From a virus: a stretch of DNA of 40,901 nucleotides. Numbering within the stretch: position 1 is the stretch's first letter; each line of letters starts with the position of its first letter. Under the pieces are notes generated by a model. That model did no database searches and was not told where the DNA came from. It saw only the letters and a program-made list of their open reading frames with translations. This document shows positions 1-40,901 of this stretch, one piece after another. Location: positions 1-40,901 of the IMG/VR virus record IMGVR_UViG_3300042566_000137. One strand, written 5' to 3'. Both the position numbers and the translations under genes were made by a program.

Positions 1-366
1 ATTACCACTAGAGTCAATACGCATACGCTCTGTTGTATTCGTACCCAATACTAATGGGTTTGCGGTACTAGTTCGCACAAATAAAGCACCATTAGATTCA
101 ACAACACCATTAGTACCATCTGAATTTAAACCAACAAATGTCGAACCAGTTTTTACTTCTAATTGATATGCAGGAGTAGTAGTACCAATACCCACAAAAC
201 CCGAACCATTAATACGCATGGCTTCTGTACCACCTTCAGAGAATGCAATCGTATCTGCGGCAGGGAAGAAGATACCTGTATTAGCGTCAGTACCTCGTAT
301 TGCAGGGGTCGCTGCTGAACCGTCTACATCGGATAAACCGTCTGTACCATTTAGTATCAAAGCCAT
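1..366 (-). CDS. S74-type tail fibre protein, N-terminal part (cut by contig end)
   Basis: The reading frame opens at ATG 366 and is still open at base 1, giving 122 codons. The first 50 or so residues (MALILNGTDGLSDVDG...) are almost identical to the complete fibre protein at 37067-38029, which ends in a peptidase S74 chaperone domain. After that the sequence diverges but keeps the repeated motif MRI(D/N)SSGN followed by VGIGT, typical of beta-structured fibre shafts. Its ATG overlaps the stop of the 67-residue gene upstream (TAATG). By analogy the missing C-terminus would carry the self-cleaving S74 domain; that part is inferred. The break lies inside the MRIDSSGN-coding repeat that also occurs at about 37859. 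Confidence 0.85.
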   Translation of the reverse strand, partial: MALILNGTDGLSDVDGSAATPAIRGTDANTGIFFPAADTIAFSEGGTEAMRINGSGFVGIGTTTPAYQLEVKTGSTFVGLNSDGTNGVVESNGALFVRTSTANPLVLGTNTTERMRIDSSGN

Positions 367-569
367 TATACAAGTTCCTCTAAATAAGCTATACCGTCTA
401 TTACACTGCCGTCTGCATCTTGAAGTTCAGCACCGTCAGCAAGGTCTTTTTTGAAGTTAGCGTAGTCTGAACCATCACCACCAATACGAATTTGGGCATA
501 ATCAAAAAGACGCATAACCCAAGTTTGATTACCAAATATATCTAAAGGCATTAATTTATACATAATCAT
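366..569 (-). CDS. Small conserved tail-fibre cassette protein (67 aa)
   Basis: This protein begins MIMYKLMPLD and ends with a block rich in Asp and Glu (DYANFKKDLADG...IAYLEELV). It is a clear paralogue of 38029-38232: both ends are conserved and the middle (residues about 15-35) differs. I chose ATG 569 because it overlaps the upstream stop as ATGA and because both copies then have the same length. The function is unknown. Its fixed place between the putative receptor-binding protein and the S74 fibre suggests a fibre accessory or connector role, which is inference only. Confidence 0.8.
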   Translation of the reverse strand: MIMYKLMPLDIFGNQTWVMRLFDYAQIRIGGDGSDYANFKKDLADGAELQDADGSVIDGIAYLEELV

Positions 570-1708
570 AACTCCGCTGAAGCGTTCCAAGCACCAAAAA
601 ATACATATCCTTGGTTTGCTGTATATGTTCCAGAAGCTGCAATTAAACCTATTCCAGTAGCACTTGAATTTATAACCGCTACTGGAAAATTAACCCAAGC
701 ACCAGTAAAAATAGACCATTGACCGCTGGTTGGACTAGCTGGTAAGTTTGTATTAATAAAAGTAACAGTTGTGGGTGTCGCTCTCATAGTGACAGGGAAC
801 GAAATCCAAGGAAGCCAAATTCCATTAGCAGCATAAGCCGAAGCAGCTGTACTCAAAAATGCTCCAGTTGTGGAGTGAACCATACCGTTTGTTGGAACTA
901 CGTTTGTATCGCTGTTTTTACAGTAATACCTTTGACATAACTGCAACTCAGTTCCATACTGTCTATGCTCAAAGCTAGTAGCTTGTGTTCCTTTTTCTAA
1001 CTGTACTCCAGTAATGTAGAAGGTTGCACCGTTTGTGCCGACTACAGATACTGTTCCAGTTGGCTGCACAAGATTTCCAGCTCCCCAAGCACCAGCAGTA
1101 CCACTAAATGTTGCGCCTGAACCAAGACCAAAACGAACAATAACACCAACACCGTTAGTTGCGCCAACCCAAGTTCCAGTTGTATCGCCAGCAATAGTTA
1201 CTGATTTTTGTTCCCAAGTATTAGCTGCTGAAATGGTGTAGCTAAATGGATAGCTTCGATTTACAGCAGCGTTTGATAAACACCCACCAAAAGTACCAGT
1301 TAAACTAGAGCGAACCCAAAATGACAAGGTAATTGTTGCTGCGCTTGCAGTCCCCCATGCCATATCAGCAAAATTAAACCCTTCAATTCTTTGGTCTATT
1401 AGAAAAGTATCCCCAGTTAATACAGAATAAGAAGAAGAAGATGTTATACCTAAATAATTCCTAAAACCAACAGGCGGTGTTACTGAACCAGCGTTTTGTT
1501 GTGCTGTAAATTTAGAACTTTGGGTAAAACCAAGCCCAAATCTATCTACATTATAAAAATTTGGTGAAGTCGCATCTACAACAGCACCAGCGTTTCTTTG
1601 GTCAATAACCATCGCACCGTTTATGATGCGATTCCGCATGACTGAACTAATTGGTGCTAGAACTCCACCGCTTGCATCGACTACTCTATTGACATTTACT
1701 GTACTCAC
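566..1708 (-). CDS. Putative receptor-binding tail fibre protein, cassette 1 (380 aa)
   Basis: This is a beta-rich, Gly/Ser/Thr-rich protein. The N-terminus (VNRVVDASGGVLAPISSV, then RNRIINGAM) and the block ITGVQLEKGTQATSFEHRQY are characteristic of phage fibre proteins with a carbohydrate-binding-like jelly-roll domain. The paralogue at 38229-39356 is very similar through about residue 260 and then diverges in the last 110 residues, where host recognition would be expected. It overlaps the upstream coiled-coil gene and the downstream 67-residue gene by 4 bases each (ATGA), so it is co-translated within the fibre operon. A role in receptor binding is inferred from domain type and position. 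Confidence 0.85.
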   Translation of the reverse strand: MSTVNVNRVVDASGGVLAPISSVMRNRIINGAMVIDQRNAGAVVDATSPNFYNVDRFGLGFTQSSKFTAQQNAGSVTPPVGFRNYLGITSSSSYSVLTGDTFLIDQRIEGFNFADMAWGTASAATITLSFWVRSSLTGTFGGCLSNAAVNRSYPFSYTISAANTWEQKSVTIAGDTTGTWVGATNGVGVIVRFGLGSGATFSGTAGAWGAGNLVQPTGTVSVVGTNGATFYITGVQLEKGTQATSFEHRQYGTELQLCQRYYCKNSDTNVVPTNGMVHSTTGAFLSTAASAYAANGIWLPWISFPVTMRATPTTVTFINTNLPASPTSGQWSIFTGAWVNFPVAVINSSATGIGLIAASGTYTANQGYVFFGAWNASAEL

Positions 1709-1890
1709 GATAGTTGCTCCTGTTCTTTTAATGCGTCAATCTGCTCTTGCAGTTTAGCAATCTGTTCTTCTTTGGTTGGCTGTGAGGCAAGCCATTCTGC
1801 GTAACTTGCTTGGGCTTGTGCCACTTCTTCAGCCGTTAATTCAACCGTTCTTTGTTCGCCAGTAATCACATTAATTTCTATTCTATCCAT
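1705..1890 (-). CDS. Small coiled-coil protein, possible fibre assembly factor
   Basis: This 61-residue protein has an N-terminal segment MDRIEINVITGEQRTVELT and a C-terminal helix rich in Gln, Glu and Lys (EEQIAKLQEQIDALKEQ), predicted by eye to form a coiled coil. The same slot in the second cassette (39356-39583) holds a different 75-residue protein, so the slot is conserved and its content is not. Short proteins of this form next to fibre genes often act as fibre chaperones or as virion accessory proteins. That role is an inference. Confidence 0.7.
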   Translation of the reverse strand: MDRIEINVITGEQRTVELTAEEVAQAQASYAEWLASQPTKEEQIAKLQEQIDALKEQEQLS

Positions 1891-1893
1891 GAT

Positions 1894-2490
1894 TTACTCG
1901 TAAAGAATGTTGATTGAGCCAGCATCAAATGTGTCTGTGCCGTTTACAGTAGTAATGCGAACACGGTCAAGTGTGTTGCTAAGATTAATAAAATTACCAG
2001 ACCAAGCAACAGCAGCGGTGTCACTTCTTCCTAAAATTCCATTTTGACACCACGAATTTCCAGTAATTAAAGATATTGTTGAAAAACCCTGATAAACAGC
2101 AGCTGCACTTGACCCACTCATTAATAATAATCCTGATGAAGAATTTGCACCTGCTGGTACAAAAGTAGAAGCCACATTGAGTCCAGAACCTAAATAACCT
2201 GAAGTTGTAAAACTTCCTGAACCAAGCTGCATTTGAATAGCAGATGTTCCGTTAGTGCTTACGCTATTAAACATTACTGTAATTCGCTTTACCCAACTAG
2301 GAATTCCAGTAAAGTCAATAGATGTTCCGCTTGTAGAGGCTACAGCAGTTCCGCTTACAATTGCGCTATTTGCCCCAGTAACTACGACTTCACCACTTGC
2401 GGCAGGTAATGTCTGCGTAAAGTTACTAGCAGTTGCAGGTTCTTGGATGGTGATTTGACCACCGCCTGATGATTGAAGTATAAGACTCAT
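1894..2490 (-). CDS. Fibre cassette protein with QITIQEP N-terminus (198 aa)
   Basis: The protein begins MSLILQSSGGGQITIQEP and continues ATASNFTQTLPA, nearly the same as the start of the 176-residue protein at 39580-40110. The rest is a Ser/Thr/Gly-rich beta-type sequence that diverges between the copies. ATG 2490 is chosen over the in-frame ATG 12 bases upstream because it forms an ATGA overlap with the fibre stop at 2487-2489 and aligns with the paralogue. It is probably a distal fibre subunit or adaptor. No enzymatic motif is visible. Confidence 0.8.
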   Translation of the reverse strand: MSLILQSSGGGQITIQEPATASNFTQTLPAASGEVVVTGANSAIVSGTAVASTSGTSIDFTGIPSWVKRITVMFNSVSTNGTSAIQMQLGSGSFTTSGYLGSGLNVASTFVPAGANSSSGLLLMSGSSAAAVYQGFSTISLITGNSWCQNGILGRSDTAAVAWSGNFINLSNTLDRVRITTVNGTDTFDAGSINILYE

Positions 2491-3791
2491 AATATAATCC
2501 ACCGTTGTGCGCTTGCAATAGTAACTGTAAACCCAGAAGCAATCGTTATCGGACCAACTGAGAGACAGTTCTTACCGCTTGTGGTTGTTACGTTCTCTGC
2601 AATAGAGTCTTCATTAAAGGCAATCGCCTTAGATGCTGCAGAACCAAAGTATTGACCGCCTTGTACAGTAGCAGTAGTTACTCCAGTTACTAAACCCTTG
2701 GCATTAACTGTAACTACAGGAATAGAACTAGCACTACCGAATGAACCTGTGTTACTGTTGACTGTTGCAAGAGTTGCGTTAGTAATAGCAGCTCCAGAAG
2801 TTCCTGACAAAGTCAAATCTCCACCAGTAACAGAGATAGGAACATTAGCCCATGATGTAGCTGTACCATTGGTAGTTAAGAACTTACCAGAGTTACCTGT
2901 TTGACTTGGTGTGTAGCTTGCTGCTAATGCTTCAGAAGCAGCAGCATTGGTTGCTGAGGTTGCTGCAGCACTGGCTGAGTTACTAGCATTTGTTGCGCTA
3001 GTGGCTGCTGCGCTGGCAGAGTTGCTTGCATTAGTAGCTTGGGTAGAAGCTGTAGTTGCTGAACCAGAAGCTGCTGTAGCACTAGAGGCTGCGTTACTTG
3101 CAGAAGTAGAAGCAGCAGATGCACTGCTCGATGCATTAGTAGCCTGAGTAGTGGCTATACCTGCTTGAGTAGTAGCTGTTGTAGCTGATGTTGAAGCTGA
3201 AGAAGCAGAAGCTGCTGCGTTGGTTTCTGATGTAGCTGCATTGCTTGCAGATGTAGAAGCCGCTGACGCAGACGATGCAGCAGCAGTTGCTGACGTAGAA
3301 GCATTGGAAGCACTCGTAGAAGCAGCGGTTGCGCTGTTGGATGCATTAGTGGCTGAAGTAGCTGCAGCAGTAGCTGAGTTACTTGCGTTAGTTGCTTGAG
3401 TTGAAGCTGTAGATGCGCTAGAGGAAGCTGCAGAAGCACTAGATGCAGCAGCAGTTTGTGCAGTCTCTGCGTTTGTTTCTGCTAGTTCAGCAGCAGTTTG
3501 AGCTGTCTCTGCAGCCGCTTGTGCAGCCTCAGCCGCAGCTTGCGCTGTCTCTGCATTGGCTTCAGCAGTCTCTGCGTTAGTTTCTGCAGTTTCTGCATTA
3601 GTCTCTGCAGTCTGTGCATTGGTTGCAGCGGTAGAGGCTGTTGATGCAGAACCCGCAGCAGCGGCAGCACTCGCAGCAGCAGCATCGGCATCAACCTGAG
3701 CTTCGGCAACGAGTTCACGAATTAATAGGGCTTCGCTTGAAGAATCCGCTACAGCGTCTCCTGCACCACCTGCGCCTCTGTAGATTGACAT
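2487..3791 (-). CDS. Tail fibre with long Ala/Ser heptad-repeat shaft (434 aa)
   Basis: The N-terminus MSIYRGAGGAGDAVADSSSE resembles the virion-attachment end of many podovirus fibres. Residues about 55-290 are roughly 33 heptads of the pattern A-x-x-A-x-x-S/T (first Glu-rich, then Ser/Thr-rich), which places Ala at coiled-coil core positions and suggests a thin trimeric shaft. The C-terminal 140 residues contain SQTGNSGKFLTTNGT and end SAQRWIIL, close to the C-terminus at 40529-40901. A strong ribosome binding site (AAGGAG) precedes ATG 3791. It follows the coat gene after a terminator hairpin. The 127 bp at 2841-2967 recur exactly at the window's right end, so this gene lies at the branch point of the assembly. 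Confidence 0.88.
   Translation of the reverse strand: MSIYRGAGGAGDAVADSSSEALLIRELVAEAQVDADAAAASAAAAAGSASTASTAATNAQTAETNAETAETNAETAEANAETAQAAAEAAQAAAETAQTAAELAETNAETAQTAAASSASAASSSASTASTQATNASNSATAAATSATNASNSATAASTSASNASTSATAAASSASAASTSASNAATSETNAAASASSASTSATTATTQAGIATTQATNASSSASAASTSASNAASSATAASGSATTASTQATNASNSASAAATSATNASNSASAAATSATNAAASEALAASYTPSQTGNSGKFLTTNGTATSWANVPISVTGGDLTLSGTSGAAITNATLATVNSNTGSFGSASSIPVVTVNAKGLVTGVTTATVQGGQYFGSAASKAIAFNEDSIAENVTTTSGKNCLSVGPITIASGFTVTIASAQRWIIL
2841..2967. repeat. 127-bp exact direct repeat, internal copy
   Basis: These 127 bases are identical to 40775-40901 in the same orientation, and the match stops exactly at the window's last base on one side and at base 2841 on the other. 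They encode the end of the fibre heptad shaft and the SQTGNSGKFLTTNGT segment, in the same reading frame in both copies. An exact match of 127 bases at a contig end is what a de Bruijn assembler using k=127 would leave at a graph fork. Confidence 0.97.
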
Positions 3792-3841
3792 TTATTCTCC
3801 TTGACTTGTTTAAAGACTCTTGTTAAAGAACCCTTAAACAA

Positions 3842-3865
3842 GACAGCCCTAATTAAAGGGCTATC
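3842..3865 (-). terminator. Hairpin terminator or attenuator after the coat gene
   Basis: Read on the - strand, a 9-bp stem (GATAGCCCT paired with AGGGCTGTC, including one G-U pair) encloses the loop TTAATT and is followed by TTGTTT. It lies 16 bases past the coat stop codon and ahead of the fibre gene. The U-tract is short, so partial termination that lowers fibre expression relative to coat is more likely than a full stop. No promoter of the conserved type is visible between it and the fibre gene. Confidence 0.65.
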
Positions 3866-3880
3866 CTGAGTTGTTACTGC

Positions 3881-4843
3881 TTAGCCGTTTACAGCTAATA
3901 CAAAGCCAGTGTCTGGACGCAAAGTCTTAACACCGTACAGCGTGTCAGCAGTGTACAAGGTTGAGAGATACTCTTGCTTGTACTGAGTCTGTGAACGAAC
4001 ACCCATCTGCTCAGCCAACACCATTGTATCACGGTGAGCCAAGATAGCAGCTTTAACATCGCCACCTACATCGTTAGCTGCATCTGTTTCGATAACAGGG
4101 CAGTTGCTCGATACATAGATATCGATACCATATAGCTGACCAATCATGCCGTTCTGAACACCACGACCATCAACGAAGTCGCTAGAATTGTAGCGATCGA
4201 TGCCCATGATAGCAGCACGGAGTGATGGAGGAACTGCGAAGAAACGACCATCCATTGGGGTATCAGCATCGTCCATACGCTTGATCAAGGCACGGAAACC
4301 AGCATCAGTAAATACGTCAGCAGCAACTACAGTGTCAGCAGCGTAAGCTGTCAAACCAGTAGAAGCGTCGATGTAGAAGCTGTTGCTATGAACCCAGTCA
4401 GAACCAGAACCATTGTCATCACCGAAAGTCTTAGCCAATTGGAACAAGGTGTCGTCAATCTTCTTAGCCAATGCATAGCCAGCATCTTCTGTGTAGAAGC
4501 GACGGAGTGATGCCAAAGCCTGAACTTCAACGATGTCCTCAATGAAACGTGAGTACTCAAAGTGCTGGTCTACAGAAACAAGAACTTCAGTCTCGGTATC
4601 AGCTTGGATTGTTACAGTTGTGTTAGCTGCCTTAGCAGTAGCTACACCACGAGTTGGCTTAGGAATGTGAAGCGTGTCACCTTTCTTGCCCTTCATGGTC
4701 ATCTTGTTTACGAGGTTAGCGAGAACCAAGTTTTTCTTATAAGCAGCTACTACTTCGTCACTCCAAATTTCTGGGATAAACTTGTCTGCTTGTGTCTTTG
4801 CTACGATTGTTCCAGATCCACCTGGATAAACTGCTGTTGCCAT
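3881..4843 (-). CDS. Major capsid protein
   Basis: This 320-residue protein forms the head shell. It begins MATAVYPGGSGTIVAKTQ and contains features common in HK97-fold coat proteins of this phage group: a hydrophilic N-terminal arm, then VHIP-like basic strands (DTLHIPKPTRG), a long helix region (LAKKIDDTLFQLAKTFG) and a C-terminal domain ending in TLRPDTGFVLAVNG. It sits directly after the scaffold gene, as in T7. The strong ribosome binding site (AGGAG, 10 bases before ATG) and the following hairpin suit a highly expressed gene. The assignment rests on position, length and sequence character. Confidence 0.92.
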   Translation of the reverse strand: MATAVYPGGSGTIVAKTQADKFIPEIWSDEVVAAYKKNLVLANLVNKMTMKGKKGDTLHIPKPTRGVATAKAANTTVTIQADTETEVLVSVDQHFEYSRFIEDIVEVQALASLRRFYTEDAGYALAKKIDDTLFQLAKTFGDDNGSGSDWVHSNSFYIDASTGLTAYAADTVVAADVFTDAGFRALIKRMDDADTPMDGRFFAVPPSLRAAIMGIDRYNSSDFVDGRGVQNGMIGQLYGIDIYVSSNCPVIETDAANDVGGDVKAAILAHRDTMVLAEQMGVRSQTQYKQEYLSTLYTADTLYGVKTLRPDTGFVLAVNG

Positions 4844-4877
4844 TTTTAATACTCCTAAATAAAATTATAAAATAAAG

Positions 4878-5702
4878 TTACCGAACTCGTCCTTCTGCGT
4901 AGGCATTGAGGATTTCATCTGCCATACTTTCATAACGATTCGGATCTTGCATTCTTAAGCGAATTAAGTCTGCACGACGATATACTGGTTTACCTGTTTC
5001 CCCTGTACCACCTTGCTGCACAGCTGCTGCTTTGAGTGCTTTACTGCGACCTTCACTATCTGTCTTCTTCAGTGCTTCATCTGCAGCTTTAGAGGTTTCC
5101 TCTTTTTGCTGCCTTAAACCACGCAACGACTTGTAGTTGTCGAGTAGTTCTAAAGCTGAATCAACATCATAGTTATTAGCATCAGCATACAAACGCTGCC
5201 TTGCCCGTGAACTTGCAATCCATTGTTGAAAGTCTTCGGACTGTGCTACACTTACAAAATCAGGATGAGTCTTTTCAATTGATTCAAGAGCTGAACGCTG
5301 AGCTTGAACTACTTGTTGCTCTTGCAGCTGTCGTAGAACTGGATTAGACTCTAGTGCCTGGTTAATTGCCTTTTGGGGATCTTCAAACCAATCAATCTCT
5401 TGTGCTGGTTCAGGCTGCTTGTCGTGCTTGGTTTCGAGTTGTTGCCTTAGAAGCGAGTCAGCTAACTTCCGTACTTCACCTACCTCTTGTGCCTGACGAC
5501 CGATAAGCTTTTCAGCTTCTTGGTGCATACGAACAATCTCATCAAGAGATTTATTCTTATACTTTTCAGGTACTTCAACTTCGTTAGCAATCTCTTCAGG
5601 TTGTGCTGATTCAGCGTCTGGGATTGTACTTCCTTGTTGGTTTAAGTCGGTTAAAGCTTCGTTAGATTCTTCTTCTTGCAGTTCGATAAAATTAGCAGCC
5701 AT
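4878..5702 (-). CDS. Capsid scaffolding protein
   Basis: A 274-residue, highly charged protein rich in Glu, Gln and Lys, predicted mostly helical with coiled-coil character (KNKSLDEIVRMHQEAEKLIGRQAQEVGEVRKLADSL is one such region). The acidic N-terminus (MAANFIELQEEESNEAL) and the position between portal and coat genes match podovirus scaffolds, which guide procapsid assembly and then leave the head. The C-terminus is basic (RRADLIRLRMQDPNRYESMADE), where coat binding often lies. It has no enzymatic motif. Confidence 0.85.
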   Translation of the reverse strand: MAANFIELQEEESNEALTDLNQQGSTIPDAESAQPEEIANEVEVPEKYKNKSLDEIVRMHQEAEKLIGRQAQEVGEVRKLADSLLRQQLETKHDKQPEPAQEIDWFEDPQKAINQALESNPVLRQLQEQQVVQAQRSALESIEKTHPDFVSVAQSEDFQQWIASSRARQRLYADANNYDVDSALELLDNYKSLRGLRQQKEETSKAADEALKKTDSEGRSKALKAAAVQQGGTGETGKPVYRRADLIRLRMQDPNRYESMADEILNAYAEGRVR

Positions 5703-5765
5703 ATATACTCCTGTCGCAATGCGATTTTAGGATAATTAAAAATAGCTCGGTGATCAAGAGTTCAC

Positions 5766-6011
5766 TTATGAGCCGTGATTTGCATTTGTTTTCCTCTCCA
5801 CAGCCAGCTTCTCAGCTCTCTGTCTAGCCCACTTCGATGTAGCTGAAGGGTGGTCGCCACTGATTGGATCTAAATAGATCCTCGGTGGGGTGAGGATACG
5901 GGTAGCAGTCCCGTCACATACGCTACACTGAACTTCTTTTGTCTCAACATCTACAAAGGATTCAGTGATATGCGAATCTTTACACTTAAAGTCGTACATT
6001 CGTCTAGGCAT
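5766..6011 (-). CDS. FmdB-like zinc-ribbon protein
   Basis: This 81-residue protein begins MPRRMYDFKCKDSH and continues to VQCSVCDGTATRIL, the layout of FmdB-type zinc ribbons: a Tyr-Asp-Phe start, a first metal knuckle, a CxxC knuckle and a following TRI. The visible ligands are C10, H14, C29 and C32, so the usual first CxxC is replaced by C-x3-H. The second half is basic and lacks features I recognise. It overlaps the preceding gene by 8 bases. Such proteins are frequent in phage head operons; their role is not known. Confidence 0.7.
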   Translation of the reverse strand: MPRRMYDFKCKDSHITESFVDVETKEVQCSVCDGTATRILTPPRIYLDPISGDHPSATSKWARQRAEKLAVERKTNANHGS

Positions 6012-6249
6012 TATCTTCCTCTACTAGGAGCTGCTCATAAACTTCTGTACTAGACTCTCTTAAAGTCTTGATCCAGTTCATGATGGACAGTTCGCCCTTC
6101 TTGAAGTGGAGTTGTTGTTCTGTATCTAAGCCACCTATACGATCTGTGGCATCTATCATTACTTGGATGTCTTCTACTAGGTCTTTCCAACCCTGAGTCG
6201 ACATCATTGCAAATCTATTCTCGTAGTAATCCTGTAATTCACGATTCAT
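6004..6249 (-). CDS. Conserved phage protein between portal and scaffold (81 aa)
   Basis: A short helical, acidic protein (MNRELQDYYENRFAMMSTQG..., LVEDIQVMIDATDRI). Small proteins of this type commonly lie between portal and scaffold in related phages, but I do not know a function. It is the first gene after a strong - strand promoter at 6297-6325 and has a ribosome binding site (AAGGA) before ATG, so this promoter probably boosts this gene, the zinc-ribbon gene, scaffold and coat. Confidence 0.7.
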   Translation of the reverse strand: MNRELQDYYENRFAMMSTQGWKDLVEDIQVMIDATDRIGGLDTEQQLHFKKGELSIMNWIKTLRESSTEVYEQLLVEEDNA

Positions 6250-6296
6250 TGTAATCTTTTTCCTTGACTTTGGAGATTATTTGTGATATAGTAAAT

Positions 6297-6325
6297 ATTA
6301 TACCACAGTTTTACTCAAAAGTCAA
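6297..6325 (-). promoter_or_regulatory. Sigma70-type promoter, extended -10 (head operon)
   Basis: On the - strand TTGACT (6320-6325) is followed by a 17-bp spacer and TATAAT (6297-6302), preceded by TGTGG, giving an extended -10. AATAAAG lies just upstream of the -35 box, as at two other - strand promoters. Transcription would start near 6290, about 40 bases before the 6249 start codon. Confidence 0.85.
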
Positions 6326-6330
6326 GTACT

Positions 6331-8289
6331 TTATTGCATTTTTCTTTGCATTTGCATAGCAGCGATACGCTCATTGGAAGCAATATCAGCCTCTTTGAGG
6401 GCTAAATTAGCAATCTTCTCTGCTTTAGTGAACTCATCCATGCCTTGTGTGCTTTGTTGGGCTTTAAAGGCATTAATTTGCATCTCTACAGGCAATAACT
6501 GGGTTTCTACACCTGTTTGCTGTGCTTCAGCCTGTGCTTTAGCTGCTTCTGCTTGTACCTTCTGGAGATTAGCCATAGCTGTCTGCATAGCTATCTGTTG
6601 CATCTGCTCTTGCATAGGGTCTACAGGCTGCTGAGTCATCTCTTGAAGGGTAGCGATGATCTCTTCACGATTAGACATGCTAGAGGACGCTATAATGCCT
6701 TGTAGGAGTACTGGAGTAATAGGAGACTGAGCACCTAGGGTAGACATTAAGCCCATCATCTGCTGCTGTTCGTACTCACGAGCTACCATTCCCATAGTAG
6801 AAGTAGGGATAAAGTTAAAGTCTTGGACTGGATAACGCTCAGGATCAAACTGCATGAACCGCCAAGCAGCCTTATTAATGAACGGCATCAGGAAATCTTC
6901 TTGGAAGTTGATCAAGGTACGCTTGTTCTTCTTCATAAGCCCTGAGAGAGCCATAGAGAGTCCTGCACCGCTTGCCTCACCAGCAGCTACTTGACCTGGC
7001 ATTGACGCACTGTCGATCGTTCCTGTGGCTTGCAATAGCATTGATTGGAAGTTCTGTGCTGTTTGGAAACTCTGTGGATCAGTAACACCAAACTTGAATG
7101 GCATCATGATCTCGTTAGGGTTACCGTTAACCAGCATGTTCTTACCTGGACGTACTTCGTACTTAGCACCACGAGGAAGCCTTGTAGCATCCATCGCCAT
7201 CATAGGGGATGTGGTTAGAGCTAAGGAGTCTAGGTGGCTACGGATCTGAGCATCGATAGCCTTCTGCATATTGTAGCCCTTCTCAGCAGTACCACGACCC
7301 CAGAAACGACCTGGCATCGAGTCAGCTTGATAAGCAACAATAGGACGATCCTTCATCATGTAAGGGGACTCTTCAGCTTTGAGAAGCCACTGGTCATCCG
7401 CAATCACAACAATAGCTTCTACCAAGTTCTGGTAGTCTTGACCTTTAGAACCTTCAGGGAACAGGTCTACTACTTCGACTCCGTCCTCTTTATCGATGTT
7501 CTCAAGGTACTCACGAGGAACTAAACCGTAGTAGCGAACAACACGAATACGATCGTCTTGCTTGTGGGTTACTTCTTGTACTGGCTCTAGCTCCATGTTG
7601 GAGTAGCTAGGCATTACATTAACCTTACGATATGTGCCATCAACCATACCCTGTACGATGGTGTAGTAAGGGACATACTCTTCGATAGCTACACCAAGAG
7701 AGTCTTCTACGTCTGCTGCATTAGGGTCGATCAGGAAGTTACGAGGATTGACAGGGTGGAGTTGAACCATAAACTGCTTCTTCTCTTGTACACCAATCGC
7801 TGCCATCTGAGTTCCAGGAATGATCTCAGTAGCTGGAGACATCACTGTACGCTCTTCTACTGTAATCTCACCGATACCAGTACCATACAGTTCGCCTAGA
7901 AGGATAATGTTATCTAGGGCTTTCTTAACCTTACTTACCTTGAAGTCCTCATGCATCTGCTGACGCACTAAAGCAACATCAGCTGGGTTCGTATCTTGAC
8001 GGTCATCAACGATATCAAAGAACTCACCACGACCAAAGACTGCTTCAGATATCTCTGCTTGCTTGGACTCAATGGCTTGCTGTAGTGCGGGAGTGATTAA
8101 GCGACTACGCTCAGAGTCTCGTGTCTTATCGAGTGCATCCCAGATACCACGGAACAGACGCTCATACTCTTCCCACTTGTCTAGGTAGTTTACATCACGA
8201 TGATCTCGCCATGTATTGCAGTGGTCTACGATGAACGCAATTAAGTCGTTATCCGCATCAGTTTGTTTATCTTCTTTAAACTCTGCCAT
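6331..8289 (-). CDS. Portal (head-tail connector) protein
   Basis: A 652-residue protein that forms the ring through which DNA enters and leaves the head. It sits between the large terminase and scaffold genes, has the expected size for podovirus portals, and starts with an acidic N-terminus (MAEFKEDKQTDADNDLIAF). Regions such as SRLITPALQQAIESKQAEISEAVF and ILLGELYGTGIGEI are typical of this portal family. The last 130 residues are a Gln/Ala/Met-rich helical tail (QEQMQQIAMQTAMANLQKVQ...), plausibly the barrel or the crown inside the capsid. No frameshift or truncation is visible. Confidence 0.92.
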   Translation of the reverse strand: MAEFKEDKQTDADNDLIAFIVDHCNTWRDHRDVNYLDKWEEYERLFRGIWDALDKTRDSERSRLITPALQQAIESKQAEISEAVFGRGEFFDIVDDRQDTNPADVALVRQQMHEDFKVSKVKKALDNIILLGELYGTGIGEITVEERTVMSPATEIIPGTQMAAIGVQEKKQFMVQLHPVNPRNFLIDPNAADVEDSLGVAIEEYVPYYTIVQGMVDGTYRKVNVMPSYSNMELEPVQEVTHKQDDRIRVVRYYGLVPREYLENIDKEDGVEVVDLFPEGSKGQDYQNLVEAIVVIADDQWLLKAEESPYMMKDRPIVAYQADSMPGRFWGRGTAEKGYNMQKAIDAQIRSHLDSLALTTSPMMAMDATRLPRGAKYEVRPGKNMLVNGNPNEIMMPFKFGVTDPQSFQTAQNFQSMLLQATGTIDSASMPGQVAAGEASGAGLSMALSGLMKKNKRTLINFQEDFLMPFINKAAWRFMQFDPERYPVQDFNFIPTSTMGMVAREYEQQQMMGLMSTLGAQSPITPVLLQGIIASSSMSNREEIIATLQEMTQQPVDPMQEQMQQIAMQTAMANLQKVQAEAAKAQAEAQQTGVETQLLPVEMQINAFKAQQSTQGMDEFTKAEKIANLALKEADIASNERIAAMQMQRKMQ

Positions 8290-8300
8290 TTGGTTTCCTA

Positions 8301-9554
8301 TTAATAGCCAGCAATAAAATCAATTGGTTCATAGTCATCTTCACCGTCATCCATGAAGTAGGTAGTTACAGCGAGTTGATCAACGTAGCTTAAAGCATCG
8401 ATCAAGTCATCGTGTACTTGGTTGGTAGGGAACATCAAGAGCTGATCTACGAACTCTTTCCAGTCCTCATCCTCATTCAGGATTACCTTACCGTGTTCAA
8501 AGCGTCCCTGCAATGCCCAGACGATACGCTCTGTTTTATTCTTACCACCGTGCGTTAAGTCTTGAATGGTAGCGTAGGTGTTGTTAGACCTCATCAGATC
8601 GCTTAGATAGGGCAACACAGCGTTTCTAACTGTGCCTCGCTCCATTCCTACACCGATAGGTTGAAACTCCTTGATGTTCTTTAAAATCCTTGCAGCGCAG
8701 TCCTTTACATCCCACCTGCCATGCTCAATCTTTTTTACAAACCAAACACCATCATCTGTGACCTTAACCACAGCAATTGCAGACTCATCTAACTTCTTCT
8801 TACGAGACTCTGAATAGTTGGTATTAGTGAATCCCGCTAAGTCGATTGCCAGGTAGTATACCCCATCGCTTGGTTCTTCACCATACTCAATCCATTGTTC
8901 TTTGAATAAGTCTGTTCCTGCATTATCGAAAGAAGCTTCATACTCTTGCTTGAATGAGAAGCTACTTAATGTCTTTCTTGCACCCTCGATCTCTTTAGGA
9001 TCAATCAGTGGGTTATCTTTAGTAGTGAAGTGCCAAGACTTCCACTCTTCATCTTCATCTGTAAGACCAAGGTTGTACATATCGTAGAACCAGTTCCTAC
9101 CCTTTGGAGTTCCAATGAACAGAGCAGAACCCTTCTTATCTGAAAGAGAAGCTCTTAAGACCTTCTCCCAAGTATCTGGTTTTATGTCAGCTACCTCGTC
9201 TAATACTAGGTATGTTAAGCTGACCCCTCGAAGGGTATCTGGTCTATCAGCACCTCGAACATATATCTTAGCACCATTAATCAAAGTGATATCCATATTA
9301 TTAACATGGCTACTCTGAATCACTTCTCTTCCTAAATCCATCAGGACATCCCAGATAATCTGTCTAGCTTGTCCTTGAGTAGGAGCAACATACATTACAG
9401 CAGAACCTTGCGGGCAACGTAGTCCCTCTACTAATAATGCTACAGCAGATAATCTTGATTTACCACATCGTCGTCCAGCAACAATAACTTTAAACCTGGT
9501 CTTATCTTGGAATACTTCTTTCTGCCAAGGTAGTAACTCGAAACTGAGGTTCAT
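8301..9554 (-). CDS. Terminase large subunit
   Basis: The DNA-packaging motor ATPase and nuclease, 417 residues. Visible motifs are the Walker A region AGRRCGKSR at about residues 26-34, the Walker B LTYLVLDE with D119/E120, the coupling motif GTPKG near 148-152, and the RuvC-like nuclease start YLAIDLAG with D238, followed by HDDLIDALSYV near the C-terminus supplying further acidic ligands. It overlaps the preceding gene by 4 bases (ATGA). The order with portal, scaffold and coat is the usual one. Confidence 0.95.
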   Translation of the reverse strand: MNLSFELLPWQKEVFQDKTRFKVIVAGRRCGKSRLSAVALLVEGLRCPQGSAVMYVAPTQGQARQIIWDVLMDLGREVIQSSHVNNMDITLINGAKIYVRGADRPDTLRGVSLTYLVLDEVADIKPDTWEKVLRASLSDKKGSALFIGTPKGRNWFYDMYNLGLTDEDEEWKSWHFTTKDNPLIDPKEIEGARKTLSSFSFKQEYEASFDNAGTDLFKEQWIEYGEEPSDGVYYLAIDLAGFTNTNYSESRKKKLDESAIAVVKVTDDGVWFVKKIEHGRWDVKDCAARILKNIKEFQPIGVGMERGTVRNAVLPYLSDLMRSNNTYATIQDLTHGGKNKTERIVWALQGRFEHGKVILNEDEDWKEFVDQLLMFPTNQVHDDLIDALSYVDQLAVTTYFMDDGEDDYEPIDFIAGY

Positions 9555-10018
9555 TTATATGAATCCTCTTCATTATCTACCTCTTGATAATCTACAATCT
9601 CAGCTTCGCAGTAACCTGATTCTGTTACTGCATCAATCTCTTCTATTGCTTCTACTTTAGTTTCACCTAATCCAGTAATATTAATAGTTACTGCATTACG
9701 TTGTCCTTTAGCATCTTTCTCAAATAATGATGTGGGTAGTAATCTATCCATACACATCTTGAGGCAAGCTACTTGATCTTTATCGTCATCATCTAAAGCC
9801 TTACGGAGTACAGTATCAATTACTTTCGTACCACTCGTTGATAATAATCTAGCTTTAAACTCTTGGATTCGTCCTGCGTCACCTAATGGTCTGCCTACCT
9901 TACCTGGTCTCTTCTTGCTCTGCACAAGCGACTTAGGAGGACGACCTCTCCTACGAGCAGGTGCTGGTTCTAAGACATCCACCTTAATAGGAGACAAATC
10001 CTTTAAATCTTGAGACAT
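9551..10018 (-). CDS. Putative terminase small subunit
   Basis: A 155-residue protein upstream of, and overlapping, the large terminase gene; this position suggests DNA recognition for packaging. The N-terminal third is very basic with two AT-hook-like motifs (RRRGRPPK and VGRPLG); the middle is helical (IQEFKARLLSTSGTKVIDTVLRKALDDDDKDQVACLKMCMDRLL) and the C-terminus acidic. ATG 10018 is chosen because AAAGGAT precedes it, although an in-frame TTG exists 30 bases upstream. I do not see a classic helix-turn-helix, so the call rests mainly on context. Confidence 0.65.
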   Translation of the reverse strand: MSQDLKDLSPIKVDVLEPAPARRRGRPPKSLVQSKKRPGKVGRPLGDAGRIQEFKARLLSTSGTKVIDTVLRKALDDDDKDQVACLKMCMDRLLPTSLFEKDAKGQRNAVTINITGLGETKVEAIEEIDAVTESGYCEAEIVDYQEVDNEEDSYK

Positions 10019-10077
10019 ATATCCTTTACCTGCTAACGCAGAGAACAATTAATAAATGAATTTCTACTAATTAGTTT

Positions 10078-10096
10078 ACTAAGTAGTCTTAAGTAG
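10078..10096. repeat. 19-bp repeat shared with the primase leader
   Basis: ACTAAGTAGTCTTAAGTAG occurs here and again, exactly and in the same orientation, at 14123-14141. Here it lies in the untranslated leader of the terminase transcript; there it lies in the leader of the primase-helicase transcript. It may bind a regulator; that is inference. Confidence 0.8.
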
Positions 10097-10153
10097 TTTT
10101 GGTTCTTTTTGTTTTTTACCTAGTTTGCTCTTAGTCTTCTTCTTAGTACAACT

Positions 10154-10182
10154 ATTATACCACAACTTCTTAGATTTGTCAA
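10154..10182 (-). promoter_or_regulatory. Sigma70-type promoter, extended -10 (terminase/late operon)
   Basis: On the - strand TTGACA (10177-10182), a 17-bp spacer and TATAAT (10154-10159), preceded by TTGTGG. AATAAAGC lies directly upstream of the -35 box. Transcription would start near 10147 and leave a leader of about 130 bases before the terminase start at 10018. It is the main candidate for the late structural promoter. Confidence 0.9.
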
Positions 10183-10195
10183 GCTTTATTTTACT

Positions 10196-10322
10196 TAGTT
10201 CCCTACGGAGCACGTCTTAGGGGTATAGGGAAGCTGAGTTATGAACCCCTCTATAGGGAGACTATGCGGGTCTGGTGAGCAGAGCTAGAGCGTATTCCGC
10301 AGCTATGACTCTGTCCCCTTTT
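10196..10322. other. GC-rich structured island in the divergent control region
   Basis: This stretch is clearly richer in G and C than its AT-rich flanks. It holds a hairpin AGGGGT (10219-10224) / ACCCCT (10245-10250), a second dyad TGCGG (10265-10269) / CCGCA (10297-10301), and then CCCCTTTTATCTTCCTTTT, which could end a short + strand RNA. The 11-mer CTATAGGGAGA at 10251-10261 matches the initiation end of the T7 promoter. No reading frame is supported. Candidates are a small RNA, a packaging site beside the terminase genes, or a replication origin. Confidence 0.5.
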
Positions 10323-10516
10323 ATCTTCCTTTTAAATATAGACATCAGTAGTTAACATCTCTTAAGATAACTCATTGATTACATTGAACATATTGTCTAC
10401 TTAGCTACTGCCTAATTATTAAGCAATTATTGCCTATTTTTTAAGCAGTTGAATTCTACTTTTTAGGTGTTTCAGAGCCTGAGTCAGAAATCAGAACAGC
10501 TACTGACCCCTCCCCC

Positions 10517-10649
10517 ATAGTCAAAAACTATCAAGATTAAAAAGTCAATAGATTTTAGCTATTACTAGGTCATTTTATGAGCTTGCGATAGTTTAAAGCT
10601 ATCACTAACCAGGTCTTGATAGTTAAAAGCTATGATAGAGAAAAACTAT
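10517..10649. repeat. Five palindromic ATAG-N7-CTAT elements
   Basis: Copies start at 10517, 10548, 10588, 10619 and 10635. All have exactly seven AT-rich bases between the arms (TCAAAAA, ATTTTAG, TTTAAAG, TTAAAAG, AGAAAAA). Start-to-start distances are 31, 40, 31 and 16 bp, near 3, 4, 3 and 1.5 helical turns. The region has no supported gene. An operator array or replication-origin iterons are the likely readings. Confidence 0.85.
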
Positions 10650-10680
10650 TGAGTACTAGATATCGATAGAAATAATTGTA

Positions 10681-10709
10681 TTGACAGAAATGAATAAGGA
10701 TGGTAGAGA
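10681..10709 (+). promoter_or_regulatory. Possible weak + strand promoter
   Basis: TTGACA (10681-10686) is followed after 17 bp by TAGAGA (10704-10709), preceded by TGG as in the phage's extended -10 promoters. The -10 box matches only 3 of 6 positions. It lies just past the ATAG-N7-CTAT array, which makes it a possible regulated early promoter. Confidence 0.3.
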
Positions 10710-10928
10710 CACTCTGAAGCACTCTAGACACTAACCAGCATACACAAGTAAACATCCACTAACCTATAAACTAACCAGCAATTGCCTATAAATTAAGCAA
10801 TACTGTTTAAAACGATTTTAAGGGCATTTATAGCCGTTTTAGTCTAATCTGATACCTTACTATCAACTGCTATACGATCTCGATTTATTAGGGTAAACCC
10901 TTAAGGGAAAACACCTATAAAATAATTG

Positions 10929-10957
10929 TTGACAATTGGAATAAATAGGCATATAGT
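10929..10957 (+). promoter_or_regulatory. Early + strand promoter
   Basis: TTGACA (10929-10934), a 17-bp spacer and TATAGT (10952-10957), with an AT-rich stretch upstream that could act as an UP element. Transcription would begin near 10964, about 38 bases before the first + strand gene at 11002. This is the best candidate for the early promoter. Confidence 0.88.
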
Positions 10958-11001
10958 TATTACATGCAGTAAAATTTAAACACTAAATAGGAATAGATAA
11001 A

Positions 11002-11151
11002 ATGAATAAATTACTAGTAGCATTTAAAACAGCACCAACAGAAGCCAATAGAATTAAATTACAAAAGTATATTAGTAAACATATGATGGCTATATGTTGC
11101 GCTCCACTAGAAGATCAACAGTATTTAAAAGCAAACGGATTTAATATTTAA
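11002..11151 (+). CDS. Small early protein (49 aa)
   Basis: The first gene after the early promoter. It begins MNKLLVAFKTAPTEANRIKLQKYI, is helical and basic, and ends LKANGFNI. AGGA precedes the ATG by about 10 bases. I do not recognise a family with confidence. The position is where phages of this type place host-takeover or anti-defence micro-proteins; no function can be assigned from the sequence. Confidence 0.7.
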   Translation: MNKLLVAFKTAPTEANRIKLQKYISKHMMAICCAPLEDQQYLKANGFNI

Positions 11152-11159
11152 TAAGGGTT

Positions 11160-11192
11160 TATCCTAATAGACTGAATAGGTTTATTAGGATA
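11160..11192. promoter_or_regulatory. Perfect 10-bp inverted repeat between early genes
   Basis: TATCCTAATA (11160-11169) and TATTAGGATA (11183-11192) are exact inverted copies separated by 13 bases. The stem is AT-rich and no U-tract follows directly, so it is not a typical terminator. It may be an operator or an RNA processing or stability hairpin between the first and second early genes. Confidence 0.6.
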
Positions 11193-11228
11193 TACTGATT
11201 ACAGTAAACAATTTATAAGGGGTTTAAA

Positions 11229-11411
11229 ATGACTAGATTAGGAAGACCACTAAGCAATAAAAACCAAAAAATTCTAAACTATAAGAGTGCTATTATTGAT
11301 TGTGACTACACAATAGCAAGATTATTAAAAGATGGTAAACTAGATCAAATTAAACACGTAGAACAGTATAAGCAAGATTTATTAAAACTAATTGAAAAAC
11401 AAGGGGTTTAA
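11229..11411 (+). CDS. Small basic early protein (60 aa)
   Basis: The protein begins MTRLGRPLSNKNQKILNYKS and continues in a long Lys/Asp/Glu-rich helix (IDCDYTIARLLKDGKLDQIKHVEQYKQDLLKLI). The start TRLGRPLSNKN resembles an AT-hook-like basic end, so DNA contact is possible. AAGGGG lies 5 bases before the ATG. It belongs to a run of very AT-rich micro-genes. Confidence 0.7.
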   Translation: MTRLGRPLSNKNQKILNYKSAIIDCDYTIARLLKDGKLDQIKHVEQYKQDLLKLIEKQGV

Positions 11412-11412
11412 A

Positions 11413-11493
11413 ATGATACAATTATTACAGGGTTTTATACTAGGTTTATTGTGCTTCACTATTCCACTATTTATTTATATCGGAGGGTTTTAA
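11413..11493 (+). CDS. Single-span membrane micro-protein (26 aa)
   Basis: ATG 11413 opens a 26-residue frame consisting almost wholly of one hydrophobic helix (FILGLLCFTIPLFIYIGGF). The ribosome binding site AAGGGG lies 7 bases upstream, at the end of the previous gene, and the next gene starts one base after its stop. Tight packing and a good ribosome binding site favour a real gene despite the size. The function is unknown; it probably sits in the inner membrane. Confidence 0.55.
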   Translation: MIQLLQGFILGLLCFTIPLFIYIGGF

Positions 11494-11494
11494 T

Positions 11495-11626
11495 ATGTTA
11501 GTATATATTTTATTCAATAAGTTAAATGATGTTTATGGGGTTTTTGGTATAGAATCAGAAGCAGTTGCACATGCAAAAAAGTATAATCTAAAAGACTGGT
11601 ATATTTTAACAAGGGAGTATATTTAA
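11495..11626 (+). CDS. Small early protein (43 aa)
   Basis: A 43-residue frame, MLVYILFNKLNDVYGVFGIE..., ending DWYILTREYI. GGAGGG lies 10 bases upstream. The pattern of a short beta strand, then VFGIESEAVAHAKKY, then a tail with WYI resembles the small phage proteins that report or display a numeric or sequence token (a common but uncharacterised fold). The assignment is hypothetical. Confidence 0.6.
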   Translation: MLVYILFNKLNDVYGVFGIESEAVAHAKKYNLKDWYILTREYI

Positions 11627-12268
11627 ATGATCAAGTTAAGTAAAACAAGTAAACTCGACGGCATTATGTCATGGTCTCTACAGGCAATTGATACATGCCC
11701 AGGCAGTAGTGATGGTAATGGCGGGTTAGTACCAGCATGCCAGGGATGTTATGCCACTACAGGGAATTATAGGTTTGCCAATGTAAAGAAGCCCAGGGAA
11801 TTTAATCGTGATGACTGGAAGCGGGATTCATGGGTTATGGATATGATCCAGGCTCTAGAGAATTCCAGATACTTTAGATGGTTTGATAGTGGTGATATGT
11901 ATGATCTAAAACTAGCGGAGAAAATCCGTAAGGTAATGTTACATACACCATGGGTTAGTCACTGGTTACCAACTAGAATGCATAAATTCCCTAAATTTAA
12001 AAGGGTTATTAGTGAGATGGAATTATTGTCTAATGTAGTAGTGCGCTACTCTAGCGATAGTGTTAATGGTGAAATCATTCCAGGGCAAACCACTAGCACC
12101 ATATTCAGTGGTACAGTACCAGCTGGTGCAGTAGAGTGCCAAGCTTACCAGCATGAAGGCAAGTGCAATGGATGCAGGGCTTGCTATTCTAAAGACGTGC
12201 CAGTCATTGCGTATAAAGCGCATGGGGTTAAGATGGCTAAAGTAATCAAGATTCAATCAATCAAATAA
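11627..12268 (+). CDS. Cys-rich GP88-like phage protein (213 aa)
   Basis: The protein contains WSLQAIDTCPGSSDGNG, then PACQGCYATTGNYRF, and a C-terminal cluster VECQAYQHEGKCNGCRACYSKDVPVIAYKAHG. This layout, a TCPG motif followed by CxxCYA and a late Cys cluster, resembles the phage GP88 (gene product 88) family of unknown function. The spacing of Cys residues suggests a metal or iron-sulphur site. A strong ribosome binding site (AAGGGAG) precedes ATG 11627. It is the first sizeable early gene, so a role in remodelling host metabolism or defence is conceivable, but that is inference. Confidence 0.65.
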   Translation: MIKLSKTSKLDGIMSWSLQAIDTCPGSSDGNGGLVPACQGCYATTGNYRFANVKKPREFNRDDWKRDSWVMDMIQALENSRYFRWFDSGDMYDLKLAEKIRKVMLHTPWVSHWLPTRMHKFPKFKRVISEMELLSNVVVRYSSDSVNGEIIPGQTTSTIFSGTVPAGAVECQAYQHEGKCNGCRACYSKDVPVIAYKAHGVKMAKVIKIQSIK

Positions 12269-12282
12269 TTGGAGGGTTTACA

Positions 12283-12588
12283 ATGAAGCGAATGACATTA
12301 GATTATTATCAAGATCCAGGGCATGGATGGGTCAAAATTGGATTACAAACCCTGGTTGATCTAGGGATACATGATAAGATTAGTAGCTATTCATATGTAC
12401 GATTAAACCATGCATATCTAGAAGAAGATTGTGATCTAGGGTTATTGTTTAAGGTATGTGACGCTAAGGGTATCAAGATATCGCTAAGGGATCATCATAC
12501 TAATAAACAATCTAAGATTAGATCATATCAAAATTATAAACAATATAATTCAGATCATAATGCATTACTTAACCTATGGAATACTTAA
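12283..12588 (+). CDS. Conserved hypothetical protein with YYQDPGHGW motif (101 aa)
   Basis: It begins MKRMTLDYYQDPGHGWVKIGLQ; this YYQDPGHGW opening recurs in small phage and bacterial proteins without known function. The remainder is mixed alpha/beta with a basic C-terminal part (DHHTNKQSKIRSYQNYKQY). GGAGGG precedes the ATG. Its stop codon lies inside a 16-bp tandem repeat that also contains the next gene's start. Confidence 0.7.
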   Translation: MKRMTLDYYQDPGHGWVKIGLQTLVDLGIHDKISSYSYVRLNHAYLEEDCDLGLLFKVCDAKGIKISLRDHHTNKQSKIRSYQNYKQYNSDHNALLNLWNT

Positions 12589-12599
12589 CCTATGGAATA
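12568..12599 (+). repeat. Tandem 16-bp duplication across a stop/start junction
   Basis: CTTAACCTATGGAATA occurs twice head to tail (12568-12583 and 12584-12599). The second copy supplies the stop region of the 12283 gene and ATG 12592 of the next gene; the first copy contains an equivalent ATG in another frame that soon meets a stop. It looks like a recent slippage or duplication at the gene junction. Confidence 0.9.
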
Positions 12600-12984
12600 C
12601 GTTAAACAATTGGCAGATATAACCCTAAGCGATCGTAATAATTGTGCTCTTAATGCTATGAGTATCGTTTTAAATAAACCCTATTACGAGGTTTATAGGA
12701 CGTTTTTAGATCATGGCAGGATAACGGGTAAGGGATCGAGCGTACGCATGATAACGACGGCTCTAAACGTGCTTAAACAGGGTTCACCAGAGAAGGCGAT
12801 AAACAATTGGCAGATGCCCGTAAAAATCAAGATGACATTGTCTAATTTTGCTAAGCAATACCCGAAGGGTAAGTACTACGTTATTAAATCACGTCATGCG
12901 CTTGCATTGATTGATGGGGTATGGTATGATAACCAAATCCCTAATCCCAGGGCATACGTAAAATACTTTTTCAAAGTGGATTAA
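12592..12984 (+). CDS. Papain-like / C39-like cysteine protease candidate (130 aa)
   Basis: The N-terminal motif DRNNCALNAMSIVLNKPYYEVY looks like a papain-fold active-site helix with C18 as nucleophile. Near the C-terminus YYVIKSRHALALIDGVWYDN gives a candidate H102 on a beta strand, followed by D109 or D113/N114. The order Cys, His, Asp/Asn and the short length fit bacteriocin-type C39 or related transglutaminase-fold enzymes. No ribosome binding site is visible, so it is probably translated by coupling to the preceding gene, whose stop is 3 bases away. The target is unknown. The catalytic assignment comes from motif inspection only. Confidence 0.5.
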   Translation: MEYVKQLADITLSDRNNCALNAMSIVLNKPYYEVYRTFLDHGRITGKGSSVRMITTALNVLKQGSPEKAINNWQMPVKIKMTLSNFAKQYPKGKYYVIKSRHALALIDGVWYDNQIPNPRAYVKYFFKVD

Positions 12985-12995
12985 ACGGAGGATAT

Positions 12996-13202
12996 ATGGA
13001 CGTAATCGATTTGGACGTAGTAGATTTAAGCAGCTTGCAGATTGAGGGCATTTATATGGATGATTACCCTGATTTTTGCGATGCATATTTTAGCGAAGGT
13101 AAACGGTTAGACGGTACGAAATTATCAGATGATGAGCTAGAGCGGCTTACGGATGATTTCCCCGATATGGTACATGAGATGGCACTCAATACAATCTATT
13201 GA
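12996..13202 (+). CDS. Small acidic protein (68 aa)
   Basis: Very rich in Asp and Glu (MDVIDLDVVDLSSLQIEGIYMDDYPDFCDAYF...), ending HEMALNTIY. CGGAGGA precedes the ATG. Strongly acidic early phage proteins sometimes mimic DNA, but here the charge is clustered in short stretches and no such role can be shown. Small proteins of this kind recur in related phage early regions. Confidence 0.65.
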   Translation: MDVIDLDVVDLSSLQIEGIYMDDYPDFCDAYFSEGKRLDGTKLSDDELERLTDDFPDMVHEMALNTIY

Positions 13203-13218
13203 TTAAACGGAGGATACA

Positions 13219-13392
13219 ATGAAGGAATGGAATTTTTATGTAGATGGTAAAGGGTTTAATACTTACCAGGAGGCACGTACGTATGCGGATGAGATCCTGA
13301 TTACGGAGAACAAGTATAGGTGCGTATTCACTAAGGATGAGATGGATTCAGTCAATGCATTTATCCAACAAGCGAAGGAGTATAAAGAATGA
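13219..13392 (+). CDS. Small hypothetical protein (57 aa)
   Basis: The frame starts MKEWNFYVDGKGFNTYQEAR after CGGAGGA and ends KEYKE. It reads as a short beta strand pair followed by helices (QEARTYADEILIT, DEMDSVNAFIQQA). The stop overlaps the next ATG (ATGA at 13389). I do not recognise a family. Confidence 0.65.
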   Translation: MKEWNFYVDGKGFNTYQEARTYADEILITENKYRCVFTKDEMDSVNAFIQQAKEYKE

Positions 13393-13601
13393 GTTACTTA
13401 CATAAGGCATTAGCGGGTAAAGCGGAAGCGAACAGGGTAGGCGGTAACAAGCTGCAATGCGGGGCTGTAGAGGCACAAGATCCCTGGGCAATGGCTAAGT
13501 ATCAAGAGCACGTCTCGGAGGCAGCATGGATCACTCAGGAGGCTAGGAAGAGGGGTATCACTGCTAACCAGTTTATTGCAGGAGACTACGTCGATGAGTG
13601 A
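13389..13601 (+). CDS. Small hypothetical protein (70 aa)
   Basis: The protein starts MSYLHKALAGKAEANRVGGNKL and ends NQFIAGDYVDE. It is mainly helical with a middle rich in Ala, Glu and Gln (AMAKYQEHVSEAAWITQEARKRG). It is joined to the upstream gene by ATGA, and its last codons overlap the 31-residue membrane gene. No family is recognised. Confidence 0.65.
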   Translation: MSYLHKALAGKAEANRVGGNKLQCGAVEAQDPWAMAKYQEHVSEAAWITQEARKRGITANQFIAGDYVDE

Positions 13602-13689
13602 GGATAAATTTATTAAGTATCTATTGACAATCACTGCAATATACTTTACAATACATGTGTACATTGCTATAGCCAGGGGGACGATATGA
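13594..13689 (+). CDS. Single-span membrane micro-protein (31 aa)
   Basis: ATG 13594 overlaps the end of the previous gene; the stop overlaps ATG 13686 of the next. The product MSEDKFIKY then LLTITAIYFTIHVYIAIA is a short cytoplasmic tail plus one hydrophobic helix. GGAG lies upstream (13581-13584). The same DNA carries a promoter (13624-13652), so part of the conservation pressure may come from that. Probably real, but the size makes it uncertain. Confidence 0.45.
   Translation: MSEDKFIKYLLTITAIYFTIHVYIAIARGTI
13624..13652 (+). promoter_or_regulatory. Internal + strand promoter
   Basis: TTGACA (13624-13629), a 17-bp spacer and TACAAT (13647-13652). Transcription would start near 13659, with AGGGGG and ATG 13686 shortly downstream. 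It lies inside the 31-residue membrane frame. Confidence 0.75.
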
Positions 13690-13874
13690 AGTTATATAAG
13701 ATATTAGAAACAGACGGTAGTGTTATCAGGATCTTTAGTTATAAGGAGGAGGCAGAGCGGTTTATGTCTCTAGACAGATCACTACGGATAGAAACAATTA
13801 AAGTATTTAAGAAGAAGTTAACAGACAATCGATTCATTAAAGCGTATACAGTACTAGGAGATTCCATATTATGA
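13686..13874 (+). CDS. Small hypothetical protein (62 aa)
   Basis: The product begins MKLYKILETDGSVIRIFSYKEEAERFM and ends YTVLGDSIL. It alternates beta strands and basic helices (KVFKKKLTDNRF). AGGGGG lies 5 bases before the ATG, and the internal promoter at 13624 could drive it directly. It joins the next gene by ATGA. The function is unknown. Confidence 0.65.
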   Translation: MKLYKILETDGSVIRIFSYKEEAERFMSLDRSLRIETIKVFKKKLTDNRFIKAYTVLGDSIL

Positions 13875-14074
13875 GATGCCAATGTTGTGATAAAAACCTA
13901 AATGACTATGAGTCTACCCGTAAGAGTGTGTCAACTGGTGAGTACTTAGACATGTGTAACAAGTGTTATTCCACCATTAGTGATGACTTACTTAGTGAGG
14001 TACGATATGACTTATACGACGGAAACGAAGAAGACGAATACGACGAAGGAGACTACGATGAAGAATACAATTAA
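13871..14074 (+). CDS. Small zinc-binding protein with acidic tail (67 aa)
   Basis: The start MRCQCCDKNLNDYES and the later YLDMCNKCYSTISDDL provide two CxxC-type knuckles (C3/C6 and C29/C32), a zinc ribbon or treble-clef layout. The last 20 residues are almost only Asp, Glu, Tyr, Gly and Asn. Such proteins are frequent in phage early regions and may bind nucleic acid or host proteins; that is inference. Confidence 0.7.
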   Translation: MRCQCCDKNLNDYESTRKSVSTGEYLDMCNKCYSTISDDLLSEVRYDLYDGNEEDEYDEGDYDEEYN

Positions 14075-14079
14075 AAAGA

Positions 14080-14108
14080 TTGACAAGGAGATAAGTCTAT
14101 GGTATACT
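14080..14108 (+). promoter_or_regulatory. Promoter for the primase-helicase operon
   Basis: TTGACA (14080-14085), a 17-bp spacer and TATACT (14103-14108), with TGG directly before the -10 box. Transcription would start near 14115. The leader then contains the 19-bp repeat at 14123-14141 before the first gene at 14203. Confidence 0.85.
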
Positions 14109-14122
14109 ATCTATAGAGTTAT

Positions 14123-14141
14123 ACTAAGTAGTCTTAAGTAG
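14123..14141. repeat. 19-bp repeat, second copy
   Basis: Exact copy of 10078-10096, located just downstream of the promoter at 14080-14108. Related AAGTAGT strings follow at 14165-14180. Confidence 0.8.
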
Positions 14142-14202
14142 ATTTATATATTATTGTATTTTATATAAGTATCTAAGTAGTTAAACTAATAAGGTGATTA
14201 CC

Positions 14203-14373
14203 ATGAGTTGCAACAAACACGATGAAGAGATGGTCTACCACTTCATGATCCAGGATGCAGTAGACTTTATTCAATTGTATGGTGTCGATAAGGTGATGGA
14301 TGATATCTATTCATGCTATCACCTACGGATGCAGAGACAGGAAAGTCAGGAGGAATTACCTTGGGTAGCGTAG
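14203..14373 (+). CDS. Small protein upstream of the primase-helicase (56 aa)
   Basis: The frame starts MSCNKHDEEMVYHFMIQDAV after AAGGTGA and ends QEELPWVA. It is acidic and helical. Its 3' end overlaps the start of the primase-helicase gene and holds that gene's ribosome binding site (AGGAGGA at 14348-14354), so the two are probably translationally coupled. The function is unknown. Confidence 0.65.
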   Translation: MSCNKHDEEMVYHFMIQDAVDFIQLYGVDKVMDDIYSCYHLRMQRQESQEELPWVA

Positions 14374-16001
14374 AATCAAACTTCTTAAAGCATATACCAT
14401 GTAATAATTGTGGGTCTAGTGACGCTAATTCACTATATGATGACGGTCACCAGTTTTGCCATGTGTGTCACACTCGTATAGCAGCCCCTAGAGCGACGAT
14501 GGAGGACATGGAAGGGCTAGGTATCTACCTAGATAAACAAACTCAACAGAGAGGCTCTATGCAAGTCCTAGAGGTATTTAAAAACACAGAGGCAGTACAT
14601 GTAGCAGAGCGTGGTATCAGCAAGGCAACTATGCACTTCTTTGGTGCAGGTTCAGACGGTAAGAATTACTACTTTCCATATTGCGATGCAGCAGGAAAGA
14701 CGGTAGCAGCTAAGACTAGGTCGATGACTGCGAAGGAGTTCAGTGTACAGGGTGATTGGAAGAGTGCGACCATGTTCGGTCAGCAGAAGTTCACTCCAGG
14801 TGGTAGGGCTATCACGATTACCGAGGGTGAGTTCGATGCCTTGGCAGTCTATCAGTTGACAGGCTCACGATTCCCTGTGGTGTCTGTGCGTAACGGTGCG
14901 TCAGCAGCACTCAAGGATTGTCGTGCCAGCTATGAGTATCTCGATTCCTTTGAGAAGATTGTAATCTGTTTTGATAACGATGAACCTGGGCAGCAAGCAG
15001 CGAATCAAGTAGCGGAATTGTTTGGTGCTAAGGCGCACATCTTCAAGTACCCTACCAAGGATCTCAAGGATGCGTGTGACTACTTGTCTACCAGTAAGAC
15101 GAAGGAGTTCGTGGATACGTGGTGGAATGCAGAGAAGTATGTACCCGACGGGATTGTATCAGGGTCTACGCTGTGGGAGCTAGTCAATCAGGCAGAGGAG
15201 AAGGCAGAGGTGATGTATCCCTACGAAGGGATCAATGATCTAACCTACGGTATCAGACTAGGTGAGCTGGTGACGGTGACTGCAGGATCAGGACTAGGTA
15301 AGTCTCAGTTCTTGCGTGAGATTGTGTGGCAGATCCTCAGTAAGACAGAAGATAATATTGGATTGATGTTCCTGGAGGAGTCGGTTAAGAAGACAGCAAA
15401 ATCATTGATGGCATTGGCAGCAAACAAACCCTTACACTTACCCGATTGTGAGGCAACAGATGAGGATATAAAAGATGCGTTTAATAGAACACTTGGAACA
15501 GATAGGCTGTATTTGTTTGATCATTTTGGTAGCACTTCCGTTGATAACATTGTCAATCGTGTGCGGTTTATGGCTAGGGGCTTGGATTGCAAATATGTTT
15601 TCGTTGATCATATCAGTATTATTGTAAGTGCTCAGGAGTCAGGAGACGAGCGTAAAGCAATCGATGAGATCATGACTAAACTGCGTATGCTGGTGCAGGA
15701 GACAGGCATTGCATTGTTTGTTGTGTCTCACCTCAAGCGTCCTGAATCTAAAGGGCATGAGGAGGGCGCAGCGACTTCATTGGCACAGCTAAGGGGGTCA
15801 GGTGCAATCGCTCAGCTCAGTGACATGGTGATCGGTTTAGAGCGTAATGGGCAGCATACTGATGCGATGGAGAGGAATACTACCTATGTGCGTATCCTTA
15901 AGAATCGATTCAGTGGGTTGACTGGGTTAGCATGTCGGTTGTTGTACAACAGAATGACAGGTCGTATGTCAGAGTTACCACCAGAGGAGAATAATTTATG
16001 A
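14361..16001 (+). CDS. Primase-helicase (T7 gp4-like)
   Basis: A bifunctional replication enzyme of 546 residues that primes lagging-strand synthesis and unwinds DNA as a ring. Visible in order are an N-terminal zinc finger with C14, C17, C33 and C36; a TOPRIM core with EGEFDALAVYQ (E155) and ICFDNDEPG (D205, D207); the Walker A GSGLGKSQ at about 309-316; the Walker B CKYVFVDHISI near 420; and SHLKRP with GSGAIAQLSDMVIGLERN in the helicase core. The TTG at 14361 is chosen because AGGAGGA lies 6 bases before it; an ATG 48 bases upstream lacks a good site. The length is close to T7 gp4 (566). Confidence 0.93.
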   Translation: MGSVESNFLKHIPCNNCGSSDANSLYDDGHQFCHVCHTRIAAPRATMEDMEGLGIYLDKQTQQRGSMQVLEVFKNTEAVHVAERGISKATMHFFGAGSDGKNYYFPYCDAAGKTVAAKTRSMTAKEFSVQGDWKSATMFGQQKFTPGGRAITITEGEFDALAVYQLTGSRFPVVSVRNGASAALKDCRASYEYLDSFEKIVICFDNDEPGQQAANQVAELFGAKAHIFKYPTKDLKDACDYLSTSKTKEFVDTWWNAEKYVPDGIVSGSTLWELVNQAEEKAEVMYPYEGINDLTYGIRLGELVTVTAGSGLGKSQFLREIVWQILSKTEDNIGLMFLEESVKKTAKSLMALAANKPLHLPDCEATDEDIKDAFNRTLGTDRLYLFDHFGSTSVDNIVNRVRFMARGLDCKYVFVDHISIIVSAQESGDERKAIDEIMTKLRMLVQETGIALFVVSHLKRPESKGHEEGAATSLAQLRGSGAIAQLSDMVIGLERNGQHTDAMERNTTYVRILKNRFSGLTGLACRLLYNRMTGRMSELPPEENNL

Positions 16002-16087
16002 CACAAGAAAGATGGCAAGAACTTGTCAAGGAAATAGCTGAGTATTATGGAACAACTGTAGAAATATATTTAAGGAGTTTTAGATGA
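15998..16087 (+). CDS. Micro-protein after the helicase (29 aa)
   Basis: An ATGA-overlapped frame encoding MTQERWQELVKEIAEYYGTT and ending EIYLRSFR, a single amphipathic helix. AGGAG lies upstream of the ATG within the helicase gene. Its stop overlaps the next start (ATGA). The chained overlaps favour a real, co-translated gene, but no function is visible. Confidence 0.45.
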   Translation: MTQERWQELVKEIAEYYGTTVEIYLRSFR

Positions 16088-16218
16088 AGAAGATTTTACT
16101 TGCAGCAACACTGATTCTAGTGTATAATAATAGTATGGCATGTGTAACGACTACTGTAGTATCAGGTGGTAAGTACGTCGTGTGTACAGTGTGTCCAACA
16201 TCTACGGTGTGCGTATGA
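16084..16218 (+). CDS. Small secreted Cys-rich protein (44 aa)
   Basis: The product has a signal peptide: MKK, a hydrophobic stretch ILLAATLILVY, then NNSMA before a Cys. The mature part has four Cys residues (C20, C35, C38, C43) in about 25 residues. The region SMAC is only a weak lipobox, so it may be a disulphide-bonded periplasmic peptide or a lipoprotein. AAGGAG lies 6 bases before the ATG. A role in lysis or superinfection exclusion is possible; neither is shown. Confidence 0.6.
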   Translation: MKKILLAATLILVYNNSMACVTTTVVSGGKYVVCTVCPTSTVCV

Positions 16219-16430
16219 TTCTACTGAAGTGGGCTGGCACTATACTCTGCTTGATAGGTATTGCTTTGACTAGCTTTAATATCTATCCTGCGAATGTAGT
16301 GTTCGGTCTAGTAGGGTCTGCACTATGGACACTAGCAGGTTTCTTGCAGCGAGATGTACCACTCTTCCTGGTGGAAGCAGTGGCAGTAGTAATCTATTTT
16401 GTAGGCATGGTGACATGGCTAATTAACTAA
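16215..16430 (+). CDS. Three-span membrane protein (71 aa)
   Basis: The product MILLKWAGTILCLIGIALTS... has three hydrophobic segments (about residues 5-20, 27-45 and 51-69), ending VGMVTWLIN. ATG 16215 is chosen because it overlaps the preceding stop as ATGA; an earlier in-frame start would run into the signal-peptide gene. Similar small three-span proteins are found in phage and bacterial genomes without a known role. It could be an accessory holin, but a clearer holin lies at 26296-26700. Confidence 0.65.
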   Translation: MILLKWAGTILCLIGIALTSFNIYPANVVFGLVGSALWTLAGFLQRDVPLFLVEAVAVVIYFVGMVTWLIN

Positions 16431-16438
16431 GGAACAAT

Positions 16439-16606
16439 ATGAGTTTGATTCAACTACCCAAAGTAATCGAGTTAGTAAACAGTTTATCTTTTAAAGTCAA
16501 CGAGTTAGAGCAGAAGGTGCAGTCGTTAATCAATCAGCAGAACAAGGTTACTGTGATTGAAGAGCCACTCGTTAATAAGAAACCTACTCTAAAGAAGAAT
16601 GATTAA
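16439..16606 (+). CDS. Short coiled-coil protein (55 aa)
   Basis: The frame MSLIQLPKVIELVNSLSFKV continues NELEQKVQSLINQQNK, a heptad-like helix, and ends in a basic tail (NKKPTLKKND). AAGGAA precedes the ATG. It overlaps the next gene by 8 bases. The function is unknown. Confidence 0.6.
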   Translation: MSLIQLPKVIELVNSLSFKVNELEQKVQSLINQQNKVTVIEEPLVNKKPTLKKND

Positions 16607-16829
16607 GATTGTATTTTGGTTCTGTGTTGGAGCACTTGGAGGATACACAGCGCACCAAGCTAAGCATACGATAGACTTAGTAAAGTGTCCTAGCTATACC
16701 ACTAAGTACGCTACATGGGTTGGTTATGTATCCTTTAATCATGACGAGGTTAGATGTTTTTGGTTAGAGAACGAACACCCCAGGAGAGTAAGAGCAGAGC
16801 CAAGAGTTAGACATGGAAGAACAGAATGA
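16599..16829 (+). CDS. Membrane-anchored small protein (76 aa)
   Basis: The N-terminus MIKIVFWFCVGALGGYTAHQA is a signal anchor or uncleaved signal, and the rest is soluble and basic (PRRVRAEPRVRHGRTE at the end). It begins 8 bases before the previous stop and ends in an ATGA overlap. It probably faces the periplasm. No family is recognised. Confidence 0.6.
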   Translation: MIKIVFWFCVGALGGYTAHQAKHTIDLVKCPSYTTKYATWVGYVSFNHDEVRCFWLENEHPRRVRAEPRVRHGRTE

Positions 16830-17101
16830 TGGTATGGAAATGTCCACCACTACATCTACCGAATTGGAGTAACAACTGGAAATGGAAACAAGAGATGAGT
16901 ACTTATGTAAGTGAGTATGAACGAGGATTAAATGCTGGTATAGCAGAGTCCTCTAGTATAATAAGTAAGTTACAGTCTGAGAACGATAAGTACAAACAGG
17001 TATTAGAATCAATTGCTAACGAGCGTGTTGAACTCAGTCATGATAAAATTAAGTGGCAGTGTGAAGACCACATTAAATGGGCGAAGGATGTATTAAAATG
17101 A
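16826..17101 (+). CDS. Helical hypothetical protein (91 aa or 68 aa)
   Basis: From the ATG at 16826 (ATGA overlap) the product begins with a Trp/Pro-rich segment (VWKCPPLHLPNWSNNWKWKQ). From an in-frame ATG at 16895 it begins MSTYVSEYERGLNAGIAESS. The rest is a helix with coiled-coil character (IISKLQSENDKYKQVLESIA). The longer start is supported by coupling, the shorter by the more conventional N-terminus. The function is unknown. Confidence 0.6.
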   Translation: MMVWKCPPLHLPNWSNNWKWKQEMSTYVSEYERGLNAGIAESSSIISKLQSENDKYKQVLESIANERVELSHDKIKWQCEDHIKWAKDVLK

Positions 17102-17313
17102 ACGAACACGAGGAATTAAAAGCTGCTGTGCGTAGCTTCTTTGAGGACTTTTTAAATGTACGAGAAGAGTCTGATAGTGGTAGAGTGTTTGCTCCAATAA
17201 CCTTATCAAGCACCAGGTGTATGATGATTGATCCGCTGTGTGATATACTACAGAAGATGAGGAAGCTATCAGGTGCAGCAGACGCACCAGAGATGGAGTC
17301 TCGGAATGATTAA
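17098..17313 (+). CDS. Hypothetical protein (71 aa)
   Basis: Starts MNEHEELKAAVRSFFEDFLN at the ATGA overlap (17098), which I prefer over an in-frame start 21 bases upstream. It is acidic at the start, with a central MMIDPLCDILQKMRKL helix. It overlaps the DUF1289 gene by 8 bases. No family is recognised. Confidence 0.6.
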   Translation: MNEHEELKAAVRSFFEDFLNVREESDSGRVFAPITLSSTRCMMIDPLCDILQKMRKLSGAADAPEMESRND

Positions 17314-17473
17314 GTCACCTTGTATAGGTAAGTGTACTTATGATATCACTATCATGAGCTGCAACGATTGCGGTAGAAACAAAGAAGAGATTAGTAATTG
17401 GTACATTATGACTGATGAACAGAAGCAGAAAGTAATTGAGCGCATTGCTAACGAAAGGTGTAATGGAAAATGA
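17306..17473 (+). CDS. DUF1289 family protein
   Basis: The product MIKSPCIGKCTYDI then CNDCGRNKEEISNWYIMTDEQKQKVI matches the DUF1289 pattern closely: SPCIGxC, a second CxxCGR, then EIxxWxxMTxEQ. Four Cys residues (C6, C10, C19, C22) suggest an iron-sulphur or zinc site. ATG 17306 is preferred over an earlier start because it begins directly at the conserved motif and overlaps the upstream stop. Its role in phages is unknown; bacterial members are often small stand-alone proteins. Confidence 0.85.
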   Translation: MIKSPCIGKCTYDITIMSCNDCGRNKEEISNWYIMTDEQKQKVIERIANERCNGK

Positions 17474-17589
17474 GCTTTACAATATACGAACCTGGTGGCA
17501 CAATGTTTATTCAATGGTTCTTTAATATGGATGAGCTTATTAAATCGATGTTAAAGAATCCACAGAATGTATATCATAGAAACGAGTAG
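17470..17589 (+). CDS. Small hypothetical protein (39 aa)
   Basis: The ATGA-overlapped frame gives MSFTIYEPGGTMFIQWFFNM and ends NPQNVYHRNE. It fills the gap before DNA polymerase, ending 30 bases ahead of that gene's ATG. It is supported only by the overlap chain and reading-frame length. Confidence 0.45.
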   Translation: MSFTIYEPGGTMFIQWFFNMDELIKSMLKNPQNVYHRNE

Positions 17590-17619
17590 GTGTTCAGAAC
17601 TAAACCAAGAAAGGATATC

Positions 17620-19269
17620 ATGAAGATAGTTCTAGACATAGAGACTAACAGTAAGCACAATAAGATATGGTTAGTAGTAACGAGAGACATTAACACAGGA
17701 GAAGTGAAATCGTGGAAGGAAGCAAGCGGATTACAAAAGTATTTGGACAGCTGCGATTTGATTATCATGCACAACGGAATCAGCTTCGACGCTCCAGTAC
17801 TGAGAGAGACATGGAAGACTTCGATAATGCCGAGCCAAGTGTGCGATACGCTCGTGTTAAGTCGCCTACTAAGTCCAAGCCTAGAGGGAGGGCATAGTCT
17901 CGATGCATGGGGTAAGCGATTAGGTTTTCCTAAAGGTGAGTTCAATGATTGGGATGGAGGCTTAACTCCAGAGATGGAAGAGTACTGTATCCAGGACACA
18001 CTAGTAACACAGAAGTTATACGAGCACTTAACAAGTGAATTGAAGTTTAATAAATTTGACCAAAGGAGCATTAATCTTGAACACAAAGTCCAAGCAATCA
18101 TCGCAAAGCAAGAAAGAAACGGTTTTAAGTTGGATGAAGTGGCAGGTATTACTCTTCTTTCAACGCTGCAGAATAAGCTGGCTGCTATTGAAAATGAACT
18201 TCAGGGTATCTTCCCAGCGAAAACAATTCAACGAGTCTCAGAAAAGACAGGGAAGCCCCTCAAAGACAAAGTCGAAGTCTTCAACCCAGGCAGTCGCAAG
18301 CAAATCGGTGAGAGGCTCATCGAGAAAGGCTGGAAGCCCAGCAGGTACACCGAAACAGGGCAACCGATCGTCGACGAAGGGACGCTAGACGGAGTAGATA
18401 TACCTGAAGCCAAAGCGATCAATGAGTATCTAATGCTACAGAAGAGGGTAGCTCAAATAGAATCGTGGCTGAAGGCAGTGGGAGAGGATGGTCGAGTACA
18501 TGGCAAGGTGATTACTAATGGTGCAGTCACTGGACGAATGACGCACATGTCACCTAACATGGCACAAGTACCAAATAGTGGAAGCCCCTATGGTGAAGAC
18601 TGTAGGGATCTATGGACTGTAGAGAAAGGATATAAGTTAGTAGGTATCGATGCTTCAGGATTGGAGTTACGAATGCTTGCTCACTATATGAAAGACGATG
18701 CATACACAAGTGAAGTCGTTTCAGGTGACATCCACACAGCAAATCAAAAAGCTGCTGGGCTTGAAACACGAAACCAAGCGAAGACCTTTATATATGCATT
18801 CCTCTATGGTGCAGGGGATGCCAAGATCGGGACGGTTGTTGGTGCTGGAGCGAAAGAAGGTAAGGAGCTTAAATCTCGTTTTCTTAAAAACACTCCGTCG
18901 CTTGAAAAACTTAGAGAACAAGTTAGTTCGATCGCTGCGAAGTCGGGAACGCTACCAGGTCTTGATGGACGTAGAGTACAGGTTAGGTCTGACCACGCAG
19001 CACTTAACACATTACTCCAGAGTGCGGGTGCGATTGTTATGAAGCAAGCTTTAGTTCTCTTGAATGATGAACTACGCAGGGCTAAGATTAACTACAAGTT
19101 CGTAGTGAATTGTCATGATGAGTGGCAAATAGAAGTTGAAGAAGGACGTGCTGAAGAAGTAGGAAAACTAGGTGTACAAGCGATTAAGAAAGCAGGAGAG
19201 TCTTTTAATATGAGATGTCCTTTAGACGGAGAATACAAGATTGGAAAGTCCTGGCGTGAAACCCATTAG
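17620..19269 (+). CDS. Family A DNA polymerase with 3'-5' exonuclease
   Basis: The replicative polymerase, 549 residues. Exonuclease motifs are DIET (D6, E8), HNGISFDAP (about 51-59) and YCIQD (Y122, D126). Polymerase motifs are A, VGIDASGLELR (D344), B, RNQAKTFIYAFLYG (about 384-397), and C, CHDEW (H499, D500, E501). ATG 17620 follows AAGGAT and gives the T7-like start MKIVLDIET; a GTG 30 bases upstream is less likely. It is about 150 residues shorter than T7 gp5, consistent with no thioredoxin-binding insertion. Its 3' end overlaps an HNH nuclease gene. Confidence 0.95.
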   Translation: MKIVLDIETNSKHNKIWLVVTRDINTGEVKSWKEASGLQKYLDSCDLIIMHNGISFDAPVLRETWKTSIMPSQVCDTLVLSRLLSPSLEGGHSLDAWGKRLGFPKGEFNDWDGGLTPEMEEYCIQDTLVTQKLYEHLTSELKFNKFDQRSINLEHKVQAIIAKQERNGFKLDEVAGITLLSTLQNKLAAIENELQGIFPAKTIQRVSEKTGKPLKDKVEVFNPGSRKQIGERLIEKGWKPSRYTETGQPIVDEGTLDGVDIPEAKAINEYLMLQKRVAQIESWLKAVGEDGRVHGKVITNGAVTGRMTHMSPNMAQVPNSGSPYGEDCRDLWTVEKGYKLVGIDASGLELRMLAHYMKDDAYTSEVVSGDIHTANQKAAGLETRNQAKTFIYAFLYGAGDAKIGTVVGAGAKEGKELKSRFLKNTPSLEKLREQVSSIAAKSGTLPGLDGRRVQVRSDHAALNTLLQSAGAIVMKQALVLLNDELRRAKINYKFVVNCHDEWQIEVEEGRAEEVGKLGVQAIKKAGESFNMRCPLDGEYKIGKSWRETH

Positions 19270-19666
19270 AGTTTGTACTGATTGTGAAGTGGAATGTTTC
19301 TGTGAAGAATTACTTCCTTTGTGGTTTGTTAAAGCAAAGAACAGTAAATACGGATATAGAAATCTTTGTATTCCGTGTTCTGTAAAAAGAACTAACTCAC
19401 ATCCTGGTACAAAAGATTGGAAAACAGATCATCAAACTAAGAAGAGATACGGAGTAGACGTTGAAACATATAAACAACGCATGGCTACGCAGTCTTCTTG
19501 TGAGATCTGTGGATCAAAGAAGGAGCTGTGTTACGACCATGACCATGTAACAATGGAGTTCAGAGGTGTACTGTGTCGTGGATGTAACAGATCTTTAGGA
19601 CAGTTGGGAGACAGTCTTGAAGGCATACTCAAAGTTGTAGATTATTTAAGGAAGGAAACACACTGA
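19256..19666 (+). CDS. HNH / endonuclease VII-like protein, next to DNA polymerase
   Basis: The product (136 residues from GTG 19256) has an N-terminal CTDCEVECF knuckle, CIPCSVKR, and then the endonuclease VII-type core: SCEICGSKKELCYDHDHVTMEF followed by RGVLCRGCNRSLG. The DHDH and the Cys pairs form the beta-beta-alpha metal site. It may be a homing nuclease lying beside a conserved replication gene, or a junction resolvase. An in-frame TTG at 19241 is an alternative start. It overlaps the polymerase end by 14 bases and the next gene by 1. Confidence 0.85.
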   Translation: MKPIRVCTDCEVECFCEELLPLWFVKAKNSKYGYRNLCIPCSVKRTNSHPGTKDWKTDHQTKKRYGVDVETYKQRMATQSSCEICGSKKELCYDHDHVTMEFRGVLCRGCNRSLGQLGDSLEGILKVVDYLRKETH

Positions 19667-19815
19667 TGGAAGAAATTAAACAAGCAGTACTGATACTCTT
19701 GCGACAAGGACAGAACCTTTCTACTATTCAGAAAGACTTGACTTATGTAGCAGAGGAATTAAAGATAGCAGCAATCTACATGCAAGCAATTAAAGAGAGT
19801 GATCTGCGACCATGA
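19666..19815 (+). CDS. Small helical protein (49 aa)
   Basis: ATG 19666 overlaps the HNH stop (TGATG), and AAGGAA lies upstream. The product MEEIKQAVLILLRQGQNLST ends AIKESDLRP. It joins the following gene by ATGA. I do not recognise a family. Confidence 0.55.
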   Translation: MEEIKQAVLILLRQGQNLSTIQKDLTYVAEELKIAAIYMQAIKESDLRP

Positions 19816-19994
19816 AGAAACTGTACGATGGAATCCCTGACAATATCGAACCTCTTGTTGTACTAGGTGATGATAATGATTACTTAGTTGTGTACACAAT
19901 CATGACGAATGAGGACACAATCGAGATGTTGGAACGGACGATACGGATTCTTAAAGAAGAAGACTTACAACCCGAAAGGTTGACGCAGCACTAA
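19812..19994 (+). CDS. Small hypothetical protein (60 aa)
   Basis: Begins MKKLYDGIPDNIEPLVVLGD and continues DNDYLVVYTIMTNEDTIEML, an acidic alpha/beta sequence. It ends just where the -35 box of the next promoter begins. The function is unknown. Confidence 0.6.
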   Translation: MKKLYDGIPDNIEPLVVLGDDNDYLVVYTIMTNEDTIEMLERTIRILKEEDLQPERLTQH

Positions 19995-20008
19995 AATTGT
20001 GGTATAAT
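19980..20008 (+). promoter_or_regulatory. Promoter for the SSB/exonuclease operon
   Basis: TTGACG (19980-19985), a 17-bp spacer and TATAAT (20003-20008), with TTGTGG before the -10 box as at the late promoters. Transcription would start near 20015; TAGGAG and ATG 20043 follow. It overlaps the end of the preceding gene. Confidence 0.88.
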
Positions 20009-20042
20009 ATATGTTGTAGTACTAACTAACTAGGAGAAATAA

Positions 20043-20462
20043 ATGGATACAAGCAAACCTTTACCGATTCAAGCAGACATTTTCTGGGCTAGTCTTACTG
20101 AGCCAAACAAGTTATCAGGAAAGTATCAAGTTGACTTGAGCAATCTAAGTAAGGAAGCTGTACGAGAATTAGAATCAATGGGTGTTACAGTTAAGAATGA
20201 TGCTAAGCGACCTGATCAAGGTTTCTTCGTAACTGCTAAGAGCAAGCTCTACCCTATCACTGCAGTAGACGAGTCTGGTAATCTCTTGAATGTGAAGATT
20301 GCTAACGGATCTAAAGCAGTAGCGTTGATTAAGACCTATCCCTATAGCTTCCAAGGCAAGAAGGGTGTTGGTGTAGGTGTCAGCAAGTTGATTATTAAGG
20401 AACTGATTGAGTACAAGCCTGAAGGTGTAAGCCTTGCAGACCTGGAAGAAGAAGCTCTCTAA
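20043..20462 (+). CDS. Single-stranded DNA-binding protein
   Basis: A 139-residue protein that probably coats single-stranded DNA during replication, as T7 gp2.5 does. The sequence reads as an OB-fold-like beta protein (PLPIQADIFWASLTEPNKLS, KSKLYPITAVDESGNLLNVK) and ends in an acidic tail (GVSLADLEEEAL), the usual partner-binding end of SSBs. It lies directly before the exonuclease gene with a TAATG overlap and has its own strong promoter, consistent with a highly expressed protein. The family is inferred from form and context. Confidence 0.8.
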   Translation: MDTSKPLPIQADIFWASLTEPNKLSGKYQVDLSNLSKEAVRELESMGVTVKNDAKRPDQGFFVTAKSKLYPITAVDESGNLLNVKIANGSKAVALIKTYPYSFQGKKGVGVGVSKLIIKELIEYKPEGVSLADLEEEAL

Positions 20463-21166
20463 TGATGAAAGCCCTCATTGATGGGGACATACTAGTGTAT
20501 CGCATAGGCTTTGCTTCTGAGAATGAAACAGAGTCTATTGCGATGGCTAGATGTAGTGAGTTCATAGAGGACTTGATTCTGTTCAATGGGTTCGGTGAGT
20601 ACCAAGGATACTTAACTGGTAAGAAGAACTTTAGGAATGAGATAGCTGTTACTGCACCTTATAAGGGTAACCGTAAGTCAGTTAAGCCTAAGCACTACCA
20701 GTTACTGAGGGACTACATGGAGTCTGCTTGGGACTTCGTTATGATTGAAGACCAAGAAGCAGATGACGCTATTGGCATTGCAGCATACGAGATGGAAGTA
20801 GGTGAGTACTGTATTTGTTCTATTGATAAAGACCTGGATATGCTCCGAGGAGACCACTATAACTTTGTCAAGGATGAACGGTACTTCATCACTGAAGAAG
20901 AAGGAATCAAGAACTTTTATAAACAGTTGCTAATGGGAGATCGAGTTGACAATATCATCGGTATCAAAGGCATTGGAACAGTTAAAGCGGAAAGGCTACT
21001 CAAAGAATGCAAAAACGAAAACGAGATGTATCTTGCTATCCTGGAAGCTTACGAAGGGAACGCAGAGAGGGTGCTGGAAAACGGAAGACTACTGTGGATA
21101 CGAAGGCAGCACAACCAATTGTGGACACCTCCAGGCTCATTGTCATTAAATGGGTGGACGCAGTAA
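20462..21166 (+). CDS. 5'-3' exonuclease (T7 gp6-like, FLAP/PIN family)
   Basis: A 234-residue nuclease likely used for primer removal and host DNA breakdown. Metal-binding acidic residues are visible in LIDGDILVYR (D7, D9), EDQEADDAIG and CSIDKDLDML, and the helix-hairpin region GDRVDNIIGIKGIGTVKAERLL follows, as in flap nucleases. It starts at the TAATG overlap with the SSB gene; the second codon is also ATG. The C-terminal 70 nucleotides overlap the next gene in another frame. It is somewhat shorter than T7 gp6 (about 300). Confidence 0.9.
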   Translation: MMKALIDGDILVYRIGFASENETESIAMARCSEFIEDLILFNGFGEYQGYLTGKKNFRNEIAVTAPYKGNRKSVKPKHYQLLRDYMESAWDFVMIEDQEADDAIGIAAYEMEVGEYCICSIDKDLDMLRGDHYNFVKDERYFITEEEGIKNFYKQLLMGDRVDNIIGIKGIGTVKAERLLKECKNENEMYLAILEAYEGNAERVLENGRLLWIRRQHNQLWTPPGSLSLNGWTQ

Positions 21167-21438
21167 GTGATGGTGGCTGGGAAGAACACGAGAAGCCTGA
21201 CATTCATGAAGTAACTACAGCAGGGTATATTGTTTCAGAAAACAAAGATGCCATCTGTATTGCTTCTACTGTGTCGGGTACATTTACCAATGCTAGGATG
21301 CATATTCCTAAAGCATGGATTAAATCTAGAAAGGTAATTAAAGTTGAAGCCCCAGTCAGCAAAAGCAAAAGGAAGAAAGTTACAGCAGTGGGTACGGGAT
21401 CAGATACTACTGCGCTTTCCAGTGCTGAGTCCCGATGA
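21094..21438 (+). CDS. Hypothetical protein overlapping two nuclease genes (114 aa)
   Basis: From GTG 21094 the product includes TSRLIVIKWVDAVSDGGWEE, a strand-rich middle (TAGYIVSENKDAICIASTVSG) and MHIPKAWIKSRKVIKVE, then a basic tail. The IPKAWIKSRKV segment is common in small phage proteins of unknown role. GGAAG precedes the GTG. Its first 73 bases overlap the exonuclease gene and its last 95 bases overlap the resolvase-like gene, each in another frame. Confidence 0.65.
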   Translation: MDTKAAQPIVDTSRLIVIKWVDAVSDGGWEEHEKPDIHEVTTAGYIVSENKDAICIASTVSGTFTNARMHIPKAWIKSRKVIKVEAPVSKSKRKKVTAVGTGSDTTALSSAESR

Positions 21439-21727
21439 TTGCAGGTCAACAAGCATGGGTGCGGGTGGAGAAGATGTGCAACTTAGTCCTCTCGCTAGGT
21501 CGCTGGTTAGCTACACGATTGAGTGCAAGAATCGTAAAGCTGTCGCAGTGTTTAAGGATTACGAACAAGCAAAGACACATGGACTAGTAGAGCCACTCGT
21601 TATCTTAAAACAGAATAACAGTAAGCCACTAGCACTAGTCGATGCTGAACACTTCTTGGATATGCTACAGAAACTGAATGATCTGAAACACCAAGTTGAT
21701 GTTCTACTTTTAGTTAAAGGAAAATGA
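21344..21727 (+). CDS. PD-(D/E)XK endonuclease, possible Holliday junction resolvase
   Basis: The 127-residue product begins KPQSAKAKGRKLQQWVRDQI and has the nuclease core GAGGEDVQLSPLARSLVSY followed by TIECKNRKAVAVFKDYEQAK; the acidic residue in GED and the ECK triad are the PD-(D/E)XK signature. In T7 the comparable replication-linked nuclease is gp3. The likely start is TTG 21344, preceded by AAAGG, which yields a complete N-terminal helix; no ATG lies before the core. The substrate is inferred from context. Confidence 0.8.
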   Translation: MKPQSAKAKGRKLQQWVRDQILLRFPVLSPDDCRSTSMGAGGEDVQLSPLARSLVSYTIECKNRKAVAVFKDYEQAKTHGLVEPLVILKQNNSKPLALVDAEHFLDMLQKLNDLKHQVDVLLLVKGK

Positions 21728-21728
21728 C

Positions 21729-21872
21729 ATGAGAAAGAAGATACCAGATCAACCTGAGATAGTTATTCGTGAATGGAAAACAATTGGAGGTCAGGATAAC
21801 TTTACTGTATTAGGACTAGGTGTAGACGATAAAGTCTATTATTGGAAAGATAAGAAATGGAATGAACTATGA
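21729..21872 (+). CDS. Small hypothetical protein (47 aa)
   Basis: The frame MRKKIPDQPEIVIREWKTIG continues into FTVLGLGVDDKVYYWKDKKW, a compact beta-type sequence. A ribosome binding site (AAAGGAAA) precedes it and its stop overlaps the next gene (ATGA). The VYYWKDKKW end resembles small phage proteins with no assigned function. Confidence 0.6.
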   Translation: MRKKIPDQPEIVIREWKTIGGQDNFTVLGLGVDDKVYYWKDKKWNEL

Positions 21873-22069
21873 GATTAATTGTACACTTAACAGAATACGA
21901 AGGACAGCCTGATCAGTCAGCTGCGTCGATTGATATTGGTCTACCTGACGGTGCTCGTTATGATACCCTGCAGGAACACTTTGATAGGCTGTTGTCAATT
22001 GTATATGGTTATCCTATTGGTAAGGCAGATAGCAATTATCAGAATCCGCTAGATCCAGAGGATGAATAA
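21869..22069 (+). CDS. Small hypothetical protein (66 aa)
   Basis: The product MRLIVHLTEYEGQPDQSAAS has a long C-terminal acidic part (NPLDPEDE). The middle holds a helix, TLQEHFDRLLSIVYG. It is joined by ATGA upstream and by TAATG to the phosphoesterase gene. No family is recognised. Confidence 0.6.
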   Translation: MRLIVHLTEYEGQPDQSAASIDIGLPDGARYDTLQEHFDRLLSIVYGYPIGKADSNYQNPLDPEDE

Positions 22070-22833
22070 TGCCAACACACTTAGTGATACCAGATGTACA
22101 GGTAAAGCCAGGGCAGGACTTCAACTTCTTGAAAGCAATCGGCAACTACATTGTTAAGAAGCGTCCTGATGTTATTGTTAATATTGGAGACTTTGCGGAC
22201 ATGCCAAGCTTATCTAGCTACGACAAAGGTAAGAAGTCCTTTGAAGGTAGACGATATAAGCATGATGTTGAAGCAGTTCATAGTGCAATGGACATCCTCT
22301 TAAAGCCACTACGTCAATTGCAGGATAGGCAGCGTAGGAACAAGGAGAAGGTCTACAAGCCACGCATGGTGTTGACTATAGGTAACCACGAGCATCGTAT
22401 CAATCGTGCCATAGAGAACGATTCAATGCTGGATGGGACTATCTCTTTAGAGGATTTGGGATATGAGAAAGCTGGTTGGGATGTTCTACCGTTTGAGCAG
22501 CCTGTTATTATTGATGGTGTTCTTTATGCCCATTATGTCACTGCTGGTGCTCTTAACCGTCCTGTTGGATCAGCTGCAGCCATCATCTCCAAGAAACACC
22601 AGTCGTGTGTTGTGGGTCACCAGCAAGGTAGACAAGTTGCTTACGCTATTAGAGCAGATGGCAAGACGCTTACGGCTATTATAGCTGGTAGCTGCTACGA
22701 GCATGATGAGGATTACATGGGTGCTCAAGGTAACCACTACTGGCGAGGTATCGTAGTGTTGCATGAAGTAAAAGATGGTTGTTTCGATGAGATGTTTGTG
22801 TCTCTTGACTTTCTTAAGAAGAGGTATCTATGA
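22069..22833 (+). CDS. Calcineurin-like metallophosphoesterase
   Basis: A 254-residue protein with the five metallophosphoesterase blocks: VIPDVQVKPG (first metal Asp), VNIGDFADMPS (GD motif), TIGNHEHRINRA (GNHE), then YAHYV and VVGHQQGRQVAY (GH motif) near residue 180. These place two metal ions for phosphoester hydrolysis. Phages with T7-like replication often carry one beside exonuclease and resolvase genes; substrates could be DNA ends, nucleotides or protein phosphates. The family is clear from the motifs; the substrate is unknown. Confidence 0.9.
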   Translation: MPTHLVIPDVQVKPGQDFNFLKAIGNYIVKKRPDVIVNIGDFADMPSLSSYDKGKKSFEGRRYKHDVEAVHSAMDILLKPLRQLQDRQRRNKEKVYKPRMVLTIGNHEHRINRAIENDSMLDGTISLEDLGYEKAGWDVLPFEQPVIIDGVLYAHYVTAGALNRPVGSAAAIISKKHQSCVVGHQQGRQVAYAIRADGKTLTAIIAGSCYEHDEDYMGAQGNHYWRGIVVLHEVKDGCFDEMFVSLDFLKKRYL

Positions 22834-23147
22834 TAGCAATGCCAGAGCCATACGGTGAACGACAACAACCAGAGGTTACCCTTGAAAATTACTTTAGGGG
22901 TTTAGTACAGATGGACTTTGCAGATGACAAGGAAGATATGGTGAACTCACCTAGTCATTATACCCAGGGATCTATCGAGTGCATCGATGCCATAGCACAA
23001 GTGGTGAAAGACTTGCAAGGCATGGAAGCAATGTGTACTGGTAACGCTATCAAGTATCTGTGGAGATGGAAGCACAAGAACGGTATTGAGGACATCAAGA
23101 AAGCACAGTGGTATCTTCAACGAATGATTGACAACTATACCAAATAG
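22830..23147 (+). CDS. DUF3310 protein
   Basis: The 105-residue product has the DUF3310 signature: VNSPSHYTQGSIECIDAI, then MEAMCTGNAIKYLWRWKHKNG followed by IEDIKKAQWYLQRMID. Members are widespread in phages and are sometimes annotated as nucleotide kinase-like or SaV-like. The N-terminal 40 residues are less conserved. Its 3' end contains the -35 box of the next promoter. The function is unknown; the position suggests nucleotide or DNA metabolism. Confidence 0.9.
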   Translation: MIAMPEPYGERQQPEVTLENYFRGLVQMDFADDKEDMVNSPSHYTQGSIECIDAIAQVVKDLQGMEAMCTGNAIKYLWRWKHKNGIEDIKKAQWYLQRMIDNYTK

Positions 23148-23156
23148 GAGTATAAT
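23128..23156 (+). promoter_or_regulatory. Consensus sigma70 promoter before the reductase operon
   Basis: TTGACA (23128-23133), a 17-bp spacer and TATAAT (23151-23156): both boxes match consensus exactly. Transcription would start near 23163, so the in-frame ATG at 23162 would not be on this transcript, while ATG 23216 with AGGAG at 23205-23209 would. Confidence 0.92.
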
Positions 23157-23215
23157 ATATAATGGAAATGTCACCAATTAGAGGAAGTCTTAAACAATTA
23201 ATACAGGAGCTAAAC

Positions 23216-23530
23216 ATGCGTAAAGCAAAAGAAAAAGTATCATTTAGTAAATTTTTCCCTGAAGACAATCAGTTTGTTAATTTACAGGGAAACTATTGGG
23301 ATCACGATAACTGGGAAGTTAACGTAACAATTAATGGTGGATCACGAGATCAAGTATATTTCTGGGTAACAGACTATGATAAGAATGCAGATGCCTTCTT
23401 GAATGAAATAGCTGCTGCAGTGTCTAAAGCCCAGTTTGCTATCGCCAAGTTTCGTGAGAGAGCTAAGGAAGAAACTGCAGCTGCTAAGGTAACTAAGCCA
23501 GCTAAAGCCACTCCTAAGAAGAAGAAGTAA
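23216..23530 (+). CDS. Basic hypothetical protein (104 aa)
   Basis: Begins MRKAKEKVSFSKFFPEDNQF, with a beta-rich middle (NYWDHDNWEVNVTINGG) and a Lys/Ala-rich tail (TAAAKVTKPAKATPKKKK) similar to histone H1-type or nucleic-acid-binding tails. The start at 23216 has AGGAG 7 bases upstream and lies downstream of the promoter. It precedes the reductase operon. The function is unknown; nucleic acid binding by the tail is a guess. Confidence 0.7.
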   Translation: MRKAKEKVSFSKFFPEDNQFVNLQGNYWDHDNWEVNVTINGGSRDQVYFWVTDYDKNADAFLNEIAAAVSKAQFAIAKFRERAKEETAAAKVTKPAKATPKKKK

Positions 23531-23533
23531 ACT

Positions 23534-23707
23534 GTGTTAACGCTGACAGTGCCTGAGTTAAAAGAGCGACTAAAGCGTTTAGATGAGGTATCTCTTCTGG
23601 AGTTATTAAACATATCTTCAGAAGAGCTTGTCGATACTTTTAGCGATAACATTGAAAACAATTATGAGAGCCTCTGCAAAGAGGTAGACTGGGAAGAGAC
23701 TGAATGA
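23534..23707 (+). CDS. Small conserved phage protein before the reductase (57 aa)
   Basis: A GTG-started frame: LTLTVPELKERLKRLDEVSL continues LELLNISSEELVDTF and ends VDWEETE. The pattern of a helix with LKERLKRLDE then LLELLNISSE(E/D)L is recurrent in small phage proteins. The stop overlaps the reductase ATG (ATGA), so the two are probably translated together. The function is unknown. Confidence 0.7.
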   Translation: MLTLTVPELKERLKRLDEVSLLELLNISSEELVDTFSDNIENNYESLCKEVDWEETE

Positions 23708-25614
23708 CCAACAAATATCAAATGACACCTTACAATACCTTTATTGCGAAGAGCCGTTACTCACGGTTTCTCGATGATAAGAATCGTCGTGAGCACTGGG
23801 GTGAAACTGTAGCACGTTACTTCGATTTCATGGAGAAGCACTTAGCTACTAAGCAGAACTACAAGCTGACTCCTGAGCTACGCAGTGAGCTACAAGAAGC
23901 AGTAACAAGCCTGGATGTAGTACCTTCTATGAGAGCAGTGATGACTGCTGGTACTGCATTAGATCGTCAGAATGTGGCTGCATTTAACTGTTCGTACTTA
24001 CCTATCGATGACCCTAAAGCATTCGATGAGGCAATGTATATCCTATTGTGTGGTACTGGTGTTGGATTCTCTGTGGAGCAGAAGTATGTTACTCAATTAC
24101 CTGAAGTTCCAGATCAGTTGTTTCCTAGTCAGACTTCTATTATGGTGTCGGATAGTAAAGAAGGGTGGGCGAAATCACTTCGACAACTCATCGCTCTTCT
24201 ATACTCTGGCGAGATTCCAAAGTATGACGTGTCGAAAGTCCGACCTGCGGGGGCTAGGCTTAAGACTTTTGGCGGCAGAGCCTCTGGAGCACAGCCACTG
24301 GAAGACCTATTCAAGTTTGTTATTAGTAAGTTCAAGACAGCAGCTGGACGAAAGCTCAGTTCGCTGGAGTGTCATGACATTCTATGCAAGATCGGGGAAG
24401 TTGTTGTGGTGGGAGGAGTGCGTCGTTCCGCTATGATTAGCTTGTCTGATTTGACAGACGATAAGATGGCACATGCTAAGGCAGGTAACTGGTGGGATGG
24501 ACAAGGGCAACGAGCATTAGCTAACAACTCAGCTACATATGAAGAGACCCCAGCAATTGGTCAGTTCATGCGTGAGTGGACTAGCATTTATGAATCACAC
24601 TCTGGTGAGCGTGGTATCTTTAATCGTGAAGCTAGTCAGAAGCAAGCTGCTAAGAATGGTCGTCGTGATGCAAGCTATGAGTTTGGTACTAATCCATGCT
24701 CAGAGATCATCCTGCGTCCATATCAGTTCTGTAACTTGTCTTCTTGTATCATCCGCAGTACAGACACTGAAGCAGATATCTTGAACAAGGTTCGTTTAGC
24801 TACTATCTTGGGTACATTCCAAGCATCGTTAACTAACTTCCCTTACCTTCGTAAGATATGGCAGAAGAATACAGAAGAGGAAGCTTTATTAGGTGTATCG
24901 ATGACAGGTATCTTGGACAATCATTTACTGAATGACCCAGATGATAAGGAATTACCAGGACTATTGGAGAAACTACGAGATGCTGCTGTTGCTACTAACG
25001 CTGAATTTGCTGCTGCTATTGGAATCAATCAGAGTGTTGCGGTTACGGCTATTAAGCCCGAAGGAACTGTATCACAACTCTGTTCTACCGCCTCTGGCAT
25101 TCATCCTCAGCATAGTCAGTATTACATTCGTCGTGTACGAGCTGATAACAAAGACCCACTGACACAGTTCATGCTGAAGTCAGGGTTTATTGGTGAGCCT
25201 TGTGTGATGAAGCCTGAGTCTACAACAGTATTTAGTTTCCCTGTTGCAGTAGCTGAAGGTGCTTTACTTCGTGAGGACTTGACTGCTGTTGAGCACTTGC
25301 GATTGTGGTTGATTTACCAGCGTCACTACTGTGAGCACAAGCCATCAGTCACTATCTCTGTCTTAGAGAAGGAGTGGATGGAAGTAGGGGCATGGGTGTA
25401 CAAGCACTTCGATGAGGTTACTGGTGTGTCTTTCCTGCCAATGGATGGAGGAACATATCGACAAGCACCGTATGAAGAGTGTACTGAAGAGGATTACAAG
25501 AAGTTACTTGCTCAACAACCTACTGGTATTGATTGGGATAACTTCCAGGAGTATGACGATAATGTCGAAGGAGCGCAGATGCTAAGCTGCACAGCTGGAG
25601 GATGTACGATATGA
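23704..25614 (+). CDS. nrdJ: Class II (adenosylcobalamin-dependent) ribonucleoside-triphosphate reductase
   Basis: Makes deoxynucleotides for phage DNA in the cytoplasm using vitamin B12. The 636-residue protein resembles the monomeric triphosphate reductase: N-terminal TPYNTFIAKSRYSRFLDD, active-site C96 (NVAAFNCSYL), the loop GTNPCSEI with radical C332 and E334, partner C343 (QFCNLSS), and the C-terminal redox pair C629 and C634 (LSCTAGGCTI; C-x4-C). Class II enzymes need no separate radical-generating subunit, so one gene suffices, but the host or medium must supply cobalamin. It overlaps its neighbours by 4 bases on both sides. Confidence 0.94.
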   Translation: MTNKYQMTPYNTFIAKSRYSRFLDDKNRREHWGETVARYFDFMEKHLATKQNYKLTPELRSELQEAVTSLDVVPSMRAVMTAGTALDRQNVAAFNCSYLPIDDPKAFDEAMYILLCGTGVGFSVEQKYVTQLPEVPDQLFPSQTSIMVSDSKEGWAKSLRQLIALLYSGEIPKYDVSKVRPAGARLKTFGGRASGAQPLEDLFKFVISKFKTAAGRKLSSLECHDILCKIGEVVVVGGVRRSAMISLSDLTDDKMAHAKAGNWWDGQGQRALANNSATYEETPAIGQFMREWTSIYESHSGERGIFNREASQKQAAKNGRRDASYEFGTNPCSEIILRPYQFCNLSSCIIRSTDTEADILNKVRLATILGTFQASLTNFPYLRKIWQKNTEEEALLGVSMTGILDNHLLNDPDDKELPGLLEKLRDAAVATNAEFAAAIGINQSVAVTAIKPEGTVSQLCSTASGIHPQHSQYYIRRVRADNKDPLTQFMLKSGFIGEPCVMKPESTTVFSFPVAVAEGALLREDLTAVEHLRLWLIYQRHYCEHKPSVTISVLEKEWMEVGAWVYKHFDEVTGVSFLPMDGGTYRQAPYEECTEEDYKKLLAQQPTGIDWDNFQEYDDNVEGAQMLSCTAGGCTI

Positions 25615-25739
25615 TTTTAGAACTACACTTTATATTCGGTTTTATGATTGGTTTTGAATATGTAGATGAAGACGATGTCAAGTATTATGTTCTTGATCTA
25701 GGTATAGTACGATTAATGTTAGCCTCTCCCAAGGACTAG
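25611..25739 (+). CDS. Small protein at the end of the early arm (42 aa)
   Basis: The frame MILELHFIFGFMIGFEYVDE overlaps the reductase stop (ATGA) and ends VRLMLASPKD. It has a hydrophobic start and an acidic centre. It is the last + strand gene before the terminator. No family is recognised. Confidence 0.55.
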   Translation: MILELHFIFGFMIGFEYVDEDDVKYYVLDLGIVRLMLASPKD

Positions 25740-25747
25740 CACTTCAT

Positions 25748-25773
25748 GGGGACTCTTCGGAGTCCTCTTTTTT
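25748..25773 (+). terminator. Rho-independent terminator of the early arm
   Basis: GGGGACTC (25748-25755) and GAGTCCTC (25760-25767) form an 8-bp stem with one G-U pair and a TTCG tetraloop, followed by six T residues (25768-25773). It lies 9 bases past the last + strand stop. On the opposite strand there is no U-tract after the hairpin. Confidence 0.95.
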
Positions 25774-25836
25774 ATGTTACTTAAAGCGCACATTTGTTGC
25801 TATTCACACACATAATGTTACTTTTGACGCACATTT
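25774..25836. repeat. Two direct repeats in the convergent gap
   Basis: ATGTTACTT-N4-CGCACATTT occurs at 25774-25795 and 25815-25836, starting 41 bp apart (about four helical turns), with spacers AAAG and TTGA. The repeats lie between the + strand terminator and the 3' end of the - strand lysis gene. No reading frame is supported here. Their role is unknown. Confidence 0.75.
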
Positions 25837-25864
25837 ATGCACTTATTGTCAATAATACTGCACA

Positions 25865-26299
25865 TTACTCATAAGGACGAGTCCCTTTTTTATCAATGAT
25901 TAGGGCTTGTTTCCTTGGAGGTGTACTAGGAGTTAAAGGTACACTGATATGAGTCCAGCTATCAAACTCTCTGATTAGCTGGTCGTAGGGTAAACCCTTC
26001 ATAATTAATGTAGCTACAACCTGATCAGGGGTCATCCCCGATACACGAATATCTGCAGCACAACCTACTCGATGCTGACTAGAATCCTTAGATCCAACTG
26101 CATCGTTCACTTCCTTAGACCTATATCCACTAGTAACAGTAATAGTCCTACCTAACTCAGCTCTTACAGTCTCTAAGAACTCACACAGTCTTACCAGGTT
26201 CTGATACTCTATGTCAGTAGGCTTATTGAGCCAACCATTACGAGCAGCTGTCTGAGATGCAGTCATCTCTTCGTAGGTAAAGTTAGGTGTAATGTTCAT
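25865..26299 (-). CDS. Peptidase M15 endolysin
   Basis: Cleaves peptide cross-bridges of peptidoglycan for lysis. The 144-residue product has the M15 (D-Ala-D-Ala carboxypeptidase-like) zinc motif set: TSGYRSKEVNDAVGSKDSSQH with H76, GCAADIRV with D83, and SWTHISV with H117. No signal peptide or membrane segment is visible, so export depends on the holin encoded just upstream, which overlaps it by 4 bases. It is the last - strand structural/lysis gene. Confidence 0.93.
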   Translation of the reverse strand: MNITPNFTYEEMTASQTAARNGWLNKPTDIEYQNLVRLCEFLETVRAELGRTITVTSGYRSKEVNDAVGSKDSSQHRVGCAADIRVSGMTPDQVVATLIMKGLPYDQLIREFDSWTHISVPLTPSTPPRKQALIIDKKGTRPYE

Positions 26300-26700
26300 T
26301 GTTTTTCCTTAGCTTTCATATCCATAATCTTCTCAAGTGTACGACCACCAAAGTAAAAGGACATAATCAACATACCCCATTGACCTAAGAGTTCTACATA
26401 AGCTTTGTTTGTATCGTAGTCAAATGCACTCATCATAGCAAATACAAAATAGCCACCAAGTATAAAGAGTAGAGTCATAGGACGGATGTTCTTAGACAAC
26501 CAGCTATCGCTAGTCATATCAGCTTGCAGTCGTGCAGTCAGCTCTTGTTGCTCTGCGGTATCTGCTGCAATCTTAGCCAGTTCACCGTTCTGCTGCATCT
26601 CTAATAGCTTTAGCTTAGCCTGTTCAGCTTGTGCTGGGTCAGGAAAGACCTTGTCTAAAATCTTACCACCAATATCTAGTATCGCACCTAATGGAAACAT
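26296..26700 (-). CDS. Holin of the 3TM gene-transfer-release type
   Basis: The 134-residue product starts MFPLGAILDIGGKILDKVFPD and continues into a Gln/Glu-rich helix (KLKLLEMQQNGELAKIAADT), the layout of the GTA_holin_3TM family. Hydrophobic segments lie near residues 72-92 and 105-120. It would form membrane lesions that release the endolysin encoded next (ATGA overlap). The ribosome binding site GGGAG lies 7 bases before the ATG. Confidence 0.88.
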   Translation of the reverse strand: MFPLGAILDIGGKILDKVFPDPAQAEQAKLKLLEMQQNGELAKIAADTAEQQELTARLQADMTSDSWLSKNIRPMTLLFILGGYFVFAMMSAFDYDTNKAYVELLGQWGMLIMSFYFGGRTLEKIMDMKAKEKQ

Positions 26701-26719
26701 TATTTCTCCCTCTTCATTT

Positions 26720-27160
26720 TCACTTGTATCCCCAGACTATAAAATAAGAAACTACTGCAGCAGCTAAGAAGCAGTACAACTGTACTCTCTTAACTGCTTG
26801 CATATCTGCATCAAACAGCTTTTTGTTTTGTATATCTTCTTTAAGCATTCGCTGCTTGATAGCTTGTATATCATCCCAGGCTTTAGCACCATGCTTGTTT
26901 ATTACTTCAGCCTTCATACGGAGTTCCATCTTCTTTACTTCTTGGATGATCTCATACTCTTTAAAGGCTTTCATTACTGTAGTGTCTACTTGATACTGCT
27001 GTGCTTTCCGTCTCTCAGCAGCCTTCTGTTGCGCTACCTCTGCTCCATCCTTCTGAATATCTTCGATGCTTTTAGTTAATGACTTAGCACTCTCACGAGC
27101 AACACCTAAGCTACCTGTGAGAGTCTTTACTCCTTCGTTTATTCCGTATTGGTCTGACAT
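26720..27160 (-). CDS. Coiled-coil protein with C-terminal membrane anchor (146 aa)
   Basis: Starts MSDQYGINEGVKTLTGSLGV, is then Lys/Glu/Gln-rich and helical through about residue 120, and ends in a single hydrophobic segment (LYCFLAAAVVSYFIVWG) with a short tail. It lies between the large ejection protein and the holin. A role in lysis (spanin-like) or as a tail/ejection accessory is possible, but spanins usually have the anchor at the N-terminus, so the fit is poor. Confidence 0.7.
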   Translation of the reverse strand: MSDQYGINEGVKTLTGSLGVARESAKSLTKSIEDIQKDGAEVAQQKAAERRKAQQYQVDTTVMKAFKEYEIIQEVKKMELRMKAEVINKHGAKAWDDIQAIKQRMLKEDIQNKKLFDADMQAVKRVQLYCFLAAAVVSYFIVWGYK

Positions 27161-27180
27161 AGTTCTTCATAATATAAATA

Positions 27181-29832
27181 TTATTGTACAAAGCTTCCGA
27201 AAGGTACATTCTGCTGTGGCTCTTGTGGAGCAGCTTCTGGAAGAGTAGACTCTTTAACAATACCGTACATGTAACGTGGCAGGGTTGAATCAAGAGCATC
27301 TACTACTTGCTTCAAACTAGCAGGATTCTGTAACTTAAAGTCCATAGTGTTCTTGATAGCTTGTAGCTTCTGCATGCCATTACGATCCAATAGGAGCTGT
27401 TTGATAGCTTCGTCTGTATCTGTCCTCAACTGAGCTGTTTTAGCCCTGCTAAGCAGCCTTACAGCCTTCTGGAAGTTACTAGAGATACGGTCACGCAAAG
27501 TAGAAGCAACATAAGGCACATCTAAACCAGGAACAATCTGACCAAGTACGTCTGTATCACCTGTCTTAATTGCAGCTGTTATCTTAGAGATATCTGCTTT
27601 CTGTAAAGCATCAGACATAGTTAGGATATCTTTTACTTCTTGTTGATAACCTGTACCAAACACCTTGTCAATAACAGCCTTGTTCTTAGGGCTGGTTAAG
27701 AAGCCTACACCGCCATCAGTACTGTTACGAGCCTTCTCTACTACCTCAGCTTGGATGTTACGCATCACTGCTGCAGAGGTTTTCTTATCCAACTGAGACA
27801 AGTCTTTAGTAATCTTACCAAAGAATCGTGGATCAGTGAATAAGCGACTAGCTAGTTCAGAGTAATTAGGGACAGCAATACCGTCAGAATCCTTAACACT
27901 TAAAACAAAGTTATCAGCTACTTGTTTCTCAGCCAAAGCAACCTTGTCATCTAAGTCTTTACGAGTAAGCTTAAGAGTGCTATCATCAAATAGAGTGGCT
28001 TGTAACTTCTCACGCATACCTGGGATCTGATCAATAACAGAAGACTTATCCTTGATATACTTGCTCAATGCTCGTGGATCTACAGCATCATTCTTGATTA
28101 CCCGCTTGTACACTTCAGACATGATTGCATTGTCAGCGATAGTAACACCTTCATCTCCACCAGCTTTGAGGAATTGACGGAGACTATCAGCATTCTTGAC
28201 AATCTGAGGAGCTACCTGCTCTGTGTACTTTCTAGAGCTAATGTCTTTAATACCTTGTGCGCCAAAAGGAATACCAATCTTCTCATAATACTGCTTATCA
28301 GCGTTTATCAGAGCTTGATTCCAATTACCAGGAATCTGTGTACGAGCAGCATCAACTACATCCTCTAGCTCATTGAGACGCATTGCAGATTTCTCGTCCA
28401 TCTTAACAGAACGCTGAACACGATTAATCTCTTCCTTGAGCGAGATAACATCCTTAAATGAGACAGGGAAGTACTCTCCGTTCTGAGGAGCAAAGTTCTT
28501 AGTAATGAGGTTATCTAGACGAGTACGACGACCGAAGATATCCTGCATGTTGTTTGCTACTACAAAGCTATGAATATCACGCACACCTGTATCAGGAAGT
28601 GTAGCACCAGCTTTAGAAGCACCATCTGCCAGCGCATCATACATGGGTGTCATCTCTGCTTTAGCAGAAGCAGCACGAATGTCAACTAGTCTTTGAGTAT
28701 CTAGACCTAACTGAACATTATCAGGCTGAGGAAAACGAGTAGTCAAATCATCTAGCTTCTCGTCTACTGCTTGACGAAGCTTAATGTTCTTGTTAATCTG
28801 AGTTGTTAATGGAGTCTTAGCACCAGAGATAGGTGTGTAACGATTACCAAACAGATCAGTACTCTTTTGATCTACGTTCTGTAAGAATGTGTTTAATTCT
28901 CTGTCAATCTCCTGACGTACACCAGGGTTAGACTTAACTAAACGAGTTACTTCTGTTTGAACGATTGGGTTATCACTCATTGCCACAAGCAGAGGAACAT
29001 CACCTGTACCAACTACTTGACCAACACGCTTGAACTCGTTCATGATAGCATCAATGTTTTGGCTTGGTGTGCTCTTAGCTATGATGTCTAATAGACGCTT
29101 AGCTGCTCCAGAAGCATAGGCTTGACTAGCTGCGTCAGGATCTGCTTTAACCATGCTGTACTTGTCTTTAAGCTGCTTTGCAAAGTTAGACAAAGTACTA
29201 ATGCTTGTCTCGATAGCTGCAGCAGGAGCAATACCAGCAGCAATACCTGCTACTTGACCGATAGCCTTACCAGTCCCTGTATCTTCTCCAGTGATAGCCT
29301 TTTCAGCTTCTTGACCTACAACACCACCGCCACCAGCTGAAGCACCAATACCAAATAAACCAGCTGCTCTTCCTACCGTAGGAGCTACTCTTTCAACTAC
29401 AGAAGCACCTGCTCTTAAAGCACCACTACCAAAGTAACCTAAAGGATCTGTGAGCATACGAGCACCGCTACCAACTACTTCAGCAACAGCACTAGGAGGA
29501 GGCATCTCTGTTTGAGCACCAGTAACCGTACCAGCAGCTTGTTGTAGACGCTTTACATTCTTACCGAATCGTTCAACAATACCGCCCTTCTCGCCTTTAC
29601 CAACCAGGTTAGCAAAAGGATCAATAGCAAAGGTATCAATGATAGCTTCACCTAAGACAAGACTGTCTGTAAGCCCTAGTTTAGCTTGGTTTGCAATATA
29701 CTGAAAGTTACTGATCTTATCTTCACGAGTAGGCTGATCAACAACCTGTCCTTGATACTCTGTCCAAGGCTCTACAGATACTGTTCCTGTTGGTGCAGGA
29801 GCTGCTTGATACTCTTCCCAAGGATTCGCCAT
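27181..29832 (-). CDS. Large internal virion (ejection) protein, T7 gp16 position
   Basis: An 883-residue protein, the largest in the window, in the place of T7 internal core protein gp16. It starts MANPWEEYQAAPAPTGTVSV and has a Gly/Ala-rich hydrophobic zone at about residues 150-205 (GRAAGLFGIGASAGGGGVVG...), then long charged helices. Such proteins leave the head with the DNA and form a conduit across the envelope. I see no lytic transglycosylase motif at the N-terminus, unlike T7 gp16. It overlaps the gene before it as TAATG. Confidence 0.8.
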   Translation of the reverse strand: MANPWEEYQAAPAPTGTVSVEPWTEYQGQVVDQPTREDKISNFQYIANQAKLGLTDSLVLGEAIIDTFAIDPFANLVGKGEKGGIVERFGKNVKRLQQAAGTVTGAQTEMPPPSAVAEVVGSGARMLTDPLGYFGSGALRAGASVVERVAPTVGRAAGLFGIGASAGGGGVVGQEAEKAITGEDTGTGKAIGQVAGIAAGIAPAAAIETSISTLSNFAKQLKDKYSMVKADPDAASQAYASGAAKRLLDIIAKSTPSQNIDAIMNEFKRVGQVVGTGDVPLLVAMSDNPIVQTEVTRLVKSNPGVRQEIDRELNTFLQNVDQKSTDLFGNRYTPISGAKTPLTTQINKNIKLRQAVDEKLDDLTTRFPQPDNVQLGLDTQRLVDIRAASAKAEMTPMYDALADGASKAGATLPDTGVRDIHSFVVANNMQDIFGRRTRLDNLITKNFAPQNGEYFPVSFKDVISLKEEINRVQRSVKMDEKSAMRLNELEDVVDAARTQIPGNWNQALINADKQYYEKIGIPFGAQGIKDISSRKYTEQVAPQIVKNADSLRQFLKAGGDEGVTIADNAIMSEVYKRVIKNDAVDPRALSKYIKDKSSVIDQIPGMREKLQATLFDDSTLKLTRKDLDDKVALAEKQVADNFVLSVKDSDGIAVPNYSELASRLFTDPRFFGKITKDLSQLDKKTSAAVMRNIQAEVVEKARNSTDGGVGFLTSPKNKAVIDKVFGTGYQQEVKDILTMSDALQKADISKITAAIKTGDTDVLGQIVPGLDVPYVASTLRDRISSNFQKAVRLLSRAKTAQLRTDTDEAIKQLLLDRNGMQKLQAIKNTMDFKLQNPASLKQVVDALDSTLPRYMYGIVKESTLPEAAPQEPQQNVPFGSFVQ

Positions 29833-31091
29833 TATTGTACCTTAACATAGTTGTTTTTATCTGCAGGATCTCCACCTTTGAAGCGATATCCACCACGAAC
29901 CTCGCCAACCCTAGGAGGTGCTTTAGGCATCTGGTAAGCAGGAGGCAAGATAGCAGCACGAGTCTCTGGAGGAAGCTTACCTTCTTCTAAAACTGTCTTC
30001 GCTTTCTGTCTACCTGTATCGTATTGCTTTGCTGCGTATGTTTCTAAAGCTTTTACACCTCTAAGAACATCATCAATCTTGACATTAGTAGGAGCACCAG
30101 TTAAGAAGCTATTAACACCGTTGATAACATCAGAAGCAAAACCAGCAGAACCAAGAATAGCCTTAACTTCGTTTTGACCAATCTGACTGTCTCCAGCAAG
30201 TTTAACTAACTCACGCTTAAACTGGGGCAATATAGTAGGGTTCTGTTTAACTTGTTCGCCAATTGCAGCAATACGACCAATGTTATCTAGAGTGGCTTTA
30301 GGAGTTTTAGTGTATTGATTTGTAATGTCAATAGCTTGACTAATAACATTTAAAGGAACATTACCTGAAACAGGAGCTACACCAGCAGCTGATACGCTAC
30401 GACGCTCTGATACTTCTCTAGCATTGTATATCTGAGCAGCTTTCTCTACATCTCCTTTAGCTTCTTTTAAGGCTTCATTGTAAAGACCACGATTAACAGT
30501 CTCAGTAACTGAAGGAGCTTGCTTGATTGTACCAGCTTCTTGAGCAGATGTTAATCCTACTAGTTGTTGATACTGAGGAGAAGCTTGTAATGCAGCAATC
30601 TGTTGCTCATTCAATGGCTGTCCACCAGCAGACATCTTAGCAATCTGAGACTGTACTTGAGCAGAGATAGGAGCAGAAACAATACCCATCTGTGCTGGGT
30701 TCTCAGTAACTGTCTTAACTCTGTCTAGGTACATCTTCTGAGCAGCTGCATCAGCTTTCATTGCTTCTTGTGCAGCATAGGCTCTTGAGTCAGCGTACTC
30801 TGCAGGTAAGTTCTCAGCTACAAAGCGGAAGTATTCAGCACTACCAGGAGTAAACTGTGCGTCAGCTTGCTGTTTAATCTCTGCTACAGCTTTCTCTTTC
30901 TTCTGAGCAGGGCTGTCACCCATGAGACCACCAACTAAAGCAGCACCTAGTTGACCAACACCCATACCTATCTTCTCATAAGGAGAAGAAGCTTGACCAT
31001 ACATACCAGCCCATAGCTTCTGTTGTTGACGTTGTTGTTCTAAAGGATCATATCCTAGTAAACCTGTAGTAAAGTTTGGAGCAATAGCCAT
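29832..31091 (-). CDS. Internal virion (ejection) protein, T7 gp15 position
   Basis: A 419-residue helical protein starting MAIAPNFTTGLLGYDPLEQQ, rich in Gln, Ala and Lys, with a short Gly-rich zone (GMGVGQLGAALVGGLMG). ATG 31091 is chosen because AAGGAAAA precedes it and the longer in-frame alternative would run through the previous gene. The position between two other ejection-type proteins supports the role; the sequence itself shows no catalytic motif. Confidence 0.75.
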   Translation of the reverse strand: MAIAPNFTTGLLGYDPLEQQRQQQKLWAGMYGQASSPYEKIGMGVGQLGAALVGGLMGDSPAQKKEKAVAEIKQQADAQFTPGSAEYFRFVAENLPAEYADSRAYAAQEAMKADAAAQKMYLDRVKTVTENPAQMGIVSAPISAQVQSQIAKMSAGGQPLNEQQIAALQASPQYQQLVGLTSAQEAGTIKQAPSVTETVNRGLYNEALKEAKGDVEKAAQIYNAREVSERRSVSAAGVAPVSGNVPLNVISQAIDITNQYTKTPKATLDNIGRIAAIGEQVKQNPTILPQFKRELVKLAGDSQIGQNEVKAILGSAGFASDVINGVNSFLTGAPTNVKIDDVLRGVKALETYAAKQYDTGRQKAKTVLEEGKLPPETRAAILPPAYQMPKAPPRVGEVRGGYRFKGGDPADKNNYVKVQ

Positions 31092-31101
31092 TATATTTTC
31101 C

Positions 31102-32394
31102 TTATCCTCTTGGTCGTCCAGCTGCAGCTGTGCCAGCAGCACCAATTAAACCACCCCAGAACTGAGCATTAGCAGCGTTAGCAGCTTGAGTAGCACCATA
31201 CTGAGTCTGAGCAGCTTGTGACATTCCTTGTTGATACATCTGAGCGCCTTGTGTTTGACCAGGCTGTTGAGCTTGACCAAGTTGTAAACCAAGCTGATAG
31301 GGCATCTGAGACATCTGCTCTACTTGACCCGCTATGCCTAACTGAGTCTGTAATGGAGCATAAGCACCAGCCATTCCTGCAGCTTGAGTACCAAGCAACC
31401 CAGCACCTGTACCAAATAAACCAGCACCTAAACTAATGTCTGCAGCAGAACGCTGACGAGCTAGGTCTTGAGCAGAAGCAGTAGTTTGATAAGCTTGTTG
31501 ACCGAAACCTAAGCTTAAGCCTAAGTTCTGAAGCATGTTCTGACGAGCTAGTTCTTGAGCTTGAGAAGTTGTTTGATACCCTTGACCTAACATACCTAAA
31601 CCAAGAACCTGACGCTGTTGAGCAGCTTGTTCTGCACCTGCACCTAAGCTTAAGTTCTGCTGTGCTAATGAGTTATAGTAAGCAGCTAACTCAGGATTAG
31701 TCTGTTGCATTCCACCAGCTACTGTACCACCTGTAGCTAATCCACCACGACCAGTTTGAAATAACTGATTACGGATACCAGCTAGTTGTTGTTCTTGACC
31801 AGGAGCTAAAGCAGCTTGTTGTGTACGAATGTATTCAGCACGAGCCTGTTCAGGAGATTGAGCTAAATAACCTGCTCCAGTCTGTTGTAACTGCTGAGCA
31901 TACGCTTGTGCCTCTGGAGAAGCCTGAGTCTGAAATGAACTAGGCATTAGACCTTGCTGAGCTTGCTGAAACTGAGAAGATAATAATTGAGCCTCAGCAG
32001 AAGGAGCAGTTTGATACGATGTTGGTAGAATCTGTCCACCTAGTCCAAAGAGTTGCTGAGCTGCTGGAGCAAGAGCACCTAACTGTTCTCCTTGCTGTTG
32101 AGCATAGCCGTATCCTCCACCGAATCCACCAAACAACTGGTTCTGTAGAGCAGCTAGTTCAGGAGCAGCAGTGTAGCCAGCTGCAGAGATATAAGGCATC
32201 CCAGTCTTTGGATCAATCTCACGAGTAAACTGAGAAGAACCAAAGCGAGTTGTCATCCCTACTGGACGGAACGCTGCTGCTGCTGATGCATCTCTAGCTG
32301 CTTGAGCCTGAGCTGCAGAAGCTTGTGCGCCAGCTGCTTTAGTATCCTCAGCTCCTGTAAAGATATTAGCTACGCTACTAATTAACTTGCCCAT
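31102..32394 (-). CDS. Internal virion protein, T7 gp14 position (Gln/Ala-rich)
   Basis: A 430-residue protein with an N-terminal MGKLISSVANIFTGAEDTKA, an Ala-rich helix, then many Gln-, Gly- and Ala-rich repeats with the recurring segment YQTTASAQDLARQ and variants, and a hydrophobic C-terminal FWGGLIGAAGTAAAG. T7 gp14 likewise is a small core protein that inserts in the outer membrane. It starts at a TAATG overlap. The call is from position and composition. Confidence 0.75.
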   Translation of the reverse strand: MGKLISSVANIFTGAEDTKAAGAQASAAQAQAARDASAAAAFRPVGMTTRFGSSQFTREIDPKTGMPYISAAGYTAAPELAALQNQLFGGFGGGYGYAQQQGEQLGALAPAAQQLFGLGGQILPTSYQTAPSAEAQLLSSQFQQAQQGLMPSSFQTQASPEAQAYAQQLQQTGAGYLAQSPEQARAEYIRTQQAALAPGQEQQLAGIRNQLFQTGRGGLATGGTVAGGMQQTNPELAAYYNSLAQQNLSLGAGAEQAAQQRQVLGLGMLGQGYQTTSQAQELARQNMLQNLGLSLGFGQQAYQTTASAQDLARQRSAADISLGAGLFGTGAGLLGTQAAGMAGAYAPLQTQLGIAGQVEQMSQMPYQLGLQLGQAQQPGQTQGAQMYQQGMSQAAQTQYGATQAANAANAQFWGGLIGAAGTAAAGRPRG

Positions 32395-32684
32395 TATAAT
32401 CCTCTACTATATATTAAATACATTCTGTTATCCTGTCCCACAAAAGGTTGAACATGTTTAAAACCAATTGTTTCTGCAAACTTTATTAACTTACTGTTAT
32501 CTTCGTCTAACATAGCCACTAAAGGAACTGCTGTTAAATTTTGTAGTACATCTAAATCTTTAAGGTATTCTTTCTTTACTGCTGCTGTCCATCGATATAC
32601 ATCTGTATGAAACCACAACATACCACTAAACAATTCTAAGTACATCGTATAATCTCTACGATTTACCACTGGTACTTTAATCAT
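32394..32684 (-). CDS. GNAT-like internal virion protein, T7 gp13-like
   Basis: A 96-residue protein with the C-terminal pattern DEDNSKLIKFAETIGFKHVQPF then MYLIYSRG, which resembles the last half of a GNAT acetyltransferase fold: a helix after a strand, FKHV-type turn and an aromatic strand. T7 gp13 has a comparable ending (SHIRFLKTIGAVFHEE) and the same place before the core proteins. The acetyl-CoA loop is not visible, so an enzyme activity is not claimed. It overlaps both neighbours as TAATG. Confidence 0.65.
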   Translation of the reverse strand: MIKVPVVNRRDYTMYLELFSGMLWFHTDVYRWTAAVKKEYLKDLDVLQNLTAVPLVAMLDEDNSKLIKFAETIGFKHVQPFVGQDNRMYLIYSRGL

Positions 32685-33544
32685 TAGGTCTTCATGATGT
32701 ATGCTAATGCGAAATAAGGAGGACGATTCTCATGCGCTAATCCACCACCTGTGCCGTTACCTGTAGTACCTGAAACTGTTACTGTGTGGTTATGGTCTGC
32801 AGAGACTGTAGCAGTAGTACCAGAATAAGTATGGCTGTGGTCTGCGTTAGCGTTACCTACACTAATACCTGTTGTGTTTGTGCTTGTATTTTCAGAGCCA
32901 GCATTTTGTTGTACGGTGTTACCGCCGCCAATGGCTCCTTCACCAAGTCCAGGCTGACCGCTATTTGCATCATGAAAGTGACCAGGGTCTGATACAGCGT
33001 GTGAGTGAGTGTTGCTTTGTCCAGAGGTAGTGCCACTAAATGTGTGAGTATGGTTTGCGCTTTGTCCACCAGTAGTTCCTGTAGCAGATACAGTATGTGT
33101 ATGTGCTGGAATCATTGTAGCGTCAAGCGTTACAGTGTTTGCACCGCCTGTAGCATTAACAGCGTAAGTAGAACCAGCACCTACTACAAACCTATCTCGT
33201 AAGTCAGGAGTGCTATTAGAACCGTTACACAAAACCCAGCCGCTAGGGATAGAGGCAGTAGAACCAGACCACAATAAGATAATACCAGAAGGAATCAAAG
33301 TAGTTAATTCACCACGAACATACGCTGTATTAGCTATTTGAGTAGTATTAGAACCAGCAGTAGCTGTTGGAGCAGCAGGAGATCCAGTAAATGTAGGAGA
33401 AGCAATGTCTGATTTAGAACTAATAGCACCAGAGATAGAGTTAAACTCGTTATCTATCTCAGTACCTTTTACAATCTTGTTTGAATCACCAGTAGGTAGT
33501 GTATCTTTAGTTGCAAAGTTAGTTGCTTTGGTGTAATTACTCAT
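32684..33544 (-). CDS. Collar-domain tail protein with His-rich loops
   Basis: A 286-residue virion protein. The N-terminal 90 residues resemble fibre-attachment sequences (SNYTKATNFATKDTLPTGDS). Then comes a phage tail collar domain: IPSGIILLWSGSTASIPSGW, VLCNGSNSTPDLRDRFVVGAG, and the closing HENRPPYFALAYIMKT. Between these lie repeated His-x-His pairs (HTHT, NHTHTF, THSHAV, DHSHTY, DHNHTV), as in T4 gp12, where such pairs hold metal ions. It lies after the nozzle gene with an ATGA overlap. Confidence 0.88.
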   Translation of the reverse strand: MSNYTKATNFATKDTLPTGDSNKIVKGTEIDNEFNSISGAISSKSDIASPTFTGSPAAPTATAGSNTTQIANTAYVRGELTTLIPSGIILLWSGSTASIPSGWVLCNGSNSTPDLRDRFVVGAGSTYAVNATGGANTVTLDATMIPAHTHTVSATGTTGGQSANHTHTFSGTTSGQSNTHSHAVSDPGHFHDANSGQPGLGEGAIGGGNTVQQNAGSENTSTNTTGISVGNANADHSHTYSGTTATVSADHNHTVTVSGTTGNGTGGGLAHENRPPYFALAYIMKT

Positions 33545-35139
33545 AGTGTTTTACCTGTCTTAAGGAAGAAGTCGATCTTCTGAATTGAAAGAGGAGTACC
33601 ATCAATGTCGGACTCAAAGCCTAACTGAAGAACAGTACCAGAACCTGATGCTGGAATGTTAGCGATGTCTAATGCAATACCATTCGTGTATGTCGCTACA
33701 TTGTATTCTGCTGTGTTATACTCGAATACCTCTACACGCTGTAGTACAATACCACGAGAGAAGTAGTTACGGGTATAATCATATCCCCACTTAATAGCAA
33801 TAGGCTGGTTAGATCCACCAATAGCAGTTACGTTGATACGCTTAAGAATCTTATTCGTAGTAGCAGAACCAAAGTCAAAGTAGTTAGTGAAGTAAGTCAT
33901 ACGATACCTAGCACCATCATCTTCATACAGATTGTACTTACCTATGTACCCTGGCTTACCAATCAATAAGTCTCTAGTTTGTGTTACACAGAAAGCTGTA
34001 GGATTAATCTGTTTCCAAACAGTAGTTCTAGCTGCTCCATTCTGTAGTACACCTCTAGTGTCAAAGCAGTAGGTAAAGCCTGAACTAGGTAAAGACAACA
34101 AGTAGAAAGCATCTGTAGGGAAGTAGGTAGCCTTGATGTTCTTAGCTGTCTCTGAAGCTACTAAGGTTAAGAGTTCATCTCGTACATTCTTAGAGATATC
34201 CCTGAATGGTAATGACTTCTCTTGGATTACACGTTGTAAAGACTGAATACCAGTAGAAGACAAGAACAATAAGTCTGTACCAATCGATGCTACAGAGTCT
34301 CTAGCAATACATCCAACACCTACGATTACATCTTGTAGTATCATTGCAGATGGATCTACAGGATTACTATAAATAACAATGTGCTTAGTACAGAAGATAA
34401 TTAAGAAACCATTATGATCTGCGATAGCTACGATAGGATCATTATTAGGAACTACTTCACTAATGTTAAGGTATCCTGATGTACCAGTCTTCCATTCAGC
34501 AGGGTTTAGTAAGTCACTGAAGTACACAGTCTGACGACTACCTGCCATATCAGCTACCCAGACACGACCATAAGCAGTCATGACACAGTTAGGAGTAAAG
34601 CTAGTTACAGTCTGTCCTACTGGTAAGTTTGTAGCTACATCACCTAGACGCTGAAAACCATAAGAACCAGTATGAGCATGAGCAGTAGCACCGAGCTTAT
34701 GATACAATAAAGCAGGATGTCCTTCTTGAACTAAGACAGCATGTCCTGAAGGAGTAGCACCTGTGTCATAAGGCATGCCACTGATCTGCCAGTTATCATC
34801 AGTTATCGTATAGCTTAAGTTAGCTGTATCAGTACCATTACGAACCACAGCCTCTGTTAAGGTAGTAGTTCCAGTGTATAGTTTGTTGTTGGCTGCAGAG
34901 ATAACTACAGTACCATCATCCTTAATAAGCTCATAGATGGCTTTAAACGAGCCTGTAGACGCTGCAGTTGTGTTGACCTTAGTCCACCCCTTACGAGCAC
35001 CGATACGACCGTAGCGATCGATTACGCAGTTATTAGCCTCTAATGCAAACCCACTGTCTAATTGAATAGAACTATCTTGGGTGTTTAACCCAGAGAATCC
35101 AGGAGCTGCAATCGAGCCAGTTGCTAGAGCTTCAGCCAT
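33541..35139 (-). CDS. Tail tubular protein B-like (nozzle) protein
   Basis: A 532-residue beta-rich protein of T7 gp12 position. It starts MAEALATGSIAAPGFSGLNT, has YGRIGARKGWTKVN and repeated strand segments with WVADMAGSRQTVYFSD and IADHNGFLIIFCTKHIVIYS, a propeller-like pattern. ATG 35139 forms a TAATG overlap with the tube gene; an in-frame ATG 15 bases upstream lies inside that gene. It should close the distal end of the tail tube. Fibres and the collar protein may attach here. Confidence 0.83.
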   Translation of the reverse strand: MAEALATGSIAAPGFSGLNTQDSSIQLDSGFALEANNCVIDRYGRIGARKGWTKVNTTAASTGSFKAIYELIKDDGTVVISAANNKLYTGTTTLTEAVVRNGTDTANLSYTITDDNWQISGMPYDTGATPSGHAVLVQEGHPALLYHKLGATAHAHTGSYGFQRLGDVATNLPVGQTVTSFTPNCVMTAYGRVWVADMAGSRQTVYFSDLLNPAEWKTGTSGYLNISEVVPNNDPIVAIADHNGFLIIFCTKHIVIYSNPVDPSAMILQDVIVGVGCIARDSVASIGTDLLFLSSTGIQSLQRVIQEKSLPFRDISKNVRDELLTLVASETAKNIKATYFPTDAFYLLSLPSSGFTYCFDTRGVLQNGAARTTVWKQINPTAFCVTQTRDLLIGKPGYIGKYNLYEDDGARYRMTYFTNYFDFGSATTNKILKRINVTAIGGSNQPIAIKWGYDYTRNYFSRGIVLQRVEVFEYNTAEYNVATYTNGIALDIANIPASGSGTVLQLGFESDIDGTPLSIQKIDFFLKTGKTL

Positions 35140-35786
35140 TAAATAGCCATCCAAGCAGATTCTTCGATATAGCGACCAGACTCAATAGCAATAGCATCAG
35201 CTAAGGACTGGTTATAAATGAATGCCATTTCACCTGCTAAGATACCACCATCTTCACCACGCTCTGCAATAGCCCTTGCAGCAGCATTGAAGATGACAGG
35301 CTCAGAAGGAACTAATAGTTTATCAGCATCAGCAACTAAAGCTACTTGTGGTTTAATGACGTTAAAACGAACTTCATAAACCCCATTAGGAATAGGGAAT
35401 AAGTCTACCTGTGTGTCACCGTTGGAGTTTGTACCGTTGAAGTTGTAGTACGCAGGAGAACCCTTTTGTGCTGAAGTTAAAAGGAACTGGTCGTTCATCC
35501 AACGAGTAGTGGCATTCTGAACTACAGTATTACTGGTGTCATTTAAGACATCAATAACCCTGAACCGTTGTCCAGAACCAACAAGAATGTAGTTAAAAAT
35601 ACCATCAGCAGTTGAAGCAGTAAGGGTATCTGACAATGCATTCCAAGCATAGGCATCTTCTACCTGACGCTTAGCATCGTTAACGAACTCACCAATAAGT
35701 TTAGAGTAAGCATTATCCGCTACAGAAGAAACCTCAGTTTCTCGTAGTCTGCGTAGTACAGAATTTACAAGTTGGATGTAGTTCAT
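35139..35786 (-). CDS. Tail tubular protein A-like (adaptor) protein
   Basis: A 215-residue protein of T7 gp11 type: MNYIQLVNSVLRRLRETEVS, then YSKLIGEFVNDAKRQVEDAYAW, followed by a beta region and C-terminal helix (RAIAERGEDGGILAGEMAFIYNQ). This forms the adaptor ring between portal and nozzle. A consensus promoter stands so close upstream (-10 ends 11 bases before ATG) that its own transcript would be almost leaderless. Confidence 0.88.
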   Translation of the reverse strand: MNYIQLVNSVLRRLRETEVSSVADNAYSKLIGEFVNDAKRQVEDAYAWNALSDTLTASTADGIFNYILVGSGQRFRVIDVLNDTSNTVVQNATTRWMNDQFLLTSAQKGSPAYYNFNGTNSNGDTQVDLFPIPNGVYEVRFNVIKPQVALVADADKLLVPSEPVIFNAAARAIAERGEDGGILAGEMAFIYNQSLADAIAIESGRYIEESAWMAI

Positions 35787-35797
35787 AGTATCCTATA

Positions 35798-35826
35798 ATT
35801 ATAACACAAAATTGCTTAAAAGTCAA
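35798..35826 (-). promoter_or_regulatory. Sigma70-type promoter before the tail-tube operon
   Basis: On the - strand TTGACT (35821-35826), a 17-bp spacer and TATAAT (35798-35803), with TGTGT before the -10 box and AATAAAGC directly upstream of the -35 box, as at the terminase promoter. Transcription would start near 35791, only about 5 bases before ATG 35786. Confidence 0.85.
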
Positions 35827-35835
35827 GCTTTATTT

Positions 35836-36081
35836 CTAGCAGTCCCACTTCTTAAGTGCTAGAGCCTTACGAGTTGGTCTACCCTTCTCATCCTTCATAG
35901 CCCCTTTAACACCACTCATACGAGCACAGAAGCTCTTACGACGACCAGCCGCTACAGGAGACTTCTTAGCCTCCTCAGCAGACACTGGAGGCTTAAGCTT
36001 AGAACCAGTCTTCTTGTTGTAGTAGTCTCTGCCCTTCTGATTGAGTCCACCTTCAGGGTTTTGGAACGCTTTCTTAGGCAT
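35836..36081 (-). CDS. Small basic DUF6321-like protein (81 aa)
   Basis: The product MPKKAFQNPEGGLNQKGRDYYNKKTGSKLK continues with SPVAAGRRKSFCARMSGVKG and ends LALKKWDC. This GGLNxKGRDYYN / RRKSFCARM layout matches a widespread small phage protein family (DUF6321-like). It is very basic. It lies after three other small basic genes and before the tail-tube promoter. The function is unknown; head decoration or DNA contact is possible. Confidence 0.75.
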   Translation of the reverse strand: MPKKAFQNPEGGLNQKGRDYYNKKTGSKLKPPVSAEEAKKSPVAAGRRKSFCARMSGVKGAMKDEKGRPTRKALALKKWDC

Positions 36082-36233
36082 TATTTCTTCTTAGCTGTCT
36101 TAGCAGCATCCTTAAAATCTTTAGCACTAGGAGCACCTTTGCTACCTACCTTACGCATCTTCTCACCAGAGCCAGCAGCGATACGCTTCTTCTTGGCTGC
36201 GATGTTAGAATACAAACCAGGCTTAGTAGCCAC
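36081..36233 (-). CDS. Small basic phage protein (50 aa)
   Basis: From GTG 36233 the product is MATKPGLYSNIAAKKKRIAA, then GSGEKMRKVGSKGAPSAKDF, ending in Lys and Ala. The pattern LYxNIxxKxxRIxAGSGExMR(K)xGxxGAP recurs in many phage genomes. Its stop overlaps the next ATG (TAATG) and its start overlaps the preceding gene by 11 bases. The function is unknown. Confidence 0.7.
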   Translation of the reverse strand: MATKPGLYSNIAAKKKRIAAGSGEKMRKVGSKGAPSAKDFKDAAKTAKKK

Positions 36234-36366
36234 GACTCATGCCCATCTTCTTAGCTGGTTTAGCTTTAGGAGTAGTCATCTTAGCTCCTGTCTTCTTAGC
36301 ATACGACTTAGCTTCTTTCTTACCTTTAGCTGTGTATGGGAATTTCTTGTCTTTGACCATTGGCAT
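36223..36366 (-). CDS. Small Lys-rich protein (47 aa)
   Basis: The frame MPMVKDKKFPYTAKGKKEAK continues with alternating Lys/Ala/Pro and ends PAKKMGMSRGY. The start KDKKFPYTAKGKK(E/A)AK is recurrent among small phage proteins. About a third of the residues are Lys or Arg. It begins 2 bases after the upstream stop, with AAGGAAA ahead. Confidence 0.65.
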   Translation of the reverse strand: MPMVKDKKFPYTAKGKKEAKSYAKKTGAKMTTPKAKPAKKMGMSRGY

Positions 36367-36367
36367 A

Positions 36368-36514
36368 TTATTTCCTTTTCTTTGGTTGGGGTTTAGATTT
36401 ACCTGCTTTTGATAGGGCTATTGCAATTGCTTGTTTCTGTGGTTTACCAGACTTCATCTCTTTACGGATGTTAGTAGAGATAGTCTTCTGTGAAGTACCT
36501 GATTTCAGTGGCAT
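36368..36514 (-). CDS. Small basic phage protein (48 aa)
   Basis: The product [20 protein letters not shown] continues [18 protein letters not shown] and ends in a Lys/Pro/Arg tail. The layout SGxSQKTISxNI...GKPQKQA(I/V)AIA is a common small phage family. ATG 36514 is chosen because it follows the upstream stop by 2 bases and starts right at the conserved part; a longer in-frame start overlaps the previous gene. The function is unknown. Confidence 0.7.
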
Positions 36515-36516
36515 GA

Positions 36517-36861
36517 TTAGCTTCCGTTCTGGTAGGCTGTGGATTGTACAATCTCTACTGTAAAGATACAACTCATAGTAGCTCCTGCTTCAGGAGTAGC
36601 AGTAACATAGTCGAACTCGTCCATAACCATACGACCTTGGTTAAACTGAAGAGCATCTCCTGCACCCAATGACTTAGCTCCTACGATAGGAACAGTGGCA
36701 GCTTCACTAACATCATGCACTGCAGCAGAGATAGCTTTAGTTGATCCACCGCTATTTGCTAGAAACAATAATGTGGCTATCGCTTTACATCCTTTAGGTA
36801 CTGTATAAATAGTATTAGATGAGCCAGCTGTAAGATTAGAAAATACTGTAAGTTCTCTCAT
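36517..36861 (-). CDS. Putative structural beta-sandwich protein (114 aa)
   Basis: The product begins [20 protein letters not shown] and has [20 protein letters not shown] and a C-terminal beta end ([17 protein letters not shown]). This strand-rich composition with VPxG near the start resembles small head- or tail-surface proteins. It stands between a membrane-anchored gene and the basic proteins. No enzymatic motif is visible. Confidence 0.6.
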
Positions 36862-36863
36862 AG

Positions 36864-37070
36864 TTACTTTTTAAATATCATTTCTGAAACATAACTGATG
36901 AAAGCACCAGCAACTGAGGCAACACCCATCAATGCCCACAGAGAACCTTTACTACGCTCTGCCATAGCCACTAATCTTTTAATGTCAGCATCCATTGAGT
37001 TTACTTTATGCTCTAAGTTCTCAACAGCATTAACCAGTTTACCGTACTCTACGGGATTGATGTCGCTCAT
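36864..37070 (-). CDS. Small coiled-coil protein with one membrane span (holin-like?)
   Basis: The product MSDINPVEYGKLVNAVENLE has a helix with a heptad pattern (HKVNSMDADIKRLVAMAERS) and then a single membrane span (SLWALMGVASVAGAFISYV) before a basic end (EMIFKK). Haemolysin XhlA-type lysis accessory proteins have this layout. A holin of another type lies at 26296-26700, so this may be a second holin or accessory. It overlaps the S74 fibre stop by 4 bases (ATGA). Confidence 0.65.
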   Translation of the reverse strand: MSDINPVEYGKLVNAVENLEHKVNSMDADIKRLVAMAERSKGSLWALMGVASVAGAFISYVSEMIFKK

Positions 37071-38029
37071 ACTGCTGCCTCCAATGCTGCGATTCGTGCC
37101 GCTTGTGCGTCTACGGTTGCTTTAAGTTCTTGAATTGCTTTTACCGCAACGGCAAGGATAGCATCTAAACGCAAATTTTGAATACGATTTTCTTCGTCTT
37201 TAGCGCCTTCTGCGCCACTTGGTATTACTTCTTGTACTTCGTGTGCAATAAAACCTTCTTTAATGTCATCGCCAGCTTTAAACAAATTACCATAATCAGC
37301 CATTTGATAAGTGACTGGGCGAAGTGCCATAACTCGTTCAATTGCTGGCGCAGTTTGTGTTTCTATATTTCGTTTAATTCGGTAATCTGACTGATATGCT
37401 ATGTTCCCAATAAAAGTAGAATCAATCCACACCCCTGCGTTACCAGTCCAGTTAATGTTAAACACATTAGCCGCGTCCCCCGGAACTCCAGACCCTGCTT
37501 TTGTATAAATACCTGCTGCAGAAAAAGCACCTGCAACTGTTAACTGTGCCCCTGAATATTGTGTAGTAGTTCCAATTAAGGCATTACCACTTTGGTTAAT
37601 ACGCATCTTTTCATCACCAGTACCCCAGTTTGCTGCATCTGTGTTGCTGTCTACATAAAATACTAAAGGACCAACACCGTTTGGTGCTTGTCGTAGTTGG
37701 GCTATTGCTGCTTTTGCATAAGTTGAGTCAGAGGAAAACTCTACGCCCGCAAGACCGATATTTGAGTTATTATTTTGAGCCCTAATACCAACAAACCCAG
37801 TTCCATCAGCCCCAGTTGCTTGTAATCTTTGAACAGGACTACTAGTACCAATACCTACATTACCACTAGAATCAATACGCATGGCTTCTGTACCACCTTC
37901 AGAGAACGCAATCGTATCTGCTGCTGGGAAGAAAATACCTGTATTAGTGTCTGTACCTCGTATTGCAGGGGTAGCTGCTGTACCGTCTACATCGGATAAA
38001 CCGTCTGTACCATTTAGTATCAAAGCCAT
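37067..38029 (-). CDS. Tail fibre protein with peptidase S74 chaperone domain
   Basis: A 320-residue protein with an N-terminal MALILNGTDGLSDVDG, repeats of MRID(S)SGN followed by VGIGT, and a C-terminal S74 intramolecular chaperone from about residue 210. The catalytic signature SDYRIKRNI gives S214 and K219; GFIAHEVQEVIP and a terminal coiled coil (AIQELKATVDAQAARIAAL) follow. The domain trimerises the fibre and then cuts itself off before the conserved Ser. The first 50 residues match the truncated copy at 1-366. It closes the second fibre cassette. Confidence 0.92.
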   Translation of the reverse strand: MALILNGTDGLSDVDGTAATPAIRGTDTNTGIFFPAADTIAFSEGGTEAMRIDSSGNVGIGTSSPVQRLQATGADGTGFVGIRAQNNNSNIGLAGVEFSSDSTYAKAAIAQLRQAPNGVGPLVFYVDSNTDAANWGTGDEKMRINQSGNALIGTTTQYSGAQLTVAGAFSAAGIYTKAGSGVPGDAANVFNINWTGNAGVWIDSTFIGNIAYQSDYRIKRNIETQTAPAIERVMALRPVTYQMADYGNLFKAGDDIKEGFIAHEVQEVIPSGAEGAKDEENRIQNLRLDAILAVAVKAIQELKATVDAQAARIAALEAAV

Positions 38030-38232
38030 TATACAAGTTCCTCTAAATAAGCTATACCGTCTATTACATTACCTTCTGCGTCTTGAAGTTCAACACCGTC
38101 AGCAAGGTCTTTTTTGAAGTTAGCGTAGTCTGTGTTTTCAAGTGAGAAAGGAATTTGTGCAAAATCAGATAATCGTTGAACATTTTTTTGCTGTCCAAAC
38201 ATATCAAGTGGTAGTAGTTTATACATAATCAT
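38029..38232 (-). CDS. Small conserved fibre cassette protein, copy 2 (67 aa)
   Basis: Paralogue of 366-569, with the same length from ATG 38232 (ATGA overlap). The ends match (MIMYKLLPLDMFG; YANFKKDLADGVELQD; IAYLEELV) and the middle differs. A much longer in-frame start reading into the previous gene is rejected. The function is unknown; it is a fixed member of the fibre cassette. Confidence 0.8.
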   Translation of the reverse strand: MIMYKLLPLDMFGQQKNVQRLSDFAQIPFSLENTDYANFKKDLADGVELQDAEGNVIDGIAYLEELV

Positions 38233-39356
38233 AGCTCCGCAGATGCAGTCCAAGAACCGTAGTACATATAGGCAGTTCCAGAAAATCCCAACGCTGTGTT
38301 GAAACCTTCTGTAGTATATGATTGAGCGACAACACTGGTTGTATTTAACCAACCTGAACCGTTATATACACTCCATTGCCCAGATGTTCCTGGAATTGGA
38401 AGGTTTGTGTTTATAAATGTAATCGTAACAGCATCAGTTCTCATTGTGACTGGGTATTTTATCCAATTACCGTACGCAGCATTAGTGGCATATGTATTAA
38501 CAACTCCAGAACTAAACATTCCCGTTGCTAAGGCTGAGTTATTGGTCGCAACAACGTTTGTTGAGCTGCTTTTGCAGAAATACCGCTGACACAAAGCCAA
38601 CTCAGTACCATAATGTCTGTATTCAAATGAAGTAGCTTGTGTGCCTTTTTCAAGCTGAACCCCAGTAATGTAGAAGGTAGCACCGTTTGTACCGACTACG
38701 GATGTTGCGCCTGTGGCTGTAACAAAGTTACCTGCCGACCAAGCACCAGCAGTTCCGCTAAATGTGCTACCTGTACCAATACTAAAATCGATACTAATAC
38801 CTACACCATTATTTGTTAACCATGTTCCTGATGTATCGCCAGCAATAGTTATTGATTTCTGCTCCCAAGTATTTGCAGAAGATATTGTGTATGAAAAAGG
38901 ATAAGACCGATTTGCAGCGCTATTTCTTAATGCGCCACCAAATGTACCAGTTAATGAACTACGCACCCAAAAAGACAAAGTTACGGTAGCCGCATTCGCA
39001 GTTCCCCAGCCTAAATCTGCTATGTTAAATCCTTCAATTCGCTGGTCTATGAAGTAAAAATCGCTTGCGCCTAATGAGGTTGAGGCAAGTGATGTAGTTC
39101 CTAAATAATTAGTAAAACCAGCTGGCGGTGTTACAGACCCAGCGTTTTGTTGAATACTAAATTTAGATGTTTGAGATAACGCAGCGCTCCATCTATCAAG
39201 CGTATAGGTTGAAACTGAAGGAGTAACACTAGCACCAGCGTATCTTTGGTCAATACGACAGTCGCCATTAATTATTCTATTTTTAAATACTGAACTAATG
39301 GGTGCTAAAACTCCACCGCTTGCATCGTTTATACGATTCACCTGAAGTTGTGACAT
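38229..39356 (-). CDS. Putative receptor-binding tail fibre protein, cassette 2 (375 aa)
   Basis: Paralogue of 566-1708. The N-terminus (QVNRINDASGGVLAPISSV, FKNRIINGD), the region NAATVTLSFWVRSSLTGTFG and the block ITGVQLEKGTQATSFEYRHY are shared. The region after about residue 255 is divergent (for example TNVVATNNSALATGMFSSG), consistent with different ligand specificity. The stop overlaps the 67-residue gene (ATGA) and the start overlaps the upstream gene (TAATG). Receptor binding is inferred. Confidence 0.85.
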   Translation of the reverse strand: MSQLQVNRINDASGGVLAPISSVFKNRIINGDCRIDQRYAGASVTPSVSTYTLDRWSAALSQTSKFSIQQNAGSVTPPAGFTNYLGTTSLASTSLGASDFYFIDQRIEGFNIADLGWGTANAATVTLSFWVRSSLTGTFGGALRNSAANRSYPFSYTISSANTWEQKSITIAGDTSGTWLTNNGVGISIDFSIGTGSTFSGTAGAWSAGNFVTATGATSVVGTNGATFYITGVQLEKGTQATSFEYRHYGTELALCQRYFCKSSSTNVVATNNSALATGMFSSGVVNTYATNAAYGNWIKYPVTMRTDAVTITFINTNLPIPGTSGQWSVYNGSGWLNTTSVVAQSYTTEGFNTALGFSGTAYMYYGSWTASAEL

Positions 39357-39583
39357 TATGCAACTCCTAATAGTGCTTTAACTTCATCGGCAGTTAAACC
39401 AAGTGCAGATAGTTTAGCTAATGCAGAAGTCTTTGTATCAACAGCTACTTGTGCATCCGCTTCAGCTTGTGCAGTTACCGCAGCTAGGTCATAAGTTACT
39501 TCATTGCCTTCTATATCGTAAGCATTATTACCACGAATGGTAACTACTGTTGGGTTTAATTTATAAATAGCCTCGTGGTTCAT
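39356..39583 (-). CDS. Small accessory protein in fibre cassette 2 (75 aa)
   Basis: The product MNHEAIYKLNPTVVTIRGNN continues AYDIEGNEVTYDLAAVTAQAEAD and ends LTADEVKALLGVA. It has a small beta part and then an Ala-rich helix. It occupies the slot held by an unrelated coiled-coil protein (1705-1890) in cassette 1. It may be a fibre tip or assembly factor. It overlaps both neighbours. Confidence 0.7.
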   Translation of the reverse strand: MNHEAIYKLNPTVVTIRGNNAYDIEGNEVTYDLAAVTAQAEADAQVAVDTKTSALAKLSALGLTADEVKALLGVA

Positions 39584-40110
39584 ACAGCAATCTCCGTAGC
39601 AGAAAGGGAATACGCAGCTGAAGGGTGTACAATAAACGCTGTTCCACCAGCACTAGCACAAGCCATAAAAATTGCATATGTTTGAGTGCTTGTAGTGCCA
39701 GGACTAAAATACATTGTGCTGCCCATTGAAATGTATGTTCCTGGATTACAATAACCACCACTATATGCACCGCCAGCATTTGTTCCGTTAGAGTATACTT
39801 GTGCAAGAGCAGGAACTACAGAACCTGTAGCCATAGCACTTAGCCAATCAACTCTAATTACACTATTTGCTCTTTTTGGGGTTATTGAAATTGTAATTCC
39901 AGTAGCTACAGCGGATGTTGAAGTTGTTGAAATACCTGCAGAATTTTTATCAGACACTTGAACTACTTGAATAACACTACCTGCTTGAGGGCTTTCAGTC
40001 GTAATAATAGTTCCGTTAGAAGCAGGAAGTGTCTGCGTAAAGTTACTAGCAGTTGCAGGCTCTTGGATGGTTATTTGTCCTCCAGCAGAGGACTGCAGAA
40101 CAATACTCAT
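39580..40110 (-). CDS. Fibre cassette protein with QITIQEP N-terminus, copy 2 (176 aa)
   Basis: Begins MSIVLQSSAGGQITIQEP and continues ATASNFTQTLPAS, matching 1894-2490 at the N-terminus; the remainder diverges (for example SVIQVVQVSDKNSAGISTTS). It starts at an ATGA overlap with the HNH gene, whereas copy 1 starts at an ATGA overlap with the fibre itself. No enzymatic motif is visible. Confidence 0.8.
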   Translation of the reverse strand: MSIVLQSSAGGQITIQEPATASNFTQTLPASNGTIITTESPQAGSVIQVVQVSDKNSAGISTTSTSAVATGITISITPKRANSVIRVDWLSAMATGSVVPALAQVYSNGTNAGGAYSGGYCNPGTYISMGSTMYFSPGTTSTQTYAIFMACASAGGTAFIVHPSAAYSLSATEIAV

Positions 40111-40526
40111 ATTGTTTCCTTGTAAGTCTGTAGATATTTAATTGCGCTCTTCATGGTCTGTTCAGATTCTTTAAAATGTTCTATTCCTAAATTACAAGCA
40201 GTGCATAACAAACCTCTAATGCTGCCTGTTGTGTGGTTGTGGTCAACGCATAAAGTATTAAGTTTAATATTACATATCTCACAACAACCCCCTAACTTTT
40301 CATACTTTACTGCATATTCATCATAAGTAATGTTTATGCCTTGCGCCTTCCATGCTTTTCCACGGTACTTCTTTACACCTGATTCACTCTTTCTTCTTTT
40401 ATTATCAACTACTCGTTGACACATTTTACAACAAGGTCTTATACCTAAAGGTCTATCATATCTTGGCGTGTACTCTGATGCAGGTTTGTCAATTTTACAC
40501 TTAGAACATACTTTATTTAAAACCAT
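40107..40526 (-). CDS. HNH / endonuclease VII-like protein inside the fibre cassette
   Basis: A 139-residue protein with N-terminal zinc knuckles (CSKCKIDKPASEY; PCCKMC), then YEKLGGCCEICNIKLNTL and the endonuclease VII core CVDHNHTTGSIRGLLCTACN. It lies 2 bases after the fibre stop and overlaps the next gene by ATGA. Cassette 1 lacks it, and there the fibre and QITIQEP genes overlap directly. It looks like a mobile or homing nuclease inserted at a gene junction without damage to coupling. Confidence 0.88.
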   Translation of the reverse strand: MVLNKVCSKCKIDKPASEYTPRYDRPLGIRPCCKMCQRVVDNKRRKSESGVKKYRGKAWKAQGINITYDEYAVKYEKLGGCCEICNIKLNTLCVDHNHTTGSIRGLLCTACNLGIEHFKESEQTMKSAIKYLQTYKETI

Positions 40527-40528
40527 AT

Positions 40529-40901
40529 TTACAAGATAACCCAGCGACTGTTTGACGGTACAGTTACGGTAACACCAGAAGCGATTGTTAAAGCTCCTAC
40601 AGAGTGTGCGTTATTACCTGCAGTGATGGAGTAGCTGGTTGAGATGGTGTTGCTGTGTTCGTATAAACCTTTAGTGGTTTTGTTTGCATCCGTATCTAAA
40701 GGAGACCAAGAAGCAGTAGTACCGTCAGTGGTTAAGTATTCTCCTGCGTTACCAGTCTGAGAAGGTAAAGCATCAACATTAGCCCATGATGTAGCTGTAC
40801 CATTGGTAGTTAAGAACTTACCAGAGTTACCTGTTTGACTTGGTGTGTAGCTTGCTGCTAATGCTTCAGAAGCAGCAGCATTGGTTGCTGAGGTTGCTGC
40901 A
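40529..40901 (-). CDS. Tail fibre protein, C-terminal part (cut by contig end)
   Basis: The frame is open at base 40901 and stops at 40529-40531. The first 42 codons (40775-40901) are identical in DNA to 2841-2967; the last 81 differ but keep the same plan: a repeated SQTGN(A/S)G(E/K)(Y/F)LTT segment and an end IASGVTVTVPSNSRWVIL like the copy's SAQRWIIL. Joined at the repeat to the N-terminal part 2841-3791, it would form an intact in-frame fibre of 398 residues. Confidence 0.88.
   Translation of the reverse strand, partial: AATSATNAAASEALAASYTPSQTGNSGKFLTTNGTATSWANVDALPSQTGNAGEYLTTDGTTASWSPLDTDANKTTKGLYEHSNTISTSYSITAGNNAHSVGALTIASGVTVTVPSNSRWVIL
40775..40901. repeat. 127-bp exact direct repeat, terminal copy
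   Basis: Identical to 2841-2967 and ending at the last base of the window. See the internal copy. It indicates that the contig's right end should join onto base 2968, not onto base 1. Confidence 0.97.

Follow-up and report, generated by a model that had tools for sequence, protein, structure and literature searches.

Several described systems are built on short repeated DNA sites next to control or packaging genes. In origins of the iteron/DnaA/IHF kind, such as RK2 oriV, pSC101 and P1 oriR, a plasmid Rep protein binds direct repeats called iterons. The cosB region of phage lambda, located before nu1, contains the IHF site I1 and the R sites, which are non-palindromic and bound by TerS, and the lambdoid operators OL and OR consist of 17-bp imperfect dyads arranged in tandem in a divergent control region. 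Here, we describe tandem 17-bp palindromic sites in an IMG/VR virus record of 40,901 bp, which was analysed as a whole and is referred to as the window.

The locus resembles the iteron/DnaA/IHF plasmid origins in its 17-bp sites, their period of about 22 bp, an IHF-like site and an A/T-rich region, as well as in the DnaA boxes present in distant relatives. Unlike iterons, the window sites are palindromic, and a Pfam search of 41 window ORFs recognised no initiator gene and no Rep domain. As in lambda cosB, tandem repeats and an IHF-like site are found near terS, with the window sites next to this gene at a distance of ~390 bp before it, and contig ends occur near the sites; however, the sites are palindromic and near-identical TerS proteins are found with or without them. 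The 17-bp imperfect dyads in tandem and the divergent control region also recall OL and OR, but the window sites lie off the promoter matches, and the Pfam search recognised neither a CI/Cro-like gene nor any helix-turn-helix match among the 41 ORFs. Finally, phased DnaA boxes together with an IHF consensus, as in bacterial oriC, are present in the distant relatives L286 and L291, whereas the window itself has no DnaA box.

The sites reside in a noncoding region (10049-11001) between the leftward terminase genes and the rightward early genes. The leftward genes are terL (8301..9554, minus strand) and a putative terS (9551..10018, minus strand, with a presumed start codon at 10018), which carries AT-hook-like RGRP motifs and was assigned by its position before terL. 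The first small early ORF, of 49 aa, is located at 11002..11151 on the plus strand. PHROGs matches in the window included a primase-helicase, a DNA polymerase, a gp2.5-like ssDNA-binding protein, an exonuclease and a phosphoesterase, and the frame at 23704-25614 is read, from its sequence, as a ribonucleotide reductase. The frames at 11627 (g213) and 12592 matched PHROGs families of unknown function, and there was no PHROGs match for the putative terS or the reading frames at 12283 and 13410. The last 50 bases of the window (40852-40901) are repeated at ~2918-2967 inside a tail-fibre-like gene.

With 33% GC, compared to ~40-45% in most of the record, the noncoding region is A/T-rich, as in a DnaA/IHF-type origin. 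The GC-skew analysis proposed in the initial annotation as a test for replication start did give a minimum, or turn, at ~10.5 kb, but gene directions switch at the same point and account for the minimum equally well. Two strong sigma-70 promoter matches face outwards from the region: TTGACA-17-TATAAT (12/12) at 10154..10182 on the minus strand, toward terS, and TTGACA-17-TATAGT (11/12) at 10929..10957 on the plus strand, toward the early genes. Both are clear of the palindromes, the nearest site being ~230 bp from the leftward and ~130 bp from the rightward match, and the overlap of site and promoter typical of a lambdoid operator was not found in the window. The two-way transcription switch that had been suggested as one function of the region is thus not supported in the window.

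Exact copies of TGCCTA-N4-TTAAGCA are located at 10409..10425 (site 1, TGCCTAATTATTAAGCA), at 10431..10447 (site 2, TGCCTATTTTTTAAGCA, 22 bp after site 1) and at 10783..10799 (distal site 3, TGCCTATAAATTAAGCA), with no further copy in the record, which bears out the earlier description of three 17-bp copies, two of them forming a 22-bp pair. Searching for TGCYTA-N5-TARGCA gave 3 matches against 0.05 expected, a number reached in 0 of 100 dinucleotide shuffles. The element is a near-palindrome with an A/T centre rather than a directional element of two halves, since relatives carry both orientations (TGCCTA...TTAAGCA or its reverse complement). The supposed free AT spacers between two halves are this A/T centre, and across 57 distinct sites 270 of 285 central bases were A or T. 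A degenerate copy (AACCTATAAACTAACCA, 10761..10777) matching 9 of 12 consensus positions does precede site 3 by 22 bp, but outside the nearest relatives, among which L006 preserves it better (AACCTATAAACTAAGCA), this fourth copy can no longer be recognised, and the two pairs of the initial annotation are therefore better described as a pair plus a distal site.

Next to the pair, at 10368..10380 on the minus strand, is an IHF-consensus-like site (TAACTCATTGATT; its reverse complement AATCAATGAGTTA fits WATCAANNNNTTR), an element also expected of a DnaA/IHF-type origin. It is near-invariant: almost every close relative whose sequence spans this position has it. A conserved C-rich tract (CCCCTCCCCC) follows at 10507..10516, and the IHF-like site (TAA-N4-TTGATT) and this tract are found together in 92 loci at a spacing of 113-180 bp, mostly 136-140 bp. 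Five ATAG-N7-CTAT sites form a first array at 10517..10649 (5 matches vs 1.2 expected; 0 of 100 shuffles reach 5), and the pair and site 3 both lie outside this array, flanking it as had been noted. The ATAG-N7-CTAT sites recur in many relatives, several at 31-bp spacing, and also in some without TGCYTA sites. A similar sequence, GGTAGTTTAAAACTATAA, is located before terS in L309 instead of palindromes.

Among IMG/VR loci, 80 encode TerL at 83-100%. In those that cover the region and carry sites, the halves are kept, including those of site 1, while the centres differ, and the pair has a period of 20, 22 or 23 bp. The pair starts at a fixed offset of ~41 bp from the IHF-like site, and the position of the third site is variable. 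Some close relatives have a single palindrome or none, and since several lack any palindrome, the element is not essential. The conservation looked for in the initial annotation is consequently present, as elements kept with changing centres, though not in all relatives.

Across IMG/VR, tandem palindromes were found in 83 stretches, 54 with a period of 20 bp, 11 of 21 bp and 18 of 22 bp; the chance level rests on one control, a scrambled palindrome at 20 bp only, which was found in 0 stretches. Based on neighbouring proteins, we grouped the stretches by hand into ~17 phage groups (18 when close and distant window relatives are split). In most groups, terminase genes are at or near the cluster, mostly with the cluster on their 5' side. 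The cluster is directly before terS, with a gap of 10-60 bp, in F2, L107/L122 (with a Nu1-like TerS) and L148, and a few hundred bp before terS or terL in L085, L098, L137, L139 and the L153 group. It lies between terL and portal in L133, ~2-4 kb from terL in the L101, L084 and L143 types, and far from terL in the L119/L129 and L136 types. For F2, L139 and L148, where PHROGs did not match terS, TerS was assigned by position. Gene settings around the sites are divergent, co-directional or, as a variant in L161, convergent, and most records searched whole have a single cluster per phage record. In L090/L099 (one contig of 48,743 bp), each end has palindromes nearby, oppositely oriented and with flanks that match.

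Bacterial genomes provided very few matches. In the GTDB genomes (257 Gb), the 20-bp form occurred once, on an Oxalobacter contig in a prophage at the end of an integrase gene, and among 150 Oxalobacter-order genomes the form with a 1-8-bp gap was present in one, in the same prophage. A host regulon was rejected as an explanation: 12 of 60 Oxalobacter-order genomes contain TGCYTAWWWWWTARGCA, with 1-4 copies each except for one genome, in which one sequence is present 11 times. In G094, a genome of the same order, TGCCTAATTTTTAGGCA or its reverse complement occurs eleven times, in several cases where a contig begins. We also rejected a known plasmid origin, for which the candidate was the IncQ plasmid pPNAP08 with a single exact site ~200 bp from repeats resembling oriV iterons. 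At 5628-6459 of this plasmid (L388), an array of ATCCAA...TTGGAT-type palindromes and two copies of GTTTCACGTGAAAC adjoin the one TGCYTA site.

In several lineages, DnaA boxes stand beside or in place of the palindromes. Upstream of g213, perfect boxes number 24 in 105 kb across 80 related loci, compared to 1 in 287 kb elsewhere, and some are arranged in 11-, 22- or 44-bp steps; 19 of the g213 loci have palindromes only, 13 boxes only and 2 both. Within 300 bp of palindromes (75 loci, L084-L158), there are 40 boxes in 49 kb versus 4 in 562 kb. These 40 come from F9 (28, in seven loci resembling one phage type), from distant window relatives (11, in 7 of 10 loci) and from one F2 locus, so that only 3 of the 18 hand-assigned groups, one of them by a single box, have boxes at this distance and the other groups have none. 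Counted from the IHF-like site, L286 and L291 have boxes at +73 and +95, and the window instead has palindromes, at +41 and +63. In lineage F2, L363/L364 carry three boxes just before terS and L149/L155/L158 carry three palindromes there, and in Venkman, a cultured Methylophilales phage, boxes lie between degenerate copies. Near the sites of the window and of its close relatives, DnaA boxes are absent.

Lineage F2 also bears on the identity of the binding protein. Depending on the phage, the stretch preceding terS contains palindromes, a GTTGY...RCAAC motif or three DnaA boxes, or lacks all of them, and the TerS proteins of L155 (three sites) and L309 (no site) differ at 2 of 96 residues. TerS identity therefore does not predict the sites, and TerS is, judging from these proteins, an unlikely binder; unrelated groups carry unrelated TerS proteins. 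GTTGY-N6-RCAAC, a different palindrome, replaces the TGCYTA sites before terS in L317, L320, L336, L341, L383 and others. Comparing 17 genome sets by blastp, we found no protein family common to all carriers, the largest cluster being terminase-like. Pfam searches of ORF subsets gave one ParB_N in G005, one Cro/C1 type in G004 and no helix-turn-helix in G030. Neither the blastp comparison nor the Pfam searches of these ORFs turned up a phage-encoded candidate shared by the carriers, and with TerS unlikely as well, our guess is that the binder is a host protein. An Rfam search gave no match, and a literature search, with most subscription journals outside its coverage, returned terminase papers only (for background on cos and pac, see PMC9611059).

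Contig ends were mapped relative to the IHF-like site. In the window lineage, 8 of 24 mapped right-going contig starts are at +67 to +172, left-going ends are at -60, -52, -24, +12 and +22, and the interval from +22 to +67 is free of mapped ends. Both ends are at the control region in L083 (38,352 bp) and G188 (37,800 bp), and the contigs of L107, L122, L085, L117 and L139 start 11-151 bp before the sites. This hints at a genome terminus at the control-region spot, but assembly breaks would look alike, the same mapping has other start and end clusters, many contigs span the spot, and contig starts in F2 are not concentrated at the sites. Near the IHF-like site, the 68- and 59-kb contigs of L254 and L255 have long poly-A runs at their starts.

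Judged by sequence comparison, the palindromes most likely serve as protein-binding DNA. They recur in unrelated phages, usually beside DNA-packaging genes and in some among known replication-start signals, and so are probably docking sites for a replication-start or packaging protein. The reading that we rank first, tentatively and with somewhat less than even confidence, is that they are targets of a DNA-binding protein acting as a dimer, within a control region that resembles a replication origin and is positioned between a leftward late operon (terS, terL) and a rightward early operon. A dimeric protein would dock on the 17-bp palindromes between these operons and may act like a replication initiator or co-factor, a role proposed because DnaA boxes adjoin or replace the palindromes in distant relatives, often in 11- or 22-bp phase. 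The origin with initiator sites of the initial annotation gains support from the conserved IHF-consensus site, the 33% GC and the boxes of distant relatives; the lack of a box near the window sites counts against it. An origin-like role would account for the DnaA boxes and the IHF-like site, a packaging element for the terminase neighbourhood and the contig ends, and an operator for the dyads. Also against the origin-like reading, the terS-gap sites of other phages lie inside one-directional genes, which is the usual place of packaging sites or operators, and the palindromic form suits an operator equally well.

A packaging element, with the sites in the region where terminase starts or cuts and the linear genome ends, is a less probable explanation, for which the position at or near terminase genes in most unrelated groups, directly before the Nu1-like terS in L107/L122, and the gathered contig ends would argue. 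The unrelated TerS proteins across groups, the near-identical ones of L155 and L309, the doubts on contig ends described above and the DnaA boxes at the same place, which would be unexpected, count against it. Slightly less probable still is that the tandem palindromes are operators through which a regulator controls the terminase or late operon: near-perfect dyads repeated every 20-22 bp are a typical arrangement for repressors that bind cooperatively, sites fill the space just before terS in F2 and L107/L122, and the palindrome type is swapped among F2 relatives, but no strong promoter match overlaps a site in the window, the gene settings range from divergent to convergent, and no shared regulator gene was found by blastp or in Pfam searches of ORF subsets. 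The inner 15 bp, GCYTA-WWWWW-TARGC, fits what we take to be the loose Fis consensus and could act as a DNA bend next to IHF, whose presumed site is adjacent; Fis sites are nevertheless improbable, as the outer T and C, free in that consensus, are kept in most copies and the searched bacterial genomes contain almost no copies of the 17-mer. An RNA hairpin acting on terS mRNA is the least probable: the arms could pair, and exact F2 copies have T/G at the mismatch, a possible wobble pair, but both orientations are found, the C/A form, which disrupts the pair in one of the two strands, outnumbers every other form when distinct sites are counted (19 of 57), and the window sites are upstream of the leftward promoter match. 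The orientation and C/A counts disfavour it.

Extending beyond the window, it is conceivable, although we consider it rather doubtful, that tandem TGCYTA-N5-TARGCA sites constitute a previously undescribed DNA module at terminase or origin control regions of many unrelated phages, interchangeable with DnaA boxes and read by one common, probably host, protein with few or no such sites in its own genome. If unrelated phages keep arriving at one 17-bp palindrome next to their packaging genes, it must be read by a protein common to them. Identifying this binder would reveal how replication begins, or how DNA is selected for packaging, in phages that lack a recognisable initiator gene, and would provide a sequence flag for such control regions in metagenomes.

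Follow-up and report, generated by a model that had tools for sequence, protein, structure and literature searches.

Which protein would bind a cluster of ATAG-N7-CTAT palindromes lying between the two divergent gene blocks of a phage genome? The question is raised by the virus record IMGVR_UViG_3300042566_000137, the whole of which (40,901 bases, hereafter the window) was analysed here.

An array of palindromes between divergent promoters

A first-pass annotation of the window had described five 15-bp elements with a 7-base spacer within 133 bp, at start distances of 31, 40, 31 and 16 bp, and this was confirmed by an exact-match scan. The elements start at positions 10517, 10548, 10588, 10619 and 10635, all of them inside 10517-10649, and no other copy of ATAG-N7-CTAT occurs elsewhere in the record. 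When the same arms were searched with a spacer of 6 or 8 bases, no match was obtained within the window. The annotation had proposed a genome-wide count against shuffled sequence and a look at related phages, and both came out in favour of the array: against its five clustered copies, dinucleotide shuffling of the whole window (100 times) produced on average 1.2 exact matches, scattered and never more than 4, and the array is present in relatives, though many others lack it. A chance origin is thus ruled out by the shuffles together with the conservation in relatives.

The array had also been placed in a gene-free stretch between early (+) and late (-) promoters. No ORF of at least 50 aa is found between 10048 and 11229, which leaves a gap of 1.2 kb. 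The minus-strand genes on its left are those for the portal protein and the large terminase, with an unassigned ORF (9551-10048) in the place of a small terminase gene; on its right, the plus strand carries the early genes, a T7-like primase-helicase, a DNA polymerase, an exonuclease, a ribonucleotide reductase and a weak match to a single-strand-binding protein. Since a leftward promoter (10182-10154) and a rightward promoter (10929-10957) flank the array, it does lie between divergent promoters, as had been claimed. Over 47 bp, the stretch containing the leftward promoter shows an 87% match to a promoter annotated in Pseudomonas phage tf.

Among cultured phages, the replication genes are best matched in Pelagibacter phages (51% for the primase and 50% for the polymerase), while no close cultured relative of TerL was found. 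A host search via prophages or misbinned contigs in bacterial genomes yielded remote TerL matches alone (Verrucomicrobia and other phyla) and was uninformative. Neither an integrase nor a repressor was found among the proteins scanned, a subset of the ORFs, and the lineage is apparently lytic; because the scan covered part of the ORFs, we infer this lifestyle rather than observe it.

Agreement with OxyR sites in sequence and spacing

OxyR is a LysR-type peroxide sensor with the published dimer site ATAG-n7-CTAT (PMC5002191), and its tetramer binds two dimer elements. At the E. coli oxyR-oxyS locus, three OxyR sites are centred at -66, -44 and -35 from the oxyS start, and site pairs 22 bp apart correspond to oxidised and those 31 bp apart to reduced OxyR (PMC5002191). 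The oxidised protein touches four contiguous grooves, whereas the reduced one touches two groove pairs with one further turn between them (PMC5002191, after Toledano et al. 1994). An inner consensus, ATAGnTnnnAnCTAT, and a reduced-form spacing are given in PMC2909390, and a Pseudomonas four-element site reads ATAG-N7-CTAT-N7-ATAG-N7-CTAT (PMC5720770). The features of the control region are listed below with their positions in the window.

10154..10182, minus strand: perfect sigma-70 promoter TTGACA-17-TATAAT with TG before the -10, facing the terminase and late genes
10409..10425, no strand: second palindrome family, TGCCTAATTATTAAGCA, of the form TGCCTA-N4/5-TTAAGCA; copies at 10431-10447 and 10783-10799
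10517..10531, no strand: candidate OxyR-type dimer site 1, ATAGTCAAAAACTAT; forms pair 1 with site 2 at 31 bp; the same in relatives L127, L134 and L138
10548..10562, no strand: candidate OxyR-type dimer site 2, ATAGATTTTAGCTAT; full match to the ATAGnTnnnAnCTAT consensus
10588..10602, no strand: candidate OxyR-type dimer site 3, ATAGTTTAAAGCTAT; matches the consensus in full; forms pair 2 with site 4 at 31 bp
10619..10633, no strand: candidate OxyR-type dimer site 4, ATAGTTAAAAGCTAT; full consensus
10635..10649, no strand: candidate OxyR-type dimer site 5, ATAGAGAAAAACTAT; abuts site 4; kept in L127 as ATAGGGAAAAACTAT
10666..10680, plus strand: possible degenerate sixth site, left ATAG arm only, adjoining the putative -35
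10681..10709, plus strand: putative weak rightward promoter TTGACA-17-TAGAGA directly 3' of the array, under the scan threshold
10929..10957, plus strand: early promoter TTGACA-17-TATAGT (11/12), facing the early genes

All five elements are exact copies of the 15-bp OxyR dimer site, and the two elements 22 or 31 bp apart that a tetramer binds are found twice in the window, both times at 31 bp (10517 with 10548, and 10588 with 10619). On the MG1655 oxyR-oxyS sequence (L287), the elements were located at 624, 633 and 655, which recovered the distances of 31 and 22 bp. The inner bases of ATAGnTnnnAnCTAT are present in part, at 8/10 positions in the window, with a full match in three sites; among 22 distinct sites of the family, the T is found in 10/22 and the A in 17/22. 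The 40-bp and 16-bp distances of the array are not OxyR distances. The annotation had related the spacing to whole or half helical turns, which misses the point, as 31 bp, like the 22 bp seen in relatives, is one of the specific spacings of OxyR dimer sites. Site 5 lies directly against site 4, so that the two are probably used as alternatives. The lone ATAG at 10666 is located exactly 31 bp past site 5, a distance repeated in L127, where the promoter-like element at 10681-10709 is conserved as well. At the equivalent place, L134 and L138 show TTGCAG/TTGCAT-17-TAGAGA/TAGCGA, and in both a degenerate fourth element overlaps the corresponding -35.

TerL and primase searches led to about 150 loci, and the family set comprises 52 phylogenetically related control regions, window included. 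Exact ATAG-N7-CTAT elements number 48 in these regions versus 3.1 in shuffles, and in 23/52 an exact element has a partner matching at least 7/8 arm bases at 21, 22, 30 or 31 bp, versus 0.02 in shuffles; since the loci share phylogeny, these counts are of non-independent events. Pair distances below 60 bp were 31 bp (19), 22 bp (7), 40 bp (3), 16 bp (2), 47 bp (2) and 30, 39 and 57 bp (1 each). Four relatives (L151, L189, L193, L201) carry ATAG-N7-CTAT-N7-ATAG-N7-CAAT, with elements 22 bp apart, which agrees with the published four-element site in 15/16 bases, and three others (L170, L171, L179) have a near-identical second site after 16 rather than 7 bases, that is, at 31 bp. No other single argument for OxyR as the putative binder is as strong as this alternation, within one family, between exactly the two OxyR geometries that are known. 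In L138, site 3 keeps all eight arm bases with its spacer and flanks changed, and relatives at 63% primase identity have arrays with 31/25/30-bp steps in the same terminase/early gap. Copy number ranges from 1 to 5 across relatives. Five phages (L128, L129, L131, L132, L133) have a TerL 97-99% identical to that of the window, yet lack the array; as it is missing from many relatives, the array is non-essential.

In the whole viral collection, consensus pairs were found in 42 contigs, and they are 31 bp apart in 11, among the matches listed; two of these 11 (L294 and L299) share their neighbouring ORFs and seem to be a single virus. Control arm sequences of the same form, searched in the whole collection, gave 31-bp pairs in 0/57 and 0/19 contigs. 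AGTA/TACT was dropped as a control pattern, its matches being apparent coding repeats spaced by multiples of three. Consensus pairs in the 22 contigs examined are nearly all intergenic. Two other phages have 31-bp OxyR-consensus pairs near small-terminase-like genes (L302, 575-620; L305, 6206-6251).

Candidate binding proteins and purposes of the array

No LysR-type HTH was found in the phage genome, which rejects a phage-encoded LysR regulator, and comparison of the early region revealed no gene family confined to array-bearing phages and present in all of them. Because of these two results, binding is most likely by the host's OxyR or by another LysR protein with matching specificity, and we consider it likely that the array represents sites for one of these host regulators in the divergent early/late region. 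The first-pass annotation had suggested a regulator-binding array served by a small early protein, an origin-binding protein or a host factor; the sequence data support the regulator-binding part, and the host factor is the better of these options.

A different host LysR-type regulator might use the same ATAG-N7-CTAT dimer site, in which case the circuit would sense a metabolite and not peroxide. The T-N11-A dimer geometry and the two-distance tetramer sites are indeed common to LysR proteins (PMC5002191), but published OxyR sites have this very arm sequence and both the 22-bp and the 31-bp distance, and pairs of the control ATAC-N7-GTAT show no 31-bp class in viral contigs, so that we regard this regulator as an unlikely binder. 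For LsrB, a related regulator, one Agrobacterium paper was searched for a shared motif and yielded none.

Quite unlikely, in our opinion, is the binding of the array by a repressor or early regulator encoded by the phage itself. The control region is the usual place of phage operators, and several conserved small early proteins have no assigned function. However, apart from the missing LysR HTH, no regulator gene co-occurs with these operators among the early genes across the family, and relatives with a 97-99% identical TerL retain the shared early genes without the array; hence, the small early protein of the annotation finds no support. Of the families that occur in three or more of the nine closest relatives, a single one is found in the window and, wherever it occurs, in array-bearing phages alone; it codes for an acidic early protein of 68 aa, which is restricted to array-bearing close relatives but missing from array-bearing L138.

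The decoy reading is a variant of the best explanation, since OxyR would bind but with a different purpose: sites on replicating phage DNA would titrate OxyR off host antioxidant genes. The sites are multiple and near-perfect, and the two complete 31-bp pairs are not directly beside a recognised promoter, as would suit a decoy. Nevertheless, relatives with two sites place them upstream of the promoter at fixed positions, which fits better with local control, and many relatives have no array, so that we give titration a low probability. Finally, an iteron-like replication origin is very improbable, because, although the array is intergenic, AT-rich, repeated and 5' of the T7-like primase-helicase and DNA polymerase, close relatives sharing the early and replication genes lack it (which also leaves the origin-binding protein of the annotation unsupported), copy number varies from 1 to 5, and the distances are those of OxyR dimers, not one constant iteron period.

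Returning to host OxyR, or a host regulator of the same specificity, the pairs formed by sites 1 and 2 and by sites 3 and 4 would each be one tetramer site with the 31-bp geometry of reduced OxyR, and site 5 together with the degenerate half-site 31 bp further on, by the weak rightward promoter, would probably be an alternative pair. In the unstressed cell, the array would be bound by OxyR in its reduced form, which would govern how the early promoter downstream is transcribed. Under peroxide stress, OxyR would move to 22-bp contacts, and the window sites offer none; therefore, occupancy and early transcription would change. Relatives with the 22-bp geometry would respond in the other OxyR state. 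In the two-site subgroup, the nearer element is calculated to lie some 65 bp 5' of the putative start, and OxyR could act both from the weak promoter adjacent to the array and from this upstream distance. The sequence shows the sites with their spacing, conservation and position; from these we infer OxyR as the binder, and early transcription that would change, by activation or by repression, with the redox state of OxyR. Since the conserved array has the sequence and spacing of OxyR sites, the virus probably lets the oxidative state of the host influence its gene expression.

Known systems and other possible operators of the control region

OxyR also acts on Mu mom, and OxyR sites in phages are already known from P22 gtr and Pf4 xisF4. 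The window array resembles the E. coli oxyR-oxyS region (IR1-IR3) in its 15-bp ATAG-n7-CTAT elements, in the 22/31-bp distances and in the divergent promoters (PMC5002191); in contrast to the three overlapping degenerate sites there, it has five exact ones with two or three 31-bp pairs, and its carrier is a phage in which no oxyR gene lies close by. With gtr of Salmonella phage P22, it would share several OxyR half-sites, the reduced-form spacing and alternative pairs on phage DNA (PMC2909390). However, gtr is a lysogenic-conversion operon whose phase variation by OxyR and Dam depends on GATC methylation, whereas the five window elements contain no GATC and lie in an early/late control region. 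In the Pseudomonas filamentous phage Pf4, OxyR binds ATAGTCTTGCTCTAT and controls the phage switch gene xisF4 (EMSA; PMC12395586), but through a single site and for prophage excision, while the window has a multi-site array and the proteins scanned give no hint that its phage is lysogenic.

What appears to be new is the placing of a multi-site OxyR-type array between early and late genes, in their control region, when the lineage is apparently lytic. In the literature, covered incompletely, we met with no lytic phage whose early/late control region had been described as carrying operators for OxyR, FNR or Fur. If the OxyR reading is true, an apparently lytic lineage common in environmental metagenomes would read the oxidative state of its host via the host's own sensor, and OxyR control would hit the infection programme itself, as opposed to the known lysogenic-conversion and excision genes. 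The natural 31-bp and 22-bp variants would be ready-made pairs for telling which OxyR state is used.

Six relatives, part of them with the array and part without (L129, L133, L134, L138, L013, L217), have TTGAY-N4-RTCAA at an unvarying distance of 21 bases from a -10-like hexamer that follows it (TACAAT, GACAAT or GATAAT). These FNR/ANR-like boxes read TTGATCTAGGTCAA (or TTGACCTAGATCAA) and are centred near -41; by this position and by the constant distance to the -10, they resemble FNR class II promoters; the window differs in having no such box. Exact FNR boxes in the 52 family regions number five versus 0.28 in shuffles, for a motif picked by eye before the test and with statistics that leave this choice uncorrected. 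Fur-like boxes were found in L129 and L133 (GAGAATGATTATCATTAAC, 16/19, and GAGAATGATTATCAATAAC, 15/19), with scores unreached in 300 shuffles, for a motif likewise picked by eye and with the choice uncorrected, and in the control regions of both phages a second GAGAATAGTTCTCATT precedes the FNR-like promoter. We propose, tentatively and with less than even confidence, that the divergent control region might be a swappable sensor module, in which near-identical phages would exchange OxyR (peroxide), FNR (oxygen) and Fur (iron) operator cassettes, tuning early transcription to redox state.

Palindromes of the TGCCTA-N4/5-TTAAGCA family are present in the window as two copies 22 bp apart and a third further on; most relatives have kept the palindrome, in some cases in inverted orientation, whether or not they carry the ATAG array. 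In the array-less L128, L129, L131, L132 and L133, the control regions contain direct CTAGRCAAT repeats resembling half-sites of this palindrome. A further motif, TAGGGTAAAYACCTA / TAGGGTTTTCCCTA, is found directly 5' of the early-promoter -35 in relatives including L137, L146, L159, L013 and L189, with a related sequence near 10890-10920 of the window, and is possibly another operator.
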